This document shows, one piece after another, positions 1-64,000 of a stretch of 64,000 nt of DNA. The position numbers and the translations under genes were made by a program. This DNA comes from Natronolimnohabitans sp. A-GB9 (GTDB lineage: Archaea; Halobacteriota; Halobacteria; Halobacteriales; Natrialbaceae): the NCBI RefSeq assembly GCF_030848565.1, contig NZ_JAVDDV010000001.1, positions 372,001 to 436,000 of the forward strand, written 5' to 3'. Positions within the stretch are counted from its first letter, which is position 1; every line of letters begins with the position of its first letter. The notes under the pieces were generated by a model. That model was not told the origin of the DNA, did not search any database, and saw only the letters and a program-made list of their open reading frames with translations.

Positions 1-436
1 CGCCGATGAAGACGGCCTCGCAGTCGTTGGCCTCCGCGTAAGAGACCGCCATCGCGAGCAGGTTCGCGTTTCGAAACGGGACGTACGATGTGGGGATCTC
101 GTCGCTTTCCATGTCGGCGTCGTCGACGGCCATCTCGTCGTCGGTGAGACTCGAGGCGCCGATCTGCGAGAGGTGGCCGGTCTCGACCCGCAGAAAGTTC
201 GCCGCGTCGAGTTCGTCGGCCAGCCGGCGGGCACATTCGAGTTCGCGATCCTCGGTCCGCTGGCCGTAGGAGGTATGCAGGGCGTAGAGCTCGTATCCGC
301 GCTCACGGGCCAGATAGGCCGCAGTAGCGCTGTCCATCCCGCCCGACAGCAAGACGACGGCGCGTTTCGCGGCCGGTTCGTCGGCAGTCGATTCGTCGGG
401 AGACTGGGCGTCGGTCGTGGTGGTGTCGTTGGTCAT
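1..436 (-). CDS. queC: 7-cyano-7-deazaguanine synthase QueC (3' part outside window)
   Basis: Converts 7-carboxy-7-deazaguanine to preQ0 using ATP and ammonia, the last common step toward archaeosine in tRNA. The N-terminal 145 residues are visible. After a roughly 25-residue acidic extension comes the PP-loop AVVLLSGGMDSAT, followed by YLARERGYELYALHTSYGQR and a stretch ending VPFRNANLLAMAVSYAEAN, all typical of QueC. The ATG is at 436. It is the third gene of the minus-strand run queD-queE-queC, 37 bp after queE, so probably one transcript. The C-terminal zinc-binding cysteines lie outside the window. Confidence 0.93.
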   Translation of the reverse strand, partial: MTNDTTTTDAQSPDESTADEPAAKRAVVLLSGGMDSATAAYLARERGYELYALHTSYGQRTEDRELECARRLADELDAANFLRVETGHLSQIGASSLTDDEMAVDDADMESDEIPTSYVPFRNANLLAMAVSYAEANDCEAVFIG

Positions 437-473
437 TGTAGTGTGAAATCTCGGTGGCAGTCGTATCGATCGT

Positions 474-1256
474 CTACGTTTCGGGCGCGTCGTTCCAGAG
501 GTCGACGTGGAGCCGCGGCGTATACCGGAACCCGTATTCCATCGCCAGGTCGGCGACACGATTGCGGGTCTCCGCGAGTCGCTCTCGGGTCGCCCCTTCT
601 GGCATCAAGAGGACGTCGTCGTCGCGGATCGGAACGGCGGCCGTCGCTCGGAGGTCCTCAAGCACGTCGAGTATCTCCGGCATATCGTCCGCGTCGGTGA
701 CGACGAACTTCAGCTGGAACGTGTAGGATTCGACTAGCTCCGCAAGCGCCTCGAGGTCGATCCGGTCGGCCTCGTGTCGGGCTGCGTGCTCGCCCTCGCC
801 GTTCGGGTCTCGTTCGGGCGTGGGCGTACTGCTCGCGAGTTTCGGGCTGATCGAGGCGAGGTCGATCGGCGCGTCACGGGAGATCGTCCCGTTGGTCTCG
901 ACGGTGGTGTGATAACCACGCTCGTCGAGCGCCTCGAGCAAGGTGACGCTCTCCTCGTGAAGCAGCGGCTCGCCACCGGTGAGAACGACGTGATCGGCGT
1001 CGTGGGACTCGACCTCCGCGAGAATCGTCTCGAGATCCATCCAGGCGTGGGTTGGTTCCCAGGAGGTGTGATACGAGTCACAGAACCAACAGCGGAGGTT
1101 GCAGCCGCTCGTGCGGACGAACACCGACGGTACGCCGGCGAGCCGTCCCTCCCCCTGCAGAGAGTAAAACAGCTCGTTGATCGGAAGCCCGTCGCCTGCC
1201 TTCTCATCGGTGTCGTCGGCGAGCGCTTCGCGGTCCGTCGAGTCCGAAACCGGCAT
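474..1256 (-). CDS. queE: 7-carboxy-7-deazaguanine synthase QueE (radical SAM)
   Basis: Radical SAM ring contraction of 6-carboxytetrahydropterin to 7-carboxy-7-deazaguanine in the preQ0/archaeosine pathway. The product is about 260 aa. An N-terminal NELFYSLQGEG motif is followed by the cluster motif CNLRCWFC (CxxxCxxC) and HVVLTGGEPLL, the usual QueE order. I chose the ATG at 1256 (MPVSDSTD), one base after the queD stop at 1258. An upstream in-frame start at 1277 would overlap queD by 20 bp. Middle gene of the que operon. Confidence 0.93.
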   Translation of the reverse strand: MPVSDSTDREALADDTDEKAGDGLPINELFYSLQGEGRLAGVPSVFVRTSGCNLRCWFCDSYHTSWEPTHAWMDLETILAEVESHDADHVVLTGGEPLLHEESVTLLEALDERGYHTTVETNGTISRDAPIDLASISPKLASSTPTPERDPNGEGEHAARHEADRIDLEALAELVESYTFQLKFVVTDADDMPEILDVLEDLRATAAVPIRDDDVLLMPEGATRERLAETRNRVADLAMEYGFRYTPRLHVDLWNDAPET

Positions 1257-1257
1257 C

Positions 1258-1746
1258 TTAGAATCGGCCTCCGCCACAGAGTTCGCTCGTCTCGCTCACC
1301 TCGGCGGTGACGTCGACGACGTTGTCGCCCAGCGCGGCCTCGAGTTTCCGCTCTAAGACGACGCTCATCACTTCCGCCGTCGGTGGCTCTTCGAGGACGA
1401 TGACTCCATCGTCGTCGCCAGCCGCCTCGAAGGCCTCGACGAGCGGGTCGCCGGCCTCGAGCAGAAACATGTGATCCCACTCGTCGATTACTGCAGTAAT
1501 ATCACCCTTGTCGGCGACCCACCCCTCTTCGGTCAGTTCCCCGACGACGGTGACGGCGACCTCGTAGTTGTGGCCGTGTGGCCGAGAACACTTGCCGTCG
1601 TGGTGGCGGATCCGGTGGCCAGCACTGATCCTGATCGGTCGGTCGTGTCCGACACGGAGGACGCGCTCGGTGCCGACGATCGACTCGCTCTCGCCGTCGC
1701 GGTCGATCGCAGCGGACCGATCGGTGCCGGTAGCTCGCTCAGTCAT
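1258..1746 (-). CDS. queD: 6-carboxytetrahydropterin synthase QueD
   Basis: Makes 6-carboxy-5,6,7,8-tetrahydropterin from dihydroneopterin triphosphate, the first committed step before QueE. The product is 162 aa. The PTPS fold signature is present: zinc-binding AGHRIRHHDGKCSRPHGHNY, where the Cys is the expected catalytic residue, then DKGDITAVIDEWDH and a late ETSELCGGG. It has an acidic 30-residue N-terminal extension. First gene of the minus-strand queD-queE-queC operon, with a TATA-like box 25 bp upstream of the ATG, suggesting a leaderless or nearly leaderless mRNA. Confidence 0.93.
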   Translation of the reverse strand: MTERATGTDRSAAIDRDGESESIVGTERVLRVGHDRPIRISAGHRIRHHDGKCSRPHGHNYEVAVTVVGELTEEGWVADKGDITAVIDEWDHMFLLEAGDPLVEAFEAAGDDDGVIVLEEPPTAEVMSVVLERKLEAALGDNVVDVTAEVSETSELCGGGRF

Positions 1747-1766
1747 ACTGCAGTATTCTCGTGGGA

Positions 1767-1775
1767 TTACTTAAG
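1767..1775 (-). promoter_or_regulatory. TATA-like box of the queDEC operon
   Basis: On the minus strand the sequence CTTAAGTAA is centred about 25 nt upstream of the queD ATG. This is the usual haloarchaeal spacing from TATA box to start when the transcript is leaderless. Inference from spacing and composition only. Confidence 0.45.
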
Positions 1776-2005
1776 AATGTCCGACCCGAGGCGGCAGTTA
1801 GCGCACTCTATTGCTAGTCAGTGACATATAAGGACGTCGCCAATACGAGTATATATCTCTCGCAGACGTACCGTAGAACGAGGCTTTCTGATCGCCGTAT
1901 TCGCTGGTGTACGAATGGTCTCGGAGAGATTGATATGCTTCGACAGCACACCGATGTGAGCAACCTGGTATCGAAAACGAGACTCGAAACGGCGAGGAAA
2001 GGGCG

Positions 2006-2215
2006 ATGAGTATTGTTCGGGCACTCCTCTCCTGGGGTGTCGCCGCCTTTCTCCTGGTCGTCGTCGCTTCGCTGGCCGGACTGACCGTGGTCGCGGTTTC
2101 GACGGGATCGTTCGACGTGTCGTTGCTCCTCGCCTGGGTATTCGTCCTGCTTGCGGTGAAGATCTGGTACCAAAGCCGAACATCGGAACCTGACGGCGAA
2201 CCGACGGTGGGGTAA
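2006..2215 (+). CDS. small two-helix membrane protein, unknown function
   Basis: A 69-aa protein with two hydrophobic segments (about residues 10-31 and 38-54, LLSWGVAAFLLVVVASLAG and VSLLLAWVFVLLAVKIW) and a short polar C-terminal tail. It fits small haloarchaeal membrane proteins that I cannot assign to a function. It is isolated on the plus strand between the que operon and a convergent HTH gene. AT-rich upstream DNA (atatata near 1848-1856) could supply a promoter but is more than 140 bp away. Confidence 0.6.
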   Translation: MSIVRALLSWGVAAFLLVVVASLAGLTVVAVSTGSFDVSLLLAWVFVLLAVKIWYQSRTSEPDGEPTVG

Positions 2216-2354
2216 CGGTCCCCACACCATATTTGTGATATGTGTTGGGGTGTATACTCGAGACGACGTATCAGTACAGATGTCAACTAGCGTCCGTCGG
2301 CGGAGACCCGGTTCCCGCGATCGGTTTACCACGCTCGATTTCGGCGAGCAGAGC

Positions 2355-2711
2355 CTAATCCGAAAGCTGGTCTTGAAGTCTGTTTTTGGCTTCGGTGCGG
2401 CGCTTTCGGGAGAGTTTCGGCTGCTCACTCGAGAAGTCGACCTCGAGTTCGTCCAGCGTCCGGCGATAGATGTTCGTGCGTCGTCCCTCCTCGGAGAGCT
2501 GTCGCCCCTCACAGGTCAACAGCCCGGCGTCGACGAGTTCTTCGATCCGTCGGTAACACGTTGCGATCGGGATTTCGATATCGTCGCTCAGCGCTTGTGC
2601 CGACTTCGGTGTACCCGCAGCACAGAGGATCTCCGCGCTGTACTTGTTTCCGAGCGCCGAGAGGACCGTCGTCGGGTCCGACCCGGTTTCGTCCGTCCGA
2701 CTCTGAGACAT
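2355..2711 (-). CDS. winged helix-turn-helix transcriptional regulator
   Basis: A 118-aa ArsR/MarR-like winged-helix protein. Residues about 15-75 form the DNA-binding domain: VLSALGNKYSAEILCAAG, then ALSDDIEIPIATCYRRIEEL as the recognition region, and a wing (DAGLLTCEGRQLSEEGRRTNIY). The C-terminal stretch of about 35 residues is basic and polar (LSRKRRTEAKNRLQDQL), perhaps for dimerisation. No ligand-binding domain is seen. A short inverted repeat overlaps its TATA region, so autoregulation is plausible but unproven. The target genes are unknown. Confidence 0.8.
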   Translation of the reverse strand: MSQSRTDETGSDPTTVLSALGNKYSAEILCAAGTPKSAQALSDDIEIPIATCYRRIEELVDAGLLTCEGRQLSEEGRRTNIYRRTLDELEVDFSSEQPKLSRKRRTEAKNRLQDQLSD

Positions 2712-2734
2712 CGTTCATCGTATAGCGAAGTATG

Positions 2735-2747
2735 AAGATTTAATCTT
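2735..2747 (-). promoter_or_regulatory. TATA region with inverted repeat upstream of the HTH gene
   Basis: AAGATT-T-AATCTT is a perfect 6-bp inverted repeat with a one-base spacer. It sits about 24-36 nt upstream of the HTH ATG at 2711 and contains a TTTAAT/ATTAAA TATA-like core. A dyad at the TATA box is where an autorepressor would bind; this is inference. Confidence 0.35.
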
Positions 2748-2837
2748 GTGGTTATTCTAATTCTCTAGAATATACCTATTGTCTGCTTATCATTTACTCT
2801 CGATGCCGGTTTCAACGCTCGGCCCGAACGATCCAGT

Positions 2838-3524
2838 ATGAACGTCGCAATCGTCACTGTCGGTGACGAACTGCTCGCCGGACGGACGACGAACACCAAC
2901 GCCACCTGGCTCTGTGAGCGACTCGACGATCGCGGCGTCTCGGTCGAGCGCGTCACGACGGTTCCCGACCGGATCGACGACATCGCTTGCGTCGTCGACG
3001 AGTATCACACCGCCTATGACGCCGTCGTCGTCACTGGCGGCCTCGGCCCAACCCACGACGACGTCACGATGGAGGCCGTCGCTACTGCACTGGACCGCGA
3101 CCTCGAGGAAAACGAAGAAGCGCTCATCTGGCTCGAGGAGTCTGGCTACTCGCGGGGAGACCTGACCGACGGAACGGCGGCGTTACCGACCGGTTCGCGG
3201 CCGTTGCACAACGAGAACGGTGTCGCTCCGGGTGCAGCGGTCGAAAACATCTATGTCCTCCCGGGTGTCCCCTCGGAGATGAAAGCGATGTTCGAATCGA
3301 TCGAATCGGAGTTTACCGGTATTCAGACCGTCCGCGAGACGGTCGTCGCCGACGAGCCCGAAAGCGCGTTACTCGATCGGATCACCGACGTCCGCGAACG
3401 GTTCGACGTCGCCGTCGGGAGCTATCCCGGCGGATCGGTCCGGCTCGTCCTCGAGGGAACCGACGCGGAAACCGTCGAGGAAGCGGCCGCGTGGCTCCGC
3501 GAGCGCGTCGACGTCGCAGAGTAA
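2838..3524 (+). CDS. CinA N-terminal-type molybdopterin-binding protein (COG1058)
   Basis: A 228-aa stand-alone MoCF_biosynth domain as found at the N terminus of CinA/NMN deamidase proteins. It begins NVAIVTVGDELLAGRTTNTNA and carries the hallmark VVTGGLGPTHDDVTMEAVA near residues 63-81 and VLPGVPSEMKAMFE near 145. The CinA C-terminal deamidase domain is absent, as is usual in archaeal versions. Its exact substrate is not known. It is transcribed alone. Confidence 0.85.
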   Translation: MNVAIVTVGDELLAGRTTNTNATWLCERLDDRGVSVERVTTVPDRIDDIACVVDEYHTAYDAVVVTGGLGPTHDDVTMEAVATALDRDLEENEEALIWLEESGYSRGDLTDGTAALPTGSRPLHNENGVAPGAAVENIYVLPGVPSEMKAMFESIESEFTGIQTVRETVVADEPESALLDRITDVRERFDVAVGSYPGGSVRLVLEGTDAETVEEAAAWLRERVDVAE

Positions 3525-3539
3525 GGGCGGCCCAGGAAC

Positions 3540-3674
3540 CTATCGGTAGAGATAGGCGAGCCAGACGACCGTCAGCAGGATGCTCACGATCAACACGCCC
3601 CAGCCGGCGAGTTCCATCGGGAGTGCGGGTTCCTCTTCGAGAACGACCTGCGTGATCTGCGGGAGTTGTTGCAT
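3540..3674 (-). CDS. 44-aa single-pass membrane protein
   Basis: A short open frame, with ATG at 3674 and TAG at 3540-3542. The protein starts MQQLPQITQVVLEEE, then has one clear transmembrane segment (about residues 24-42, WGVLIVSILLTVVWLAYLY). It lies convergent to the CinA-like gene and antisense to the leader region of the NAD kinase-like gene. The hydrophobic segment and acidic N terminus resemble small haloarchaeal membrane peptides often left unannotated. Function unknown. Confidence 0.55.
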   Translation of the reverse strand: MQQLPQITQVVLEEEPALPMELAGWGVLIVSILLTVVWLAYLYR

Positions 3675-3818
3675 GGTCGGCGGTCTGTGCCCATCCCTCT
3701 TAGTTTTTCAGAAACGTATCGCGTCGATCCGTCGGCAGTCCAGCCGACCGGCGACGAATCGACTGCGCTCGCAAGAAAACACCACACGCCTTTTGCGTCG
3801 GCTCACCGTACGTCCGCC

Positions 3819-4967
3819 ATGGAATCGCTGGGTGTCGTCGTCAACCCGATCGCAGGTATGGGCGGTCGGGTCGGTCTGAAGGGAACCGACGGGAAAGTCG
3901 AGGAGGCACGCCGGCGTGGCGCCGAACCGCGGGCGCCCGACCGGGCGCGAGAGGCTCTCCAGTCGTTCCACCGACGTGTCCCCGACGTGACGGTCTACAC
4001 CGCGGCGAACGTGATGGGCGAGTACGCGGCCCGCGACGCCGGCTACGAGCCAAACGTCGTCTACGATCCGGCCAACGGCACCGACGCCGAGGAGTCGACC
4101 GATACCGATTCGGACGGACGACGTTCGGCACCTCCGGTCGATCCTGCGACAGCTGGAACGGACGCGGCCGATACGCGGGCGGCCGTCCGAGCCTTCCTCG
4201 AGCACGACGTCGATCTCGTCTTCTTCGTCGGCGGCGACGGGACGGCCGTCGACGTCGCCGAGGCACTCGAGGCCGACGATTCCGGATCGACGCCGATGCT
4301 CGGCGTGCCCGCCGGCGTCAAAGTCTACTCCTCGGTGTTTGCGGTCACACCTGCGGACGCGGGACGGATTGCCGCCGAGTTCGACCGCGTCGGGGACCGC
4401 GAGGTCAACGACATCGACGAGGACGCCTACCGCGAGGGCGAGGTTCGAACGGAACTCGAAGCCATCGTTCCGGTCCCCGTCGCCCCGGACGTCCAATCGA
4501 GCAAACAGGTCTCGAGTGGCAGCGTCGACTCGCTGGCAGCGGGCGTCGCCCGCGAAATCGAGTCGGACCGGACCTACGTCTTCGGGCCGGGAGGCACCGT
4601 CGGGGCGATCGAATCGGAGCTCGGAATCGATCCCTCGCCGCTGGGCGTCGACGTCTGGCGCGACGGCGAGGTAGTCGCCCACGATGCCGCCGAATCGGAA
4701 CTCCTCGAGGTCCTCGAGGAGCCGGTAACGATCGTCGTCTCGCCGATCGGCGGTCAGGGATTTATTTTCGGACGCGGGAACCACCAGATTTCGCCGGCGG
4801 TCATCCGCCGGGCCGACGAGATCGAGATCGTCGCCTCGGGCGAGAAACTCGACGGTATCGACGCCTTACGCGTCGACACGGACGACGCCGAACTCGACGA
4901 ACGGCTTCGTGGCTGGGAACGGGTTCGAACGGGTCGGTTCACGACTCGGATGGTAAAAGTCGTCTAG
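3819..4967 (+). CDS. ATP-NAD kinase family protein (COG3199)
   Basis: A 382-aa protein of the ATP-NAD kinase/AcoX-like family, starting MESLGVVVNPIAGMGGRVGLKGTDG (the N-terminal NPxAG phosphate loop). The nucleotide motif FFVGGDGTAVDVAEAL lies near residue 134. Later motifs are GVPAGVKVYSSVFAV and SPIGGQGFIFGRGNHQISP, typical of this branch rather than canonical NadK. An acidic linker (about residues 88-125) is a haloarchaeal insertion. I chose the ATG at 3819 because upstream codons do not match the family. The true substrate is uncertain. Confidence 0.85.
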   Translation: MESLGVVVNPIAGMGGRVGLKGTDGKVEEARRRGAEPRAPDRAREALQSFHRRVPDVTVYTAANVMGEYAARDAGYEPNVVYDPANGTDAEESTDTDSDGRRSAPPVDPATAGTDAADTRAAVRAFLEHDVDLVFFVGGDGTAVDVAEALEADDSGSTPMLGVPAGVKVYSSVFAVTPADAGRIAAEFDRVGDREVNDIDEDAYREGEVRTELEAIVPVPVAPDVQSSKQVSSGSVDSLAAGVAREIESDRTYVFGPGGTVGAIESELGIDPSPLGVDVWRDGEVVAHDAAESELLEVLEEPVTIVVSPIGGQGFIFGRGNHQISPAVIRRADEIEIVASGEKLDGIDALRVDTDDAELDERLRGWERVRTGRFTTRMVKVV

Positions 4968-5130
4968 ACGAGCGTCCTGCCCGACGACACTACCCCTTCT
5001 GCGGGAACGACTCGAGTATTGTTTAAGGGATCGTGTAGGTATGTGCGAGACAGTCAAGCATATAACTAGCCGGCGGCGATATAAGGGATGTATAGTCAAA
5101 ATTAAGGTGGTGACACCCCTTTGAGCGCGT

Positions 5131-6162
5131 ATGGAAACGCGGAAAGTGCAACGACTCGGGCCGTCGACGCTTGCCATGACCCTTCCCGCCGAGTGGGCGA
5201 CCGAACACGCCGTCGAGAAAGGCGACGAGGTCTCCCTACGAACTAGCGGCAAGGGGACGCTTACCGTCATGCCCGAATCCGCGAGCTCGGAGGAGACGGA
5301 AGCGATCATCCACGCCGACGACTTAGACGCCAATGCCGTCGAACGCGCGATCGTCGCCCAGTACGTCCTCGGTCGACGTGTCATCCGGATCGACACCGAA
5401 GACGGCGCCCTGGAATCCGACCATATCAACGCCGTCTACCAGGCCGAGACCCAACTGATGGGACTCGGTGTCATCGAAGAGACCCCCGAGAGCATCGCGA
5501 TCCGCTGTTCGGTCGACCCCGAGGACTTCACACTCGACAACCTCCTCGAGCGACTCGAGCGAACCGGCCAGACGATGCGCGGCGAGGGGATCAAGGCGCT
5601 GGCCCACGGCAACCCCGATCTGGCCCAACGCGCGCTCAACCGTGAGCGCCAGGCCAACAAGATCTTCGTCCTCCTGTTGCGGCTGATCTTTACGGCCTAT
5701 CAGAACCCGAATCTGGCGCGGGCGGTCGGTCTGAACAGTGGGTTCCCGCTGATCGGCTACCGGTCGATCGCGAAGAACCTCGAGCTCACCGCCGACAACG
5801 CCGAGGACATCGCCGACATCGTCATCGAGACCGAAGGCCACTCGCTAAACGTCGACAGTTCGGTGATGCGTGACATCCGCGAACTGAACGAACTGGTCGA
5901 CGAAATCACGTCGCTGGCCGTCGAGGCGGCCGTCGAGCGCGACTACAACAAGTCCAACCAGGTACGGGCGCTGTTCCACGACGTCTCGAACAAGGAGCAG
6001 TCGATCCTCGACGAGTTGCCCGAGATGGAAAACGAAGATCTGCTGCGAGTCCGTGAAGTGCTCGTCAGTCTCCAGCAGACCGCACAGTACGCGATGCGAA
6101 ACGCGGAGATTTCGGCGAACCTCGCGCTCAACGAGGAGTCCGAACACACGACGATCAACTGA
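5131..6162 (+). CDS. PhoU-domain regulator with N-terminal AbrB-like domain
   Basis: A 343-aa protein. Residues 1-50 form a SpoVT/AbrB-type swapped-hairpin DNA-binding domain (METRKVQRLGPSTLAMTLPAEWA, KGDEVSLRTSGKGTLTV). The rest is a long helical region with a PhoU repeat near the C terminus (MRDIRELNELVDEITSLAVEA). Family knowledge links such proteins to regulation of phosphate uptake, but no pst genes are adjacent. An AT-rich AAAATTAAG element about 25-33 nt upstream of the ATG is a likely TATA box. Stand-alone gene. Confidence 0.85.
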   Translation: METRKVQRLGPSTLAMTLPAEWATEHAVEKGDEVSLRTSGKGTLTVMPESASSEETEAIIHADDLDANAVERAIVAQYVLGRRVIRIDTEDGALESDHINAVYQAETQLMGLGVIEETPESIAIRCSVDPEDFTLDNLLERLERTGQTMRGEGIKALAHGNPDLAQRALNRERQANKIFVLLLRLIFTAYQNPNLARAVGLNSGFPLIGYRSIAKNLELTADNAEDIADIVIETEGHSLNVDSSVMRDIRELNELVDEITSLAVEAAVERDYNKSNQVRALFHDVSNKEQSILDELPEMENEDLLRVREVLVSLQQTAQYAMRNAEISANLALNEESEHTTIN

Positions 6163-6274
6163 GACGGTCGTCCGGAAACGGACTCGAGTCCCGGGCGATC
6201 GACCCCGCTACCCGCGTGATCGGTCGCGACCGGGGACGCAACGTAAAAGTACCGGATCCCCATACGTTTCGCCG

Positions 6275-6778
6275 ATGACGCTCTCGGAGGAGGCCACAGA
6301 ACGGTTGGCGGACGTGGTGGAACTACAGCCGACGAAAAACGCCGAGCTTCAGGAACGGTGGGACATGGAAAGCGGCAGCGAGGTCCACCAGTACCTCGAG
6401 AACGAACTCGGCGACTACTACTTTCGCGACGACAACAGTCTGATCCGCGCGACCGCGGAGGCAGCCGATCTCGTCGACGTCGAGCCCGGCATCGAGAGCG
6501 ACCCAGAGGACGAGGGCGTCCCCTCGAAGATCCGCGTCCCGGAACTCCAGCGCCAGATCGTCGCCGTTCTGGCCGGTCCCGACGAGAAGTCCGAGAGCGT
6601 CGTCTCGGTGTTACACAAGCTCCGAGACGAGTTCGACGTCGATCCCGAGGCCGAAGACGTCCGGTCGGGCCTCCAGAGCCTGCGTCGCAAAGGGGCCGTC
6701 GAGGTCGAGTACCGCACCGTTCCGACGTTCCGTCTGGCCGTCGAGCGCGACGACCTCGAGGTCACGGTTGCCGATTGA
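6275..6778 (+). CDS. haloarchaeal conserved protein, DUF5797-like, wHTH-like C terminus
   Basis: A 167-aa conserved haloarchaeal protein starting MTLSEEATERLADVVELQPTKN; I believe it is the DUF5797 family, from memory. The N-terminal half (LQERWDMESGSEVHQYLENEL, YYFRDDNSLIRAT) and C-terminal half (QRQIVAVLAGP, VLHKLRDEF, GLQSLRRKGAVEVEYRTVPTFRL) look like two small winged-helix-like modules, suggesting a regulatory role. I started at the ATG at 6275; the upstream open frame overlaps the preceding gene and is not family-like. Confidence 0.7.
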   Translation: MTLSEEATERLADVVELQPTKNAELQERWDMESGSEVHQYLENELGDYYFRDDNSLIRATAEAADLVDVEPGIESDPEDEGVPSKIRVPELQRQIVAVLAGPDEKSESVVSVLHKLRDEFDVDPEAEDVRSGLQSLRRKGAVEVEYRTVPTFRLAVERDDLEVTVAD

Positions 6779-6840
6779 TACGGTCTCGAAGCTCCGTTTT
6801 GATAGCACCTCGTCTCTCGAGCCACAAAACCGTGGTACGA

Positions 6841-7908
6841 TCAGTCGAGAGGCGACAACCCAGGCCGCCGCCGGCGTCGCCGATCCTCGAGTAACTGCCG
6901 GCATCGTTTTCCCGGCCCGCCTTCGATCGGCCATCCTCGTGTCCGCCAGGCCGGCGGCTCCGGCTCGAAGTCGCCACAGTTGCCGGAACACTCCGCGGCC
7001 GTCTGACACCGGCCCTTGGCGACACAATAGGGTTCTAGCTGGTGGCCGTCTCGAGTGTGCAACTGGAAGTGTCGACAGTCGTGACGCATCGTGTCGACGA
7101 ACGATCGCCAGCCACGCTCGTAGGCACGCTCGGCGATTGCCAACCGTGTTTCGCGTTTCGCTGTGGGATCGATGTATTCGAAGCGGGCCGCCGAACCATC
7201 GTGGCGGCCGCCGTCGGGACGCTCGAGGATGCGCGTGCCGGGCTCGTCGACGGCCAGCGAGCGGGGGTACCACGCGACCTCCGCCGTCAGCGTCTCGGGT
7301 TCGAGTGCGAGGATCCCGGCCTCGACCGGCAGATCCTCGAACAGCACGGGTTCGATCCGCTCGTCGGTCCGTTGAGTGGCGATCCAGACCTCGTCGGCCA
7401 GCCCGACGGCGACGTCGTACTCGAGTTGCGCGCCTAACGCGGTGGCCGCGCTCGCGTCGAGGTCGGGTTTGTTCTCGATGGCGACGATCCGCTCTAGCCA
7501 GTCTGGATAGGGCCACTTGCGGCGGATCTCGATGCGGTTGCCCGGTTTGCGGGTCTCGAGGATGCCGCGGTCGTCGGCGCGATGGATCGCCTCGCGAACG
7601 TATCGCCACGGATAGTCCGGTTCGGGGAGACAGTCCCGATAGTACGCCCACTCCGTCGGCGCGTTGCGAACGAGATCTAAGAGGTCGCTATCGAGTCGTT
7701 CCGGGCCGAACCGCGCTCGCTTACGGAGGCCGTCGCGATCACACTCGAGGACGATCGTGTCCCAGCGGCGCCGTTTGGTGCCGAGTTGGCGGGCGACGAC
7801 GATCGCACGGTCGCTATCGACGTCGCCGGCGTCCGCGGGCGGCCAGGCGCGCTCGGCCCAGCGGCAGGTTCGAAGCTCGAACGCGAACTCGCTCGGATAG
7901 CGGTCCAC
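6841..7908 (-). CDS. haloarchaeal conserved protein, DUF5787-like
   Basis: About 355 aa, probably the DUF5787 family (recalled, not searched). It has the N-terminal core SEFAFELRTCRWAERAWPP, WDTIVLECD and IVAIENKPDL (an ExK motif like that of restriction-endonuclease-fold nucleases), AVGLADEVWIAT and a Cys-rich C terminus (CRHFQLHTRDGHQLEPYCVAKGRCQTAAECSGNCGDF). The proposed GTG start at 7908 is preceded immediately by GGAGG, and upstream codons up to 8100 do not look conserved. The nuclease-like motif and Cys cluster hint at nucleic-acid binding; function unknown. Confidence 0.65.
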   Translation of the reverse strand: MDRYPSEFAFELRTCRWAERAWPPADAGDVDSDRAIVVARQLGTKRRRWDTIVLECDRDGLRKRARFGPERLDSDLLDLVRNAPTEWAYYRDCLPEPDYPWRYVREAIHRADDRGILETRKPGNRIEIRRKWPYPDWLERIVAIENKPDLDASAATALGAQLEYDVAVGLADEVWIATQRTDERIEPVLFEDLPVEAGILALEPETLTAEVAWYPRSLAVDEPGTRILERPDGGRHDGSAARFEYIDPTAKRETRLAIAERAYERGWRSFVDTMRHDCRHFQLHTRDGHQLEPYCVAKGRCQTAAECSGNCGDFEPEPPAWRTRGWPIEGGPGKRCRQLLEDRRRRRRPGLSPLD

Positions 7909-8145
7909 GACCTCCGTTGGAACCGATCGAGGAAAAACACCGCGTTCTACAGGTCTCGGCGGGTGGCAGTCGACTGGGAGACTCGAGCGGCGGTCGACGG
8001 AGACGTCACTAATATGGACCGTTGTCGTCAGCGCCGACACACCCGCGGCCAAGTCGCGAGTATACCGGGGGTCGAGACAGGGACCGTATGATCTCCTCAC
8101 CTCGACACAGCCGACACGAACCGACTGCAGGGTGGTGACAGCGCC

Positions 8146-8577
8146 CTACAGTTCGTCCTCGCGCTCGTCGAGGAATTCGTGGGCTTGCTCTAAGATCTCC
8201 CGGGGACCGTCCTGCGTGACGGTGTTTATCGCCTGTTCGTAGTCGCGCCACTGGAGGTCGCGATGTTCGTTTGAGAGTTCCGCGCTCGCCTCGAACGACT
8301 TCGCGATAAAGAGGTGAACGGTCTTGTGAATCGTCTTGCCGTTGGCCTCGAAGACGTAGTCGTAGTCCTCGCGAAAGCCGTCGAGGAGACGGAACTGATC
8401 GATACCTGCCTCTTCCTTTACTTCGCGGATCGCCGTCTGCTGTAGCTCTTCATCTCCTTCGACACCGCCCTTGGGAAACTCCCAATCGCCTGGGCGGCTC
8501 TTGAGTAGAAGATACTCGCGCCGGCCCCGCGTATCGCGGAAGAGGATCGCGCCTGCGCTCGTAGCTTCGACTGCCAT
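8146..8577 (-). CDS. Nudix hydrolase, Ap4A hydrolase-like
   Basis: A 143-aa MutT/Nudix enzyme. It starts MAVEATSAGAILFRDT, a classic start for archaeal bis(5'-nucleosyl)-tetraphosphatase, and has DWEFPKGGVEGDEELQ running into the complete Nudix box (G-x5-E-x7-REVKEEAGI) near residues 37-59. The likely role is hydrolysis of diadenosine tetraphosphate or related nucleotides. The ATG is at 8577, in minus-strand orientation shared with the DUF5787-like gene 240 bp downstream. Confidence 0.88.
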   Translation of the reverse strand: MAVEATSAGAILFRDTRGRREYLLLKSRPGDWEFPKGGVEGDEELQQTAIREVKEEAGIDQFRLLDGFREDYDYVFEANGKTIHKTVHLFIAKSFEASAELSNEHRDLQWRDYEQAINTVTQDGPREILEQAHEFLDEREDEL

Positions 8578-8809
8578 TAACTGGGCTAATAGGCGCGACG
8601 TTAAGAGAATATCGGACTGTTCGTCCAGCGTACACTGCTTGCTGTACCGGTTTGCGGACCCTCGTGGTGAAAATATCGTCGTTCACGGCGCAAAGAAGGT
8701 GTTTCCGAATCGTTCGCCCACCGGCTTCGGGGACCTGCTCGAACGGGTCGACGAGAGCCTATCTCAGCAAGTTTTTACGCACCGGCCGTTGACGAATGGA
8801 CGACCAACT

Positions 8810-9145
8810 ATGACCTTCGTGACTCGCCTGACGCTCCAGAGCGGCGATCGCGCTGCCCTCGACGGGATCGTCGACGACATCAAAACGACCGCCGAACGCA
8901 AAGGCGCCGCGCTGAAAGGGCCCCACTCCCATCCGCCCGAGAAAATCTCCGTCCCACAGCGGTGTCGGCTCCACGCCGACGACGATCGGCAGTTCTCCTC
9001 GTGGGAGTACACCGTCTTCACCCGCGAACTCGAGATCCACGGCCACGACAACCTCGCGCGCAACATCGCCGAACAGAACTTTCCGGACTCGGTCCACATC
9101 GAGGCCGAAGTCGAGCAGATCCACGGCGCCGGACGCGGTAACTGA
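8810..9145 (+). CDS. uS10-like (uS10/mL48 family) protein
   Basis: A 111-aa protein starting MTFVTRLTLQSGDRAALDGIVDDI, with ALKGPHSHPPEKISVP, a PP-containing loop like that of ribosomal protein uS10, and ELEIHGHDNLARNIAEQNFPDSVHIEAEV. It is a paralogue of the S10 fold found across haloarchaea rather than the rpsJ of the ribosomal operon, since no translation genes are adjacent. The start at ATG 8810 is supported by the family; the upstream codons are noise. Confidence 0.75.
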   Translation: MTFVTRLTLQSGDRAALDGIVDDIKTTAERKGAALKGPHSHPPEKISVPQRCRLHADDDRQFSSWEYTVFTRELEIHGHDNLARNIAEQNFPDSVHIEAEVEQIHGAGRGN

Positions 9146-9232
9146 TTCGTTTCTTACCGACGCTCACACGCGAGTCGCCACGTGCGTAGATGGGCACACA
9201 GCGTTTTTCACCTGTCCCGACGAGACGCAGGT

Positions 9233-10507
9233 ATGAGCACGGACGATCTCGTCTCGTTGCGCCGCGACCTCCACCGCCGACCAGAACCGGCGTGGCGCGA
9301 GTTCTACACGACCGCACGACTCGTCGCGGAACTCGAGGACCGCGTCGATCTCGACGACCTTCACGTGGGTCCCGACGCCATCGCGACCGACCATCGACTG
9401 GCCGTCCCCGACGAGCCCGAACTGGCCGCGTGGTACGAGCGCGCCAACGAGGCAGGCGTCGACGAGACGATCCTCGAGCGCCTCGACGGGGGACAGACGG
9501 GGCTGGTCGCCGTCCTCGGGCGCGGCGAGGGACCGACGGTCGGCCTGCGCGTCGACATCGACGGCCTGCCACGCGAGGAGAGCGACGACCCAGACCACGT
9601 TCCCGCCGCGGAGGGTTTTCGCTCCGAGAACGAGGGCGCGATGCACGCCTGTGGCCACGACGCCCACGCGACGATCGGCGTCGGCGTCCTCGAGCGGATC
9701 GCAGAGAGCGACTTTTCGGGGACGTTGAAGGTCTTCTTCCAGCCCGCCGAGGAAGTCGTCGGCGGCGGCAAGTCGATGGCCAAAAGCGACCACATCGCGG
9801 ACGTCGATCACCTGCTGGCGCTTCACATCGGCCTCGACCACCCGACCGGCGAGATCGTCGCCGGGATCGACGGCTTCCTCGCGGTGCGTCACCTCGAGAT
9901 CGAGTTCACCGGCGAGCCCGCCCACGCCGGCGGCCATCCCGAACAGGGGCGCAACGCCGTCCAGGCGATGGCAACGGCCGTCCAAAACCTCTACGGGATC
10001 CCCCGTCACAACGACGGCAAAACGCGGGTCAACGCCGGCGTCGTCGAAGGCGGGAGCGCGGCCAACGTCATTCCGGAAGCCGCCAGGATCCTCGCCGAAG
10101 TCCGCGGTGAAACGACCGAGCTGATGGAGTACATGGATCGGAAGGCCCGCCACGTCGTCCGCAACGCCGCCGAGATGCACGAGTGTGAAGTCACGTTCGA
10201 CGTCGGCGCCGAGGCACCCAGTGCCACCAGCGACCAGGAACTCGTCGATATCGTCGCCGACGTCGCCAGCGGGACCGACGGCGTCGAGAACGTCCTCGAG
10301 CGTGACGAACTCGGCGGCAGCGAGGACGCGACGTTCCTGATGCAGGCGGTCCAGGACCACGGCGGCAGCGCCTGCTACGTCGGTATCGGAACCGACCACC
10401 CCGGCGGCCACCACACCGCGACGTTCGACGTCGACGAGGCCAGCCTCACCCACGGTGTCGACGTGATCGCCGGTGCGATCGAGCGGATCGGCCGCAAGCG
10501 ACCCTGA
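9233..10507 (+). CDS. M20 family amidohydrolase
   Basis: A 424-aa M20D metallohydrolase of the aminoacylase/hippurate hydrolase type. It starts MSTDDLVSLRRDLHRRPEPAWREF. Metal-binding and catalytic segments are visible: GLRVDIDGLPREE, then HACGHDAHATIGVGVLE (about residues 139-155), QPAEEVVGGGKSM, and the late GIGTDHPGGHHTATFDVDE. It cleaves N-acyl amino acids or similar amides; the exact substrate is unknown. The ATG at 9233 fits the family start. It is followed by a hairpin repeat that begins within its stop codon. Confidence 0.88.
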   Translation: MSTDDLVSLRRDLHRRPEPAWREFYTTARLVAELEDRVDLDDLHVGPDAIATDHRLAVPDEPELAAWYERANEAGVDETILERLDGGQTGLVAVLGRGEGPTVGLRVDIDGLPREESDDPDHVPAAEGFRSENEGAMHACGHDAHATIGVGVLERIAESDFSGTLKVFFQPAEEVVGGGKSMAKSDHIADVDHLLALHIGLDHPTGEIVAGIDGFLAVRHLEIEFTGEPAHAGGHPEQGRNAVQAMATAVQNLYGIPRHNDGKTRVNAGVVEGGSAANVIPEAARILAEVRGETTELMEYMDRKARHVVRNAAEMHECEVTFDVGAEAPSATSDQELVDIVADVASGTDGVENVLERDELGGSEDATFLMQAVQDHGGSACYVGIGTDHPGGHHTATFDVDEASLTHGVDVIAGAIERIGRKRP

Positions 10508-10589
10508 TACGGACTGCTGTATCGATGTTCCGGTGCGATCGCAGGACAGGTCACGGTCGCACCGGAATTGACGTACAGCAGACCGTGTC
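10506..10589. repeat. 84-bp hairpin repeat, ATACGGACTGCTGT family, copy 1
   Basis: Imperfect inverted repeat beginning inside the amidohydrolase stop codon. The left arm GATACGGACTGCTGTA..TTCCGGTGCGA pairs with the right arm TCGCACCGGAA..TACAGCAGACCGTGTC. Related elements lie at 18163, 33542 and 47545, with half copies at 26033, 35126 and 40053. The position after a stop codon suggests a transcription-terminator or RNA-stability role. Confidence 0.7.
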
Positions 10590-10669
10590 GGAAACCAGAG
10601 TCACCTATTTTATCCTCGAGACCACTCATTCAAACGACATGCGTCCCCCGCAGCCTCCCTCCATCCCGT

Positions 10670-10757
10670 CTAGTGGCGGTCCACGCCTGCACTGCTGGGT
10701 CGAATCCTGCGGTGTCGTCCGATTCGCCCCAGCAGTCGACGGGTGGAACGGTACTAG
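10670..10757. repeat. 88-bp CTAG-bounded hairpin element, copy 1
   Basis: Begins and ends with CTAG. The left arm (30 bases) and right arm (29 bases) form an imperfect hairpin with ACTGCTGGG / CCCAGCAGT as the inner stem. Its reverse complement matches 41713-41800 exactly in both arms, while the roughly 29-base loop is different. It lies 28 bp upstream of the first M48 protease gene. Confidence 0.8.
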
Positions 10758-10784
10758 TCCGCGCCCGCTCGAGGTGGTCCCGTC

Positions 10785-12530
10785 GTGACGTCGATCCGTA
10801 CTCGCGCCGGCCTCCTCGTCCGGACGATCGTCGCCGCCATCTGCTGTCTCGTCCTCTCGAGTGCCGTCGTCGGTGCGGCCCTTCTGCTCGTCGCCGTCCC
10901 CGTCTACGCGGGCGTTCACTACGGCGTGACGGCGCTTTCGTCACCCCAGTACCTTCCCGGCGCCGACTCCGGTCTCGTCGGCGAGCCACTCGCCGCAGCG
11001 CTCGTCGTCGCCGTCGCCATCCCCTGTCTGGCGGCCGTCGAACTGTCGCTGCGGACCGTCCGGACCGCCCGCGACCGCTCGGCACCGGCGGGTGCACTCG
11101 CTCAGGGAACAGTGGAACTCGCCTCGTACGTGCTGTTGCTCTCGTCGCTGTTGATCGCGCTGGCCGCGCTGCCGTTCCTGTGGCCGGCGCTGCCCGAACC
11201 GGTGTTCGCGCTCCTCGTCTTGCTCGGGTTCTTCTACCTGTTGACGGTCGGCTACACCTGGGCCGCCCACGAGTGGATCCGCTCGAGAGACGACGTCGAC
11301 GACGAGCGCACGACCGGCGGCAACTGGCTCGTCCTCGGCGTCCTCGCCGTCGGCTACCTCAGCGCCGCCTACTGGTCCGGGTTCGCCCTGCTCATCGTGG
11401 CCGCGCTCTGCTGGCTCGTCGTCGGCTCGATCCTCGCACCCGACCACGTCGATCGGATGCGAGACGCCGTCGAGCGCCGCGCTGCCGAAAGCGCCGAGGA
11501 GGAACCCGTCGATCCCGACGACGTCTACGGGATCACCGACGAAATTCGACGGCTTCGCGGCCGACTCGAGCGGACCGTGGGTCTCCAACCGACCGTTCCG
11601 GCGACCGTCGGCGTGCTCGTCGCGGTCAGTGCCAGTTACTGGGCGACAACCCTCGTCTCCGCCGAGGCGATTGCCGTCTCGCTTGCCGCGATAAGTGCCA
11701 TCGCGTTCGTCGGCGTCCATGTCGGCGGTGCGATCCGTGCGGAGTTCGCCGGCGACACCGCCGTCCTCCGGACTCTCGATGGACAGCTCGACCGCGAGAG
11801 CCCCACGTCAAGCGAGTCGGCGACGCAGGTCGCCGGCGCGGCCTCGAGTGTCGACGATCCAGATGGGCCCGATTCGGCGCACACCTCGCTTCGGTCGACC
11901 GTCACCCGACTCGCCGGACAGGCCGACCTCCCGGCCCCCGATATCAGGGTACTCGAGCACCAGATCCCCCTCGCGCTGACGGTGGGCTACCGGCCCGCCG
12001 CGTCGACGCTCGTCTGCTCCCGGGGACTGATCGAGACGCTTTCCGACCGGGAACTCGAAGCCGTGATCGCACACGAACTCGCCCACGTGAAAAATCGGGA
12101 CGCGGCCGTGCTCACGGCGCTGTCTGCACCCGGCGCCGTCGCGAATCTCGCCCGCAGTCGGTACGGCTACAACCCCGTCGTCGAGCCACTCGCGATGGTC
12201 GTCCGTCTCGCGAGCCGGTGGTACGTCGCCCTCGTCTCGCGGGGGCGGGAGTACGCCGCTGACGACGGCGCGGTCGCGATCTCCGGCGACCCTGCTGGCC
12301 TGGCGAGTGCCCTCGAGACACTCGACGACGACCTCGAGTCCCGTCCGTCGACGGACCTCCGTGAGAGGGATACGGCCGCCGCGTTCGCCATCGTCCCGCC
12401 GCCGTGGGAGGAACACCGCTTTTTCGATCGCACCCGGCGGTTCGTCGCCCGCAGGATATTCGGGACACACCCGGCAACGACGAACCGACTCGAGCGGCTT
12501 CGAGGTCGGGCCTCGTCGATCGACGACTGA
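10785..12530 (+). CDS. M48 family membrane metalloprotease (HtpX-like), paralogue 1
   Basis: A 581-aa integral membrane zinc protease. The first roughly 320 residues contain about six hydrophobic segments in pairs, separated by a charged cytosolic stretch. The catalytic domain follows: VIAHELAHVKNRDAAV (HEXXH near residue 430) and the third zinc ligand in REYAADDGAVAISGDP. The C terminus has VPPPWEEHRFFDRTRRF and a THPxxxxRLxRL motif as in HtpX. The start is GTG at 10785. Likely role: quality control of membrane proteins. It is a tandem paralogue of the next gene but has an extra N-terminal membrane region. Confidence 0.86.
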   Translation: MTSIRTRAGLLVRTIVAAICCLVLSSAVVGAALLLVAVPVYAGVHYGVTALSSPQYLPGADSGLVGEPLAAALVVAVAIPCLAAVELSLRTVRTARDRSAPAGALAQGTVELASYVLLLSSLLIALAALPFLWPALPEPVFALLVLLGFFYLLTVGYTWAAHEWIRSRDDVDDERTTGGNWLVLGVLAVGYLSAAYWSGFALLIVAALCWLVVGSILAPDHVDRMRDAVERRAAESAEEEPVDPDDVYGITDEIRRLRGRLERTVGLQPTVPATVGVLVAVSASYWATTLVSAEAIAVSLAAISAIAFVGVHVGGAIRAEFAGDTAVLRTLDGQLDRESPTSSESATQVAGAASSVDDPDGPDSAHTSLRSTVTRLAGQADLPAPDIRVLEHQIPLALTVGYRPAASTLVCSRGLIETLSDRELEAVIAHELAHVKNRDAAVLTALSAPGAVANLARSRYGYNPVVEPLAMVVRLASRWYVALVSRGREYAADDGAVAISGDPAGLASALETLDDDLESRPSTDLRERDTAAAFAIVPPPWEEHRFFDRTRRFVARRIFGTHPATTNRLERLRGRASSIDD

Positions 12531-12656
12531 TACGGATCGCCGTCCCGGCTCCCGTGAACTCTCTTCGTTACTGCTGTCCGAAAGTATAATTATTATTGAC
12601 ACGTAGCGTCGTATACGACGCTCCGATCGGTCCCAGCGTCTCCCGACTACCCTCCA

Positions 12657-13931
12657 ATGCGACTCGATCGACTCACCCTCGGCCTGTGGCTCCGGATGCT
12701 CGTCGCCAGCGTCGTCGCCGTCGTCGGCATCGTCGGCCTCCTCGTCGTCGAGCTCGCGATCGCATCGATGATGGCAGCGGCGTTTATCGCCGCAGTTCCA
12801 GGATTCGCCACGATGTTGCTCGGACTCGTGGCCGTCGGGACAGTCGTGTTCGGACTCTGGATCGCGCTCGGGACGGCTTACCGGCGTCTGATGCCCGTAC
12901 CGCTTGTCGTCGGTCGGATCAGTCACGACGGGCTGGCCCGAGCAGTCGAATCCATCGCTCGAGGGCTAACTAACCCGTCCGTCCCACTCACGCGTCGGGA
13001 CTTCGCGATCGCCGCCGGCGGGCCCGCCCTCGCACTCGCAAGCTACCTGGCGATCGACGCGTTGCCGTTTATCACGCCGTTTCTGCTGGGGTTCGTCATC
13101 GGCGCGGGGTTGGTCTGCTACGGGACCGGTCGACTGCTCTACCACGAGTGGACCGCCGACGGCGCCGTCCGCGAAGGCGCCGCGAAGACCGCTCGCGTGC
13201 CGCGGGAGGGTGATCCCGACGACGAACTTGAGGCCGAACGAACGGCCCTCCAGGCACGCGTCGACAGGCTGGCAGCCCAGGCTGACGTTCCCGCTCCAAC
13301 CGTCGCCCTCGGCCGATCGACCACTCCCGTCGCGGCCTCCGTCGGCTACCGCCCGTCTACGTCGACGATCGTCGTCTCTCGAGGGCTGTGTGACCGACTC
13401 TCCGACCGCGAACTCGAGGCCGTGTTGGCCCACGAACTCGCTCACGTCGCGAACCGCGATGCCGCGGTGTTGACGGCGCTCTCGCTTCCTGCAACCAAGT
13501 TCGAAGCGATGTTCGGCGAGGAAGACGAGGCAGACGAGGACGGAAACACGGAGACGAAAACCGATTCGCCGGTGGTCGGACCGCACCAGGGATTCATGCT
13601 CTTCCCGATGGTGCCGGTCTTCCTCGTGACCTCGGTGGCTATCGCGTCGCTCGCCCGGTACCGCGAGTACGTGGCCGACCGCGGCGCCGTCGCCCTCACC
13701 GGCGACCCTGCTGCCCTGGCGAGTGCCCTCGAGACGCTCGATCGGGACGTAACCCGACGACCCGAACGCGACCTGCGAGGCTACGGATCGACGGCGGCGT
13801 TTTCCATCGTGCCGCCACCGTGGGAAGAACACCGATTCTTCGATCGGACGCGACGGTTCATCCGTCGGCGCCTGTTCGGCACCCACCCGCGGACCGAAAA
13901 ACGGATCGAGCAGTTACGAACTCGCGTCTGA
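12657..13931 (+). CDS. M48 family membrane metalloprotease (HtpX-like), paralogue 2
   Basis: A 424-aa zinc protease with four hydrophobic segments in the first 160 residues, HELAHVANRDAAV near residue 258, a further hydrophobic stretch, and the third ligand in REYVADRGAVALTGDPAALASALETL. The C-terminal VPPPWEEHRFFDRTRRF block is nearly identical to that of the upstream paralogue, showing tandem duplication. An acidic loop (EEDEADEDGNTETKTD) follows the active site. The ATG at 12657 is preceded by AT-rich DNA (ataattattattg, 12587-12599) that may contain its own promoter. Confidence 0.86.
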   Translation: MRLDRLTLGLWLRMLVASVVAVVGIVGLLVVELAIASMMAAAFIAAVPGFATMLLGLVAVGTVVFGLWIALGTAYRRLMPVPLVVGRISHDGLARAVESIARGLTNPSVPLTRRDFAIAAGGPALALASYLAIDALPFITPFLLGFVIGAGLVCYGTGRLLYHEWTADGAVREGAAKTARVPREGDPDDELEAERTALQARVDRLAAQADVPAPTVALGRSTTPVAASVGYRPSTSTIVVSRGLCDRLSDRELEAVLAHELAHVANRDAAVLTALSLPATKFEAMFGEEDEADEDGNTETKTDSPVVGPHQGFMLFPMVPVFLVTSVAIASLARYREYVADRGAVALTGDPAALASALETLDRDVTRRPERDLRGYGSTAAFSIVPPPWEEHRFFDRTRRFIRRRLFGTHPRTEKRIEQLRTRV

Positions 13932-14015
13932 TCGGTCGTCTCGAGCGTTCTCGGCCGATGCGTTTCGCTCGAGAGATCGATGGCGCGGTCGGGATCCCAA
14001 CGTATTTGTCTCCTC

Positions 14016-14948
14016 TCAGTAGCCGCCGCTCGAGTCGTCGTCTGCTTTGTCGTGGTCGTCGTGCATCCCAGCTCCATCGTCGCCGTCGTGACCGTTCCCA
14101 TCGTCTTCGCCGTGCATCTCGTCGTCGTGACCGTTCCCGTCCTCGCCGTACATTTCGTCGCCGTCTGCGTCGTGGGCATCGTCGTGTCCGGCGTCGAGGA
14201 CGACCTCGAGGTCGAACGCCTCGTCGGCCGGCGCCATCTCGGGTTCGAGGTAGCCGACGGCAAACGCGGAGTAGACGTTCCCTGCAGCGGGACTGAACCC
14301 GAACGTCGCGACGACGTCGCCGTCGTTGCCGTCGGTCGCCGGCCGGATCTCGAGGGTGTAGTCGCCGGGTTCGACGTCGACTGCTGCCGCGTCGCCGAAA
14401 GCCGCGTCCTCGAACAGCACCGTCTCGCCGTCGCCAACCGTGACGTCGACGGCGGGGGCGTCCGGCGAGGCGTGGACGAGTCGCACGCGGACGTCGTCGC
14501 CCGGGTCGCTCAGATCGTCCTCGAGGACGGCCGGTGCGAACGGGTGGTTCTCCGCAGCGAGTTCGCCGAGCGCAGCGATCGTGTAGTTCCCGTCGCCGAC
14601 GTCGACTCGGTCGTCGAAGACGACGGTGTCCGGATCGTCCGCGGCCGCAATCGCGACGTCGTACGTCGCAGGTGCGACCTCGAGGTAGTCGCTGACCGCC
14701 CGGTAGGGGACGTCCTCGAGGACGGTGTCACCGTCGAGGGTGACGTCGACGTTCGGTGCGTCCGGCGAGAGGTGGGCGACGCGGATGCCGGCGTCGCGGT
14801 CACTCGAGCCGACGTCAGTGTCGTCGGTCGTTCCTTCGGTCGCTCCGTCGTCGTCCATCCCGTTACCGCTGAGACAGCCAGCGAGTCCGATGACCCCCGT
14901 CGCTCCGATGAGTGTTACCGCGTTCCGTCGCGTGTATTGTCGAACCAT
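14016..14948 (-). CDS. DUF4397 lipoprotein with His/Asp-rich tail
   Basis: An exported lipoprotein of about 310 aa. It starts MVRQYTRRNAVTLIG with a hydrophobic core and lipobox LAGCLS, so Tat-type lipidation is likely. Two DUF4397 beta-sandwich repeats follow, each starting RVAHLSPDAPNVDVTLDG or RLVHASPDAPAVDVTVGD. The last 60 residues are a low-complexity tail of H, D, E, G and M (GHDDEMHGEDDGNGHDGDD), encoded by imperfect DNA repeats, and could bind metal. The ATG at 14948 was preferred to 14972 because the twin-Arg and hydrophobic core follow directly. Confidence 0.82.
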   Translation of the reverse strand: MVRQYTRRNAVTLIGATGVIGLAGCLSGNGMDDDGATEGTTDDTDVGSSDRDAGIRVAHLSPDAPNVDVTLDGDTVLEDVPYRAVSDYLEVAPATYDVAIAAADDPDTVVFDDRVDVGDGNYTIAALGELAAENHPFAPAVLEDDLSDPGDDVRVRLVHASPDAPAVDVTVGDGETVLFEDAAFGDAAAVDVEPGDYTLEIRPATDGNDGDVVATFGFSPAAGNVYSAFAVGYLEPEMAPADEAFDLEVVLDAGHDDAHDADGDEMYGEDGNGHDDEMHGEDDGNGHDGDDGAGMHDDHDKADDDSSGGY

Positions 14949-15393
14949 CGAGACACTGTATCCGGCCAACAAGAATAGCAGAGACCCCTAACCAGGTAGG
15001 ATTTCGGCCAGTGCGTATTTATGTCATGTCCGAAGCAACGTCTGTCCGAGAACGTATAGTATCGAGAAGATACTGTTTTTTGGACCGAACGGTCCCGCTC
15101 CTCGAAACGAGTTCGATCGATGGTGACGACGGTATCGGTCCCTCGAGTCACACCCCGGGACACCAATTCAGCCGGCGTCTTGGTGCACACTTGCCGCCTC
15201 CTTATTCCTCTCGCAAAGCAGCCTCGATAAGCCGCCGCTGTCACGCGGTTCTTCTCTTAGTTAAAGACAGATGGACATAGTTGTTGGTTAACCCGGCGAC
15301 AGGACAGCGTTTAGTATCTTTATTTTAACCATCTGTTATTATTTAGAATAATAAAAATTTTTAAGCTACTATTAGTCAATGTGTTAACTGAAG
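14949..15393. other. 445-bp gene-free border of the AT-rich island
   Basis: No plausible gene is seen. Base composition changes from GC-rich to AT-rich near 15240-15300, marking the left edge of the island. Features include a short palindrome TATTATTTAGAATAATA (15336-15352) and a TATA-like TTTTTAA serving the next gene. No tRNA or direct-repeat attachment site was found by eye. Confidence 0.5.
15358..15364 (+). promoter_or_regulatory. TATA-like box of the halocin-like gene
   Basis: TTTTTAA is centred about 33 nt upstream of the ATG at 15394, in an AT-rich stretch that also holds a 17-bp palindrome. The spacing fits a very short leader. Inference only. Confidence 0.35.
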
Positions 15394-16215
15394 ATGAGAG
15401 AAACAAATTCATCAATTCGACGACGGACGATCCTAAAATCAGCCGCGGCAACGACGACTGGTTTCGCTGCTTCGACAATGAGCGTTACTGCTAAGGAATT
15501 GACGAATTCAGAGCGTGACGAATTTATTAAAAGAACACGTTCGGACAAGAAGGTTAAAGAATTAATTGAGCAATATGGTTTCATTGGTGAACAAAGATGG
15601 GACGATGCTGAAGTAACTGAAGTTACAAAAGATGATGAAACAACATACTTTGTGCGAATTCCATATGTTGTTGATGGAACGGAGAAAAAGCCAGAAAGTG
15701 CAGAGATCGTATGGACCAACAACGAAGAGCTGCCACCGACTGCAGTCCATACTAAAGAAGACAAATCCGGAGCCATCTTTGTATCAGCATATTTCCCTTC
15801 AGAATCCGGTGATGAGAATGTCCTAAACGTCTCGATAGACCAGGATCAAAAACAATCCAGTCGCGGTGAGTTCACACCCCAGCAGGTGACTGGACCAGCA
15901 GGAATGTGTGGATTTGGTAAGTTTCCCAACCTCTCGTGTGCATACGATTGGGTGGAGGCTAACGAGCAAGTGTCTCGCAGTTGTAGTATCTTTACAGCCT
16001 CTATTGCCACAGGAGTGAAACCAGTTATTGTTGCCTCCGGACTATGGTGTGCTTGGGATCTTGAACAGGAAGGAATTTCTCCAGAAGATTGTGACCTCTG
16101 TACTAGTGATCTCAGTGAAGCAGCATCCGGAATCCCCATTGATCCAAGTGACATTCCCACAGACCCTGACGACTTCCCAAGTCGTCCCTCCTGGAGTGAT
16201 CTTTCACCAATCTAA
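15394..16215 (+). CDS. Tat-exported Cys-rich protein, halocin C8 precursor-like
   Basis: A 273-aa AT-rich gene unlike its neighbours in codon use. A Tat signal is evident (NSSIRRRTILKSAAATTTG, cleavage near residue 33). Residues 35-160 are a charged pro-region (ELTNSERDEFIKRTRSDKKV, FVRIPYVVDG). Residues 170-237 form a compact domain with six cysteines (172, 182, 197, 219, 233, 236) around a hydrophobic helix (FTASIATGVKPVIVASGLW), then a Pro/Asp-rich tail. The layout is that of halocin C8 precursors: Tat signal, immunity-like pro-domain, Cys-rich antimicrobial domain. Mature HalC8 has ten cysteines, so this is a divergent relative at best. Confidence 0.55.
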   Translation: MRETNSSIRRRTILKSAAATTTGFAASTMSVTAKELTNSERDEFIKRTRSDKKVKELIEQYGFIGEQRWDDAEVTEVTKDDETTYFVRIPYVVDGTEKKPESAEIVWTNNEELPPTAVHTKEDKSGAIFVSAYFPSESGDENVLNVSIDQDQKQSSRGEFTPQQVTGPAGMCGFGKFPNLSCAYDWVEANEQVSRSCSIFTASIATGVKPVIVASGLWCAWDLEQEGISPEDCDLCTSDLSEAASGIPIDPSDIPTDPDDFPSRPSWSDLSPI

Positions 16216-16338
16216 TAACAGATGATCTGGAATATGAGTTTATATAATTAATCTAATTATAAATTTTATTATGTATAAATAATATTGCTATTGTGTAGGG
16301 GAGTAAAACTATTGTGGCTGAAGCAAGAATATGACACC

Positions 16339-16689
16339 ATGCCCACAGCAAACGGATTCCGAAGGCTATTACGAACCTCTGGATGGACTGTTGGTCTCAT
16401 CGTTGTTTTCGCCGTGTTAGGGCTTCAATTGGTGCTCTTGTATTCATCTATATCCAATGGAGAAAACAACGTTATTCTATCGCTGACAGGGGTATACGTA
16501 GCCGCTATGCTCGTCTTTGGATATGCAACGAAACGCCTCCAATCAGAACGGTTCCTTGCTGTTCTCTTCGCTGGATGGTCACTTCTTATGGCCACCAATT
16601 ATGTTATTAGCACTTCGGTCGGCGATGCAATGATAGCCGGCTTTACCGCAATCTGTGCAGTATACTATCTCTATGAATGGCTAGCTTAG
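16339..16689 (+). CDS. four-helix small membrane protein next to the halocin-like gene
   Basis: A 116-aa protein with four predicted transmembrane helices (WTVGLIVVFAVLGLQLVLLY, VILSLTGVYVAAMLVFGYA, FLAVLFAGWSLLMATNYV, AMIAGFTAICAVYYLYEW). It lies 123 bp downstream of the halocin-like gene on the same strand and in the same AT-rich island. A TATA-like stretch (tgtataaataat, 16271-16282) precedes it. Small membrane proteins next to antimicrobial peptide genes often act in immunity or export, so that is the leading hypothesis. No family is recognised. Confidence 0.5.
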   Translation: MPTANGFRRLLRTSGWTVGLIVVFAVLGLQLVLLYSSISNGENNVILSLTGVYVAAMLVFGYATKRLQSERFLAVLFAGWSLLMATNYVISTSVGDAMIAGFTAICAVYYLYEWLA

Positions 16690-16702
16690 CATTGGTCTTT
16701 AG

Positions 16703-16902
16703 TTAGGCCTCAGCAGTCGGTTTGATGGCGGTAGCGAGTTGTTCTTGGAGAAAGGGTTGGGGACAGCGATCTCGTCGAGCCCGTACTCCACGAGGTCGAA
16801 CAGATCTGCTTCAAACGTCGGCGTCAGCCGCTGATAGAACACTTCTGACACGAGTATGAGCGTGTCGAGCGAGTCGACGAGGAGTGCGAGACGGTCCCAG
16901 TC
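16703..16902 (-). pseudogene. gene remnant of unknown family
   Basis: The minus-strand frame reads DWDRLALLVDSLDTLILV, SEVFYQRLTPTFEADLFDLV and EYGLDEIAVPNPF to a stop at 16703. Its coding-like character (helical, Leu/Asp-rich) and lack of a convincing start suggest the 3' part of a decayed gene. No known family is recognised. It is bounded upstream by an IS200/IS605-like end. Confidence 0.35.
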
Positions 16903-16944
16903 TCGCCGTTGCCCCGTGGGTGTCTCATCTGTCCGATCTCGAGG

Positions 16945-16977
16945 GCGACCGCTCTTTAGGGCGGGAGGATGTCAACC
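16945..16977 (-). mobile_element. IS200/IS605-type right-end remnant
   Basis: On the minus strand the sequence begins TTGACATCCTCCCGCCC and forms a small hairpin (CCGCTC-TTTA-GGGCGG on the plus strand, one G-T pair). The GACATCCTCCCGCCCTAAAG arrangement resembles ends of haloarchaeal IS1341/IS605 elements. No transposase is adjacent, so it would be a scar. Confidence 0.35.
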
Positions 16978-16983
16978 GAGGGC

Positions 16984-18066
16984 CTACCACTTCTCGGGCC
17001 ACGTTCCGATGGCCTCGTACTGGATCCGGACTTCCCGGACGTTGTCTGAGTGGCCGTCGAACTCCCAGGTTTTGACCGGTCGTCCGTCCCTCTCGACGAT
17101 CCTGTGGACGGTTCCATCGTAGGCGCAACTGTACAGTTCGCTGTTGTCGCGGCGGACGGCGACCTGATGGGCCTTGCCGTCCCACCAGTAATCGTCGGTC
17201 GGCACGGGATCGTCCGGATCGGTGTGGTGATACACCCACTGTCGGGTCGGCGTGCCGTCTTCCTCACGGACGTAGTGGACTTCTCCGGCGTTGGTCGCGA
17301 CGTAGAGGTCGCCGTCGGGCGTCCTCGAGGCCCCGAAGACGATGTTGTTGCTGTCGTAGGCCCACTCGAGTCGGGGTTCCGATCCCGGATCGGTGTCGAC
17401 CAGCTTGTACAGCCGGTGGTCCTCACAGCCGACGTACAGTTCGTCGTCGGGTCCCCACAGCAGTTCCCGAACGATCTCGCCCGTCTCCGGCGACCACCGC
17501 CAGTGTCGATACGGTTCGCCGGCCTCTTCGCCGAGGAGATGCACCTCGTTGTTCTTGAGACCGACGGCGACCTCACCGGTCCGTCGCGGCGCGCTCGCGA
17601 CCATCCCGTCGGCTCCCGACCAGGTGTACTCCCAGGCCCGTCGTGGTTCCCCGTCGTCCTCGACGATCTTGTGAAAGCCGTGTTCGTTCCACGAGCCGAG
17701 GTAGTAGTCGTTGTCCCTGTCGACGGAGACGCCCCGAATCGAACTCCTGAGGCCGTCGTACCGCCAGCGCAACCGTGGCCGACCCTCGCCACGGACCCAC
17801 TTCTCGAGTCCGTCGCCGCGATTACAGACCAACACGTCGTGGTTCCGGTCGAGTTGGATATCGGTCGTCTGGTCCGATCGCGACTCGTTCCAGACCATTC
17901 GATAGTCGTCCCCGTCGTCGACCAGTGCGAACATCTCTGCGTCATACGAACAGGTGTAGAGCCACTCGTCGGCGGGGACGTCGGTGACCGGAACGTTCGA
18001 GAAACAGCCAGCGAGAGCGCCGACGGTACCCGTCCCAGTCGCACAGAGGAACCGTCGTCGATGCAT
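16984..18066 (-). CDS. Tat lipoprotein with beta-propeller (WD40/PQQ-like) repeats
   Basis: A 360-aa exported lipoprotein starting MHRRRFLCATGTGTVGALAG with lipobox LAGCFS at about residues 18-23. The mature part is built of seven or so repeats of the type W-Y-(D)xxxN/D..YLGSW.. (for example DDELYVGCEDHRLYKLVD, GDLYVATNAGEVHYV, NSELYSCAYDGTVHRIV), the pattern of a beta-propeller that reads out protein or ligand binding. It ends at the boundary of the AT-rich island. No enzymatic residues are recognised and its partner is unknown. Confidence 0.75.
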   Translation of the reverse strand: MHRRRFLCATGTGTVGALAGCFSNVPVTDVPADEWLYTCSYDAEMFALVDDGDDYRMVWNESRSDQTTDIQLDRNHDVLVCNRGDGLEKWVRGEGRPRLRWRYDGLRSSIRGVSVDRDNDYYLGSWNEHGFHKIVEDDGEPRRAWEYTWSGADGMVASAPRRTGEVAVGLKNNEVHLLGEEAGEPYRHWRWSPETGEIVRELLWGPDDELYVGCEDHRLYKLVDTDPGSEPRLEWAYDSNNIVFGASRTPDGDLYVATNAGEVHYVREEDGTPTRQWVYHHTDPDDPVPTDDYWWDGKAHQVAVRRDNSELYSCAYDGTVHRIVERDGRPVKTWEFDGHSDNVREVRIQYEAIGTWPEKW

Positions 18067-18162
18067 GCTCTACGTTTTCGATCGACGACAGATATGCTTT
18101 CTGAACAGTCTTTCGAGACTATCGTTCGAAGATACCTGGCCGGCCACTCGGAGGCGTCTATG

Positions 18163-18244
18163 ATACGGATTGCTGTACCGATTTACCGGCGCAACCGCAG
18201 TCCGGGTCGCGGTTACGCCGGTAACGACTGACAGTAGTCCGTAT
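18163..18244. repeat. 82-bp hairpin repeat, ATACGGACTGCTGT family, copy 2
   Basis: The best-formed copy. Left arm ATACGGATTGCTGTACCGAT..ACCGGCG.AACCGC and right arm GCGGTTACGCCGGTAA..ACAGTAGTCCGTAT pair over about 36 bases around a roughly 10-base loop. It lies 45 bp downstream of the minus-strand reductase stop, so a terminator role for that gene is possible. Confidence 0.75.
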
Positions 18245-18289
18245 GAGACACAGAACCGAAGCGACCGAGACGGACGCTCGAGGTCGAGA

Positions 18290-19696
18290 TCAGTACTTCG
18301 GGTCGGCGCCGGTCGTCTCGTAGACGGCTTCCATCAGGTCGTCGCGACGTTCCTGCCAGTGTTCGAGCGCGGCGGGATGGTGTGGGTACTCCTCGTAAAG
18401 TTCGAGCAGGTCGTCAGCCCGCCGTTTGGTCTGGAAGAGGTTCCAGATGGTGCCCCAGTGGCCACGACTCTCGAGGAGACTCTCGACGGCGAGTTTCGGG
18501 CCGATGCTCGTACTGCCCGAGTACAGCGCCTCGGCGAGTTTCTCGCCAGGCATGGCCGCGAGCAGCCCCATCAGGTCGTCGACGTCGACGGCCGTCGAGA
18601 GGATGTTGTAGACGTCTAAGGCGGCATACCGCGCGCCGAAGTGGTCCATCACGCGCTCGTTGTACTCCCAGAGGACTTTCTCGCTTACGTCACCGGTCTC
18701 GAGGCCTTCGACTGCAGCCTCGGCGGCGTACTTGCCGGCGTAGGCGGCGCCTGCGATGCCGCCGCCGGTCGTCGGGTTGACGTGGCCCGCGGCGTCGCCG
18801 ACAGCCATGTACCCCGGGTGGACGGCGGAGTCGTAGGGGCGCCGCGTCGGGAGGGCAGCGCCGAGTTTGTCGTCGACCTCCGCGCCGTCGAACTCGGGGC
18901 GGTTCTCGAGGTCGCGTTTGAGGTCGTCGACGAGTGTCATGGGCTCTTCAGTCATCTGGAATCCGAGTCCGGCGTTGATCTCCGTCTCGGTGCGCGGGAA
19001 ATACCAGAGATAACCTGCGGCGCGTTCGGTCGACTTGAACACCAGCGCGTCCGACCACTCGACGGGCTCCTCGACGTGGACGACCTCGCGGTAGGCCGAA
19101 CAGAAGTGTGAGTAGTCGACGTTGGTGTCGAACGTCGACGTCGAGAAGTCGACGGTGTCCTGGAGCACCGACAGCGAGCCCGCGGCGTCGATCACGACCT
19201 CGGCCTCGTAGGTTCGAGGCTCACCCTTCTGAACGGCCTCGATACCGGTCACGCGTCCGTCGTCGGCCTGGGTGACGTTCTGGACGACGGTATCGTAGTG
19301 GACGTCGGCGCCGGCATTTTTCGCCCCCTCGATGATCAGCTGGCCGTACTCCCAGCGGTCGATGACGGCCAGTTCGCCGGGAATCGGGATCTCGAGGACA
19401 GTGTCCTCCTGAGGAATCTCGAAGCGGCCGTGGTCGACGCCCGTGTTCGTAAACGCGGACTCGATCTGAGATTTCGGAATCGACTCGGGAAACGCGTCGG
19501 CGCCTTTCAGCGCGTCCCCGCAGGCGATGTGGCCCGCCTCTTCCTCGGACTTTCGCTCGACGACGACGACGTCGTACCCCGCCCGTGCGACGGTCGCAGC
19601 GGCGTAACATCCGGCCGTCCCGGCCCCGACGACGACCACGTCCGGGGAGTGCGTCTCGGACGCGGCGGTGGTGCCAGACTGCTCCTGCGTACTCAT
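18290..19696 (-). CDS. geranylgeranyl reductase family FAD enzyme
   Basis: A 468-aa FAD-dependent reductase. The dinucleotide motif VVVGAGTAGCYAAATVARAG (about residues 22-41) is followed by the ACGDALKGAD block, the family signature YLWYFPRTETEINAGLGFQM, and the second FAD motif YMAVGDAAGHVNPTTGGGI. Relatives saturate the isoprenoid chains of archaeal lipids or of menaquinone side chains; this copy's substrate is not determined. ATG at 19696. It diverges from the ferredoxin gene at 19909, so a lipid-modification theme with the adjacent acyl-carrier cluster is possible. Confidence 0.85.
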   Translation of the reverse strand: MSTQEQSGTTAASETHSPDVVVVGAGTAGCYAAATVARAGYDVVVVERKSEEEAGHIACGDALKGADAFPESIPKSQIESAFTNTGVDHGRFEIPQEDTVLEIPIPGELAVIDRWEYGQLIIEGAKNAGADVHYDTVVQNVTQADDGRVTGIEAVQKGEPRTYEAEVVIDAAGSLSVLQDTVDFSTSTFDTNVDYSHFCSAYREVVHVEEPVEWSDALVFKSTERAAGYLWYFPRTETEINAGLGFQMTEEPMTLVDDLKRDLENRPEFDGAEVDDKLGAALPTRRPYDSAVHPGYMAVGDAAGHVNPTTGGGIAGAAYAGKYAAEAAVEGLETGDVSEKVLWEYNERVMDHFGARYAALDVYNILSTAVDVDDLMGLLAAMPGEKLAEALYSGSTSIGPKLAVESLLESRGHWGTIWNLFQTKRRADDLLELYEEYPHHPAALEHWQERRDDLMEAVYETTGADPKY

Positions 19697-19908
19697 ACCA
19701 ACACTGTCCACACTACGTGAAGAAAACGTTTTTCGTGTTATCTGTCGGTCTCACGGGGCCGAAATCGGGACCCAGCGTCGGGTCGGCCCGTGTCTCGAGC
19801 GCTCGAAGCGCGATCGACGGCAGTGACAGGTCTCGAGTGCCGACTTTCGTCGAATCTGGTAAACCAGGTTGATAAAGAGTTTTGATGGGGTCTTCCGTAT
19901 CGAGTCCC

Positions 19909-20244
19909 ATGACGGAGTATACGGTCGAATTCGTCGGAACGGGTGAGACGATCACCTGTTCTGACACGGAGACGATTCTCAGTCGGTGTCTCGAGGAGGG
20001 CATCGCCCAGGAGTACTCGTGTCGCGTGGGGATGTGTCTGGCCTGTTCGGCCGAGATCATCGAGGGCGAGGTCACCCAGCCCGCAGCCCGCGGCCTGACC
20101 GAGAAAGAGGCCGAGACGTACGCGTTGACCTGTATGGCGCGCCCGCAGTCGGACCTGAAACTCGACCGCGGGAAGTATCCGCCGAGCATCGAGGGCGACC
20201 TCGAGGCCGACGAGTCGAGCGGTGCGGCGCCTGCGGACGACTGA
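19909..20244 (+). CDS. [2Fe-2S] plant-type ferredoxin
   Basis: A 111-aa electron carrier. Cluster ligands are Cys38, Cys43, Cys46 (SCRVGMCLAC, CX4CX2C) and Cys75 (ALTCMARP). It lacks the extra N-terminal insertion of the main haloarchaeal ferredoxin. Its stop is 19 bp before the R2-like di-iron oxidase gene, in the same orientation, so it may deliver electrons to that enzyme; this is inference from proximity. A TATA-like TTGATAAAG lies about 35 nt upstream of the ATG. Confidence 0.9.
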   Translation: MTEYTVEFVGTGETITCSDTETILSRCLEEGIAQEYSCRVGMCLACSAEIIEGEVTQPAARGLTEKEAETYALTCMARPQSDLKLDRGKYPPSIEGDLEADESSGAAPADD

Positions 20245-20263
20245 GACAATCGAACGACCACGC

Positions 20264-21160
20264 ATGCAACCCGGCAAAGCCCAAGCGAAGGAACTCTCCG
20301 ACACCGACTCGAGGGCGGGGCGGTACTTCCGACACGCGACGAGCGGCCACTGGGATCCGTACGCGATCGATATCGAACAGGACCGCGAGACGCTGGTCGA
20401 CCTCGGTCGACGCCCGTTCACCCAGTTTCGTGCGACGGTCGCGATGTTCGGGGCCGGCGAGGAGGCCGTCGTCGACGATCTGCTCCCGCTGGCGACGGCA
20501 CTCGAGGCCGACGACGATCAGCGGTTCGTCGCCAGCCACCTCTACGAGGAGGCCAAACACGCGGCCTTCTTCGATCGCTACTGGACGGACGTGATCAATC
20601 CCGTCGAGGAAACCCGCGGTCTCGAACCGACCGATCCCACCGCCGACCGCTGGTTTCCCGACGCCTACGTGGAGATCCTCGATCGAACGGAGACCGCGAT
20701 GGAGAGACTTCTCGAGGCCGATACGCCCGAACATCGCGCGGCAGCGTACGCACACTATCACCTGACGATCGAAGGCGTGTTCGCACAGGTCGGTTTCCGG
20801 GCTGTCCGGGAGACGTTCGGCTCCGAAACCGACGGACCGGTGTTACACGGGCTCACCGAGGGGTTCGAACACATCCGGCGTGACGAGGGCCGACACGTCG
20901 GCTTCGGTCTCGCGAAACTCGAGGGGTTGCTCGCCTCCGGCGCGGTCGATCAAGAGCGGATCGAGGACGTCGTCACGACGCTCGCTCCGCCGGTCGACGC
21001 TATCGCCGAACGGATGGGATGGAAACGACTGCCGGGACCGTCGAGTGACGACCTCGCGGCCGAAGCAGCCGACCAGCGAGCGAAGCGTCTGGCCCAGCTG
21101 ACGGCGGAGGCGGCGTCGACCGCCACGACGAACTCCACGTCGCGAAACGGGGGCCGATAG
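20264..21160 (+). CDS. R2-like di-iron oxidase (ribonucleotide reductase R2-like/R2lox family)
   Basis: A 298-aa ferritin-superfamily protein. All six metal ligands expected of R2-like ligand-binding oxidases can be placed: Glu in FGAGEEAVVDD, the first ExxH in LYEEAKHAAFFDRYW, Glu in YHLTIEGVFAQVGF and the second ExxH in IRRDEGRHVGFG. No R1 subunit is nearby and the R2 tyrosyl-radical signature is not obvious, so it is unlikely to be a true RNR small subunit. Next to ferredoxin and acyl-carrier genes it may oxidise, desaturate or hydroxylate a lipid-like substrate. It ends 1 bp before the next ATG. Confidence 0.78.
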   Translation: MQPGKAQAKELSDTDSRAGRYFRHATSGHWDPYAIDIEQDRETLVDLGRRPFTQFRATVAMFGAGEEAVVDDLLPLATALEADDDQRFVASHLYEEAKHAAFFDRYWTDVINPVEETRGLEPTDPTADRWFPDAYVEILDRTETAMERLLEADTPEHRAAAYAHYHLTIEGVFAQVGFRAVRETFGSETDGPVLHGLTEGFEHIRRDEGRHVGFGLAKLEGLLASGAVDQERIEDVVTTLAPPVDAIAERMGWKRLPGPSSDDLAAEAADQRAKRLAQLTAEAASTATTNSTSRNGGR

Positions 21161-21161
21161 G

Positions 21162-22133
21162 ATGGACGCTATCGAGGTCGCCGAGTACGGGGACAGCGAC
21201 GTACTCACGGTCACGGAACGGGAGCCACCCGCGGCCGGCGACGGTGACGTCCGGATCGACGTCCGTGCCGCCGGCGTGAACTTCGCCGACGTCGAACAGC
21301 GCCGCGGAACCTATCCCGACGGCCCGTCTCCGCCGTTCGTCCCCGGCCTCGAGGTCGCCGGAACGGTCGCAGCAGCCCCGGACGACGCGGCCGTCGACGT
21401 CGGCGATCGGGTCGCGGCACTGGCCTCGAGTGGCGGGTACGCCGAGGTGGCGACCGCGCCGGTCGAGCGAACGTTCCCGGTGCCGGACTCGTTGTCGCTC
21501 CGTGAGGCGGTCGCGATTCCGGTCCAGGGACTGACCGCCCACAACGCCCTCCACGAGTGGGGCGGGCTGGAGGCCGGTGAGCGCGTCTTGATCCACGCCG
21601 CTGCGGGCGGGGTCGGCTCGCTCGCCGTCCAGTTGGCTGCCGTCGCGGATGCGGACGTCTTCGCTACTGCAAGCACCGACGCGAAACGCGACCTCGCCGT
21701 CGAACTCGGCGCCGATCACGCGATCGATTACACCGAAACCGACGTCGCGGCGGCGATCGACGACCGGACCGACGGCGACGGCGTCGACCTCGTTCTCGAC
21801 GGCGTCGGCGGCGACGCCTTCGCCGCGAGCCTCGAGGCACTCGCTCCCGCCGGACGGATCGTCTCCTTTGGCATGGCCAGTGGCTCGGTGCCGACCGTGG
21901 CGACGCCGCGGCTGTTCTTCGAGAACCAGTCGGTCGTCGGCTATCACCTCGAGCACGCGCTCGAACACGTTCCCGACCGCGTCCACACGGCGCTACCGGA
22001 ACTGACCGACCATCTCGCTGCCGGTCGGATCGAAGTCGTCGTCGACGAGACGGTTCCCCTGTCGGCGGCAGCGCGGGCTCACGACGCGCTGGCAGACCGC
22101 GAGACCGTCGGCAAGGTCGTCCTCGAGCCGTGA
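21162..22133 (+). CDS. NADPH:quinone oxidoreductase-type MDR reductase
   Basis: A 323-aa medium-chain dehydrogenase/reductase starting MDAIEVAEYGDSDVLTVTERE. It lacks the zinc ligands of alcohol dehydrogenases (GVNFADVEQRRGTYPD, FVPGLEVAGTV) and has the NADPH motif HAAAGGVGSLAVQLA (about residues 147-161), as in quinone oxidoreductases and trans-enoyl reductases. It begins 1 bp after the R2-like gene, so the two are translationally coupled. In this setting it is a candidate enoyl reductase for the acyl carrier pathway; a general quinone or crotonyl reductase is the alternative. Confidence 0.82.
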   Translation: MDAIEVAEYGDSDVLTVTEREPPAAGDGDVRIDVRAAGVNFADVEQRRGTYPDGPSPPFVPGLEVAGTVAAAPDDAAVDVGDRVAALASSGGYAEVATAPVERTFPVPDSLSLREAVAIPVQGLTAHNALHEWGGLEAGERVLIHAAAGGVGSLAVQLAAVADADVFATASTDAKRDLAVELGADHAIDYTETDVAAAIDDRTDGDGVDLVLDGVGGDAFAASLEALAPAGRIVSFGMASGSVPTVATPRLFFENQSVVGYHLEHALEHVPDRVHTALPELTDHLAAGRIEVVVDETVPLSAAARAHDALADRETVGKVVLEP

Positions 22134-22172
22134 TCCGTGGCCTCGCGGGACGGGAGCCCGTAAACAGATCAA

Positions 22173-22182
22173 TTTTTTATAG
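22173..22182 (+). promoter_or_regulatory. TATA box of the acyl carrier protein operon
   Basis: TTTTTTATAG is centred about 27 nt upstream of the ACP ATG at 22204, the standard spacing for a leaderless haloarchaeal transcript. It implies that ACP-fabF-PPTase-fabD-fabG can be transcribed separately from the upstream ferredoxin/R2/MDR genes. Confidence 0.6.
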
Positions 22183-22203
22183 TTGACGAGAGAGTGGACG
22201 GAT

Positions 22204-22449
22204 ATGTCCAACGCGACCGACGTAGTGAATCGACTCGAGGAGATCATCGCCGACAGACTTCGCGTCGACCGGGACGCGTTCGACGAGACGACCGAGTTCG
22301 AGGCCGAACCGCTCGATGCGGAGTCGCTCGACATGGTCGAACTCGCCGAAGCGATCGAGGCCGAGATCGGCGTCCACGTCCCCGACGACGACCTCGCCGA
22401 GATCGAAACCGTCGGCGACCTCCGAACGTACGTCACGGAACGCGTCTGA
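22204..22449 (+). CDS. acpP: acyl carrier protein
   Basis: An 81-aa acidic four-helix protein. The phosphopantetheine site is Ser41 in DAESLDMVELAEAIEAEIG, a clear variant of the bacterial DSLD motif, followed by VHVPDDDLAEIETVGDLRTYV as in bacterial ACPs. Most archaea make isoprenoid lipids and lack ACP, so its presence is notable. The next gene's ATG follows the stop directly. The start at 22204 is fixed by the leaderless TATA spacing and by family length. Confidence 0.88.
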   Translation: MSNATDVVNRLEEIIADRLRVDRDAFDETTEFEAEPLDAESLDMVELAEAIEAEIGVHVPDDDLAEIETVGDLRTYVTERV

Positions 22450-23664
22450 ATGGTTCGAGACGTCGTCGTAACCGGCGTCGGGCTGGTGACACCGCTTGGC
22501 GAAACCGCCGACGAAACCTGGAGGGAACTCCGTTCGGGTGTCACTGCCGCGGACTCGATCACGCGATTCGATCCCGACGAGGCGGCGGTCCGGTCGCGGA
22601 TCGCGTGTGAAATCGGGGACGACCCCGTGGCGACTGGAAGCGAGTGGGTCGACGAGCGGGCGATGGGCCGCTACGCCGAACTCGCCGTCGCTGCGGCCGC
22701 GGAGGCGATCGAAGACGCCGGGTTCGAGCCCGACGATCCCGCCTGGCAGTCCGAGCGGGCCGCGACCAGTATCGCGTCGGCCTTCGCCGGCCTGCCGGAG
22801 ATCGAGTCGGCCGCTGGCGACCGTCCGTCGCCGCGGTTTCTCATCACCGCGCTCGCGAACCTGGCTGCCGGCCACGTCAGCATGGCCTTCGATCTCCGCG
22901 GCCCGAATCGCTCGCCTGCGACGGCCTGTGCGGCTGGCACGCACGCGATCGCCGACGCGGTTGCGGACATCCGAACCGGCCGCGCCGACGTCGCGGTCGC
23001 CGGCGGAACCGACGCGCCGATCTCTCCGCTCGGCGTCGGAAGCTTCGACGCGATGCGGGCGCTTAGCACCCGCAACGACGAGCCCGAGCGGGCGAGCCGA
23101 CCGTTCGACGCCGACCGGGACGGATTCGTCCTCGCCGAGGGCAGCGGGATTCTCGTCCTCGAGGCCAGGGATCACGCTGCCGAACGCGGCGCGAAGCCGT
23201 ACGCTGCGGTCACGGGAACCGGGCTGACCGGCGACGCACACCACCCGACGCGGCCAGCCGAAGGCGGTCGCGGCCTCCGACGGTGTCTCGAGTGTGCGCT
23301 CACCGACGCCGGACGCGAGTCGGCCGCCGTCGACCACGTCAACGCTCACGGGACGAGTACGCCGACGGGCGATGCCTGCGAGGCCGACGCGCTCCGGACG
23401 CTCTTCGATACGGTGCCGCCAGTTACGAGCGTCAAGGGGTCGCTCGGCCACACCCTCGGCGGTGCCGGAGCGATAGAGAGTGCGATCCTCGCGCGTTCGA
23501 TCGCCGAGGGAACGATTCCGCCGACGGCGAACTACGAGACGCCGGATCCGGCGTGTGACGTCCCGGTCGTAGCCGAAACGCGCGAGACCGCCCTCGAGGT
23601 CGCTGTGACCACGTCGGCGGGCTTTGGCGGAACCAACGGCGCGCTCGTCTTCGAACACCCGTGA
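22450..23664 (+). CDS. fabF: beta-ketoacyl-ACP synthase II (KAS II)
   Basis: A 404-aa condensing enzyme extending acyl-ACP with malonyl-ACP. The catalytic Cys160 lies in SPATACAAGTHAIADA, His300 in VNAHGTSTPTGD, Lys329 and His334 in VKGSLGHTLGGAG, so the full Cys-His-His set of elongating KAS enzymes is kept. It has FDADRDGFVLAEGSG and an ending GFGGTNGALVFEHP, typical of FabF. The ATG is immediately after the ACP stop. KAS III (FabH) for initiation is not in the window. Confidence 0.92.
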   Translation: MVRDVVVTGVGLVTPLGETADETWRELRSGVTAADSITRFDPDEAAVRSRIACEIGDDPVATGSEWVDERAMGRYAELAVAAAAEAIEDAGFEPDDPAWQSERAATSIASAFAGLPEIESAAGDRPSPRFLITALANLAAGHVSMAFDLRGPNRSPATACAAGTHAIADAVADIRTGRADVAVAGGTDAPISPLGVGSFDAMRALSTRNDEPERASRPFDADRDGFVLAEGSGILVLEARDHAAERGAKPYAAVTGTGLTGDAHHPTRPAEGGRGLRRCLECALTDAGRESAAVDHVNAHGTSTPTGDACEADALRTLFDTVPPVTSVKGSLGHTLGGAGAIESAILARSIAEGTIPPTANYETPDPACDVPVVAETRETALEVAVTTSAGFGGTNGALVFEHP

Positions 23665-23666
23665 CG

Positions 23667-24239
23667 ATGAACGGCACCGACAACGACGATCCGGACGACG
23701 GATTCGCCGCCACTACCGACGATATCCGTGCGTTGGCGGCCGACGCCGCACTCGAGTCCCACGGTGTCGAAACCGGTGGTCCCGCACCTATCGTTCGACA
23801 CGGCATCGACGTCGTCTCGATCGGCCGCATCGCCGACCTGCTCGCGGAGTTCGGCGCGTCGTTTCGCGGTCGGGCGTTTACGGACGCGGAGTGTGCCTAC
23901 TGCGAGGGCAGAGGCGAGCCGGCACAACATTACGCCGCCCGGTGGGCGGCCAAGGAGGCCTTCTGCAAGGTTCTCGCCGAGGAATCGCCGGCGATCCCGC
24001 TCGATTCGATCGAAGTCGTTCGCGAGGCGACCGGTCCGCGACTCGCCCTCGAGTCGCCCGCCGCCGAGACGCTCGCCGCGTCCCTCGAACGGGAGGGCGT
24101 CGACCCCGACGCGGTGGCGATCGACGTTTCGCTCAGCCACGATCGGCGCGTCGGCTACGCCGTCGGTTCGGTGACCGTCGTCGGGATCGAAACCGGATCC
24201 CGATGTGATCGACCTACTGACGAGAATACTGAGAGATGA
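23667..24239 (+). CDS. 4'-phosphopantetheinyl transferase, AcpS-like
   Basis: About 190 aa. It transfers phosphopantetheine from CoA to the Ser of ACP. An N-terminal extension of about 45 residues precedes the AcpS core: HGIDVVSIGRIADLL (Mg-binding Asp), FTDAECAYCEGRG and YAARWAAKEAFCKVL (Mg-binding Glu), and late VSLSHDRRVGYAVGSV. A GTG at 23661 overlaps the fabF stop by four bases; I list the ATG at 23667. It is the dedicated activating enzyme for the ACP two genes upstream. Its end overlaps the next start by four bases. Confidence 0.87.
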   Translation: MNGTDNDDPDDGFAATTDDIRALAADAALESHGVETGGPAPIVRHGIDVVSIGRIADLLAEFGASFRGRAFTDAECAYCEGRGEPAQHYAARWAAKEAFCKVLAEESPAIPLDSIEVVREATGPRLALESPAAETLAASLEREGVDPDAVAIDVSLSHDRRVGYAVGSVTVVGIETGSRCDRPTDENTER

Positions 24240-25180
24240 TGGATACGGACGAAGCGACGACACGTACGGACACGGCCTTTGTCTTCCCCGGGCAGGGGAG
24301 CCAACGCCCCGGGATGGGACAGGAGTTCTACGACGCGTGGCCGGAGACGCGAGCCACGTTCGACGACCTCGATTCGGCCCTCGAGATCGATCTCTCCGAT
24401 CGGTGTTTTCGGGACGAACTCGAGGAACTCACGCGACCACGAAACGCACAGCCGGCGCTTTTGGCAGCCGGATACGCGACGTATGCCGGCATCACGTCTC
24501 GGTTCGGCGTCGAGCCGACCTACGTCGCCGGCCACAGCCTGGGCCATTTCACGTCGCTTGCAGTCGCGGGCGCGGCGTCGCCGACCGACCTCGTCGACGT
24601 CGTTCGTCGGCGTGGCACGTTCATGGAACGGGCCGAACGCGACGCGGGGCCCGGGACGATGATGGCGGTCTTGCTCGTCGACCGAGCGACGGTCGCCGAC
24701 GCCTGTAGCGACCGCGACGACGTCGGCGTCGCGCTGTACAACGGGCCGCGACAGACCGTGGTAAGCGGGACGCTCGAGGGGATCGAAGCCGTCCGGAACG
24801 CACTCGACGACACCGACGCGCGGTTTCGCGAACTCGAGGTCGGCGCGGCGTTTCACTCACCGGTGATGGCGTCGGCAGTCGACCCCGTCGAAGACGTGAT
24901 GGCGTCGCTATCGATGCGCGAGGCGTCGATCCCGATCGTCTCGGACGTCTCGGGGGCGGTCTACACCGACCCGGACGTCGCCCGTCGGGATCTTACGACA
25001 CAGATCACCGCGCCCGTCGACTGGGTGGGCGTCGTCGAGACGCTGAAGCGCCGCGGCGTCGACCGATACGTCGAGTTCCCGCCGACCGGCGTCCTCTCGA
25101 GTCTCATCGAACGGATCCATCCGGACGCGGAGTGTTACACACTCGAGACGCCTGCCGACGCCCGGGAGGTGTTTGCCTGA
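24236..25180 (+). CDS. fabD: malonyl-CoA:ACP transacylase
   Basis: A 314-aa acyltransferase that loads malonyl onto ACP. It has AFVFPGQGSQRPGMGQEFYD (about residues 14-33), the nucleophile motif VAGHSLGHF with Ser101, the Arg-bearing RRRGTFMERA and the catalytic His in AAFHSPVMASAV near residue 206. The C terminus has DWVGVVETLKRRGVDRYVEFPPTGVLSSL, as in FabD. It is translationally coupled on both sides (ATGA overlaps). Malonyl-CoA supply would need a biotin carboxylase, which is not in the window. Confidence 0.9.
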   Translation: MMDTDEATTRTDTAFVFPGQGSQRPGMGQEFYDAWPETRATFDDLDSALEIDLSDRCFRDELEELTRPRNAQPALLAAGYATYAGITSRFGVEPTYVAGHSLGHFTSLAVAGAASPTDLVDVVRRRGTFMERAERDAGPGTMMAVLLVDRATVADACSDRDDVGVALYNGPRQTVVSGTLEGIEAVRNALDDTDARFRELEVGAAFHSPVMASAVDPVEDVMASLSMREASIPIVSDVSGAVYTDPDVARRDLTTQITAPVDWVGVVETLKRRGVDRYVEFPPTGVLSSLIERIHPDAECYTLETPADAREVFA

Positions 25181-25923
25181 TGGCCGAGTTTCGTGACGAG
25201 ATCGCCGTCGTCACCGGCGGCACCCGCGGGATCGGCCGCGCCGTCGCGGAGCGATTCGCCGACGGCGGTGCGACGGTGATCGTCACCTACCACGCCGACG
25301 AGGAGGCGGCCGACCGGACGCGTGACGCGCTGGCGACGTCTCCGACCGAGACCGCAGTCGAGCGGTGTGACGTGACTGACTTCGACGCCGTCGCGGCGGT
25401 GTTCGAGACGGTCGCCGAGCGATACGGACCGCCGACGATCCTCGTGAACAACGCCGGCGTGATGGACAACGGCCTGTTGGTCCGGATGGCCCCCGAGCAG
25501 TGGCGACGCGTCCTCGAGACGAACCTCTTCGGACCGTTCTACTGTACACGCGAGGCGGCGCGGTCGATGCTTCGACACGACGGCGGACGGATCGTCAACG
25601 TCGCAAGCGTTGCGGCACGGCGCGGCTGGGCGGGACAGGCCAACTACGCCGCGAGCAAGGCCGGACTCATCGGACTGACCCGCGCGGCGGCGCGAGAACT
25701 CGGTGGCAAGGACATCCGCGTCAACGCCGTCGCGCCGGGGTACACCGACACCAGCTTGCTGGAAGACGTCGCCGACTACGAGACACTCGTCGAGGACCGA
25801 ACCGCGAGCGGACGGGTCGCGACTCCCGACGAGATCGCCGACGCGATCGCGTTCCTGGCCAGCGATGCCGCGTCGTACGTCAACGGCGAGGTGCTCAGAG
25901 TCGACGACGGACTGCTCGGCTGA
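25180..25923 (+). CDS. fabG: 3-oxoacyl-ACP reductase (SDR)
   Basis: A 247-aa short-chain dehydrogenase. NADPH motif VVTGGTRGIGRAVAERF at residues 10-26, LVNNAGVMDNGLLVRM, catalytic triad in NVASVAARRG and the YAASK of GQANYAASKAGLIGLTRA, and the end VNGEVLRVDDGLLG all fit bacterial FabG. The ATG shares its A with the fabD stop (ATGA overlap). It is the last gene of the cluster; a 110-bp hairpin begins within its stop codon region and probably ends the transcript. Confidence 0.9.
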   Translation: MAEFRDEIAVVTGGTRGIGRAVAERFADGGATVIVTYHADEEAADRTRDALATSPTETAVERCDVTDFDAVAAVFETVAERYGPPTILVNNAGVMDNGLLVRMAPEQWRRVLETNLFGPFYCTREAARSMLRHDGGRIVNVASVAARRGWAGQANYAASKAGLIGLTRAAARELGGKDIRVNAVAPGYTDTSLLEDVADYETLVEDRTASGRVATPDEIADAIAFLASDAASYVNGEVLRVDDGLLG

Positions 25924-26032
25924 TACTTCCGGACAAAAGTCAGTAAACACCCGATCGCGCCTCGACGCCTGTCGCGTTCCGCGACAGCGTCTCGAGTGCG
26001 ATCGGTGTGTGCATCGTTTTGTCCGGTAGTAT
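25923..26032. repeat. 110-bp hairpin repeat downstream of fabG
   Basis: A long inverted repeat. Outer arms ATACTTCCGGACAAAA and TTTTGTCCGGTAGTAT pair at 15 of 16 positions, and inner arms carrying ACACC-GATCGC and ACGC-TGTCGCG close on a 2-3 base loop (GTCGCG-TTC-CGCGAC). It starts in the fabG stop. A relative with ATACTGCCGGACAG ends lies at 60110. Confidence 0.75.
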
Positions 26033-26066
26033 GAGACGGACTGCTGTCCCGATTTCCCGCCGATCG
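26033..26066. repeat. half copy of the ATACGGACTGCTGT repeat
   Basis: GAGACGGACTGCTGTCCCGA followed by TTTCCCGCCGATCG matches the left arm of the copies at 33542 and 18163, but the matching right arm is missing. It directly abuts the 110-bp hairpin, as if one element had inserted next to or into another. Confidence 0.5.
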
Positions 26067-26128
26067 TCATACGCGAGTCGAACGACGCGGTGTGACCGAC
26101 GATCATCCCGGGTGTGACGACGAGGCCG

Positions 26129-26509
26129 TTAGTCGCGTTCGTGAACGACCGTCTCGTCACCGAGACCTGCAAACCGATGAGTGTGGCGCCACGTCTCGTA
26201 CGGACCGCGCCCCTCGAGTTGTTCGTCGACGAAAGACGCGCGATCGTCGTTTACCTCGCGCTCGACGATTTCGACGACCCACTCGCGTTTGGGGGCGGAG
26301 TCGAGTCCGAAGGGTTGCAACTCGAGGTGGACTTCCGTCCCGACGCGATACCCGTCAGGATCGAGGTCTCCGTCGGGACCGACCGTATGCGAGACCGCCA
26401 TCCCCGTCCAGTCCGGCGTTAGAATCTCGAGTTCTTCGACGCCGTCGTAGAACTCCCAGACGGTCTCGAAGTCGGCCGGGATCACCGAGACCCTCTCGTA
26501 GGTCGGCAT
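26129..26509 (-). CDS. SRPBCC/START-like protein, apparently short at the C terminus
   Basis: A 126-aa protein of the Bet v1-like SRPBCC superfamily (polyketide cyclase/dehydrase type). It starts MPTYERVSVIPADFETVWEFYDGVEEL, with the usual beta-helix-beta start, and TEVHLELQPFGLDSAPKREW later. It stops at TVVHERD, where relatives usually continue with another beta hairpin and a long helix, so it may be truncated close to the hairpin elements at 25923-26066. It binds hydrophobic ligands by family analogy. It is convergent to fabG, and any part in the acyl pathway is speculation. Confidence 0.65.
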   Translation of the reverse strand: MPTYERVSVIPADFETVWEFYDGVEELEILTPDWTGMAVSHTVGPDGDLDPDGYRVGTEVHLELQPFGLDSAPKREWVVEIVEREVNDDRASFVDEQLEGRGPYETWRHTHRFAGLGDETVVHERD

Positions 26510-26720
26510 ACTGGACTCGCGTTCTTACTGACATAAATAGATTCCACCGACGATCGGCAGCTACGAAGGGGCACGATAGTGTCGGTTCCGACCTGTCGAA
26601 CGCGACGTTCGATCTATTTCGGCCGCTGCGTGTACCGCCAACAGTATAAAACGGTGCCGAGCAGTGAACCGGTGGACTCCCTCCCGAGTTTTCTGCTCTC
26701 GCGTCGTCAGTGACTGCCGA

Positions 26721-27893
26721 TCAGTCGACGAAGTCGATGTCGTCGCCGCCCCCTCCGACTCCCGCGGGCTGGACGGCCTCGCCGTCGGGCTGGCCGTAGA
26801 TCTGTGGCGACTCGACGCCCGTGACGACGATCATCGTCCGCATGCTACCCTCGAGTTGCTCGTCGATGGAGGTCCCCCAGATGATACGGGCATCGGGGTC
26901 GATCCGGTCGTAGATCTCCTCGACGACGCCTTCGGCCTCCTCGATGGCCATGTCGTTGCCGCCGGTGACGTTGACCAGCGCGGAGCTGGCCCCGGAGATG
27001 TCGACGTCCAGCAGCGGCGAGCGCAGCGCGGTCTTGACCGAGTCCTCCGCTTTCGCTTCCGAGTCCGACTCGCCTAAGCCGATCATGGCGACGCCGCCAC
27101 GTTCCATGACGGTCCGCACGTCGGCGAAGTCCAGATTGACGAGGCCGGGTTTCGTGATCAGTTCCGTGATCCCCTTCACCGAGCGCATCAACACCTCGTC
27201 GGAGACTTTAAACGCCTGGCGGACGGGCAGTTTGCCCACCGAGTCGAGCAGACGGTCGTTGGGGACGACGATGACGGTGTCGGAGACGTCACGCAGGCGC
27301 TCTAAGCCGGCTTCGGCGTTGGTCCGCCGGACCTCGCCTTCCGCGGTAAAGGGCGTCGTGACGATCGAAATCGTCAGCGCGCCGGCCTCGCGGGCGGCCT
27401 TGGCGACGACGGGTGCGGAGCCAGTTCCGGTACCACCGCCCAGTCCGGCCGTGACGAAGACCATGTCGGAGCCGTCGATGGCGTCGTAGATGTCCTGTTG
27501 GCTCTCGAGGGCGGCCTCCTCGCCGACCTGTGGGAGCGAGCCGGCGCCGCGACCGCCGGTTTTCTCCTCGCCCATGAGGATCTTCGTGTCGGCCTCGATC
27601 TCCACGAGGTGCTGGACGTCCGTGTTGGCGGCGACGAGTTTCGCGCCGTGGATTCCCTCCTCGTGCATGCGGTTGACGGTGTTGCCACCGGCACCGCCAC
27701 AGCCGACGACCGTGATGTCGGTCTGGAGGTCCTGGAGGACGTCTTGCAGTTCGTCGTCGGTCATCGTACCCGTTCGGTCGTCCGATTCCGCTCCGTTCGC
27801 CGACTGCCCGCCCTGTGGTGGGGCGTCGTCGGGGACCGTCTCGCCGTCCCCGGCTTCGGCCTCGTCGATGGCGTCGTCGATGATGGAGTCCAT
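26721..27893 (-). CDS. ftsZ: cell division protein FtsZ (FtsZ1-type)
   Basis: A 390-aa GTPase that forms the division ring. An acidic N-terminal extension of about 60 residues precedes [15 protein letters not shown]. The tubulin signature [11 protein letters not shown] (about residues 152-162) and the T7-loop [11 protein letters not shown] are intact. The C terminus is short, ends DDIDFVD and carries VESPQIYGQ. The neighbouring D-aminoacyl-tRNA deacylase gene upstream suggests the conserved haloarchaeal ftsZ1 context. It is monocistronic or the second gene of the minus-strand pair; there is a 157-bp gap to the upstream gene. Confidence 0.93.
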
Positions 27894-28050
27894 TCTTGAC
27901 CCTGTCTAGAAGATGGAGCATAATTACCTTTCCCCTACACGTCAGACGCCTGTCCGACATCGTCGGGGGTGTGTAGCTGTCACCTCGAGCGAGTAACGTG
28001 TCCCGTTCTCGGCCGGGATATCGGGCGCTTACTGCAGGTATACTGTCCGG

Positions 28051-29406
28051 TTACTTCTGGAACCGGTCGGTTTGGCGACGGCAAACTCTCTCGGGACTGA
28101 CCGTTTCGCCGTCGACGGTGACCGACTCGCCGTCGGCGAGCGCGCCGAACTTCGGCCCCTCCGGGACGCCGACCTCGCGCGCGAGCTCCGGGTCGAACGC
28201 CGTCCGCTCGGCGACGACCGCGTCGTCCTCGAGGCGAACAGTGTCGTACTTTGCCTCGAGGACGGCCGCCAGCTCGGCGACGATTTCCTCGCGCGCGTCG
28301 GCGGCGTCGTCCGTGTCAGCGTCGGGGACCGCGACCTGCGTGCCGACGCGGCTCCCGCCGTTCTCGGTCGCGAAGGCGACGGTGTGGCCAGCGACGATTT
28401 CGCGGACGCGATCGGGGTCGATACCCTCTGCGGTGTCGATCAGCTCGCCAGACAGCTCGAGGACAGTACACGACGACTCACGGATCTCGCCAAAGCGGGT
28501 CCCGTCCTCGACGGTGCCAAGTTCCGACTCGACGGCGTCGACCAGCTCGAGCGGTCGGTCACCGACCTCGCGCAGCCACGTCTCGCCGACGGTCCGGTAG
28601 CCGAGGTCTGCGATGGTCTCCTCGAGGACCGGCCACTCGCCGTCGACGACGGCGAGGTCGGCCTCGCTGGCTTCGAAAGCGGCCGCCAGGACGTCGCGGT
28701 GGGCGTCGGGGTGGCCCATCGCCTCGAGCCCCCAGTCGGCCGCGATGTGGCCGACCGCCCACGGCGTCTCACGGACGATGCGTTCGAACCGCGGTGCGTA
28801 GTGGTTGCCGCCGAAGCCGACGACCTGCTCCTCGCGGTGGGGGGAAACGCCCCGAAGCTCGAGGATCGCGCGGGCGACGGCCTCGGCACCGTCGGGGTCG
28901 TCCCACTGCGCTTCGTCGCTGCCGAGTTCGGCGAACAGCGACGGGCAGCCGACGTCGGTCGGGCCGTGGTGGGTACACTCCATGCCGACGTCGTAGCCCG
29001 CGGGTGCGTACTCGTCGAAGGCGGAACGCAGTCGGGCGAGTGCGTTCGGACATGCCGCCGCGACGGCGTTGTCCTCGCCGCCGAACTCCGCGGGACCGAA
29101 GTTGCCCGTGAAGTGACCCGTCAGCAGCGGCCCCGTCTCGCCGGAGTGTCGCGAGGCGAAAACCAGCAGATCCGGCTCGCAGTCGAACGCGTCGACCGGG
29201 GACTCGAGCTCGAGGTGAAATGCTTCGAACGAGCGGAGTTCGACGCCAGTCGACTCGGTCTCGAGGCGGTAGTAGGTGCCGCCGCCGTCGGCCGCGGACC
29301 GGGACTCGTCCTCGTGGACCTCCCAGTCGGCGAGCTCGCGGAGACGGTCACAGATGTGGACCGACGCGCGGTCGGCTCGACTCTCGACGATCGCCAACTC
29401 GTGCAT
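28051..29406 (-). CDS. dtdA: D-aminoacyl-tRNA deacylase (archaeal DTD2 type)
   Basis: A 451-aa enzyme that hydrolyses D-amino acids from mischarged tRNA. The archaeal/plant DTD2 domain spans about the first 280 residues: FASRHSGETGPLLTGHFTGN, MECTHHGPTDVGCPSLFAE, VVGFGGNHYAPRFERI and VGHIAADWGLEAM, with the zinc-binding His residues expected. The remaining 170 residues are a haloarchaeal extension. ATG at 29406. It is on the minus strand upstream of ftsZ. Confidence 0.9.
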   Translation of the reverse strand: MHELAIVESRADRASVHICDRLRELADWEVHEDESRSAADGGGTYYRLETESTGVELRSFEAFHLELESPVDAFDCEPDLLVFASRHSGETGPLLTGHFTGNFGPAEFGGEDNAVAAACPNALARLRSAFDEYAPAGYDVGMECTHHGPTDVGCPSLFAELGSDEAQWDDPDGAEAVARAILELRGVSPHREEQVVGFGGNHYAPRFERIVRETPWAVGHIAADWGLEAMGHPDAHRDVLAAAFEASEADLAVVDGEWPVLEETIADLGYRTVGETWLREVGDRPLELVDAVESELGTVEDGTRFGEIRESSCTVLELSGELIDTAEGIDPDRVREIVAGHTVAFATENGGSRVGTQVAVPDADTDDAADAREEIVAELAAVLEAKYDTVRLEDDAVVAERTAFDPELAREVGVPEGPKFGALADGESVTVDGETVSPERVCRRQTDRFQK

Positions 29407-29637
29407 ACACGAGTGAGCGAGGGCGGCGCCGGTAACGCCGTCGGTTTTCGACGAGAAACGCTGCCGCAGATCCCGCTAGGATATAAAATGGTGGCGTAAG
29501 CTACCGTCGACTTTTCCATCACTGATTGTCACTAGATACCGTGAGTGAACATACCACGATATATTGTCACAGATATTGTAATCGGCAACAAGGAATAGGT
29601 ACCCCGAACGCCCATACGTGAGTATCCCATTTCAGAT

Positions 29638-32136
29638 ATGAACGGTTCATCGGGGGAGGATAACGACGGCCCGAGCGAATCGGATCCGTCGGTCTCCGAC
29701 GACGATCCATCGGATTGTCGTCTCGACGTTCGACAGTTCGCCGGTCTCGTCGGTGACCAGGCCGTTTCACTGCTCGGTCCCGATGGACGGATCGTCTCCT
29801 GGCACGAGAGCGCGGCGGCCCTGCTCGGCTACACGGCAGACGAGATCGTCGGCCGGCATTTCCGACAGCACTTCCCGCCTGCTCGCCGCGAGGATGGCGA
29901 TCCGGAACGGCTCCTCGAGCGGGCCCGGACGACGGGACAGGCCGAGGACGAAGGATGGCGTCTTCAGAGCGACGGCAGTCGGCTCTGGATCCGTGAGATG
30001 ATCGTCCCGGTTCGTGAGACCGACATCGAGAGCAACGACGGACGGAACGCCGATATCGGTAGCAGCGACGAGAACGGGGACGGGGACGGGGACGGGGACG
30101 ACCTCGTCGGCTACGTGTGTCTCCTCCACGACCGGACCGACGAGCACGAACGCGAACGGGAGCTCCGCGAGGAGAAGGCTCTGACCGAGAGTATCTTCGC
30201 GGCCCAGCCGGACCTCGTCTACGCCTTCGATACGGACGGCAACTACCTCAAGTGGAACGACCGAGTCCCCGACGTGACGGGCTATACGGAGGCCGAACTC
30301 TCGGAGATGGGGCCACTCGAGTTTATCGCACCGGAGCACCGGGACCGAGTCGACGACGCGATCGCTCGCATTCTCGAAGACGGCGAGCGCGTCGCTGTCG
30401 AAGCCGATCTCCTCACGAAAGACGGGAGGCGGATCCCACACGAGTTCAACAGCGCGCGGATCTCCGACGGGAGCGGGGCCGTACTCGGCTTTACCGGTGT
30501 CGCTCGAGATATCAGCGACCGCAAGGCCCAGGAACGTGAACTGCGCGAGGAGAAGGCCCTGACCGAGAGCATCTTCGCGGCCCAGCCGGACCTGCTCTAC
30601 GCCTACAGCGCCGACGGGAACCTGGTCCAGTGGAACGACCGGTTCGAACAGGTCACCGGATACGACGCGGCCGAACTCGATGGGATGCGCCCGCTCGAGT
30701 TCATCGCCCCACCCGACCGTGATCGGATCGCCGACGCGATCGAACGGCTCTTGCTCGAGGGTGAACGTGTCGACGCGGAAGCACGGCTCGTGACGGCCGA
30801 CGGGCAGTACGTCCCATACGAGTTCAACAGCGCACCGATCACGGACGACGACGGGTCCCTGCTCGGGTTTACCGGCACCGGTCGAGACATCAGCGATCGC
30901 AAGGCTCGCGAACGGGAACTCGAGCGATTAGAACGGCTCAACGCGACGATCCGACGAATCGACGAGACGATGGTCACGGCCGAGAGTCGCGAGGAGATCG
31001 AGACCGCAGTCGTCGACGCGTTCGCGGACGCAGACGTCTATCGATTCGCCGCCATCGGACGGGTCGATTCGGCGGCCACGGACGAGGGAGACTCGTGGCA
31101 GCCACAGGCGTGGGCAGGGATCGACGCCGACGGCGTCGAGAGCGTCCTTCCGTCGTACGTCGATCCGCCGGCCGGCGCCGGTCCCTCGGCACTCGAGACC
31201 GAAACCGTCGAACGCTATCACGACCTGCAAGAGAGCGAGGTCGACGTCTGGCGGGTCGACGCCCGCGAGCGTGACTACGGTTCGGTCGCCGTCGTCCCCA
31301 TCATCGCCAGCGGTCGGACGTACGGCGTGTTCGTCGTCGCTGCCGCGGAATCGTCGGCGTTTACCGAACAAGAGCGGGAAGTCCTCTTCGAGTTCGGCGG
31401 CACTATCGGCCACGCGATTAACGCGATGGTGGTGCGTCGACTCCTCTATCAGGATACCGTCGTCGAACTCGAGTTCGAGTCGACCGACCCCAGCGGGATC
31501 TGTATCGACCTCGCCGAGGAAAACGACTGTCGGATCACGCTCGATCACGTGTTGCCACTGACCGACGAGATGTTCGTCTACTACGTCACCGTCGTCGGCG
31601 CCGATCCGTCGGCGGTTCGCTCGTCGTTTGCCGATCACCCATCGATCGGCGAGTGCCGTCGGATCGACGCTGGCGGCGAGGAGAGTCACTGGGAACTCGT
31701 CGTCGCCGGACCGACGATCACGGGACTGCTCTCCGATTACGGCGCCCGGATCCGCTCACAGGTCGTCGAGGACGGCGTCTCGACTACCGTCGTGCAGGTT
31801 AGCCCCGAAGCGAACGTTCGCGAACTCGTCGACGCAGTCATCGAGGCCTACCCCGAGACGAAACTCCTGTCGAAACGAACCGTCGAGCGGCCAGTCGAAA
31901 CGCCCGGGGACTTCAGACGGCGTGTCCAGGAGGAGTTGACCGAAAAGCAGCGGGCTGCCCTCGAGGCAGCCTACTACGGCGGCTACTTCGAGTGGCCGAC
32001 TCGCCGCAGCGACGCGAGCGATATCGCCGACCGGCTCGGAATCGCCCGCCAGACGTACCACCAACACTTGCGGGTCGCACAGGAGAAGCTCCTTACGGCG
32101 TACTTCGAGGACCGCGAACGCGAGCGGGAGTCCTGA
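29638..32136 (+). CDS. PAS-PAS-PAS-GAF regulator with bacterio-opsin-activator HTH
   Basis: An 832-aa cytosolic sensor-regulator. After an acidic start come PAS domains at about 40-165, 175-300 and 300-425. The second and third are strikingly alike (both open REEKALTESIFAAQPDL and contain EFNSA and LGFTG). A GAF-like domain covers about 440-600. A BAT N-terminal-like domain (about 605-760, LEFESTDPSGICIDLAEEND) and an HTH-10 domain at the C terminus (TEKQRAALEAAYYGGYFEWP, SDIADRLGIARQTYHQHLR) complete it. It probably binds DNA directly in response to redox, light or a small ligand. A (GGGGAC)4 microrepeat lies at about 30074-30099. Confidence 0.85.
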   Translation: MNGSSGEDNDGPSESDPSVSDDDPSDCRLDVRQFAGLVGDQAVSLLGPDGRIVSWHESAAALLGYTADEIVGRHFRQHFPPARREDGDPERLLERARTTGQAEDEGWRLQSDGSRLWIREMIVPVRETDIESNDGRNADIGSSDENGDGDGDGDDLVGYVCLLHDRTDEHERERELREEKALTESIFAAQPDLVYAFDTDGNYLKWNDRVPDVTGYTEAELSEMGPLEFIAPEHRDRVDDAIARILEDGERVAVEADLLTKDGRRIPHEFNSARISDGSGAVLGFTGVARDISDRKAQERELREEKALTESIFAAQPDLLYAYSADGNLVQWNDRFEQVTGYDAAELDGMRPLEFIAPPDRDRIADAIERLLLEGERVDAEARLVTADGQYVPYEFNSAPITDDDGSLLGFTGTGRDISDRKARERELERLERLNATIRRIDETMVTAESREEIETAVVDAFADADVYRFAAIGRVDSAATDEGDSWQPQAWAGIDADGVESVLPSYVDPPAGAGPSALETETVERYHDLQESEVDVWRVDARERDYGSVAVVPIIASGRTYGVFVVAAAESSAFTEQEREVLFEFGGTIGHAINAMVVRRLLYQDTVVELEFESTDPSGICIDLAEENDCRITLDHVLPLTDEMFVYYVTVVGADPSAVRSSFADHPSIGECRRIDAGGEESHWELVVAGPTITGLLSDYGARIRSQVVEDGVSTTVVQVSPEANVRELVDAVIEAYPETKLLSKRTVERPVETPGDFRRRVQEELTEKQRAALEAAYYGGYFEWPTRRSDASDIADRLGIARQTYHQHLRVAQEKLLTAYFEDRERERES

Positions 32137-32268
32137 TCTGAGAGGCGGTATCGTCCCAACTGAGTACGGGACACTGTCGTCCGACAGTATATTCGATCGC
32201 GGTATCAATCAGTTATACCAGAGCACGCTGGTACAGTGCTTTCCCCCGCCGGGTACTTTAATCGACCA

Positions 32269-33534
32269 ATGAGTTCGCCCCCTGTTACTGATCGGTCGAC
32301 TATCGCGTCAGACGTCCTCGCCGTTCCCCGACGGCGATATCTGCTTTCAGTGTTGTACGACCGGACGTCGCCAGTCGATCTCGAGACGCTCGCGACCGAC
32401 GTCGCAGTCAGGGAACACCAGTTACCGATCGTCACCGAGGAGCAGTCCGAAGACGTCGCCGTCGAGCTCGTTCACAACCACATCCCGCGACTGTGTGATC
32501 TCGGCGTCGCAACCGAAGTGACCGACGGCAGCGACACGCGTCGGTTCGCCCTCGCCGACCACCCGCTGCTCGAGGCTGACTGGGTCCGGTCGCTGCTGGA
32601 GCAGCCACGCGGCGGCGCGGCCTGTGACGAGGCGGTTCTCGATCGGACGCTCGAGGTCCTTCGATCCGGTCGCCGACGGACGCTGCTGCGGATCCTCTCG
32701 AGACGCGACGACGAGTTGGCTGTCGCCGACCTCGCCGCCCTGTTCGTCGCCGAGACGCGCGACGACGTCAGACTCGTCGACCTCGAGGAGCGGGACTGGA
32801 AACGCGTCCAGGTCCGCCTCGTCCACGGCGATCTACCCGCCCTCGCCGACGCCGGTCTCGTCGACTACGACCGTTCGGCGGCGACGGTCTCGCTCGTGGA
32901 CGACGCGCCACAGTGGCAGGCGGAGTGGTTCACTGCGGGCCCGCTTGGCGACGTTGCCCCGTCTTCGAACCAGGCCGACTCACAACCACAACCGGACCGC
33001 GCCGACGCCACGGCCGATACCGACGACTGCTGGACGGTCACCGGCCGCGAGGACGTCATCGCCAGAGGCCACGAGATCGCCGACAGTGCCACGGACGAAC
33101 TGTTCGTGGCGGTGCCCGATGCGGGGCTGCTCCAGAACCGCTGTCTCGACCGCTGGCGAGACGCTGCCGATCGCGGTGTCGATGTCTGTGTCTGCTCCTG
33201 TTCGGAGGCGGTCCGTGACATCGCCCGACAAGCGATCCCCGAGGCGACGATCTGTGAACCGCAGTTCGACTGTCTGAACTTTCCCGTCGACGGCGTCCAG
33301 CCCGGCCGCGTCGTCTTCGCCGACCGTGAGCAGGTGTTGCTCGTGACTGCCGACACCGACTGTGAGCCGGCCGCTACCGACTGCGAACCGTGTGCCGCGG
33401 GACTCACCGCAACTGGAGCCTCGAGTCCACTGGTCAGGTTCATCCGCGAACACGTCGCTCCTCGGCTGGACCGTCTCGAACAGCGGGACGAAGACGGATC
33501 CGACGGACAGCAGTCGACGCCGCTGCCGCTGTGA
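32269..33534 (+). CDS. DUF7344-type double wHTH regulator with TrmB-like C-terminal domain
   Basis: A 421-aa haloarchaeal regulator. Two related winged-helix modules are visible (about residues 18-100 with PRRRYLLSVLYDRTSPVDLE and NHIPRLCDLGVATEV, and about 125-215 with SGRRRTLLRILSRRDDELAV and GDLPALADAGLVDYDRS). The C-terminal part (about 255-400: GREDVIARGHEIADSATDEL, LQNRCLDRWRDAADRGVDVC) resembles the ligand-sensing domain of TrmB-like or DICT proteins and has several cysteines. I preferred the ATG at 32269 to a GTG at 32236. It follows the PAS regulator by 132 bp and may act with it. Confidence 0.72.
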   Translation: MSSPPVTDRSTIASDVLAVPRRRYLLSVLYDRTSPVDLETLATDVAVREHQLPIVTEEQSEDVAVELVHNHIPRLCDLGVATEVTDGSDTRRFALADHPLLEADWVRSLLEQPRGGAACDEAVLDRTLEVLRSGRRRTLLRILSRRDDELAVADLAALFVAETRDDVRLVDLEERDWKRVQVRLVHGDLPALADAGLVDYDRSAATVSLVDDAPQWQAEWFTAGPLGDVAPSSNQADSQPQPDRADATADTDDCWTVTGREDVIARGHEIADSATDELFVAVPDAGLLQNRCLDRWRDAADRGVDVCVCSCSEAVRDIARQAIPEATICEPQFDCLNFPVDGVQPGRVVFADREQVLLVTADTDCEPAATDCEPCAAGLTATGASSPLVRFIREHVAPRLDRLEQRDEDGSDGQQSTPLPL

Positions 33535-33541
33535 GCGATTC

Positions 33542-33621
33542 ATACGGTCACCTGTCGTCACGTCCCGCCGATCGCCGACCCTGTGTGGCGATCGACGAGA
33601 GATCGGGACAGCAGTCCGTAT
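33542..33621. repeat. 80-bp hairpin repeat, ATACGGACTGCTGT family, copy 3
   Basis: The left arm ATACGGTCACCTGTCGTCAC..GCCGATCGCC pairs imperfectly with GGCGATCGACGAGAGAT..GGGACAGCAGTCCGTAT. It fills the gap between two convergent genes and its right end touches the antiporter stop codon at 33621, an ideal position for a bidirectional terminator. Confidence 0.7.
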
Positions 33622-34565
33622 CAGGGGAGCAAGAAAGAGACGAACACGCCGTAACCGATCACGAGGACGGCGCCGTCGAATCGCGTCAGGCGACGGCGGT
33701 ACCACATCATGGCGACCAGTACGACGGTAAAGACGACGAGAGCGGGCAACTCGAGACGGAGCGTACTCGGGGCGATCTCGATCGGCGTGATCAGCGCGAC
33801 GATTCCTAACACGGCGAGGATGTTGTAGATGTTCGAACCGACGACGTTGCCGACGGCGAACTCGGTCTCACCACGGACGGCGCCGACGACCGAGGCCGCC
33901 AACTCGGGCAGTGCAGTCCCGATTGCGAGGACAGTCAACCCGATGAAGAGATCCGAAAACCCAAGCTCCGAGAGCAGGCCAGTTCCGCCAGAGATCAGCC
34001 AGCGCGAGCCGATGACGAGTGCGACCAGTCCGCCGACGACCGACGCTACGTCCCGAAGCGACACTCCCTCACCGGCACCCGGTTCGTCGACCGTCGGCGC
34101 TGCATCGGCACTGACGGCGTAGCGCAGATACGCCGAGAACCCGCCGAGAACGAGCAGGAAGAGTCCACCCTCGAGCCGACCGATCGTTCCGTCGGCACCG
34201 AGGCCGACCAGCAGGAGGGCCGCACCGAGCATGAACGGGACGTGTCGTCGCATGACGACTCCGCTCACCGGCAGCGGCTTGACGAGCGCGGCGAGACCGA
34301 GGACCAGTCCGATGTTGGCGATGTTCGAGCCGATGACCGCACCGAGACCGATGTCCGTCGAGACGTCTATCGCGCCGATGGTCGCGACGAACAGTTCCGG
34401 CGCCGTCGTCGCGAAGGCGATCACCGTCACGCCGACGGTCGCCGCACGGAGCCCAGCCCCCAGCGCGAGCCGGCCGGCGCCCGCGACGAGTATCTCGGCG
34501 CCGACATAGAGCGCGACGACGCCGGCCGCGATGAGGCCGACAAAGAGCCCAATCTCGGGGAGCAT
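33621..34565 (-). CDS. calcium/sodium antiporter, CaCA family
   Basis: A 314-aa membrane exchanger with about ten transmembrane helices. The two inverted alpha repeats are clear: VGVTVIAFATTAPELFVATI and IGLTVLAIGTALPELAASVV, each followed by a GSNI(A/Y)N motif (AVIGSNIANIGLVLG, NVVGSNIYNILAVLG). These carry the Glu residues that bind Ca2+ and Na+. A central cytosolic loop of about 30 residues is short, as in YrbG/NCX_Mj. ATG at 34565. Convergent with the preceding regulator gene. Confidence 0.9.
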   Translation of the reverse strand: MLPEIGLFVGLIAAGVVALYVGAEILVAGAGRLALGAGLRAATVGVTVIAFATTAPELFVATIGAIDVSTDIGLGAVIGSNIANIGLVLGLAALVKPLPVSGVVMRRHVPFMLGAALLLVGLGADGTIGRLEGGLFLLVLGGFSAYLRYAVSADAAPTVDEPGAGEGVSLRDVASVVGGLVALVIGSRWLISGGTGLLSELGFSDLFIGLTVLAIGTALPELAASVVGAVRGETEFAVGNVVGSNIYNILAVLGIVALITPIEIAPSTLRLELPALVVFTVVLVAMMWYRRRLTRFDGAVLVIGYGVFVSFLLP

Positions 34566-34639
34566 AGCCGCTGGTACTCCCGGTAGGGTTAAAGAGATCC
34601 GGAGATCGACCGCGTCGACCGCGTCGTGACACTCGAGTT

Positions 34640-35056
34640 CTACCGAACGATCGTGACGGGGACCGAAGCCCGCCGGGCGACGCTTTCGGCGACGCTGCCG
34701 AGCAGGACCCGACTCGCGCCGGAGCGGCCGTGGCTCCCGATGATGATGTGGTCGTGTCCGCCTTCCTCCGCGAACTCGACGACCTCCCGACCGGGCTGTC
34801 CGACGACGATCTCTCCGGTGAGCGTCCCGTCGTGATCCGACGCGAGTTCGCCGAGTTCCTCGAGTAGTTCTTCGGCTCCTTCCTTGCGGCTCTCGATCAG
34901 CGATTCGTAGGCGTAGACGCCGCCCTCACCGTAGGTCGACAGGTTCGGGTCGATGACGTGTAACAGCGTGATCGATGCATCCGGATACTCCTCGAGAGCG
35001 TGTTCGACCGCCGCTCGAGCCGGCTCCGAGTCGTTGACTGGAACGAGGACGTCCAT
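34640..35056 (-). CDS. universal stress protein UspA
   Basis: A 138-aa single-domain UspA protein. It starts MDVLVPVNDSEPARAAVEHAL and ends IIIGSHGRSGASRVLLGSVA, followed by ESVARRASVPVTIVR. The G-2x-G-9x-G(S/T) ATP-binding motif is complete, so this is an ATP-binding member. The ATG at 35056 is set by the family; upstream codons are not conserved. It is divergent from aroE, with a 142-bp region between them holding a partial copy of the ACTGCTGT repeat near 35126. Confidence 0.88.
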   Translation of the reverse strand: MDVLVPVNDSEPARAAVEHALEEYPDASITLLHVIDPNLSTYGEGGVYAYESLIESRKEGAEELLEELGELASDHDGTLTGEIVVGQPGREVVEFAEEGGHDHIIIGSHGRSGASRVLLGSVAESVARRASVPVTIVR

Positions 35057-35198
35057 ACGCTCTCTTCGATGGCCACGAGTATAAGCCCGGGCGGAATTCC
35101 CAGTCCGTGACGGTCGGCGCTTCGTACGAACTGCTGTAACGATGCCGTTCGAAGCCACACCGATTATAGTCCCGCCCGGCCGACTGTCCGGTATGGCT

Positions 35199-36005
35199 AT
35201 GGACGTCTTCGGACTGGTCGGCAACCCCGTCGGCCACTCGCTGTCGCCGCCGATGCACGAAGCGGCCTACGACGAACTCGACCTCGAGGCGCGGTACGTC
35301 ACGTTCGAGCCCGAACCCGACGCCATCGCGGACGCGATCGACGGCGCCGCAGCGCTTGGCGTGACGGGGCTGAACGTGACGATCCCGTTCAAACAGGACG
35401 TCCTCGACTGTGTCGAGGCGGACGAACTTGCGAGCCGGATCGGCGCGGTCAACACGATCGACTTTACGGGCGAGCGGGTGACGGGCCACAACACGGACGC
35501 CGTCGGCGCCCTGCGCGCGCTGCGAGACCACGACGTGACGATCGAGGGCGCACGCGCGGTCGTCGTCGGCGCCGGCGGCGCCGGTCGGGCGATCGCCTTC
35601 GGCCTCGCGGACGCGGGCGCGTCGGTCGCGATCGCCAACCGGACCGCCTCGAAGGCCCACGACCTCGCCGCGGAGGTCCCGGACGCGACGGGACACGACC
35701 TCGCCGAGGAGACGCTCGCGGAACTGCTCTCCGAGGCCGACGTCCTCGTCAACGCCACCAGCGTCGGGATGGACGACGACGAGACGCCGGTCCCCGCCGA
35801 GACGCTTCACGGCGATCTGGCCGTCCTCGATGCGGTCTACAGCCCGCTCGAGACGCGGCTGCTTCGCGATGCGGCCGACGCCGGCGCGACGACGGTCGAC
35901 GGCGCGTGGATGTTGCTCTACCAGGGTGTCGAGGCGTTCGAGCTGTGGACCGGTCGGGACGCACCGGTCGACGCGATGAACCAGGCGCTGCGATCTCGCC
36001 TTTAG
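35199..36005 (+). CDS. aroE: shikimate dehydrogenase
   Basis: About 268 aa. It reduces 3-dehydroshikimate with NADPH in aromatic amino acid synthesis. Substrate-binding [11 protein letters not shown] (residues about 15-25), catalytic Lys in [14 protein letters not shown], Asp in [17 protein letters not shown] motif [20 protein letters not shown] and the NRT motif are all present. ATGs at 35193 and 35199 are both possible (MAMDVFG or MDVFG); I chose the second by family likeness. Two genes further on are other chorismate-pathway genes. Confidence 0.92.
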
Positions 36006-36142
36006 ACGGTCGACTTCACTGGTCCAGTGTACATCCAATCGCCAGACGGCATTTCGGTTGGGCGGATATACTGTCGGCTGCTGGATAGCTGTTGTTTAAG
36101 TATCAGGCGAATTTAAGTGTTGGAGCCGACTATATCGAGTTA

Positions 36143-36760
36143 ATGGCAATCCTCCAAAAGCTGAAGTCGCTGCTCGGGTTCGGGGAGTCGGACCCAGAGC
36201 GAGGGCGCAGTCGAGAGGTCGGCGTCACGGTCGAGCGGGAAGGATCGCGGGAGGACGACGCCGATGCCGGCCCGACCGAGACGGACGAATCGGCGGCCGC
36301 CGACGCGACCGCGTCGGCCTCGACGGACTCGATGACCCAGCCGAGCGACGGTCCCGAGGAAGCGGCCGAACCGGAGACCGACGCCGAGGCCGACGAGTCG
36401 GCTGCTGCGGAGACGACCGCAGCGGCGTCGACGGACTCGATGACCCAGCCGAGCGACGGTCCCGAGGAAGCGGCCGAACCGGCGGAGGCGACCGGCCCCA
36501 GTACCGAGGACGCGTCGCCGGAAGCCGACAAAGAACCCGACGCGTCCGCGGCGGCTGCGCCGGACGTTGGTGACGAAGCCAGCCAGGAGCCGGTCGACTC
36601 GATCAAGGGGATCGGCCCGGCCTACGCCGACCGTCTGGCCGGCGCCGACGTCGAGACCGTCGGCGAACTCGCCGCTTCGGACGCGGCCGACCTCGCCGAA
36701 CAGACCGATATCTCCGAGAAGCGCATCCAGGGCTGGATCGACCGCGCCAACGTCCGATAG
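36143..36760 (+). CDS. helix-hairpin-helix protein with acidic repeat linker
   Basis: A 205-aa protein. The short N-terminal [14 protein letters not shown] is amphipathic. About 115 residues of low-complexity acidic linker follow, containing a duplicated block [19 protein letters not shown] (two copies about 39 residues apart). The C-terminal 50 residues are a helix-hairpin-helix domain ([37 protein letters not shown]). Such HHH domains bind DNA nonspecifically or mediate protein contacts. ATG at 36143. Its role is not known. Confidence 0.72.
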
Positions 36761-36878
36761 TCCGTTCTTCCCGATCCTCGACTCCCCCAGCGACGTTCCG
36801 TTCTCTCGAGGCCGTTTCCGTCAGTTCTCCGTTCTCGGGATCACAAAACGATTAGGTGCTTCGCTTCCTTCGGACGGT

Positions 36879-38507
36879 ATGAGCGATCCGCGTGTCATCA
36901 CCACCCTCGAGGCGTTTCGCGCTGCCGTCCGCGAGCACCTCGAGGCGGACGACTCACGTGACGGTGACCGCGGCGGGACGCCGGCCGAAAGCCGACTCCC
37001 CGTCGAAGTTCGCGTCACGGTCGACGATCCGTTTTCGGCGTATCGGCGTGCACGACTCCCGGAGTCGACCGGCAACGTCTATCTCGAGACGACCGGCGGC
37101 CAGCCCGGTTGGGGCTACTTCGGCGTCGACCCCGTCGATCGGTTGACGGTCAGTCCGGATGCGGTCTCACAAACGGCGTCGGGCTCACCGACGCTCGAGG
37201 CACTCGAGGGGCTGCTTGCCGGCGAGACGCTGGTTCGGGCCGACTGTGACGTTCCCTACCCCTGTGGCGCGATCGGCTGGCTCTCCTACGACGTCGCCCG
37301 GGAACTCGAAGCGCTCCCGGAATCGGCCGTCGACGATCGCGGCCTGCCGCGACTCGAGGTCGGCGTCTACGACCGTCTGGCGGCCTGGGAGGAGCCGATC
37401 GACGACGACGGCGTCACGCTTCGGGTGACCGCCTGTCCGCGACTCGAAGCAGGAGGAGACGACGGGATCACGGACGACGCGATCGTGGCCGCCTACGAAC
37501 GCGGGCGTGATCGGGCCCTCGAGCTCGCGCGGGCGTCCCTCGATGGCGATCCATCGATCGGCGACCCACCGGTCGAGGCCGACGAGGCCGACTTCGAGAG
37601 CGACTGCGGCCGCGAGGCCTTTGCCGACCGCGTCGATCGGGTCAAGGAGTACGTCCGCGACGGCGACACCTTTCAGGCGAACATCTCCCAGCGGCTGGTC
37701 GCCCCCGCGGCGGTCCACCCCGTCGCGGCCTACGACGCCCTGCGGCGGGTCAATCCGGCGCCGTACTCGGGGCTGCTCGAGTTGCGTGCGGCCGATCTGG
37801 TGAGTGCCAGTCCCGAACTGTTACTCGAGCGCGAGGGAGATGCCGTCCGAACGGAGCCCATCGCGGGGACGCGACCGCGCGGGGAGACCCGTGAGGCGGA
37901 CGAGCGACTCGAGGCGGACCTCCTCTCAGACGAGAAAGAACGCGCCGAACACGCCATGCTGGTCGACCTAGAACGCAACGATCTCGGGAAGGTCTGTGCG
38001 TACGGCTCCGTGACGGTCGACGAGTACCGGCGGATCGACCGCTACTCAGAGGTGATGCACCTCGTCTCGAACGTGACCGGCCGGCTGCGCGACGACGCGA
38101 CGCTTTCCGACGCCGTCGCGGCAGTGTTCCCAGGGGGGACGATCACGGGCGCGCCGAAACCCCGGACGATGGAGATCATCGACGAACTCGAGGCGACGCG
38201 ACGAGGGCCCTACACCGGCAGCGTCGGCATCTTCGGCTTCGACGGCCGCGCGACGCTCAACATCGTTATCCGAACGCTCGTCTGCTACGGCGACGGGTAC
38301 CATCTCCGCGTCGGTGCGGGCATCGTCCACGACTCCGAGCCCTATCTGGAGTACGACGAAACGTTGGACAAGGCCCGCGCACTGATTACGGCCGTCGACG
38401 AGGCGCTTGGCGAACGGGCTGGAATGGCCCTCGAGACGACCGCCGATTCGGAGTCGAGCGACGCAGCCCCTCTCGACGGCCGCGACGGGGGTGGTGACGA
38501 TGCGTGA
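36879..38507 (+). CDS. anthranilate/aminodeoxychorismate synthase component I
   Basis: A 542-aa chorismate-binding enzyme. It has the N-terminal TrpE-like domain ([20 protein letters not shown]) and the C-terminal chorismate domain with [73 protein letters not shown] and the late [20 protein letters not shown]. The clustered glutaminase and class IV aminotransferase suggest aminodeoxychorismate synthase (PabB, folate), but the PIAGT motif has the Ala of anthranilate synthases, where PabB usually has Lys. Its stop overlaps the next gene by 8 bp. Confidence 0.88.
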
Positions 38508-39150
38508 GACGCCCGCAGTCGGCGAGGGCCGGATCCTCGTCGTCGACAACTACGACTCTTTCGCGTACAATCTCGTCCAGTACGTCGGCGAAGTCGCCGA
38601 CGAGGTCGTGGTCCGGCGAAACGACGAGATCGACCTCGAGGACGTCCGCGACCTCGATCCGACCGGGATCGTCGTCTCGCCGGGGCCAGGGACGCCCCAG
38701 GAGGCGGGGATCTCGATTCCGCTGTTTTCCGAGACCGAGTATCCGATTCTCGGCGTCTGTCTGGGCCACCAGGCGCTGTGTGCGGCACACGGAGCGCCGG
38801 TCGTCCACGCCGAGGAGGTCGTCCACGGGAAGCCGTCGACGGTGAGCCACGACGGTGAGGGCCTCTTCGCCGACCTCCCCGAGACGTTCCAGGTCGGGCG
38901 GTATCACTCGCTTGCGGTCGACCGCGCGGACCTCCCCGAGTCGTTAGTCGAGACGGCCCGAACGACGGACGAACGCGGCGTCCTGATGGCGGTTCGCCAC
39001 CGCGAGAACCCCCACTTCGGCGTCCAGTTCCACCCCGAGAGCATCCTGACGCGGGGCCACGACGACGCGGCGGGCGACGACGGCATCTCGCTTCGGGTCG
39101 GCAAGCGAACCATCGCGAACTTCTGTCGGCTCGCCGCAGACACGCGATGA
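38500..39150 (+). CDS. pabA: glutamine amidotransferase subunit of ADC/anthranilate synthase (PabA/TrpG-like)
   Basis: A 216-aa class I glutaminase that supplies ammonia to the chorismate enzyme encoded just upstream. The start region has [20 protein letters not shown]. The nucleophile Cys is in [17 protein letters not shown], and His-Glu are in [10 protein letters not shown] near the C terminus. ATG at 38500 overlaps the component I stop, indicating coupling, and its own stop overlaps the aminotransferase start by four bases. Confidence 0.9.
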
Positions 39151-40055
39151 CTGACGACCGCTACTACCACGTCGACGGCGAGCTCGTCCCCGCCGAGGAA
39201 GCGACGGTCAGCGTCGACGATCGGGGCTTTCGGTACGGCGACGGTGCCTTCGAGACGCTTCGGGTCTACGGCGGGACGATCTTCGGGTGGGACGCCCACG
39301 TCGAACGGCTTGCGGCCACCTGCGAGGCGCTCGCCCTCGAGCACGGCCTCGCGGCCGCCGACCTCCGGGCGCGGATCGACGAGACCCTCGCGGCGAACGA
39401 CCTCGAGGACGCCTACGTCCGACTCTCGATCACCCGCGGCGTTCAGCCGGGCAAACTCACGCCCCAGTCCGAGGTCGATCCGACAGTCGTGATCTACGTC
39501 AAACCGCTTCCGCGTGGCGGCCTCGAGGGCGACTCCGTCTGGGACGAGCACGCAACCGTTCGAACAGTCGAGACACGACGGATACCCGACGACGCGATCC
39601 CCGCCGCGGCGAAGACACACAACTACCTCAACGGGATCCTGGCACGGATGGAGCTCCGTGCTGTCGGCGACGGCGAGAACGAGGGTGAGGGCGAACCCGC
39701 GGCCGACGAGGCACTCATGTGCGACCTCGAGGGCCACGTCGCCGAGGGCGCGACGAGCAACCTGTTTTTCGTCCGCGACGGCGTCCTCCACACCCCGACG
39801 ACCGACGGTCCCGTCCTGCCAGGGATCACACGGGCGTTCGTCCTCGAGTCGGCGAGAGCGGACGACATTCCGGTTCGAGAGGGGCGGTACGAACCCGCGG
39901 ACGTCACTGATGCCGACGAAGCGTTTCTCACGAACCGAACCTGGGAAGTCCGGCCGATCGAGACGCTCGACGGCACCGAGATCGGCGCCGGACCGGTAAC
40001 GAAGCGACTCACCCAGCTGTACGACGAACGTGTCGAGCGGGCCTGTTACCGGTAG
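39147..40055 (+). CDS. class IV aminotransferase (aminodeoxychorismate lyase or BCAT-like)
   Basis: A 302-aa PLP fold type IV enzyme. It starts [22 protein letters not shown] and has VDDRGFRYGDGAFETLRVYG, the PLP Lys in AAAKTHNYLNGILARMEL (near residue 155), EGATSNLFFVRDGVL and PGITRAFVLE. The operon with PabA- and PabB-like genes points to 4-amino-4-deoxychorismate lyase (PabC); branched-chain aminotransferase activity is possible as the family is catalytically similar. It ends near a half copy of the hairpin repeat at 40053-40076. Confidence 0.85.
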   Translation: MTDDRYYHVDGELVPAEEATVSVDDRGFRYGDGAFETLRVYGGTIFGWDAHVERLAATCEALALEHGLAAADLRARIDETLAANDLEDAYVRLSITRGVQPGKLTPQSEVDPTVVIYVKPLPRGGLEGDSVWDEHATVRTVETRRIPDDAIPAAAKTHNYLNGILARMELRAVGDGENEGEGEPAADEALMCDLEGHVAEGATSNLFFVRDGVLHTPTTDGPVLPGITRAFVLESARADDIPVREGRYEPADVTDADEAFLTNRTWEVRPIETLDGTEIGAGPVTKRLTQLYDERVERACYR

Positions 40056-40074
40056 AACGGTACAGCAGCCCGTC

Positions 40075-41199
40075 TCAGCCGTCGACGTCGGAGCCACGCA
40101 CCGACAGTTCGAGGGCGCCGCCCTCGAACGGCCCCTCGAGCAACTCCCGTTTCGTGTCGCTACACTCGAGGACGAAGTCGGCACCGAACGCAGTCGACGG
40201 CGTCTGGAACCCGTCCGGAACACGGTCACGGCCCCGATTCTGGCCATCGATCACACGCTCAGCGGCGTCGACTGCGGCTGCGACCGTCAGCGCGTAGGGG
40301 TTTGGCGTCCGGAGTCGAGCGCGGGCGCGCCGATCGGTCGACTCGTCGACGACCTCGCCCCAGACCGTCGCTCGACCAGTTGCTAACTCTCGCTCGTCGG
40401 GGCCGTCGATTCGGGCGTCGACCAGCCGCTTCAGAACGTCTTCGACCGGTTTCCGCTCGAGTAGCCACTCCAGCGAGTCGGCGGCGCCCATCGCAGACGT
40501 CGCCCACGACGGCGCGGCTGCGTACACTTCGATCGAATCGATTCCCGTACTGTGGGCGGCAGTGACCACGTCACCCCACGGGATCGTGACGGCGTGTTCA
40601 GGGCCGTCGCCGAAGTCGATCTCGCGGGTCCGAAACCCTGGCGGCACGCTGATGAGTCGCCCGTTCCGTCTGACGACGCCGTCGTCGCCGAGGTGTTCGA
40701 CGAGCGTCCGGGCCGTTCCCCGCGAGAGGGATCCGCTCGCGTCGATCGCAAGCGAGAGGTCGGTCGCCGACGGCAACTGGTCGTGAAGAAACGCCGCCAG
40801 ACAGTCCGTGGGAACGACGTCGAACCCGACGCCCGGCAACAGCGTGATTCCGGCGTCTCGAGCCGCGTCGTCGCGCTGTCGGAGTCGTTCGAACACCTGG
40901 AACTCGCCGGTGATGTCGAGGTAGTCCGTCCCCGTCTCGAGACAGGCCTCGACGAGCGGTTCGGCCGTGTTTACGAACGGGCCCGCACAGTTCAGGACGG
41001 CGTCGTACTCGCCGATAGAGGCGGCGACGTCCTCCGAGAGGGAAATGGCGTGGCCTTCGACACCCAGTTCGTCGGCCTGCCGTTCGACCTCGCGTTCGTC
41101 CCGGCCGGCGACGGTCGGCGCCCCTCCTCGAGCGACGATCTCGCGGGCGATCAGTCGACCGGTGTAGCCGTACGAGCCGTAGACGAGAAGGGAGTCCAT
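40075..41199 (-). CDS. saccharopine dehydrogenase-type NAD(P)-binding protein
   Basis: A 374-aa protein of the saccharopine reductase/trans-acting enoyl reductase family. The Rossmann motif YGSYGYTGRLIAREIVARG is at residues 6-24, followed by VLNCAGPFVNTAEPLVEACL, YLDITGEFQVFERL and LLPGVGFDVVPTDCLAAFL. These are characteristic of the COG3268 group, whose natural substrates are mostly unknown and may be lipid intermediates. ATG at 41199. Convergent with the aminotransferase gene. Confidence 0.82.
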   Translation of the reverse strand: MDSLLVYGSYGYTGRLIAREIVARGGAPTVAGRDEREVERQADELGVEGHAISLSEDVAASIGEYDAVLNCAGPFVNTAEPLVEACLETGTDYLDITGEFQVFERLRQRDDAARDAGITLLPGVGFDVVPTDCLAAFLHDQLPSATDLSLAIDASGSLSRGTARTLVEHLGDDGVVRRNGRLISVPPGFRTREIDFGDGPEHAVTIPWGDVVTAAHSTGIDSIEVYAAAPSWATSAMGAADSLEWLLERKPVEDVLKRLVDARIDGPDERELATGRATVWGEVVDESTDRRARARLRTPNPYALTVAAAVDAAERVIDGQNRGRDRVPDGFQTPSTAFGADFVLECSDTKRELLEGPFEGGALELSVRGSDVDG

Positions 41200-41290
41200 A
41201 GCCGTCGTTTGGGTCTCGGGGTGTTAAATCCGCGTCAGACGGTCGACGGATCGTAACGTTCACTGTGACCGATCTGTAACCCGCGTGCCG

Positions 41291-41716
41291 ATGGACGCGT
41301 CCCAGCGAATCGCCGCACTCGAGGCAGTGCCGGCGGACTCGACGGTGCTCTTTCGCGTGCGAAACGGGTCGGACGATGAACAGGAGGCGATCCTCGTCGC
41401 GACCGCCGACGGCGACGAGACGACGGTCGCCTGCTGGCTCAACTACTGCCAACACATGACCCACATCAAGATCGACAAGGGATCGGGTGCGCCGATGCGA
41501 GACGGCGAACTCGTCTGTGCCAACCACGGCGCATACTTCGACGCCGACTCCGGGAAGTGTACGTTCGGCCCCTGTGAGGGCGCCTATCTCACCGAACTCG
41601 ACGTTACCGTCGACGACGGCGACGTCTACCTGACCGACGACGACTACGAGTACGTCGGCGATGGCCCACTCGAGGACGACGGCGATTTGACCTCGAGTTC
41701 GAACGTCAAAATCTAG
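41291..41716 (+). CDS. Rieske-type [2Fe-2S] protein
   Basis: A 141-aa soluble Rieske domain. Cluster ligands are Cys and His in NYCQHMTHI (C-x-H) and in LVCANHGAYFDADSG (C-x2-H), with an extra KCTFGPCEGAYL after. The first box has CQH where most Rieske proteins have CPH or CTH. It has no membrane anchor and no adjacent oxygenase, so it is probably a ferredoxin-like donor or a NirD-type protein. The ATG at 41291 was preferred to a GTG at 41285. Its stop codon lies inside the CTAG hairpin element. Confidence 0.82.
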   Translation: MDASQRIAALEAVPADSTVLFRVRNGSDDEQEAILVATADGDETTVACWLNYCQHMTHIKIDKGSGAPMRDGELVCANHGAYFDADSGKCTFGPCEGAYLTELDVTVDDGDVYLTDDDYEYVGDGPLEDDGDLTSSSNVKI

Positions 41717-41800
41717 TACCGTTCCACCCGTCGACTGCTGGATGACACCGGAGGACAGCCATCGAGTTCACCCAGCAGTGCAGGCGTGGACCGCCACTAG
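41713..41800. repeat. 88-bp CTAG-bounded hairpin element, copy 2
   Basis: Reverse-complement copy of 10670-10757. Both arms (29 and 30 bases) are identical to the first copy, while the central 29 or so bases differ. It begins at the last Ile codon/TAG of the Rieske gene and ends 14 bp before the stop of the convergent HTH gene, so it occupies the shared terminator region. Confidence 0.8.
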
Positions 41801-41813
41801 TGCTTGCAACGCG

Positions 41814-42197
41814 CTAGTCCTCTCGAGTATCGGATTCTCGGAACGCCCGCGGCGAGACCAGGTCTCGCTCCTGGTCGTACTCGAGCAACCCCGCGTTGAC
41901 CAGTCGCGGGAGGTGGTCGTGGTAGAGGGAGATATAGGTTTCGTGTACACGCTCGGCGGAAATTTCCGTTACCTTCCGTCCAGTCTCGCGGACGGCGACC
42001 TCTTCGGCAGCATCGGGCAGCGTCATCGCCTCGCCGTACGTACGCATGACCTGTAGCAACAGCCGTCGTCGCTTGTCGGCGAGCAATCCGAACGCGTCGT
42101 CGACCGTCTCGGCCGACGCCTCACAGTCGTCGAGTCGCTCGAGGACCGCCAACACGAAGTCGGCACAGTCGGACTCGGAATGGGACGTAGCAGTCAT
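41814..42197 (-). CDS. DUF7344-type winged-helix regulator
   Basis: A 127-aa single-domain regulator. It has DDAFGLLADKRRRLLLQVMR followed by MTLPDAAEEVAVRE and VHETYISLYHDHLPRLVNAG, then a short wing (LLEYDQERDLV). It is related to the modules of the two-domain regulator at 32269-33534. This is a common haloarchaeal family with unknown targets. ATG at 42197. It sits convergent to the Rieske gene. Confidence 0.78.
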   Translation of the reverse strand: MTATSHSESDCADFVLAVLERLDDCEASAETVDDAFGLLADKRRRLLLQVMRTYGEAMTLPDAAEEVAVRETGRKVTEISAERVHETYISLYHDHLPRLVNAGLLEYDQERDLVSPRAFRESDTRED

Positions 42198-42391
42198 TCG
42201 TATCTCTGTAGACCTCGCGAACTGGACGGTAACCCGCGTTCAGGAGACGAGAGACGGTAGCAGTCGACGAAGCGGGGTCGACCGCCCGTTCGCTCGAGGG
42301 TTCGTACCGGGTTCTCGGTACGCCCGTAAATATTAGTATCGAATCCGTTTCAGATACCCCACTTGATATGACTGTTATACGATCCGACTGA

Positions 42392-42691
42392 TCACGACTC
42401 GATCGTTAGTGTCGGCTCCGTAATCGACTCGCTTTTACAGTTAGGGCAACGCGATGGGAGGTTTAGGAGGTCGTCGAAGTCGTCGAATCCACAGTCCCGA
42501 CACGTCGGTGGTGCGACAAGTAACTGTTCGTCCGTCTCCGAACTGTCGACCGACCGGGAGACGTGTTCGGCGTGGCGAAGCACTGCCTGTGGGGTCAGAT
42601 CGAGTTCCACAGCGAGTTCGCTCGGCGTGGCGGGTTCGGTACGGAGCGCGTCGGCGAGTCGCTGTCGCGTCGTTTCGTCGGCCTCGCGCAT
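42392..42691 (-). CDS. small HTH transcriptional regulator with C-terminal zinc ribbon
   Basis: A 99-aa protein. The N-terminal HTH (residues about 5-45, TTRQRLADALRTEPATPSEL and LDLTPQAVLRHAEHV) is followed by a zinc ribbon (CRDCGFDDFDD ... SRCPNCKSESI, two CxxC pairs 15 residues apart). The arrangement is typical of small archaeal regulators. The ATG at 42691 gives a family-like length; a longer upstream frame is not coding-like. It is divergent from the nucleotidyltransferase gene, with about 90 bp between starts. Confidence 0.8.
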   Translation of the reverse strand: MREADETTRQRLADALRTEPATPSELAVELDLTPQAVLRHAEHVSRSVDSSETDEQLLVAPPTCRDCGFDDFDDLLNLPSRCPNCKSESITEPTLTIES

Positions 42692-42782
42692 ACGGAGAGA
42701 AACGGGCGTCGGGGTATTATACTGTCGGACGAAAATCCCCGAAAGGACAAACCACTTATCAGCCGACGGTGAACAACGGGCC

Positions 42783-43757
42783 ATGAAAGCCGTCGTGCTT
42801 GCCGGCGGGTACGCGACTCGTATGTGGCCGATCACGAAACATCGGCCCAAGATGTTCCTCCCGATCGGTGACTCGACCGTCATCGATCGCATCTTCGCGG
42901 AACTCGAGGCAGACGACCGGATCGACGAGGTCTACGTCAGCACCAACGAGCGCTTCGCCGCCGACTTCGAGGCCCACCTCGCCGACAGCGAGTTCGAAAA
43001 GCCACAGCTGTCCGTCGAGGAGACGACCGAAGAGGACGACAAGTTCGGCGTCGTCGGCGCGCTCGCCCAGCTGATCGACCGCGAGAACGTCGACGACGAT
43101 CTGCTGGTGATCGCTGGGGACAACCTGATCAGCTTCGACGTCGCGGACTTTCTGGACTACTTCGAATCCCAGGATGCGCCGACGCTTGCCGCCTACGACG
43201 TCGGCTCCCGGGAGAAGGCCAAGTCCTACGGTCTCGTCGAACTCGAGGGCGAACGCGTCGTCGACTTCCAGGAGAAACCCGACGATCCCAACTCCACGCT
43301 CGTCTCGATCGCCTGCTATGCGTTCCCGCAGGATTCGCTGTCGCTGTTGCCGACCTACCTCGAGGAGGGGAACAACCCCGACGAACCCGGCTGGTTCGTC
43401 CAGTGGCTCCAGAACCGCGAGTCGACCTACGCATACACCTTCGAGGGTGCCTGGTTCGACATCGGCACGCCCGAAAGCTATCTCGACGCCGTCGCCTGGC
43501 ACTTAGATGGCGACTCACTCGTCGCCGACTCGGCGACCCTCGAGGACGCGACGATCGGCGACAACGTCCACGTGATGGGTGAGGTCACCCTCGAGAACAC
43601 CGCGATCGACCACGCGGTGATCTTCCCGGAGGCGACGGTTCGCAACGCCGACGTTCGCCGATCGATCATCGACGAGGGTACTCATCTCGAGGATCTGGAT
43701 CTGGCGGGCGCGCTCATCGGCGCCCACACGACGATCACGAACGGGTCGCCCCAGTAA
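42783..43757 (+). CDS. sugar-phosphate nucleotidyltransferase
   Basis: A 324-aa NDP-sugar pyrophosphorylase. The nucleotide-binding motif VVLAGGYATRMWPITKHRPK begins at residue 4 and is followed by MFLPIGDSTVIDRI, LVIAGDNLISFDVADFLDYF, VDFQEKPDDP and WFDIGTPESYLDAV. The C-terminal 80 residues form a left-handed beta-helix-like tail (ATIGDNVHVMGEVTLENTAI). It probably makes a dTDP- or UDP-sugar for surface glycans; no other glycan genes are close. ATG at 42783. Confidence 0.88.
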   Translation: MKAVVLAGGYATRMWPITKHRPKMFLPIGDSTVIDRIFAELEADDRIDEVYVSTNERFAADFEAHLADSEFEKPQLSVEETTEEDDKFGVVGALAQLIDRENVDDDLLVIAGDNLISFDVADFLDYFESQDAPTLAAYDVGSREKAKSYGLVELEGERVVDFQEKPDDPNSTLVSIACYAFPQDSLSLLPTYLEEGNNPDEPGWFVQWLQNRESTYAYTFEGAWFDIGTPESYLDAVAWHLDGDSLVADSATLEDATIGDNVHVMGEVTLENTAIDHAVIFPEATVRNADVRRSIIDEGTHLEDLDLAGALIGAHTTITNGSPQ

Positions 43758-43803
43758 CGTCGGAGGCGCCGCTCGCGTTCGACGAGGCGTCACGATCACG
43801 CGC

Positions 43804-45294
43804 TCACGTTCGAAACGCGGCCAGTGCGTTCCAGACGGGATCCAGTTCCGTTCGTGTGGCGACGTACGTCTCGTACAGTTCGTCGTAGGTCGTCACAGCC
43901 GCGGCCCTCGGTTCGTACCGACTTCGGTCGCCCGCCAGTTCGTCGGTCGCCGTCTCGAGGTCGGGAAAGACGTCCAGTCCGACCGCCGCCAGCGTCGCTG
44001 CCCCCTTTGCTCCGGGTTCGTCGGCGGCCGGGACGACGATTTCGGTGCCGACACAGTCGGCGACAAGTTGACAGAGAAACGCCGACCTGGAGCCGCCGCC
44101 ACCGAGCGCGATCCGATCCGGATCGACGGGTAGGTGCTCGATGCAGTCCCGAACTGCGAGCGCGAGCCCTTCGTAGACTGCCCGAACGAGATGGGCGTTT
44201 CCGTGTGTCGGTGCGAGTCCGAGAAACCCCGCTCGAGCCGTCGGATCGGTAAACGGCCCTCGCTCGCCGGTGTCACTCAAGTACGGGAGGTACAACAGTC
44301 CCTCACTTCCCGCCGGAACCGACCGCGCCCGCTCCTCGAGCGTTTCGAACGACGCGCCGTCGGTGAGTTCGGTCTGTACCCACTCGAGGCTTCGCGTGCC
44401 CGAGTTCGAGCCGATCGCGGTCGTCCAGCGACCGTCGACGCCGAGGGCCATCCCGATACTCGTCTCGGTCTCGCCCGGTCCGGTTCCGATTACCTGTGTG
44501 AACAGCGAGGTGCCGATCGAGGCCGCACTGTCGCCCGGCCGAATCATACCGCTGCCGATCGCCGACGCGACGACGTCGATCGTGCCGGCTACGACGGGCG
44601 TTCCTTCCGGCAGCCCCGTCTCGCGGGCCGCCGACTCCGTTATGCCACCGACGACGTCTGTCGGGCGACGAAGCGGCGGAATCAGCGATTCGAGTCCCGC
44701 GACGCCAGCGGCTTCGAAAACGTCGGGGGCGAACGCGGTCGTCTCGCGGTCGACGAACGGAACCGTCGCTTCCGCGTAGTCGATCGACCGCTCACCCGTC
44801 AGCGCGTAGCCGAGCCAGCCCGTACAGGAACACGCCGTCGTCGCCCGCTCGAGCGTGTCCGGTTCGTTCTCGGCGAGCCATCGCAACAGCGGTAGACTCA
44901 TCCCGGGGTACGGTCTCGAGCCACAGGTGTCGACGATCGTCTCGAGCGTGCCATCGCACTCCCACGCGTCGACGATCCCGGCGGCGCGGCTGTCCGACCA
45001 GAGGATCGCGTTCCGGACCGGCTGGCCGTCGGCGTCGAGCAGCCAGCACCCGTCGCCCTGGCCCGTCAGTCCGATGGCTTCGATCGACAACTCCTCCTCG
45101 AGGGCGTCGACGACGCCCCGAATCGCCGCCGCGGTGGTCGACCACACCGCGGTCATCTCCTGTTCGGCCCAGCCGGAGTCCGGGGTGTGGACCGACTGCG
45201 TCTCCGACGCCGACGCCACTCGCTGTCCGTCCCTGTCGTAGGCGACGGCCTTGACGGTTCGCGTACCCGCGTCGATCCCGAGGAAAACGCTCAT
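43804..45294 (-). CDS. FGGY-family carbohydrate kinase
   Basis: A 496-aa sugar kinase. It has the N-terminal phosphate loop FLGIDAGTRTVKAVAYDRDG, then IEAIGLTGQGDGCWLLDADG, ILWSDSRAAGIVD and the C-terminal ATP-binding block RIALGGGGSRSAFLCQLVAD. The family phosphorylates xylulose, ribulose, gluconate or erythritol-like substrates; motifs do not decide which. ATG at 45294. There are no transporter or isomerase genes nearby, so the substrate is open. Confidence 0.85.
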   Translation of the reverse strand: MSVFLGIDAGTRTVKAVAYDRDGQRVASASETQSVHTPDSGWAEQEMTAVWSTTAAAIRGVVDALEEELSIEAIGLTGQGDGCWLLDADGQPVRNAILWSDSRAAGIVDAWECDGTLETIVDTCGSRPYPGMSLPLLRWLAENEPDTLERATTACSCTGWLGYALTGERSIDYAEATVPFVDRETTAFAPDVFEAAGVAGLESLIPPLRRPTDVVGGITESAARETGLPEGTPVVAGTIDVVASAIGSGMIRPGDSAASIGTSLFTQVIGTGPGETETSIGMALGVDGRWTTAIGSNSGTRSLEWVQTELTDGASFETLEERARSVPAGSEGLLYLPYLSDTGERGPFTDPTARAGFLGLAPTHGNAHLVRAVYEGLALAVRDCIEHLPVDPDRIALGGGGSRSAFLCQLVADCVGTEIVVPAADEPGAKGAATLAAVGLDVFPDLETATDELAGDRSRYEPRAAAVTTYDELYETYVATRTELDPVWNALAAFRT

Positions 45295-45355
45295 CGGGAA
45301 GAAGAGGCGTATAGAGCGTCTTGAACGCTCCCTTCCGACACCCGCCGACGGTCGG

Positions 45356-46081
45356 CTACTCGAGTCGTGCGTCCGTAATTCGCAACCGACCACGGGTCCC
45401 GTCCCACTCGGTCTCGTACTCGAGGTCGATCCGTCGATCCATGTGTGGCCCGTCGACGACCAGCGTCTCGAACTCGCCGCCCTCGCCGAGGATGTGGACG
45501 CCGTACTCCTCGTGTTTCGCCTCGAGTTCTCGGATCGCGTCTCGGTCGAGAGTGCGGCCGAGCCAGGACTCGTCGAGGCCGTAGGCGGCGACCTGGATGA
45601 TCGTTATCTCGAAGCCGGCCTCGAGCATCGCGTCGGCCAGCTCCCGTGGGTCTTCCTGCCAGAGGGGAGCGAACAGCTCACAGCCGAGTCGGTCGCACAT
45701 CCCCTGAATACGGTTCGTCTGATACTCGCTCTCGACGGCGCCGGCCGTGACGCCGGCGATACCGTCCTCGAGATCGGCGTCGAGGTCCGCGAGGGCGGCC
45801 TCGAGGGGCTCGAGTTCGTCGTCGCCCTGCACGCTCGAGTCGCGAACCGACTCGGCCTCGAAGTCGGCGGGTTCGACGTCGACCAGTTCGATCCCGATGC
45901 TTTCGGCCGCCAGCGCCGCGAGCTCCGTCGCGGGGACGTGATACAGATACGAGTCGTCGCTCGGGTGGACGGTGACGAGATGGGAGACGTCGAGCCCTTC
46001 CTCGAGGGCCCGGTATACGGCCCACGCAGAGTCCTTGCCGCCCGAAAAGAGACCGACCCACGTGCCGTCTGCGTCGCTCAT
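45356..46081 (-). CDS. dph6: diphthine--ammonia ligase
   Basis: A 241-aa ATP pyrophosphatase (PP-loop) that makes the final amide of diphthamide on elongation factor 2. It has GLFSGGKDSAWAVYRALEEG at the N terminus (SGGKDS), then GVTAGAVESEYQTNRIQGMC, LWQEDPRELADAMLEAGFE and GGEFETLVVDGPHM. All are signature segments of the MJ0570/Dph6 family. ATG at 46081. Same strand as neighbours but with a 49-bp gap from the DUF373 gene. Confidence 0.88.
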   Translation of the reverse strand: MSDADGTWVGLFSGGKDSAWAVYRALEEGLDVSHLVTVHPSDDSYLYHVPATELAALAAESIGIELVDVEPADFEAESVRDSSVQGDDELEPLEAALADLDADLEDGIAGVTAGAVESEYQTNRIQGMCDRLGCELFAPLWQEDPRELADAMLEAGFEITIIQVAAYGLDESWLGRTLDRDAIRELEAKHEEYGVHILGEGGEFETLVVDGPHMDRRIDLEYETEWDGTRGRLRITDARLE

Positions 46082-46130
46082 GGGTAGGGATACGCCCGGA
46101 GGAGTAAAGGGATACCGAGTCCGTGTCCGC

Positions 46131-47465
46131 TTATTTGTCTGCGTTCGGGCCCGTATCGTCGTCCGAACGTGGCTCGGAGTGGTTCGGATGGTCGTCCTGT
46201 AGCGTCCCGGACTCGTTCGTCGACCGAGGGTCCGATCCATCCGGCTTCGTCGGCGGTCCGCCGTCGGTGAGTTCGGATGCCGACGCCGGGGCCGTCTCCA
46301 GTCCCGATTCCGGCTTCGAATCGTCGTCCCCATTTTCGGCGTCGTCGGACCGGGACGCGCTGAACGACGACGCGATACGGGCGCCGACGAGACTGACGAC
46401 GATCGCGGTCACGACGAAGATCGCGAGTCGTTCACTCGCCGTCACCACGAAACTCTCGTTCGAGACCACGCCGAACTCGTAGGCCGGTACGACGAGCGAG
46501 TCGATCACGCCCTGTTGCTCGAGGAGGTACGCCGAGAACCCTCGTACGACCAGGCCGACTGCGACGACGATGAACGGCAGGTTGAGATAGGAGCTGCGGA
46601 TCGGTTCGTCGCCGATCGCCTCGTCGAGCAGCCGGCCGGCACTCGCTGTCAGCGCGGCCACGGCGAGCCACGGCGCGCTGTCGAAGGCGAACTGTAACGC
46701 CGGGACGACGATCCCCGAGTGGCCGTCCAGATTCGAGACGCCGAGCGCGCCCACGAACAAACCAACGAGTGTCAGTCCGGCGGCGACGACGTATGTGACG
46801 ACCGAGACCTGCCCGGAGTACAGCGACTCCCGGACCTGGTGGGCCAGCCTCGTCAGCAGCTCGTCGACGTTGAACCCCTTATAGAGGAGGAAGACGCCGA
46901 TGACGGTCGTGATCGCTGCAGCGCCCTCCGCAGGCCCAACGAGGGTCGCAAGCATCGGAAAGACCAGCAACGTCAGTCCGATGGGAACGAGGACCGTCTG
47001 ACGGAGCTCCTCGTCGGCGAGAAACTGTTTTAATAGGTAGTACGTCGACTCGATATCCCGTGCCTGCCGGACGACGACGCGGTCGACCGAATCGACCCGG
47101 ACACGGCTCTCGACGATCGGCACCAGCCGCTCGTCCTCGGCGCTGTCGATGACGACGACCGCGGAGTCAGGGTCGTACTCGGCGACCAGCTCGTCGACCT
47201 GGGTGGCGACCGATCGGTCTGCCGAGACCATCGACTCCCGGTCGCCCGAGACGACCGCGACGACGACGTCCTCGTTCTCGTCGCGTAAGTTCTGGGCGAC
47301 GCGCAAGGTCTCGAGCAGGGAGTTGACCCCCGAGTCCTCCGGGTCCGCCAGTCCGACGTCGGTCACCAGCGCGCGGACGGCCTCCCAGCCGACGACAGGT
47401 GACCGTAGGCCGGTCTTACGACCGACGTCGTCGGTCCGGTCGAGACAGACGACCAGCGTTGTCAC
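46131..47465 (-). CDS. DUF373 family membrane protein
   Basis: A 444-aa protein of the archaeal DUF373 family (COG2237). A cytosolic N-terminal domain of about 165 residues (TLVVCLDRTDDVGRKTGLRS, GVNSLLETLRVAQNL, VVVAVVSGD) precedes seven or so transmembrane helices and a roughly 70-residue acidic, disordered C terminus. The likely start is the GTG at 47465 (VTTLVVCLDRTDDVG); an upstream frame to 47564 is not family-like. Function unknown. Confidence 0.8.
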   Translation of the reverse strand: MTTLVVCLDRTDDVGRKTGLRSPVVGWEAVRALVTDVGLADPEDSGVNSLLETLRVAQNLRDENEDVVVAVVSGDRESMVSADRSVATQVDELVAEYDPDSAVVVIDSAEDERLVPIVESRVRVDSVDRVVVRQARDIESTYYLLKQFLADEELRQTVLVPIGLTLLVFPMLATLVGPAEGAAAITTVIGVFLLYKGFNVDELLTRLAHQVRESLYSGQVSVVTYVVAAGLTLVGLFVGALGVSNLDGHSGIVVPALQFAFDSAPWLAVAALTASAGRLLDEAIGDEPIRSSYLNLPFIVVAVGLVVRGFSAYLLEQQGVIDSLVVPAYEFGVVSNESFVVTASERLAIFVVTAIVVSLVGARIASSFSASRSDDAENGDDDSKPESGLETAPASASELTDGGPPTKPDGSDPRSTNESGTLQDDHPNHSEPRSDDDTGPNADK

Positions 47466-47544
47466 GGTAGCCGTTCCATTCTGTGTAACGATAAAACCAC
47501 TTACTCGAGGGGCGATTCCGGCCTCGAGCGACGCCTCGAGGCTC

Positions 47545-47626
47545 GTATGGTCTTCTGTCGTCACGTTCTGCCGATCGCCGATCCCGTCCTGTCGATCGAC
47601 GAGACAGCGAGACAGCAGTCCGTCTC
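47545..47626. repeat. 82-bp hairpin repeat, ATACGGACTGCTGT family, copy 4
   Basis: Left arm GTATGGTCTTCTGTCGTCAC..TGCCGATCG, right arm CGATCGACGAGACAGCGAGA followed by CAGCAGTCCGTCTC. Less perfect than the other copies. Its right end overlaps the sppA stop codon (47625-47627), so it again marks a gene's 3' end. Confidence 0.6.
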
Positions 47627-48620
47627 AGGTCCGCAGTCTGAACTCCCGGTCCTCGGCGAGTCCGGCGATCCCAGCGCCGAAGGCGTAGGCGATCTGCTGG
47701 GCACCGGTCCCGACACGTGCCATCAGTGGCCGCTCGGGTTCGAACTCCTCGACGGCAACCGCGTCGCGCTCGAGTCGGTCCGCCAGTTCGTCCTCGAGGT
47801 CGCGACGCGTCCCTAGCTCGTCGACGAGCCCCAGCTCGTGGGCCTGCTCGCCGAGGTAGATCCGGGCCTCGGTGTCGCGGACGAACTCGGCGTCGAGGTC
47901 GCGACCGTCGCTGACCCGCTCGACGAACGTCTCGTAGTAGTCGTCGATTAGCCCTTGTAGATACTCGCGTTCGTCCTCCTCCATCTCCTTCAGCGGAGTT
48001 CCGGCATCCTTGAACTCGCCGGCGGCGAACCGTTCGTAGGAGAGCCCGACCTTCTCGGCGAGGTCGCTGGCGTTGACCCGGGAGCCGATGACGCCGATCG
48101 AGCCGACGATAGAGCCGTCACGTGCCCAGAGTTCGTCACAACCGCTTGCGATCCAGTAGCCGCCGCTGGCACAGACGTCGGTCGTGTAGGCGATCGTCGG
48201 GCCGTCGAAGCGCTCGGCGGCGAGTCGGATGTCGTCGCTGGGAACGACCTCGCCGCCGGGCGTGTTCAGCTTCAGCAAGAGCGCATCGACGCTGTCGTCC
48301 TCGTTGGCTCGATCGATCTGTTCGACGATGTCGTCGGCCGGCGTCGATTGGGGACTCGAGGGGAACCGGCCCCCGCCACCGTCGCGCGTGATCGGTCCCT
48401 CGACGGCGACCTCGGCCGCGTTGTAGCCGGGGAACAGCGACTGTGCGATATTGCCGGCGATACGGAGTCCCACGATCACGACGACGAGCGCGGCGATCAC
48501 TCCAAACAGATCCGTCAGCGTCTCCGGATGGACGACGAACAGTGCGACGCCGGCGACGGCGAAGACGGCCGCACCGACGACGACGACCAGGAGTCGACCG
48601 ATACCTTCGCTACTAACCAT
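47625..48620 (-). CDS. sppA: signal peptide peptidase SppA, S49 family
   Basis: A 331-aa membrane serine protease. Two transmembrane helices occupy residues about 8-58. The protease domain has AVEGPITRDGGGG, LLKLNTPGGEVVPSDDIRLA, the Ser nucleophile in DVCASGGYWIASGCDEL, VGSIGVIGSRVN and the catalytic Lys probably in FAAGEFKDAGTPLKEM, as expected for the Ser-Lys dyad of S49. It degrades cleaved signal peptides. I chose the ATG at 48620 over a GTG at 48629. Confidence 0.88.
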   Translation of the reverse strand: MVSSEGIGRLLVVVVGAAVFAVAGVALFVVHPETLTDLFGVIAALVVVIVGLRIAGNIAQSLFPGYNAAEVAVEGPITRDGGGGRFPSSPQSTPADDIVEQIDRANEDDSVDALLLKLNTPGGEVVPSDDIRLAAERFDGPTIAYTTDVCASGGYWIASGCDELWARDGSIVGSIGVIGSRVNASDLAEKVGLSYERFAAGEFKDAGTPLKEMEEDEREYLQGLIDDYYETFVERVSDGRDLDAEFVRDTEARIYLGEQAHELGLVDELGTRRDLEDELADRLERDAVAVEEFEPERPLMARVGTGAQQIAYAFGAGIAGLAEDREFRLRT

Positions 48621-48755
48621 ACCGGACACCTCGCGTCATAGCCGTATCTGTGCGTGGCATCCGGTAAGGATTGGTGGTTCGAGACGGGAATCGACCGTGT
48701 TCGACCGTCGTCTGTGTCTGCCGACGACCGAGAGCGGTCGTTCGATGGCAAAAAA

Positions 48756-50117
48756 CTAGTCGTCGAGTTGCTGTGACGCCTGTGATGGTGGCGCCCCCTG
48801 GGGCTGTGCCGCCGACGGATCGGACTGTCCGTCAGTCGTCGAATCGCTCTCGTCTGCTGCCGTCTCTTCGGCGTCGACGGCTGCTCGTTTCGACCGACGC
48901 TCCCGAAACGCCGAGAGCAGGTTGAGTCCGTCACGGAGGAACGGCAGCGGATCACCCGTGACCGCGTAATCGAACCGCGGCTGGCTGACGATCGAGGCCG
49001 CGACTTCACGCGTCGCGTCTACGAGTGACGGCCGCTCGACCATCGGATACTCCTCCGTCGCCACGCTGTGGAGGTAGCTGAGCTCGCCCCGTAGCAGATG
49101 GCCGCCGATCCCGATTTCGTAGGAATCGCCTGCCTCGACCGACTCGCCGATGGCTTGCTGCCAGTAGTAGTACGGAAAGTCCGCGCCCGCCCGGACCGAA
49201 AACGGCAGCGACGACCAGAACCGCGGGTTGACCTCCATGAGCTTGTACTCCTCGTCGTCTGGATCGCGCAGGAACTCGACCATCGCGAGCCCGTGCCACT
49301 CGAGTTCGTCGAGCAGGGCCCGGCCGGCCGACTCGAGGTCGGGATCGTACACCGTTTCGCGATAGGCGCTGGGGCCGCCACAGTACTTCCAGCCGCGGCG
49401 CTGACAGTGCTGGAACGTCGCGACCGGCTCACCCTCGTCGTAGAGCGCGAAGAAGCCGAACTCCCTCGAGTCCGGAATCCGTTCCTGGACCAGCGGTACG
49501 TGTCCGCGTCGGTTTTCGATCTCCTCGAGGTCAGGTGGCGATCCCGGCCGCTGGTACTCCGTCGAACCGATCATCACCGTCTCGGCGTCGGCGCCGAGAT
49601 AGGTGGAAGCGGCGACCGTGTACCGTGGCTTGACGATCGTCTCGCGGTCCCAGTCGGTCCACTGATCGACCAGTTCGGTTTCGGGAACTGCGACGTCGGC
49701 CGCCTCGGCGGCGGCGAACAGTTCGACGCGGTCCTGAACCCGACGCAGCGTCTCGAAGTCGGGCCAGTTGGTCTCGACAACCTCGGCGAACGCGTCCTTG
49801 CGGTCGGCGAGGACGTAGATGTCCTCCTCGCGGACGGGAACGATCGTCTCGACGTCGGGTCGCTCCGCGAGGTCGAGTAATGCGTCGCCGTAGGCGGTCA
49901 GGTCCTCGGTCGGATCCGGGACGGTGACGAACTCGTCGCAATGTGTCGAGCACGTCGCCGGCGTATCCGACGACTCCGAGGCGACGAGCGTTCGAACGCC
50001 GCGCGGACGGAGCGAACGGAGACAGGCGACAGTACTCGGCGCGTCGATTCCAGGCACGAGTACGCCCGGATCTGTACTGTGGCGGTGCATAGTCGAAGGC
50101 TGATTATCAGTCGTCAT
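48756..50117 (-). CDS. ATP-grasp carboxylate-amine ligase
   Basis: A 453-aa ATP-grasp enzyme. The N-terminal Rossmann-like part has VLVPGIDAPSTVACLRSLRP and PVREEDIYVLAD. The ATP-grasp body has TIVKPRYTVAASTYLG, PLVQERIPDSREFGFFALYD, and the Mg-binding KLMEVNPRFWSSLPFSVRAG near residue 290. The last 45 residues are low complexity (Ser, Gln, Asp). Relatives join a carboxylate to an amine or sugar-linked group; the substrate is unknown. ATG at 50117 or 50090. Confidence 0.82.
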   Translation of the reverse strand: MTTDNQPSTMHRHSTDPGVLVPGIDAPSTVACLRSLRPRGVRTLVASESSDTPATCSTHCDEFVTVPDPTEDLTAYGDALLDLAERPDVETIVPVREEDIYVLADRKDAFAEVVETNWPDFETLRRVQDRVELFAAAEAADVAVPETELVDQWTDWDRETIVKPRYTVAASTYLGADAETVMIGSTEYQRPGSPPDLEEIENRRGHVPLVQERIPDSREFGFFALYDEGEPVATFQHCQRRGWKYCGGPSAYRETVYDPDLESAGRALLDELEWHGLAMVEFLRDPDDEEYKLMEVNPRFWSSLPFSVRAGADFPYYYWQQAIGESVEAGDSYEIGIGGHLLRGELSYLHSVATEEYPMVERPSLVDATREVAASIVSQPRFDYAVTGDPLPFLRDGLNLLSAFRERRSKRAAVDAEETAADESDSTTDGQSDPSAAQPQGAPPSQASQQLDD

Positions 50118-50681
50118 CAGTAGTGAGTGGATACCGCGATACTGCGGGTCGCCGCTCGGTTTCACGAGTCGCTACGAAACCCGTGTGTCGCGACGTGGCT
50201 CGCTGCTTCCCTGGTATGAGATACCGCATGGCATCCAGTACGGAATCGTTTCGCCTTCCGGTTCAAAGACGTGAACGAACGGCCAGTCGACGTGTTTACC
50301 ACGTATTCCCGTACAGCCGTACCAACAGCTGACACACACGGGTCTACTTTCATACCCCTTCTAGGGTCAAGCCGATAACGTAGACGGACAAAAGCGCTCA
50401 CGTCGTTCACACAGTGTGAGAGATCATAGCAAACTGACGAGTCGTGGGGAGAAAACAGCGAGACGATTATACAGAGCGATGTCCCGATGTCCCGGCCCGA
50501 TCCGAGTGCGGAGGCTCCGAAACGTCGGGCCAGGAAACCGCGGTAGCGTCTCCGCTCTCGACGCGCGACCGAGTGCGTTCACTCGTCACAGCAGTAGCTG
50601 GAGAGGTACTGCCTCGAGACGGCAGCCGAAATCGAACGCGAGAGAACGAACCTCGAGTCCGCGTCGGTAGACGAAATCGAC
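50118..50681. other. 564-bp gene-free interval
   Basis: Between the divergent end of the ATP-grasp gene and the stop of the coiled-coil gene. No coding-like frame, tRNA or convincing hairpin was found. It contains scattered AT-rich spots (for example tttcatacccct near 50349) that could be the ATP-grasp promoter region. Confidence 0.5.
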
Positions 50682-51563
50682 TTAGAGCAGCCCCGTCTTC
50701 TGGAGCTTCATCAGGTCCTCGGTGTCCAGGGTTTCGCCTTCCTTGAACTTCTGATAGATTTCTTCGGCCTCTTCTTTGGCCTCCTCTTTCTTCTTGTCAC
50801 GCTCGGACTTGCGCTCTTCTTCCTCTTTCTTGTCCAGTTCACGCAGGCGCTTCTGGACGCGGACGAAGTCCTCGTGGTGCTGGTCGGCGGCCTCCTGGGC
50901 CTCGACGAACTTCTCGTGCATCTCGTCGGCCTCGTCACGGATGTCGTCGGCCTCGCGGTAGGCCTCGATCATCTGATTGTGATGTTCCTGGGCCTTGTCC
51001 GCGAGCTCCGTGACTTTCTGGTGGTGCTGGGAGGCTTCAGAACGGACTTCCTCGGCTTCCTCGACGAGCTCTTCTAGGTCCTCGTTTTGCTCGAGCTTTT
51101 CCTTGCGCTCTTCGTACTCCTCGCGCTTGGACTCGATCTTCTCGATGAGCTCTTTTTCCTCTTCGCTCGAGAGAACCTCGGTCTGCTGTTTAAACTCGAG
51201 CTGTTCGATCTCTTCCTCGAGTTCCTCGAGGTCTTTCCCCTCGTCGAGCTCCATGTCCGACTTGAGCTTCTCGACTTTGTCGAACAGCTCGTTGGCCTCG
51301 GCGTTTAACTCGTTGCGTTTTTCTTTGTGCTCTTGGACCTGTTCGTTGAGCTCGTCGCGTTTCTCGCGGTGCTCCTGGGCTTCGTCGACCTTCTCGCGTG
51401 TCTTCGCGTTGAGGTCGTCGCGCTTGGATGCGCGTTCGGAAGCCATCTGGTTGAGCTCGTTTCGCCGGTCTCGCAGCTGTCCGGCCATCTTGATGAGCTC
51501 GCCTTTGGATTTGTTTTCGAGGTCGTCCTCCGTCAGTTCGATGTTTTGCGATTCGTCTACCAT
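50682..51563 (-). CDS. coiled-coil protein (COG1340-like)
   Basis: A 293-aa highly charged protein, almost wholly predicted coiled coil from residue 10 to 285, rich in E, K, R and Q with heptads such as REKVDEAQEHREKRDELNEQ and EEEIEQLEFKQQTEVLSSEE. A helical hairpin break falls near EGKDLEELEE. Family relatives are annotated only as uncharacterised coiled-coil proteins. It resembles the arms of SMC but lacks any head domain. ATG at 51563. Confidence 0.78.
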   Translation of the reverse strand: MVDESQNIELTEDDLENKSKGELIKMAGQLRDRRNELNQMASERASKRDDLNAKTREKVDEAQEHREKRDELNEQVQEHKEKRNELNAEANELFDKVEKLKSDMELDEGKDLEELEEEIEQLEFKQQTEVLSSEEEKELIEKIESKREEYEERKEKLEQNEDLEELVEEAEEVRSEASQHHQKVTELADKAQEHHNQMIEAYREADDIRDEADEMHEKFVEAQEAADQHHEDFVRVQKRLRELDKKEEEERKSERDKKKEEAKEEAEEIYQKFKEGETLDTEDLMKLQKTGLL

Positions 51564-51905
51564 GTATTAGTCAAACCTCTGTGCCATACCGCACCGGGAG
51601 CGATCGCCCGTCTCGCAGGAGACACCCGTCGGTCGAGTGTCTCTGGAAGCGTCAGAGCGGACACACAGCGTCCGCTCACGATCTGCGAAACCTCGGTGAA
51701 TAAGATTTCCTGTCATCGATCGTCGAGCGATACGCGCCCCGGTGGCGTTCTGGTAACCCTACCTACTGGCGCTTTCAATTTAAATGTACCGGTCCGCAAC
51801 CCCCCGAAAACCGTTGACAGGGGAGCCCTCGTACTGTGTCGTGGGATGACATGGTTTCGGGACAGTATATAAATCAGTTCGCCGTCGCCGAGTCGACACA
51901 CAGGC
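51564..51905. other. 342-bp interval between cetZ-like and coiled-coil genes
   Basis: No gene accepted. Two small perfect hairpins lie upstream of the coiled-coil gene: GAGACAC/GTGTCTC (51619-51643) and GCGGAC/GTCCGC (51657-51675). A TATATAAAT box is at 51867-51875 and ATTTAAAT at 51778-51785. These could be the coiled-coil gene's regulatory region and long leader. Confidence 0.45.
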
Positions 51906-52994
51906 CTAAAACAGATCGTCGAGTTGATCGTTGGCGAACTGTTCGGCGGGATCCGCTTTCGTCTCCGCTCGCTTCTGTTCACGGTTCGCCTCGCGTGCGC
52001 GCTCCATGAAATCCTGGATCCGGTCGGAGCGTTCCGTCCCGCCGAGCAACACCAGCGCACCGAGCCGATCGCTCTCGAGCGGGAAGTCGCCACCCCGAAC
52101 CTGCATGCTCCCGGTCTCGTCCTCGAGCCAGCGGCGGGCGCGTTCGACGCCTTTCCGCGGGATGCGGTCGGGGTGGCCGGCGATGACCAAAAGCGCCGAG
52201 TCGGCCGTCGTCGCGTCGGGCAGACTCGTCCCGGTCAGAAGAGCCTGTCGCGAGACGCTCATCGCAGTCCGGATGTTCTCGGCGCTGTCCTCGCTTGCGA
52301 TCTCGCTTGCGTAGCCAAGCGACGCGATCCCGCCGGCTCGTAAGGTGTTGATTACTTCGCTCGAGTCGACCACACTTTCGCCGACACCCTCGACGGCCTC
52401 GCCGGACGCAAACAACAGCCCCACTCGCTTGGCGATCCGTTCGTTGATCGTCTCGAAGGCCCCTTCGATGCTTTCGCCCTGTTCGTGCCAGGCGTCGTTG
52501 TCGACCAACAGCGTCGCGTCGGCTTCGCGGACGATGGTCTTTAGCGACCGTCCTGCGTTGGCCTGGTAGAGCGCTCCCTCGTTGCGCCCCGGGAGGACCC
52601 CGAGCGCGTAGATGGGGACGTCGTAGACCTGCTGGAGGTGGTGGACGAGCACCGGCGCGCCGCCGCTGCCGGTGCCGCCGCCGAGACCGGCGACGACGAA
52701 GATCGCTTCGGCCCGGGAGGTGACGCGGCCGTCGAGAGCGGTCATCACCTGCTGGATGTCCGACTGCATGACCTCGGTGCCGAGTTCGTTATCGCCGCCG
52801 ACGCCGTGGCCGTTGACGCGGTCGGCACCGATCAGTTGCGTGTCGACGTACTCGAGTGACTGGAGGTCCGGCTTCGCGGAGTTGACTGCCAGCGCACCCT
52901 GGACGGCTCCAAAGTCCATCTCCGCGTCGAAGCGGGCGAGCCGTTCGGTAATCTTCCCACCGGCCTGCCCGACACCGATCAGGGCAACTTTCAT
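51906..52994 (-). CDS. CetZ-type tubulin-like protein
   Basis: A 362-aa tubulin/FtsZ superfamily GTPase of the archaeal CetZ group. It starts MKVALIGVGQAGGKITERLA. The GTP signature is [20 protein letters not shown] near residue 104, and the nucleotide-contacting VGGDNELGTEVM precedes it. CetZ proteins control cell shape and motility rather than ring formation. The C-terminal 45 residues are charged and end ANDQLDDLF. ATG at 52994; an upstream ATG at 53024 adds only 10 poorly conserved residues. It is the second tubulin-family gene in the window. Confidence 0.86.
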   Translation of the reverse strand: MKVALIGVGQAGGKITERLARFDAEMDFGAVQGALAVNSAKPDLQSLEYVDTQLIGADRVNGHGVGGDNELGTEVMQSDIQQVMTALDGRVTSRAEAIFVVAGLGGGTGSGGAPVLVHHLQQVYDVPIYALGVLPGRNEGALYQANAGRSLKTIVREADATLLVDNDAWHEQGESIEGAFETINERIAKRVGLLFASGEAVEGVGESVVDSSEVINTLRAGGIASLGYASEIASEDSAENIRTAMSVSRQALLTGTSLPDATTADSALLVIAGHPDRIPRKGVERARRWLEDETGSMQVRGGDFPLESDRLGALVLLGGTERSDRIQDFMERAREANREQKRAETKADPAEQFANDQLDDLF

Positions 52995-53115
52995 GTGTCT
53001 TTCATGAGAGGGCGAGACTTTCAACGTTCCGGTGATGGCGATCTCTTGGGAGCGGACCGGTCGATCGGCGAACTCGATAACAATATCTTTCAGCGAGATA
53101 CCCGTTTCGTCGCGT

Positions 53116-53541
53116 ATGTTCTACGAACAGCGGATGAGCGTCCCCGACACGCCCGCCGACCTCCGTGCCGAGTACGAGGACGACCTCCGGGCGGTCGTCG
53201 ACCAACACGGCGTCGATACCGTCGCCGAGGAGACCGACGTCGACCGCGAGACCGCCGACGCGCTCCTCGAGGGGGAGTCACCTGAGCTGACGATCGCGGA
53301 AGCCGCCCAGATCCAGTCGCTCGAGGACGGCGAACCCGACCCCGACGAGATGGTGACCATCGCCTGCGAACACCTCCTGCTCGGCATGTCGACGGCTGTC
53401 CTCGACGTCGACGGAATCGAGACCGAGATCGAGATCGATCTCGAGGCAAAGGAGATCCAACAGAAGATCGAACAGCGCGCGCCGATGACACTGGCGGAGT
53501 TCGTCCACATCCAGTACGTGATCGCCGACGGCGCTCCCTGA
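53116..53541 (+). CDS. conserved haloarchaeal protein, DUF5791-like
   Basis: A 141-aa acidic protein starting MFYEQRMSVPDTPADLRAEY. It has an HTH-like helix pair (VDTVAEETDVDRETADALLE), LTIAEAAQIQSLEDGEPDPD and a C-terminal EIDLEAKEIQQKIEQRAPMT. I recall this as DUF5791, a Halobacteria-only family. It is divergent from the cetZ-like gene with 121 bp between starts. Function unknown. Confidence 0.7.
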   Translation: MFYEQRMSVPDTPADLRAEYEDDLRAVVDQHGVDTVAEETDVDRETADALLEGESPELTIAEAAQIQSLEDGEPDPDEMVTIACEHLLLGMSTAVLDVDGIETEIEIDLEAKEIQQKIEQRAPMTLAEFVHIQYVIADGAP

Positions 53542-53542
53542 A

Positions 53543-53590
53543 CTAGTACTCGCGCCAGTCGACGACGTCTACGTCGTCTATTCGATCGAA
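53543..53590 (-). pseudogene. possible C-terminal tail of a PIN-domain (VapC-like) gene
   Basis: The minus-strand frame reads ADFDRIDDVDVVDWREY then TAG at 53543-53545. It is cut off by the IS right end at 53591. The D-F-(D/E)-R-(I/V)..V.V..W pattern is the usual last strand of PIN toxins. Only 16 codons remain, so the identification is tentative. Confidence 0.3.
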
Positions 53591-53591
53591 G

Positions 53592-54137
53592 TCAGCTACC
53601 CACCGCTGAGGCGGTGGGCTTGTCAGTGGACTCTCGTTCTGCCGACACAGGTGTGTCGGACGCCACGTCAGTAGCGTTCACGGTCATCACCCCCGACTTC
53701 AGGGCGGACTGACAGAACGCCCCTCCAGCAGGGGACTTCTGCCCCCGCTGGAGTTTGAGCGCGAGTTTCCGAGCACCGTTCTTTGCGGCGTTATCATCGG
53801 CGTTCACCGTGTACGAACACTCCGAGCAAGCGAACTGTTGCCCGTCGCGGTTTTCTTCAAGCGCACACCCGCATTTTGAACACTGCTGACTCGTGTACGC
53901 CGGTTCGACTTTCTCAACCGTGATGCCGGCCAGTTCCGCTTTATTCTCGGTTTGTTCTTGGAGCTCGCGGAACGCCCACTGCTGGAACTTCTTGCCATCG
54001 CTAATCCGCTCTCGAATCCGCTCCAAGTTCTCGAACGCGATATGTGTGCTATGTGTGCAATGTGGTCGTCAACGTTGCAGTCCACGCCGAGGACGTTCGA
54101 ATCCTCGACTTTCTCGGGACTGTTCGCGTCGATCTAG
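53592..54137 (-). pseudogene. tnpB: IS200/IS605-family TnpB, internally deleted
   Basis: Remnant of an RNA-guided transposon nuclease gene. The distal part (codons from about 54026 to the stop at 53592) encodes ERIRERISDGKKFQQWAFRE, the zinc finger CSKCGCALEENRDGQQFACSEC split over 22 residues, and NADDNAAKNGARKLAL. Further upstream, in another frame, is SPEKVEDSNVLGVDCNVDDH. Thus the RuvC-I Asp, RuvC-II Glu (AFENLERI) and RuvC-III Asp remain, but the roughly 60 residues normally between RuvC-I and RuvC-II are deleted and the junction near 54040 is out of frame. The N-terminal half is gone. Confidence 0.82.
53599..53618 (-). mobile_element. IS200/IS605 right-end hairpin
   Basis: CCCACCGC-TGAG-GCGGTGGG forms a perfect 8-bp stem with a 4-base loop at the 3' end of the tnpB remnant. 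In active elements this region is the transposon right end and the 3' part of the omega RNA. Here it overlaps the last tnpB codons. Confidence 0.6.
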
Positions 54138-54275
54138 CGCTCCATTACGGCGTGCGGGCACCTAGGAGCTCTCGAGGCGCGGTTTCGTTATTCGATTGTG
54201 GTAATCTCAGTCGAAATATTCATCATACAGAAATAATTGATCGAATTATGGTTATATTGAAATACAACTTACCCA

Positions 54276-54449
54276 TTACTGATCGGATCTACTAGAGACC
54301 AACGCGAAGATCGTCACAAGTACACCTATTCCCATGTACATAACCTCTGTCCATATGACCGATCCTATTTGACCTATCAAAGACAAAATTCCAAACAGTA
54401 CTGTTATCTGTAATCCAAGAACCGAGATTATAATATCTCTAGTCTTCAT
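54276..54449 (-). CDS. 57-aa two-helix membrane protein
   Basis: A short AT-rich frame, starting MKTRDIIISVLGLQITVLFG and ending LVTIFALVSSRSDQ. Two hydrophobic segments (about residues 6-27 and 36-52) make it a likely inner-membrane hairpin. A TATA-like TTTAAACC is centred about 24 nt upstream of the ATG, suggesting a leaderless mRNA. It lies 60 bp downstream of the secreted-protein gene on the same strand, as in small effector/immunity pairs. No family recognised. Confidence 0.5.
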   Translation of the reverse strand: MKTRDIIISVLGLQITVLFGILSLIGQIGSVIWTEVMYMGIGVLVTIFALVSSRSDQ

Positions 54450-54509
54450 ATAAAATACTATTGTTCTCTCGGGTTTAAATCTTTATGCTGTTAAGTGTTT
54501 GTTTGACAT

Positions 54510-55289
54510 TTACATATATGGGTCTGGATTTTCATCATCTGCTATGTCAAAATTCTCAGTGCTATCCCATCCGGAAAGCGCAACGTCAATTGGTCCAGCA
54601 CCTCCAGAGATGCTATCGATAGACCCTGAGCCACCATTATGAACGTAGGTGGCAAATATATTACCTGCTACGCCGTCCAGATTCCTTAACTCTGTCATCA
54701 ATGCCACATTCGTCGTCTCTGGTGGATAGGGGACGCCCCTAATATAGAAATCAACCGGCAAGTCAACGTTTGCAGCCAAACCTCCATCCTCCAAACTATT
54801 AGAGTAGAACGATATTTCTCCTTCTTCTTCAACACCGTCTGGGTAATTAACTGTTTTAGATGTTGAACCAACAACTGACCAATGATCGTCGTCAAACGAA
54901 ATGCCGATAGCATCATCTGTGCCATCATAATTATCAGCAAACGGGTCTACCTCCTCAAGTGCCATTGATGCTGTGGCCCAAATCCTATCCGGGTGGTTGC
55001 TATTTTCAGCCAGCATTAGTTGCACCTCAGACTCGTCCTCATCATAACCGTATTCTGGTGTGACTTCCGACTCCTCTGACTGTTTTTCCTCTAACGTAGT
55101 CGAAGTTACAGTATAGTCTAAGTTTTGTTTTTCAAATTCGCCCTTCACACCTTCTAGTCCATCTTCATGAAAGCTTTCCACGATTTGTCTTCTGCTCCTT
55201 TCTCCGTTCCGGTTTTGAGCGGTGACAGTGCCAATCGTTCCCATTGCTGTGAGGGAGCCGACAGCCGCTATGATGCTTCTTCAGTTCAT
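54510..55289 (-). pseudogene. secreted AT-rich protein with an in-frame stop in the signal peptide
   Basis: A 244-residue open frame from the ATG at 55244. Upstream codons to an ATG at 55289 read M-N-stop-RSIIAAVGSLTAMGTIGTVTAQ, a clear signal peptide (arginine, hydrophobic core, AQ cleavage site) interrupted by TGA at codon 3 (55281-55283). A CGA codon there would give a twin-Arg start. An upstream ATG at 55311 is one base out of frame and could mean a frameshift instead. The mature part is acidic (EVTPEYGYDEDESEVQ), Cys-free and of unknown family, with a Gly/Ser-rich end. The gene is AT-rich relative to its surroundings. Confidence 0.55.
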
Positions 55290-55355
55290 GTTGAACTAAC
55301 TGGATTTTCATCCTAACTGTTTATTAAAGTTATATATCTGAACCACATTTTTCGA

Positions 55356-55873
55356 TTAAGAACTATTAATAATATTTTGTACGTCTACAGTACTTACCGT
55401 TATTTTCACAATCTGCTCTGAATAGAGGAACTGTCCTACCAACTTCTGTTGCGTCCCGAGTGTATCGATTTCGTCGCCGTCGAACGGCACCCGGACGGTA
55501 TCCTCGTCGACATCGATCGGGACCGTTTCGCCTGCGCTGAACTCGTCGTCGGGCCACGTCACCGACACGCCCTCGAGTGCCAGCCGGTCGCTCGCGAGTG
55601 CGTCGCCGGCCCGACGCTGAAGCCGTGCAACTCAATCTCGCCGTTCACGTGGGTCGTGTCCCGGTTGATCGCCTCCCGTACCGTCGTGATAATGTCGACA
55701 GTCTCCGTGGTCGTGTGCCCTTTCAGCGATCCGATTGCGAGCCGACCGGTCACGGCGTCGGCAGCGACGAGTTCGTGATAGCAGCGAACGTACTCCCGCG
55801 GCGTCGTCCCTGGGAGGGCAGCCATCGGTTCGGCGTCGATCCCGCGATCGCGACCAATACTGGGCCGGTCTGT
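55356..55873 (-). pseudogene. frameshifted fragment, TGT/DpdA-like
   Basis: GC-rich coding remnant in two frames. The first segment (stop at 55559) reads RDRGIDAEPMAALPGTTPRE, YVRCYHELVAADAVTGRLAI, GSLKGHTTTETVDIITTVRE and ends IELHGFSVGPA. The second, shifted by one base near 55605, reads DALASDRLALEGVSVTWPDD, EFSAGETVPIDVDE and DTVRVPFDG and runs into AT-rich DNA. The IGSL and LHGFSV spacing resembles the barrel of tRNA-guanine transglycosylases, especially the DNA-modifying DpdA branch; this is recalled pattern similarity only. The 5' end is missing. Confidence 0.4.
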
Positions 55874-56119
55874 AGTTCTCTTCCTCGTGAGTTGCGGGGA
55901 GAGAAGCTCCAGTCTTAGCGATTATATCGCAACTGCCCATCTTCTACAGTCGCAGGGTTCGTATAGCTGGTACCGGTGTATGTCGGATCAGTCGGCGATT
56001 CGACCGCGAGCGGCCGATGGTTCCGGTCGGAGACGACGAAGCGGCGTCGATTCGGACGGGACGCGAACGATTTTCGCTCCGAACGCCGAAATTATGTCCG
56101 TGCGTCCACGAGGTCGCGT

Positions 56120-57007
56120 ATGAACGTCGCAATTCTGGGCTGTGGCTACGTCGGCCTCGAGTTCGGTCGCCAACTCACCGACCGCGGCCACGACGCGATC
56201 GGGGTTCGCCGGTCCGACGCAGGTATCGAACGGATCGAGGACGCCGGCTTCGAGGCCGTACAGGCCGACATCACCGACGCCGACTCGCTCGAGGCAGTCC
56301 CCGACGTCGACGCGATCGTCTTCGCGGCCAGCAGCGGCGGTCGCGGCGCCGAGGCGGCCCGCGAGGTCTACGTCGAGGGCCTGGAGACGGCGATCGAGCA
56401 CTTCGGCGAGCGCGAGACCCCACCGGAACGGCTGGTCTACACCTCTTCGACGGGCGTCCACGGCGACCACGACGGCGACTGGGTCGACGAGGAGACGCCG
56501 ATCGAACCCACGACCGAGAAGACCGAAGTGCTCGCAGAAGCCGAACGGATCGCCCTCGAGCGGCCGCCCGAGCACGGCTTCGACGGCACGGTCGCCCGCT
56601 ACGCCGGCCTCTACGGTCCCGACCGGTACCGTCTCGAGCGCTACCTCGAGGGCCCCGTGACCGAGGGTTACCTGAACATGGTTCACCGCGACGACGCCGC
56701 CGGCGCCGTCCGGTACCTCCTCGAGGAGGACCTGGCCCGCGGCGAAGTCGTCCAGGTCGTCGACGACGAACCCGTCGAGAAGTGGGCGTTCGCCGACTGG
56801 CTGGCCGACGAGTGTGGCGTCGAGCGCCCGCCCAAGCAAACGAAAGCCGACCGACTCAAGGACGACGTCTCCGAGGCCGCCAGACGTCGGATTCTGACGA
56901 GCAAGCGGTGTTCGAACGCGAAACTCCGCGATCTGTGCTACGAGTTCGCGTATCCAACCTACCGGGACGGGTATCGGGACGCGATCGCGGACTACCGAAG
57001 CGAGTGA
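56120..57007 (+). CDS. NAD(P)-dependent epimerase/reductase, extended SDR
   Basis: A 295-aa Rossmann protein. It starts MNVAILGCGYVGLEFGRQLT (GxGxxG), with ADITDADSLEAVPDVDAIVF, LVYTSSTGVHGDHDGDWVDE and RYAGLYGPDRYRLERYLEG. The catalytic Tyr-x3-Lys of classical SDRs is absent (the S-S-T-G-V-H-G site has no YxxxK), as in the YeeZ/COG0451 branch. The substrate is unknown. ATG at 56120; it is the first core gene after the scrambled island. Confidence 0.82.
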   Translation: MNVAILGCGYVGLEFGRQLTDRGHDAIGVRRSDAGIERIEDAGFEAVQADITDADSLEAVPDVDAIVFAASSGGRGAEAAREVYVEGLETAIEHFGERETPPERLVYTSSTGVHGDHDGDWVDEETPIEPTTEKTEVLAEAERIALERPPEHGFDGTVARYAGLYGPDRYRLERYLEGPVTEGYLNMVHRDDAAGAVRYLLEEDLARGEVVQVVDDEPVEKWAFADWLADECGVERPPKQTKADRLKDDVSEAARRRILTSKRCSNAKLRDLCYEFAYPTYRDGYRDAIADYRSE

Positions 57008-57092
57008 GACGGACCGTCGACAGCACGGACGACTGGTCATTCCTGGGAAACTGAGGGACAAATTTCTTGATCGCTCGATCTGATACAAGGGT

Positions 57093-58277
57093 ATGCGCGA
57101 CGCGAGCGGCTCCAGCGGCAGTGCGCTCGGCGAGCGCGCCCTCCTGATCGAGGCCGTCGTCGACGAACTCCAGTCGCTCGAGCCGCTGGTGCTTTCCCTT
57201 CTCGTTTTGGCGGCGGTCGCAGTCGGGGTCGGCGGCTGGTGGGTCGTCCGCTGGTTCCGACGACCGCCCGGCGTTCGGCTTCGCCAGTTGCTAAGCGACT
57301 ACGACGAGGTCGCCGTGTTGACACATCCGAACCCGGACCCCGACGCGATGTCCTGTGCGATGGGAATCGCGCGGATCGCCGACGCGGCCGACACGGAGGC
57401 GACCCTACAACACGCCGGCGAGATCCGCCATCAGGAGAACCGGGCGTTCCGGACCGTCCTCGATCTGGACCTCGAGTCGATCGACTCGAACACACAGCTT
57501 GCGGCCGACGCCGTCGTTCTGGTCGACCACAACACCCCACGTGGCTTTGCGGGTTCGAAGTCGGTCGAACCGATCGCGGTCGTCGACCACCACCCCGGTA
57601 ACGGCACCGGAACGGAGTTCACCGACGTTCGGACGGAGTACGGCGCCGCGTCGACGATCGTCGTCGAGTACCTGGACGATCTCGGCGCCACGATGGCCGA
57701 CGAGGACGGAAGCGGCTTCGAGGTTTCCGCTGAACTCGCGACCGGCCTCCTCTATGGTATCCTCTCGGATACGAACCACCTGACCAACGGCTGCTCGCGC
57801 GCCGAGTTCGACGCCTGCGCGACGCTGTTTGGGGGGATCGACGAGGACCTGCTCGATCGGATCGCCAACCCGCAGGTCAGCGACGACGTGTTGCAGGTCA
57901 AAGCGACGGCGATCACCGAAAAGCGCGTCGAGGGCCCCTTCGCAGTCAGCGACGTCGGCGAGATCTCGAACGTCGACGCGATCCCCCAGGCAGCGGACGA
58001 ACTCATGCAGCTCGAGGGGGTGACAGCGGTCGTCGTCTACGGCGAATACGACGGGACGATTCACCTCTCGGGCCGCTCACGGGACGACCGCGTTCACATG
58101 GGCGAGGCCCTGTGCCACGCCACCAGCGACATCCCGATGGCCGACGCGGGCGGTCACGCCCGAATGGGTGGCGGCCAGGTCTCGGTCGATCACATGAACG
58201 GGATCGGCCCCACCGACGGGATCAGCAAAGACGAACTCGAGGAACGGCTCTTCTCGGCGCTTTCCGGCGAGCGCTGA
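57093..58277 (+). CDS. DHH-family phosphoesterase with N-terminal membrane helix
   Basis: A 394-aa protein. One hydrophobic helix (LVLSLLVLAAVAVGVGGWWV, about residues 32-51) anchors a DHH nuclease/phosphodiesterase domain: VAVLTHPNPDPDAMSCAMGI, AVVLVDHNTPRG, the DHH signature VVDHHPGNGTG and SDTNHLTNGCSRAEF. A DHHA1 domain ends with GGHARMGGGQVSVD. Related proteins act on nanoRNA, pAp or cyclic dinucleotides; the membrane anchor resembles GdpP-like enzymes but there is no PAS or GGDEF domain. ATG at 57093. Confidence 0.84.
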   Translation: MRDASGSSGSALGERALLIEAVVDELQSLEPLVLSLLVLAAVAVGVGGWWVVRWFRRPPGVRLRQLLSDYDEVAVLTHPNPDPDAMSCAMGIARIADAADTEATLQHAGEIRHQENRAFRTVLDLDLESIDSNTQLAADAVVLVDHNTPRGFAGSKSVEPIAVVDHHPGNGTGTEFTDVRTEYGAASTIVVEYLDDLGATMADEDGSGFEVSAELATGLLYGILSDTNHLTNGCSRAEFDACATLFGGIDEDLLDRIANPQVSDDVLQVKATAITEKRVEGPFAVSDVGEISNVDAIPQAADELMQLEGVTAVVVYGEYDGTIHLSGRSRDDRVHMGEALCHATSDIPMADAGGHARMGGGQVSVDHMNGIGPTDGISKDELEERLFSALSGER

Positions 58278-58286
58278 TCGATCTGA

Positions 58287-59648
58287 CTACTCGGCCTCTG
58301 GCGTGGCTTCCTCGGCCGCGTCGCGAACGATCCCACATGCGTCCTCGAACAGCGCCTCGGCCCGCTCCGGATCGCGCGCTTCGGCGGTGATGCGGACGAC
58401 GGGTTCGGTGCCGCTTGGGCGAACGAGCGTCCAGCCGTCGCCGTGGTCGATCCGAACCCCGTCTAAAGCGTCGACCTCGAGGTCGCGCTCGCGGACCGTC
58501 GCCTCGACGCGGTCCATGACGGCTGCCTTGTCGTCGACCTCGATCGACGTCCGGCGGATGGGATAGGTCTCGAGGTCGTCGACCAGCGTGGCGAGCGAGC
58601 CCTCGTGGGCAGCCATCGCCGCGAGCTTACAGGCCGCAAGCGGACCGTCGGGACAGAGCGTCTCGTCGGGCCAGATCCACGCCCCGCTTGGTTCACCACC
58701 GAAGACCACGTCGTCTTCGGTCGCGCGTTCGGCGACGTAGACGTCCCCGACGGCCGTCCGCGTCACCGAGGCGCCGACGTGCTCGAGGGTGTCGTCGACG
58801 GCAAGGCTGGTGTCGACCGGTGCGGCGACTCGGGTCCCGTCCGTGGCCGCCTTGCGGGCGAACAGCGCCAGCAGGAGGTCTTTCGGGACGAACTCGCCGC
58901 GCTCGTCGACGGCCATCATCCGGTCGCCGTCGCCGTCGTGGGCCACGCCCAGATCGGCGTCGGTCGCGCCGACCAGCTGCTGGAGGTCCGCGAGCGTCTC
59001 CGCGTTCGGCTCGCTGGGTCGACCCGGGAACCGGCCGTCCTGCTGGGCGTTCAGCGTCCGGACCGACGCACCCAACTCGACCAGCGCGTCGGCGGTTACG
59101 CTCCCGGCGCCGTTGCCGACGTCGACGACGACGTCGAGCCCTTCGAGGGCGCTTTCGACACCGGTGTCCGGCCCAGCGACGGTGTCCGTGATCGTCTCGA
59201 CGTGGCGCTCGAGCAGTCCCTCGTGGTGGCGTCGCGTTCCGAGCCCATCCCAGGACTCGAGGTCGTAACGCTCGTTTTCGACGCGGTCGGCGATTGCCTC
59301 GCGGCGCTCGCCGTCGAATGCCTGTCCGGAGGGCGACCAGAGCTTGATCCCGTTGTCCGTGGCGGGGTTGTGTGACGCCGTGACGACGACGCCGGCGTCG
59401 GCGTCGAGCCAGTCGACGCCGCGGGCGACCGTCGGCGTCGGCGCGATCCCGACGTCGACGACGTCGCCGCCACACTCCCGGACCCCCGCGGTCAGCGCGT
59501 CGACCAGCATCGCGCCGCTCTCACGGACGTCCCGGCCGACGACGACGCGTTCGTACCCCTCGGCAGCCAGCGCACGACCGACGGACAGTGCCAGTTCGGC
59601 CGTTACTTCGTCACCGACTTCTCCGCGGATACCGCTCGTTCCGAACAT
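58287..59648 (-). CDS. glmM: phosphohexomutase (phosphoglucosamine/phosphomannomutase)
   Basis: A 453-aa alpha-D-phosphohexomutase that moves phosphate between C1 and C6 of a hexose. It starts MFGTSGIRGEVGDEVTAELA. The phosphoserine loop is VVTASHNPATDNGIKL, the metal loop is HDGDGDRMMAVDE, the sugar loop GEPSGAWIW and the phosphate loop RPSGTEPVVRITAE. Only the family can be assigned with confidence; GlmM-like use for UDP-GlcNAc synthesis is likely. It is convergent with the DHH gene and has a TATA box 28 nt upstream. Confidence 0.88.
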   Translation of the reverse strand: MFGTSGIRGEVGDEVTAELALSVGRALAAEGYERVVVGRDVRESGAMLVDALTAGVRECGGDVVDVGIAPTPTVARGVDWLDADAGVVVTASHNPATDNGIKLWSPSGQAFDGERREAIADRVENERYDLESWDGLGTRRHHEGLLERHVETITDTVAGPDTGVESALEGLDVVVDVGNGAGSVTADALVELGASVRTLNAQQDGRFPGRPSEPNAETLADLQQLVGATDADLGVAHDGDGDRMMAVDERGEFVPKDLLLALFARKAATDGTRVAAPVDTSLAVDDTLEHVGASVTRTAVGDVYVAERATEDDVVFGGEPSGAWIWPDETLCPDGPLAACKLAAMAAHEGSLATLVDDLETYPIRRTSIEVDDKAAVMDRVEATVRERDLEVDALDGVRIDHGDGWTLVRPSGTEPVVRITAEARDPERAEALFEDACGIVRDAAEEATPEAE

Positions 59649-59671
59649 AGGCGAGTCGTAGGACGAACGGG

Positions 59672-59680
59672 TATATAAAA
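59672..59680 (-). promoter_or_regulatory. TATA box of the phosphohexomutase gene
   Basis: On the minus strand TTTTATATA is centred about 28 nt upstream of the ATG at 59648, the typical spacing for a leaderless haloarchaeal mRNA. Confidence 0.6.
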
Positions 59681-59796
59681 ATCGGATTCTCCTCCGGCGT
59701 TTTGAGACGTGGTACCGCCGGGCGGGCCCGACCGAATCGGCAGACGGGACCCAAACGGGCCGCTTAAGTTACTCGGCGGACGTAGCCCGGACAACG

Positions 59797-60105
59797 ATGG
59801 AATTCTGCGACGAATGCGGTTCGATGATGAAAGCCGACGACGGGATCTGGGAGTGTGGCAGCTGTGGCTACACGGAGCCGAAAGGTGACGCCGATCAGTA
59901 CGTCGTTACTGACAGTCAGGAAGCCAGTGAGATCATCGAGTCCTCCGAGGAGACGTCCCTGCCGGAGACGGACGCGAACTGTCCGGAGTGTGGCAACGAC
60001 CGCGCCTACTGGTATATGCAACAGATCCGGGCGGCCGACGAATCCGAGACGCGCTTTTTCATCTGCACCGAGTGTGAGTACAAGTGGCGCGAAGACGATA
60101 ACTAG
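59797..60105 (+). CDS. tfs: transcription factor S (TFS/TFIIS-like)
   Basis: A 102-aa RNA polymerase cleavage and elongation factor. The N-terminal RPB9-like ribbon is EFCDECGSMMKADDGIWECGSCGY; the C-terminal TFIIS ribbon is CPECGNDRAYWYMQQIRAAD followed by ESETRFFICTECEYKWRE. The Asp-Glu of RAADESE is the acidic pair that activates transcript cleavage. A TATA-like CTTAAGTT lies about 30 nt upstream. Stand-alone gene followed by a hairpin repeat. Confidence 0.93.
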   Translation: MEFCDECGSMMKADDGIWECGSCGYTEPKGDADQYVVTDSQEASEIIESSEETSLPETDANCPECGNDRAYWYMQQIRAADESETRFFICTECEYKWREDDN

Positions 60106-60109
60106 GTTC

Positions 60110-60188
60110 ATACTGCCGGACAGCAGTCACTGAAGCGGATTCGCCGGAGAAAGCGGCGACTGCACACACTCGTTCTGCCCGGCAGTAC
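60110..60188. repeat. about 79-bp hairpin repeat downstream of tfs
   Basis: Outer arms ATACTGCCGGACAG and CTGCCCGGCAGTA pair, with inner TTCGCCG and CGGCGACT halves. The outer end resembles those of the 110-bp hairpin at 25923. It begins 5 bases after the tfs stop and may be its terminator. Confidence 0.6.
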
Positions 60189-60314
60189 CACTGTCGACCG
60201 CGTTCGCGCGGACGTCTCGTCTTCGACTCGCGATTCTATCCCAAACTCGACTCGAGAGCGTTCGCGACTCGTGTCGGTAAAGTTACCAGCGCTGTGAGGA
60301 ATGTCTGACGTACG

Positions 60315-60323
60315 TTTATATAT
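60315..60323 (+). promoter_or_regulatory. TATA box upstream of the acidic coiled-coil gene and smc
   Basis: TTTATATAT is centred about 26 nt upstream of the ATG at 60345, consistent with a leaderless transcript that may continue into smc. Confidence 0.6.
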
Positions 60324-60344
60324 CCGGACAGACCGCTAGGAAAT

Positions 60345-60662
60345 ATGTCGAACAACCGTGTCGAAGAACTCGAGTCGACGGTCGCGGAACTCGAGTCGAC
60401 GGTAGAGGGACTGACGGACGAACTCATCGAGGCCAAAGAGCGGATCCGCGTTCTCGAGGCCGAACTCGACGCCGAGACGCCGACGCGCGTTCCCGACCGC
60501 CGCGTCGAAGCCGAGGCAGAAGACGAAGCCGAAGCCGAACCCGAAACGACACAGGAAGCCGAACCCGACGACGTTGCCGAGGCTGCCGCCGACGCCGAGG
60601 CCGACGACGATTCTCAGGACGAAGCGGAAGACTCAGGTAGCGACGACATTATTGTCGCATAA
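60345..60662 (+). CDS. small acidic coiled-coil protein upstream of smc
   Basis: A 105-aa protein. Residues 1-45 form a coiled coil with a tandem ESTVAELESTV/EGLTDELIEAKERIRVLEAE pattern. Residues 50-100 are acidic low complexity (EAEDEAEAEPETTQEAEPDD), ending SDDIIVA. I recall it as a haloarchaeal DUF7518-type gene commonly found next to smc. It may be co-transcribed with smc, which starts 77 bp downstream. Confidence 0.72.
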   Translation: MSNNRVEELESTVAELESTVEGLTDELIEAKERIRVLEAELDAETPTRVPDRRVEAEAEDEAEAEPETTQEAEPDDVAEAAADAEADDDSQDEAEDSGSDDIIVA

Positions 60663-60739
60663 CTACGTGACGTCGCCGCGCTGGCGGTCGATTCGCGCCG
60701 GCGACCACGAGTCCCTGGAGGGACGGAGCGCGTAAGAGT

Positions 60740-63700
60740 ATGTATATCAAGGCACTCGTTTTGGACAACTTCAAGAGCTTCGGTCGGAAGACGAAGATCC
60801 CGTTCTACGAGGATTTCACGGTCATCACGGGCCCGAACGGTTCGGGCAAATCGAACATCATCGACGCCGTACTCTTCGCACTCGGCCTGGCCCGGACTCG
60901 CGGGATCCGCGCCGAGAAGCTGACCGATCTCATCTACAATCCCGGTCACGAGGACGGTGGGGCGTCAGACGGCCCGCGGGAGGCGACCGTCGAGGTCATC
61001 CTCGACAACAGCGACGAAACACTGACCCGGTCACAGGTCGTCAACGCCGCCGGCAGCGAGGACGTCGGCGACGTCGACGAGATCCGCATCCGCCGCCGCG
61101 TGAAAGAGACCGAGGACAACTACTACTCCTACTACTATCTCAACGATCGCTCGGTCAACCTCTCGGACATTCAGGATCTCCTCGCGCAGGCGGGCGTTAC
61201 ACCGGAGGGGTACAACGTCGTCATGCAGGGCGACGTCACCGAGATCATCAACATGACGCCGCATGCCCGCCGGGAGATCATCGACGAGATCGCCGGCGTC
61301 GCGGAGTTCGATGCCAAAAAGGAAGACGCCTTCGAGGAACTCGAGGTCGTCGAAGAGCGCATCGACGAGGCACAACTCCGCATCGAGGAGAAACGGGATC
61401 GCTTGGCGCAACTCGCGGACGAGCGCCGGGAAGCGATGCGCTACCGCCGGCTGCGCCGCGAGAAAGAGGAGTACGAGAGCTACAAGAAGGCCAGCGAACT
61501 CGAGGAGAAACGCGACGAGCTCGCGGCCGCCGAGGAGCAAGTCGACGAGTTGGCCGCGGAACTCACGGACCTCCAGCGCGAACTCGACGAGCGCGAGGGG
61601 AGAGTCGTTCGCCTCCAGGAGGATCTCGAGGATTTAAACGCCGAGATCGAGCGGAAAGGCGAGGACGAACAGCTCCGGATCAAAAGCGAGATCGAGGAGA
61701 TCAAAGGCGAGATCTCCCGGCTCGAGGACAAGATCGAGGCCAGCGAGGAAGCGATCGAGGAGGCCGAGTCCAAACGCCGCGAGGCGTTCGTCCAGATCGA
61801 TCGCAAACAAGAACAGATCGACGACCTCGAGGACGAGATCCGCGAGCACAAACTCGAGAAGGCCCAGGTCAAAAGCGAGATTCAGGAACGCGAGGCCGAA
61901 CGCGACGACCTCGAGGCCGAGATCGAGGCCGTCGACACCGAGTTCGACGAGCTGAAGGCCGAACTGGCCGAGCGAAAGGACGACCTCGAGGCGGCCAAAA
62001 CGGAGAAAAACGACCTCCAGCGCGAGCAAGATCGCTTGCTCGACGAGGCCCGGCGTCGCTCGAACGAGATCAGCGAGAAAGAGGAGACGATCGAGGCCAA
62101 ACACGAGGAACTCCCCGAACTCGAGGCCCGACGAAACGATCTCGAGCGGGAACTCGAGAAGGCAACGCAAAACCGCGAGAACATCGCGGCCGTCGTCGAC
62201 GACCTCACGGCCGAGAAACGGCGCCTGCAGTCCGATATCGACGAGCTAGACGACGAGATCCAGGCGAAACAACAGGAGTACGCCGAACTCGAGGCCAAAG
62301 CCGGCGAGAGCGGCGACACCTCCTTCGGCCGTGCGGTGACGACGATCCTCAACGCCGGGATCAACGGCGTTCACGGCGCCGTCGCCCAGCTGGGATCGGT
62401 GTCTGGTGAGTACGCCGTCGCCTGTGAGACTGCGGCGGGCGGGCGACTCGCGAACGTCGTCGTCAACGACGACGTCGTCGGCCAGCAGTGTATCGAACAC
62501 CTGAAATCGCGAAACGCCGGCCGAGCGACGTTCCTCCCGCTGACGGACATGCAAAACCGGCGCCTGCCAAACGCCCCCCGTGATCCGGGCGTCGTCGACT
62601 TCGCGTACAACATCGTCGACTTCGACGACCAGTACGCAGGCGTCTTCTCCTACGTGCTCGGTGACACGCTCGTCGTCGAGGACTTAGAGACCGCTCGCTC
62701 CTATACGGGCGATTACCGGATGGTCACCCTCGACGGCGACTTGGTCGAGAAGACGGGCGCGATGACCGGCGGCTCCGGCGGCGGCTCGCGGTACTCCTTT
62801 ACCGGCGGCGGCGAGGGCCAACTCGAGCGCGTCGCCAAACAGATCACCCAACTCCAGGAGGAACGCGAGTCCCTCCGTGAGGAACTCCGGGACGTCGAGG
62901 GACGACTCGACGACGCCCGCGACCGCAAGACGGACGCGGCCGAGGAAGTCCGCTCGATCGAGAGCGAACTCGAGGGACTCGAGGACGAACGGGCGTCGGT
63001 CGAGGACGAGATCGAACGTCTCGAAGACGATCTCGAAGCACTCGAGGACGAACGGAAGTCCGTCGACGAGCGGATGACCGAAATCTCGAGTGAGATCGAG
63101 ACCAAGACGGCCACAATCGAGGAGATCGAAGCCGATATCGAGGAACTCGAGTCGGAACTCGCCGACTCGAAGATCCCCGAGCTCACCGCCCAGATCGAGG
63201 AGTTGGAGGCTGAAATCGACGACCGCGAGGATCGAATCGCCGAGATCGACAGCGATCTCAACGAACTGAGCCTCGAGAAAGAGTACGCCGAGGACGCCAT
63301 CGACGACCTCCACGACGAGATCGAGACGGCCCAGAACCGGGCAGCCGAACACGAGGAGCGTATCGAGGAGTACGAAGCCCAGATCGACGACCAGCAGGCT
63401 GCCCTCGAGGAAAAACGCGAGGCTGTCGCGGAGCTTGAGGACGAACTCGCCGAGTTGAAGGCAGAGCGCAGCGACCTCAAAGAGGAACTCACCGAGGCGC
63501 GGACGAAACGCGACCAGCAACAGGATCGGGTCAACACCGTCGAGAGCAAACTCGAGGACCGTCGGAGCCGGGTGAGCGACCTCGAGTGGGAGATCGAGAG
63601 CCTCGAGTCGGAGGTCGGCGACTACGACCCCGAGGACGTGCCCGATCACGAGACCGTCCTCGAGATGATCGACCTCTTGACCGCGGACATGGAGGCGATG

Positions 63701-64000
63701 GAGCCGGTCAACATGCTCGCGATCGACGAGTACGACGAGGTCCAGGCCGACCTCGAGGAACTCGAGGACGCGAAGGCGACGTTAGTCGAGGAGGCGGACG
63801 GGATCCGCGACCGGATCGAACAGTACGAAACCCAGAAGAAACGGACGTTCATGGACGCCTACGACGAGATCGCTGCTCAGTTTACGGAGATCTTCGAGCA
63901 GCTCTCGGAGGGGACCGGCACCCTCCACCTGGAGAACGAAGATGACCCCTTCGACGGTGGGCTGACGATGAAGGCCCAGCCGGGCGACAAGCCGATCCAG
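60740..64000 (+). CDS. smc: chromosome segregation protein SMC (3' end outside window)
   Basis: 1087 codons are visible. The ABC head starts MYIKALVLDNFKSFGRKTKI with Walker A GPNGSGKSN at residues 31-39 and the Q-loop in EGYNVVMQGDVTEIINM. Coiled coil runs from about 170 to 520. The hinge is about 525-665 (FGRAVTTILNAGINGVHGAV, GRATFLPLTDMQ), followed by the flexible GAMTGGSGGGSRYSFTGG segment and the return coiled coil. The ABC signature, Walker B and D-loop of the C-terminal head (about 100 residues) lie beyond 64000. SMC condenses DNA with ScpA/ScpB. Confidence 0.95.
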   Translation, partial: MYIKALVLDNFKSFGRKTKIPFYEDFTVITGPNGSGKSNIIDAVLFALGLARTRGIRAEKLTDLIYNPGHEDGGASDGPREATVEVILDNSDETLTRSQVVNAAGSEDVGDVDEIRIRRRVKETEDNYYSYYYLNDRSVNLSDIQDLLAQAGVTPEGYNVVMQGDVTEIINMTPHARREIIDEIAGVAEFDAKKEDAFEELEVVEERIDEAQLRIEEKRDRLAQLADERREAMRYRRLRREKEEYESYKKASELEEKRDELAAAEEQVDELAAELTDLQRELDEREGRVVRLQEDLEDLNAEIERKGEDEQLRIKSEIEEIKGEISRLEDKIEASEEAIEEAESKRREAFVQIDRKQEQIDDLEDEIREHKLEKAQVKSEIQEREAERDDLEAEIEAVDTEFDELKAELAERKDDLEAAKTEKNDLQREQDRLLDEARRRSNEISEKEETIEAKHEELPELEARRNDLERELEKATQNRENIAAVVDDLTAEKRRLQSDIDELDDEIQAKQQEYAELEAKAGESGDTSFGRAVTTILNAGINGVHGAVAQLGSVSGEYAVACETAAGGRLANVVVNDDVVGQQCIEHLKSRNAGRATFLPLTDMQNRRLPNAPRDPGVVDFAYNIVDFDDQYAGVFSYVLGDTLVVEDLETARSYTGDYRMVTLDGDLVEKTGAMTGGSGGGSRYSFTGGGEGQLERVAKQITQLQEERESLREELRDVEGRLDDARDRKTDAAEEVRSIESELEGLEDERASVEDEIERLEDDLEALEDERKSVDERMTEISSEIETKTATIEEIEADIEELESELADSKIPELTAQIEELEAEIDDREDRIAEIDSDLNELSLEKEYAEDAIDDLHDEIETAQNRAAEHEERIEEYEAQIDDQQAALEEKREAVAELEDELAELKAERSDLKEELTEARTKRDQQQDRVNTVESKLEDRRSRVSDLEWEIESLESEVGDYDPEDVPDHETVLEMIDLLTADMEAMEPVNMLAIDEYDEVQADLEELEDAKATLVEEADGIRDRIEQYETQKKRTFMDAYDEIAAQFTEIFEQLSEGTGTLHLENEDDPFDGGLTMKAQPGDKPIQ

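Follow-up and report, generated by a model that had tools for sequence, protein, structure and literature searches.

The catalogue that Makarova et al. presented in mBio in 2019 reportedly predicted many archaeal secreted peptides, accompanied by membrane proteins as immunity partners. The closest described system to the locus considered here is halocin C8, whose precursor ProC8 is exported by the Tat pathway and processed to yield HalI, an immune protein, and, from the C-terminus, the halocin (PMC11509114). The halocin C8 toxin gene itself thereby supplies the producer's protection (PMC8628083), and an N-terminal helix-loop-helix of HalI is essential for immunity according to a title cited in the review of this system (PMC11509114). 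The protease of HalC8 maturation is still to be assigned (PMC12893001).

We analysed a stretch of 64,000 nucleotides from Natronolimnohabitans sp. A-GB9 (contig C1, 372001-436000), referred to as the window, in which two genes occupy a small AT-rich cassette. The first encodes a predicted precursor that resembles ProC8 (TIGR04449; PF22862) in its putative Tat-type signal, in a homologous pro-domain opening with a helix-loop-helix, in a similar junction motif, in a C-terminal Cys-rich hydrophobic domain and in its length of about 280 aa. It differs from ProC8 in that the cargo has six Cys rather than ten, matches no TIGR04449 model and has no detectable sequence relation to the halocin C8 cargo; in addition, a proline- and aspartate-rich tail follows the Cys domain, and the membrane partner belongs to another family. 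Judged from sequence, the precursor is outside the halocin C8 family by the defining domain, yet shares its pro-domain. The features of the locus are as follows, in window coordinates.

15183..15273, + strand: right-end remnant of an insertion sequence (IS), comprising its last 91 bp with the terminal inverted repeat, at the left cassette border; aligns with 1313-1403 of the intact copy at 78% identity
15274..16689, no strand assigned: AT-rich cassette with both genes inside; GC 39-48% versus 64%, with IS ends bounding both edges
15358..15364, + strand: TATA-like TTTTTAA, read from the sequence, about 33 nt upstream of the ATG
15394..16215, + strand: halocin-like precursor, 273 aa; ORF with a full-length relative
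15394..15501, + strand: putative Tat-type signal peptide, about residues 1-36; RRRTILK read from the sequence, weak TAT_signal match
15496..15882, + strand: HalI-type pro-domain, about residues 35-163; homologous to the domain of halocin C8 precursors
15505-15576, + strand: helix-loop-helix, residues 38-61, within the pro-domain; AF2 model
15871..15882, + strand: FTPQ at residues 160-163, the junction motif and a candidate site of maturation; from motif comparison, with predicted cleavage
15907..16101, + strand: six-Cys cargo, C-9-C-14-C-21-C-13-C-2-C, residues 172-236; alignment with the relative
16339..16689, + strand: small membrane protein of 116 aa, probably conferring immunity; homolog downstream in the relative
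16690..16848, + strand: left-end remnant plus internal piece of the IS, at the right cassette border; 63 bp at 94%, positions 990-1090 at 79%

An AT-rich cassette between insertion-sequence ends

The original prediction had described an AT-rich island of deviant composition and codon use, and both properties were confirmed. GC drops to 39-46% at 15250-16750, compared to 64% for the whole window, and the GC3 of the precursor ORF is 0.37, compared to a median of 0.83 among 27 coding-like ORFs, the next lowest of which has 0.74. The cassette is 1.4 kb long and its span is exactly the gap between two IS ends. Just right of the membrane gene, positions 16690-16752 match the left end of an IS of 1403 bp at 94% identity; this IS is intact on contig C17 of the same genome, where it encodes a 434-aa DDE transposase (PF01609). 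Joined to this left-end remnant is the internal IS piece (16748-16848). The order of right end, cargo and left end places the cassette between two same-orientation copies of one IS, in a composite-like arrangement. Both flanking copies are decayed, making present mobility doubtful.

A full-length relative of the precursor was found only in the congener Natronolimnohabitans innermongolicus, so that 2 of 391 genomes of the class were positive, including that of the window, and a search across 85,000 species recovered that N. innermongolicus record alone. The flanks of the N. innermongolicus locus are different: suf genes lie on one side, and the opposite side carries an IS transposase together with a large DNA polymerase-like ORF (gene names read from translations). 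The IS ends at both borders, the narrow distribution and the different flanks in the relative all support the lateral acquisition that had been proposed, and show that the island is not part of a core shared by all relatives. The beta-propeller-like neighbour gene of the cassette was not found in the 20 relatives searched. A viral or plasmid origin was considered and rejected, as the precursor had no match in the plasmid collection and none in viral contigs, where halocin C8 had no match either.

Two further loci were observed during this work. On contig C45 of the same genome (G000), a gene for a 221-aa Tat-type Cys-containing secreted protein precedes one for a DUF5518 membrane protein of 152 aa (L134:1211-2998), and about 460 bp downstream the same IS end occurs as a remnant of 132 bp (87%). 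The window itself contains a second AT-rich island at 53900-55600 (GC 38-48%), in which a 244-aa ORF with no Pfam match (54510-55244, - strand) adjoins a transposase-like ORF fragment.

A halocin C8-type pro-domain joined to a different cargo

The precursor ORF contains all six predicted Cys residues, at 172, 182, 197, 219, 233 and 236. Its full-length N. innermongolicus relative (E 1e-43, 37% identity) keeps all six, which shows that the ORF is not a chance one, and identity between the two species, counted from the alignment, is about 56% in the six-Cys region and about 22% in the pro-region. At the N-terminus we read RRRTILK, then a weakly hydrophobic stretch to VTA-K, with no lipobox. By eye, this twin-arginine motif fits the predicted Tat-type precursor of halocin-like order, with a weak Pfam TAT_signal match (E 0.44); the N. 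innermongolicus relative matched a Tat model at E 0.0015. The placement of TTTTTAA would give a near-leaderless precursor mRNA. Searches of NCBIfam (TIGR04449 included), Pfam, PHROGs and PDB sequences returned no significant match for the precursor, and a weak match to Csf4 helicase, far below cut-off, was taken as chance.

A profile search against halocin C8 precursors had been suggested as a check of the proposed relationship, which proved to be true homology in the pro-region and to have no detectable counterpart in the Cys domain. Pro-regions were compared by hhalign after signal peptides had been removed, with a comparison set of about 55 TIGR04449 precursors that included a 283-aa protein (L036) we take to be halocin C8 itself. 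We read it as such because its last 76 residues, after PTPA, match the published mature length (PMC11509114). The pro-regions of the window and N. innermongolicus scored 32.7 (64%) against the family, rising to 39.9 (86%) when the G183 precursor, which is related, was included, compared to at most 15.1 in 150 column shuffles and at most 19.3 in 183 unrelated protein segments. A leave-out HMM of 37 family pro-domains, built without the window, N. innermongolicus and G183 sequences, picked out the window pro-domain from 2,614 six-frame ORFs with E 1e-4; another such HMM, made from only 12 sequences, missed it (E 0.45). A profile of 12 family members and 13 newly found pro-domain proteins gave E 6e-8, a slightly circular value, since those 13 came from a profile including the window sequence, whereas the E 1e-4 figure is not circular. 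By hhalign, this 25-member profile reached 92.7% (shuffles at most 15.7, real segments at most 20.2). The N. innermongolicus pro-domain taken alone was weak throughout (E 0.02-1.5; hhalign 46%). With hhalign values of 64-93% against these controls and the leave-out HMM at E 1e-4, we assign the region as a HalI-type pro-domain. The Pfam model PF22862 Hac8_like_N (cut-off 27 bits), which we take to represent this same domain, did not match the window precursor, which the broader profile made here did reach. An AF2 model contains a helix-loop-helix (38-50, 52-61) with strands after it, and pLDDT rises to 84 in the first helix.

For the cargo, TIGR04449 (cut-off 24 bits) gave no match at E up to 10, and hhalign against the halocin C8 domain gave 0.1%, so that kinship of the cargo with halocin C8 has no sequence-level support. 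The claim of a cysteine framework unlike that of halocin C8 is supported. The databases searched held no detectable homolog of the cargo among known antimicrobials, and its scores against cargos of the C-14-C-2-C-n-C-2-C-13-C type and against L174 fell inside the shuffle range. Structure prediction, also suggested at the outset, gave no confident model of the cargo (mean pLDDT 47), and a fold search with this low-confidence model found nothing below E 0.2.

The candidate maturation site lies at the junction of the two domains. Of 53 halocin C8-type precursors, 18 have the pattern [VIF][STA][TAPISV]Q in the 45 residues that precede the Cys domain; the pattern is seen in only 2 of 138 segments taken from elsewhere in these precursors and in 3% of background segments. 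These figures are of moderate weight because we had already looked at the sequences when we defined the pattern. The motif is present in the window precursor (FTPQ), N. innermongolicus (VATQ) and G183 (ITAQ). The closest pro-domains outside the genus are those of the G183 and G077 precursors (L031, L165), with FVRIP and IVW/IIW motifs and a shared [VI][STA]xQ junction. They differ from the window precursor in a 14-15 Cys cargo of another framework and in an N-terminal extension with a VDDGGGC-like motif, and our scan found no small membrane gene directly downstream of them.

The membrane partner and the proposed function of the gene pair

The best start of the second gene is the ATG at 16339. 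Its product had been predicted to be a four-helix membrane protein; it is indeed a small membrane protein, in which a simple hydropathy scan counts three segments and four are plausible. A homologous gene, a conserved partner, is found downstream of the precursor in both species, with a profile score of 37.5 (84.8%) compared to about 20 for unrelated membrane segments; BLASTP alone gave E 0.05. In N. innermongolicus, a gene for an APH-type phosphotransferase (kinase) lies between the precursor and membrane genes (L063:9084-10148). The membrane family has matches at E 0.001 or better in 19 further genomes of the class, and the homologs examined there stand without a precursor. The intervening kinase gene and the many homologs without a precursor suggest that the membrane protein may have another role. 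An export function, one of two roles originally envisaged, is unlikely, since export by Tat does not call for an exporter of its own, and Pfam matches to the protein were all below cut-off. Small ORFs with two to four membrane segments also follow halocin C8-type precursors within 150 bp in 20 of 53 cases, compared to 10 of 143 controls (Fisher p 8e-7, with members that are not independent). A relationship between the window membrane family and these partners was considered and found no support (0.6%).

Taken together, these results make it probable that the locus encodes a halocin-like peptide antibiotic on a cassette that was acquired laterally, was moved by IS elements and is bracketed by their ends. 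The precursor, predicted to be exported by Tat, combines a HalI-type pro-domain with a distinct six-Cys cargo; antimicrobial activity, and immunity conferred by the small membrane protein, are predicted properties. By analogy, the precursor probably works like that of halocin C8, and the same maturation course is likely because its pro-domain chassis is homologous to that of ProC8. The precursor would leave the cell by the Tat pathway and be cut near the FTPQ junction by an extracellular protease. The N-terminal product would be a HalI-type domain, and the C-terminal one a six-Cys peptide with up to three disulphides. This peptide would act against competing haloarchaea. The neighbouring membrane protein is the likely immunity factor and would protect the producer, possibly with help from the pro-domain once this is released, just as HalI confers protection from halocin C8.

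A cargo without a recognised relative, and a membrane protein whose homologs mostly occur alone, would also fit a secreted Cys-rich protein with a non-antagonistic role (a signal peptide, protease inhibitor, or metal or redox protein), for which the pro-domain would be a folding chaperone and the membrane protein a receptor or partner. We regard this as unlikely: where its function is known, the pro-domain is part of an antibiotic precursor (PMC11509114), and the variety of cargos on one chassis, the patchy distribution and the mobile cassette fit conflict genes better than housekeeping. That the pair is a decaying IS passenger without present function, as the decay of both flanking IS copies might imply, is highly improbable, since neither frame is broken and, although the proteins of the two species share only 37% identity overall, their conservation is highest in the cargo, which points to selection.

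Pro-domain proteins in other haloarchaea

The combined pro-domain profile had matches in 49 of the 391 genomes. Outside the TIGR04449 list, we found 25 further matches with a readable ORF, 13 of them Cys-rich and 12 with few or no Cys; weaker matches (E above 1e-5) may include chance ones. The 13 Cys-rich C-termini hold 8-14 Cys in frameworks mostly unlike that of halocin C8, and some of them (L168, L181, L186) may represent halocin C8 domains that have diverged. Several of the 12 Cys-poor proteins are without a signal peptide. L169, L179, L183 and L187 have neither a signal peptide nor a Cys-rich cargo and are possibly orphan immunity proteins; L169 matches Hac8_like_N at 1e-5, just under its cut-off. 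We read these sequences as one chassis with exchangeable cargo, together with orphan pro-domains.

Other observations concern individual loci. The precursors at L042, L051, L109, L116, L165, L166 and L031 share an N-terminal extension ahead of the twin arginines, in which a motif resembling ELN.AVDDGGGC.EA occurs. In G163, and near-identically in G032, a 298-aa Tat-type protein with 8 Cys (L065:6507-7748), whose cargo resembles the C-14-C-2-C-n-C-2-C-13-C type, has a 115-aa membrane protein 4 bp downstream. The genome of the window also has a true TIGR04449 member on contig C56, a halocin C8-like precursor of 280 aa (L064:5953-6792), the only gene in the host genome matched in a search with TIGR04449.

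We tentatively propose, as an idea whose chances fall a little short of even, a polymorphic haloarchaeal archaeocin system in which one HalI-type pro-domain has been recombined with many unrelated Cys-rich warheads and varied small membrane immunity proteins, and which also includes warhead-free orphans. Halocin C8 would be only one member of this system and the window cassette a mobile, IS-carried and unclassified six-Cys example, with the pro-domain perhaps serving as both delivery chaperone and immunity module. As a domain joined to many Cys-rich cargos, the HalI-type pro-domain provides a search key for new archaeal antibiotics, and the junction motif narrows the hunt for the maturation protease. 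In addition, which of the two confers immunity, the pro-domain or the membrane protein encoded next to it, is now directly testable.

Follow-up and report, generated by a model that had tools for sequence, protein, structure and literature searches.

A 108-bp palindromic element with TNA target duplications at a haloarchaeal fabG stop codon and its probable IS630-family mobiliser

The hairpin at the fabG stop codon and the adjoining repeat

The DNA analysed here (the window) is a stretch of 64,000 nucleotides from Natronolimnohabitans sp. A-GB9, hereafter the source genome. It carries a fabG-like gene and, convergent with it, a gene for a 126-aa protein, for which a Pfam search gave no match at E 1e-3. 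Between the two lie a palindromic element, A2, and a repeat of the ATACGGACTGCTGT family, B2 (Table 1). Four subfamily profiles were used to describe these repeats, namely A1 (107 bp), A2 (108 bp), B1 (80 bp) and B2 (79 bp). The original prediction of a long hairpin at the fabG stop was borne out, and the element was found to start directly past the stop codon. Folding of the RNA from position 25900 to 26100 gave a z-score of −5.07, which none of 200 shuffles equalled, and A2 alone (25924–26031) folded at −63.5 kcal/mol with 44 pairs and a 3-base loop. The earlier description of a near-perfect stem of about 53 pairs had overstated the extent of pairing, as the stem of the window copy contains bulges and, without gaps, 56 of its 108 positions equal the reverse complement. 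The stop of fabG is kept, because one of the two TGA target duplicates is that stop codon. At positions 24236 to 25923, an acyltransferase gene (PF00698) adjoins the fabG-like dehydrogenase gene; of 125 Natrialbaceae genomes, only 15 have a match to this acyltransferase at E 1e-30, and Natronorubrum bangense carries it both on the chromosome and on a plasmid.

Table 1. Positions of the elements, target duplicates and genes at the fabG locus, and of further B copies in the window.
Feature	Position	Strand	Basis or remark
fabG-like short-chain dehydrogenase gene	25180–25923	+	Pfam PF13561/PF00106, ORF; stop codon is the insertion target
Left target duplicate TGA, the fabG stop codon	25921–25923		Sequence
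A2 element, 108-bp palindromic probable MITE	25924–26031		Profile match 1–108, E 6.5e-37; 44 pairs; multi-copy
A2 left terminal repeat	25924–25950	+	21/27 bases equal the left end of the IS630-TNA element
A2 right terminal repeat	26005–26031	−	18/27 bases equal the left end of the IS630-TNA element
Right target duplicate TGA	26032–26034		Sequence; B2 repeat of the ATACGGACTGCTGT type starts there
B2 element (ATACGGACTGCTGT family), diverged	26035–26129		Profile and local alignment; left border intact
Convergent 126-aa gene	26129–26509	−	ORF; stop codon 26129–26131 touches the B2 end
B1 copy	10508–10587		TGA on the left flank, at a predicted stop; TCG on the right
B1 copy	18164–18243		TGA on both flanks
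B2 copy	33543–33620		TCA on both flanks, at a predicted stop
B2 copy	47546–47624		Flanks TCG and TCA, at a predicted stop

The hairpin had originally been read as inserted into the second repeat, cutting it to a half copy. What speaks for such a truncation is that the B2 profile covers only model positions 2 to 65 of 79 (window 26036–26096). The weakly matching part, however, lies at the far end, away from the hairpin, whereas the hairpin-side border of the B copy is intact, starting with its first base. Local alignment also revealed a degraded right end (CGGGTGTGACGACGAGGCCGT) at about 26109–26129, where it is expected, finishing at the convergent gene's stop codon; as high a score was reached by 8 of 3000 randomly drawn 65-bp pieces of this contig, and these may include true B copies of that contig. 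With its degraded right end in place, the window B2 thus appears to be complete, though diverged and longer in the loop. The adjoining ATACGGACTGCTGT-family copy reported earlier is thus real but is not a half, and A2 abuts B2 rather than truncating it. We rejected the truncation reading as very improbable.

A relative age of the two families cannot be derived from a truncation, as had been proposed, but divergence alone suggests an order at this locus. The window A2 is 98–100% identical to several other copies in the source genome and the adjoining B copy is worn, an indication that A2 is the younger; judged from this sequence divergence, B likely came first and A2 later. At another locus (L008) the order is shown directly by nesting: A2 sits in the loop of a B element, and its removal together with one TGA yields an uninterrupted B element, so that B was first and A2 second. 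At 8 of the 40 A-hit loci of the source genome, an A copy has a B copy no more than 60 bp away. The two abut and share one TNA at three of them (L001, which is the window locus, L013 and L038), A2 lies inside B at L008, and the gap is 13–32 bp at the remainder (L002, L010, L015 and L028); on contig C1, three element pairs share one TNA (A2-B1, B1-B1 and A2-B2). A single fixed composite recurring at many loci was not seen among these loci, and that reading was rejected because the geometries differ. A preference of A for B was also considered but not adopted, as the 8 of 40 loci may just reflect the confinement of both families to intergenic DNA.

Copies, target duplications and insertion sites

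BLAST of 25915–26080 against the source genome (4.30 Mb, 72 contigs) gave 79 matches, a number in which the palindrome counts on either strand and fragments are included; several were 95–99% identical over about 113 bp. Of the 125 Natrialbaceae genomes, 40 have a match at E 1e-5, representing 17 of 29 genera, and so have eight plasmid records from Natribaculum, Natronorubrum, Natrialba and Natrononativus. The A end pattern TNATACTNNCGGACA occurs 347 times in the source genome, against 0 for a control read backwards. It is present in 139 of 392 genomes of the order, many of them with few, possibly chance, hits, since the control gives single hits too; it is abundant in some genomes of other families (G413, 163; G304, 110; G185, 48; G246, 35). 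The B pattern TSAKACGGWCTSCTGT was counted 288 times in the source genome (control, 1) and is present in 93 of the 392 genomes.

Alignment of A2 copies revealed mostly C-T-N-A before the element and T-N-A after it, with N the same on both sides of a copy and varying between copies. The A2 profile was run on 77 loci (40 in the source genome, 37 elsewhere), of which 59 held complete copies, forms of 78 bp with an internal deletion included. Equal TNA flanks were found in 48 of these 59 copies at distinct loci (25/30 in the source genome and 23/29 elsewhere), and 11 had none. Scanning 456 kb of contig C1 for palindromes without regard to family gave 15 equal against 3 unequal TNA flanks when at least 13 of 16 terminal pairs were demanded, the 15 including a few likely chance palindromes; the counts were 27 against 10 at 12 of 16 pairs and 9 against 1 at 14 of 16. 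A profile search of the same contig retained 75 elements at E <1e-3 (from 147 at E <1), of which 44 were full-length A or B elements. Equal TNA flanks were seen in 32 of the 44 (TGA 16, TCA 14, TAA 1, TTA 1), B being a second family with the same duplication. Pairs of neighbouring ends agreed in 37 of 37 cases among 100 listed ends of 110 in G304, which belongs to another haloarchaeal family, and in 17 of 21 cases in the source genome, where the pairs were picked by hand from 100 listed ends of 347.

The check for empty sites at the fabG 3′ flank also gave a positive answer. The fabG orthologue of G101, which its coordinates identify as Natronorubrum bangense, has a 93% identical protein; it reads CTCGGC-TGA-GACGAG at its end and carries neither element. 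In another genus, one genome has a filled site at the stop of fabG (L049; CTG-TGA-[B element]-TGA-GGCGATCGG), and a second holds the corresponding empty site (L050; CTG-TGA-GGCGATCGG). Taken with the window, this pair shows that both families hit the stop of this gene in two lineages, each leaving TGA twice. A relative with exactly one of A2 and B at the window fabG site was sought and not found; the only other genome of the genus searched (G001) has no fabD neighbour at E 1e-30 and gave only a 43% match. The empty site and the target duplications together support the earlier view of two mobile palindromic elements, one beside the other.

TNA stands for TAA, TGA, TCA or TTA, each of which is a stop codon on one strand. 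A simple gene finder based on codon usage predicted 385 genes in the 456 kb of C1, and 31 of the 75 elements lay exactly on a predicted stop (24/50 B and 7/25 A); the other 44 did not. Half (16) of the 32 full-length copies that have duplications coincide exactly with a predicted stop, and 24 lie within 100 bp downstream of a gene end. As background, 245 of 3429 TNA sites outside genes and elements are predicted stops, and C-TGA sites within that 100-bp zone are stops in 106 of 218 cases. The coincidence of elements and stops needs no further cause, because a preference for C-TGA and a location at 3′ ends suffice; a stop-codon preference beyond sequence and position was rejected in view of the C-TGA background. 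The position at 3′ ends may in its turn reflect selection against copies that insert into genes or promoters. Only 6 of the 75 elements lie mostly inside predicted genes, and the elements are rarer in divergent spacers, which hold 11 of the 75 but make up 24.9 of 84.5 kb of spacer. In annotated records, an A2 copy of Natronorubrum aibiense begins directly behind an annotated hypothetical-protein gene, and a larger element introduced below, IS630-TNA, begins directly behind the last base of an ABC-transporter gene in Natribaculum luteum. Seven further A2 records were inspected, two of which are not resolved to the base and two without gene annotation at A2; among the five other A2 records with gene tables, three A2 copies lie 17, 24 and 106 bp behind a gene.

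A candidate mobiliser and the weighing of alternatives

Isolated ends of the TACTCACGGACA type led to an element of 1069–1070 bp, flanked by TNA, in G278 and G322, which we call IS630-TNA. Its transposase matches DDE_3 (PF13358, E 4.7e-32), and the C-terminal part matches NF033545 (E 4.1e-43, 147.9 bits against a cut-off of 100); the N-terminal part of another copy reached 89.7 bits with NF033545, below the cut-off. Among 17 loci checked in G050, G051, G278, G322 and G304, both ends were found at 16, with equal TNA at 14 of the 16, and neither end was found at the G304 locus. The same structure recurs in named records from Natribaculum, Halorubrum, Haloarcula, Halovenus and Natrinema, with equal TNA in 6 of 8; at least 2 of these are probably identical to copies among the 16, because the coordinates of G050 and G051 point to Natribaculum breve and N. 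luteum. The element thus has the DDE_3/IS630 transposase of the IS630 family but not the TA target duplication of that family, as TNA was found in its place (14/16).

Comparison of the ends linked A2 to this element. The 27 terminal bases of A2 match the left end of IS630-TNA at 21 positions (left) and 18 positions (right), and the A1 ends match it at 14 and 17; the B ends match the IS630-TNA ends at 10–11 positions, no better than chance. Just one of the 4169 27-mers of contig C1 that start with TAC matched the IS630-TNA end as well as the A2 left end does, and this one is possibly A2 itself. A2 has the hallmarks of a MITE: it has terminal inverted repeats, it is short and multi-copy (108 bp, with no room for a transposase), it is flanked by a target site duplication (48/59), and it has an end in common with an autonomous transposon (21/27) that exists as a whole element in relatives.

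The distribution of the transposase was then compared with that of the A ends. Ten genomes were picked for many A ends; four of them have a transposase relative of at least 83% identity and six have no close one, four of these six giving no match at E 1e-10. None of 18 genomes of the same genera, picked for none or one A end, has a close transposase (best, 47%). The source genome has the most A ends, yet it shows only a remnant of IS630-TNA and distant relatives. The remnant (L154, contig C10 near 50600) consists of an end, TCA-TACTCAAGGACATAAG, and a 59-residue transposase stretch of 76% identity. No TNA-flanked ends were detectable at a 43% IS630 relative on contig C56, and an end search at a further IS630-family gene, of Natrarchaeobaculum, gave no resolved ends. 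Because only a remnant is seen in the source genome, mobilisation in trans was proposed; repeated elements may be missing from the 72-contig draft assembly. On the evidence of the ends and flanks, the IS630-TNA transposase is probably the mobiliser of A2, acting in trans. The search for a mobiliser of B found none.

The terminal repeats, the TNA duplications, the multi-copy spread, the empty site and the nested insertion elsewhere mark A2 as a mobile element. We consider it highly probable that the hairpin is a non-autonomous haloarchaeal MITE that duplicates TNA, with IS630-TNA as its putative mobiliser in trans and with B as a second, untruncated MITE family. A DDE transposase would cut a C-TNA-G-like target with a 3-bp stagger, and A2 would be joined at the cut, leaving TNA on both sides; with the fabG stop TGA as target, one duplicate would keep the stop. 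The transposase would come, in trans, from the 1,070-bp IS630-family element seen in related genomes, whose ends resemble those of A2 and which likewise duplicates TNA. Such a mechanism would readily explain how mobile palindromes accumulate at the ends of genes while leaving the genes unbroken: any TNA triplet reads as a stop on one of the two strands, and duplicating it puts the stop back. A set of repeats whose ends number in the hundreds in a single haloarchaeal genome thereby gains an identity, a rule for its targets and a probable mobiliser.

The mobiliser might be a different one. The IS1031 group of IS5 also duplicates TNA, and a TNA-duplicating MITE moved by such a transposase would fit the lack of a whole IS630-TNA copy in the source genome, the six of ten A-end-rich genomes without a close transposase relative, and the family B, which has TNA yet unrelated ends. 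On the other hand, the 21 of 27 matches of the A2 left end, equalled by one of the 4169 27-mers of C1, argue for IS630-TNA, and the IS4/IS5-type transposases of the source genome were examined as mobilisers, and none fits. None of the 13 PF01609 hits is bordered by A or B ends, and among the 11 with enough flank for an end search, four have clear ends with 8- or 10-bp duplications and there is no TACT-type TNA pair. We therefore regard another transposase as unlikely. An element of the REP or PATE kind, mobilised in single-stranded form by a tyrosine transposase of the IS200/IS605 or REP-associated type, would share whole-element palindromy, high copy number and position between genes with A2, but TNA is duplicated in A2, and the description of PATEs in PMC3119063 gives such elements neither terminal repeats of this kind nor a target duplication. 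This makes such an origin extremely improbable.

The hairpin could instead be primarily a host 3′-end signal, that is, a bidirectional terminator or RNA-processing hairpin selected between the convergent fabG and 126-aa genes. Its position between convergent genes and the rarity of the elements in divergent spacers speak for this, as does the stem followed by TTTTGTCCGG at the A2 end, which makes one weak terminator-like consensus site. Compensatory changes that keep the stem of A2 point the same way: among 38 copies, 13 of 31 consensus pairs are changed on both sides. These copies were taken from 58 entries; the eight entries of the 78-bp form were set aside, as were 12 more that included near-duplicates and reversed duplicates as well as some diverged copies. 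Paired changes amounted to 95 cells against 32.1 in shuffles, with none of 500 shuffles as high and at most 15 cells when the partner was slid; the shuffles ignore the kinship of the copies, which tempers this support for a host signal. On a second statistic, that of further pair types, 23 of 500 shuffles matched the observed value. The stem may be maintained because the hairpin matters in mobilisation or has a function for the host, or because one arm is corrected from the other. The terminal repeats, the TNA duplications that vary between copies, the empty sites and the nested copies are marks of a mobile element, 44 of the 75 elements do not coincide exactly with a predicted stop, and an Rfam search gave no match. 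A plain terminator was rejected as the main reading on the mobile-element hallmarks, and a primary host role appears distinctly improbable.

The MITE reading can be extended, although only as a speculation that we think is rather doubtful. A haloarchaeal IS630-type clade might have switched from TA to TNA duplication; since TNA is a stop on one strand, the element and its MITEs would be steered into stops in a GC-rich genome, the duplication would restore the stop, insertion would be nearly harmless, and some compensated hairpins might serve as 3′-end signals between convergent genes.

Relation to known elements

Correia, RUP and ERIC elements are bacterial MITEs, and those mobilised by IS630-type transposases duplicate TA. 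They resemble A2 in being short, palindromic, non-autonomous and located in intergenic DNA; the duplication differs, as TA is duplicated by those that IS630-type transposases move and TNA by A2. Palindromic MITEs of pneumococci have been reported to insert into one another. RUP and SPRITE are named in PMC10969869.

Among haloarchaeal repeats, SMR-A of Haloquadratum walsbyi is like A2 in being about 110 bp long and gene-free, with prominent terminal repeats and tens of copies, according to its description in PMC3119063, and the same text gives it no target duplication and no relation to any known transposon. Compared by that description only, A2 agrees with SMR-A in size (108 bp) and terminal repeats but differs in its 3-bp TNA duplication and IS630-like ends. 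SMR-A is described there as often inserted in palindromes of other mobile elements (PMC3119063); A2 lies within 60 bp of B at 8 of 40 loci, one of them nested, with no clear preference. The PATEs of Haloquadratum are likewise transposase-free, multi-copy and palindromic; as described in PMC3119063, they derive from IS605-type elements and are without terminal inverted repeats or duplications, unlike A2, which has both. ISNma7 of Natrialba magadii resembles IS630-TNA in its DDE_3/IS630-family transposase and similar length, but its best-scoring end pairs, the best of several weak ones, have a 2-bp TA, whereas IS630-TNA has TACT ends and TNA.

TA is the classical duplication of IS630 elements, among which TNA is unusual, and TAA and TAAA are reported in eukaryotic pogo-type relatives (PMC7386202). 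Our results suggest that IS630-type target duplication is more plastic than the textbook TA, and haloarchaeal repeats reported without target duplications may merit re-inspection for TNA. The literature searched consisted mostly of open papers; among the matches listed, no title or abstract start describes the A2 family or an IS630 element with TNA. Literal motif strings in paper texts gave, among the matches listed, titles that look unrelated.

Several variant forms were seen beside the standard elements. A 78-bp form of A2 without the hairpin tip, still a palindrome, is present at eight loci (L030, L032, L034–L037, L039 and L040). On contig C1 near 291330, a perfect 15-bp palindrome, TACTGTCTGACAGTA, stands between TAA and TGA beside a B copy and resembles two A ends joined without an interior. 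At L134 (G304, contig C2, 49400–52900), two A-type elements with the same TCA flanks lie at both ends of a 1606-bp stretch, an arrangement like a composite transposon that may be coincidence. G185 (L141–L144) and G171 (L150), from another haloarchaeal family, carry a further 108-bp element with the ends TACTGACGGACAAAAG and TACTGGTGGACGAAAT, and some of its copies are flanked by equal TNA.
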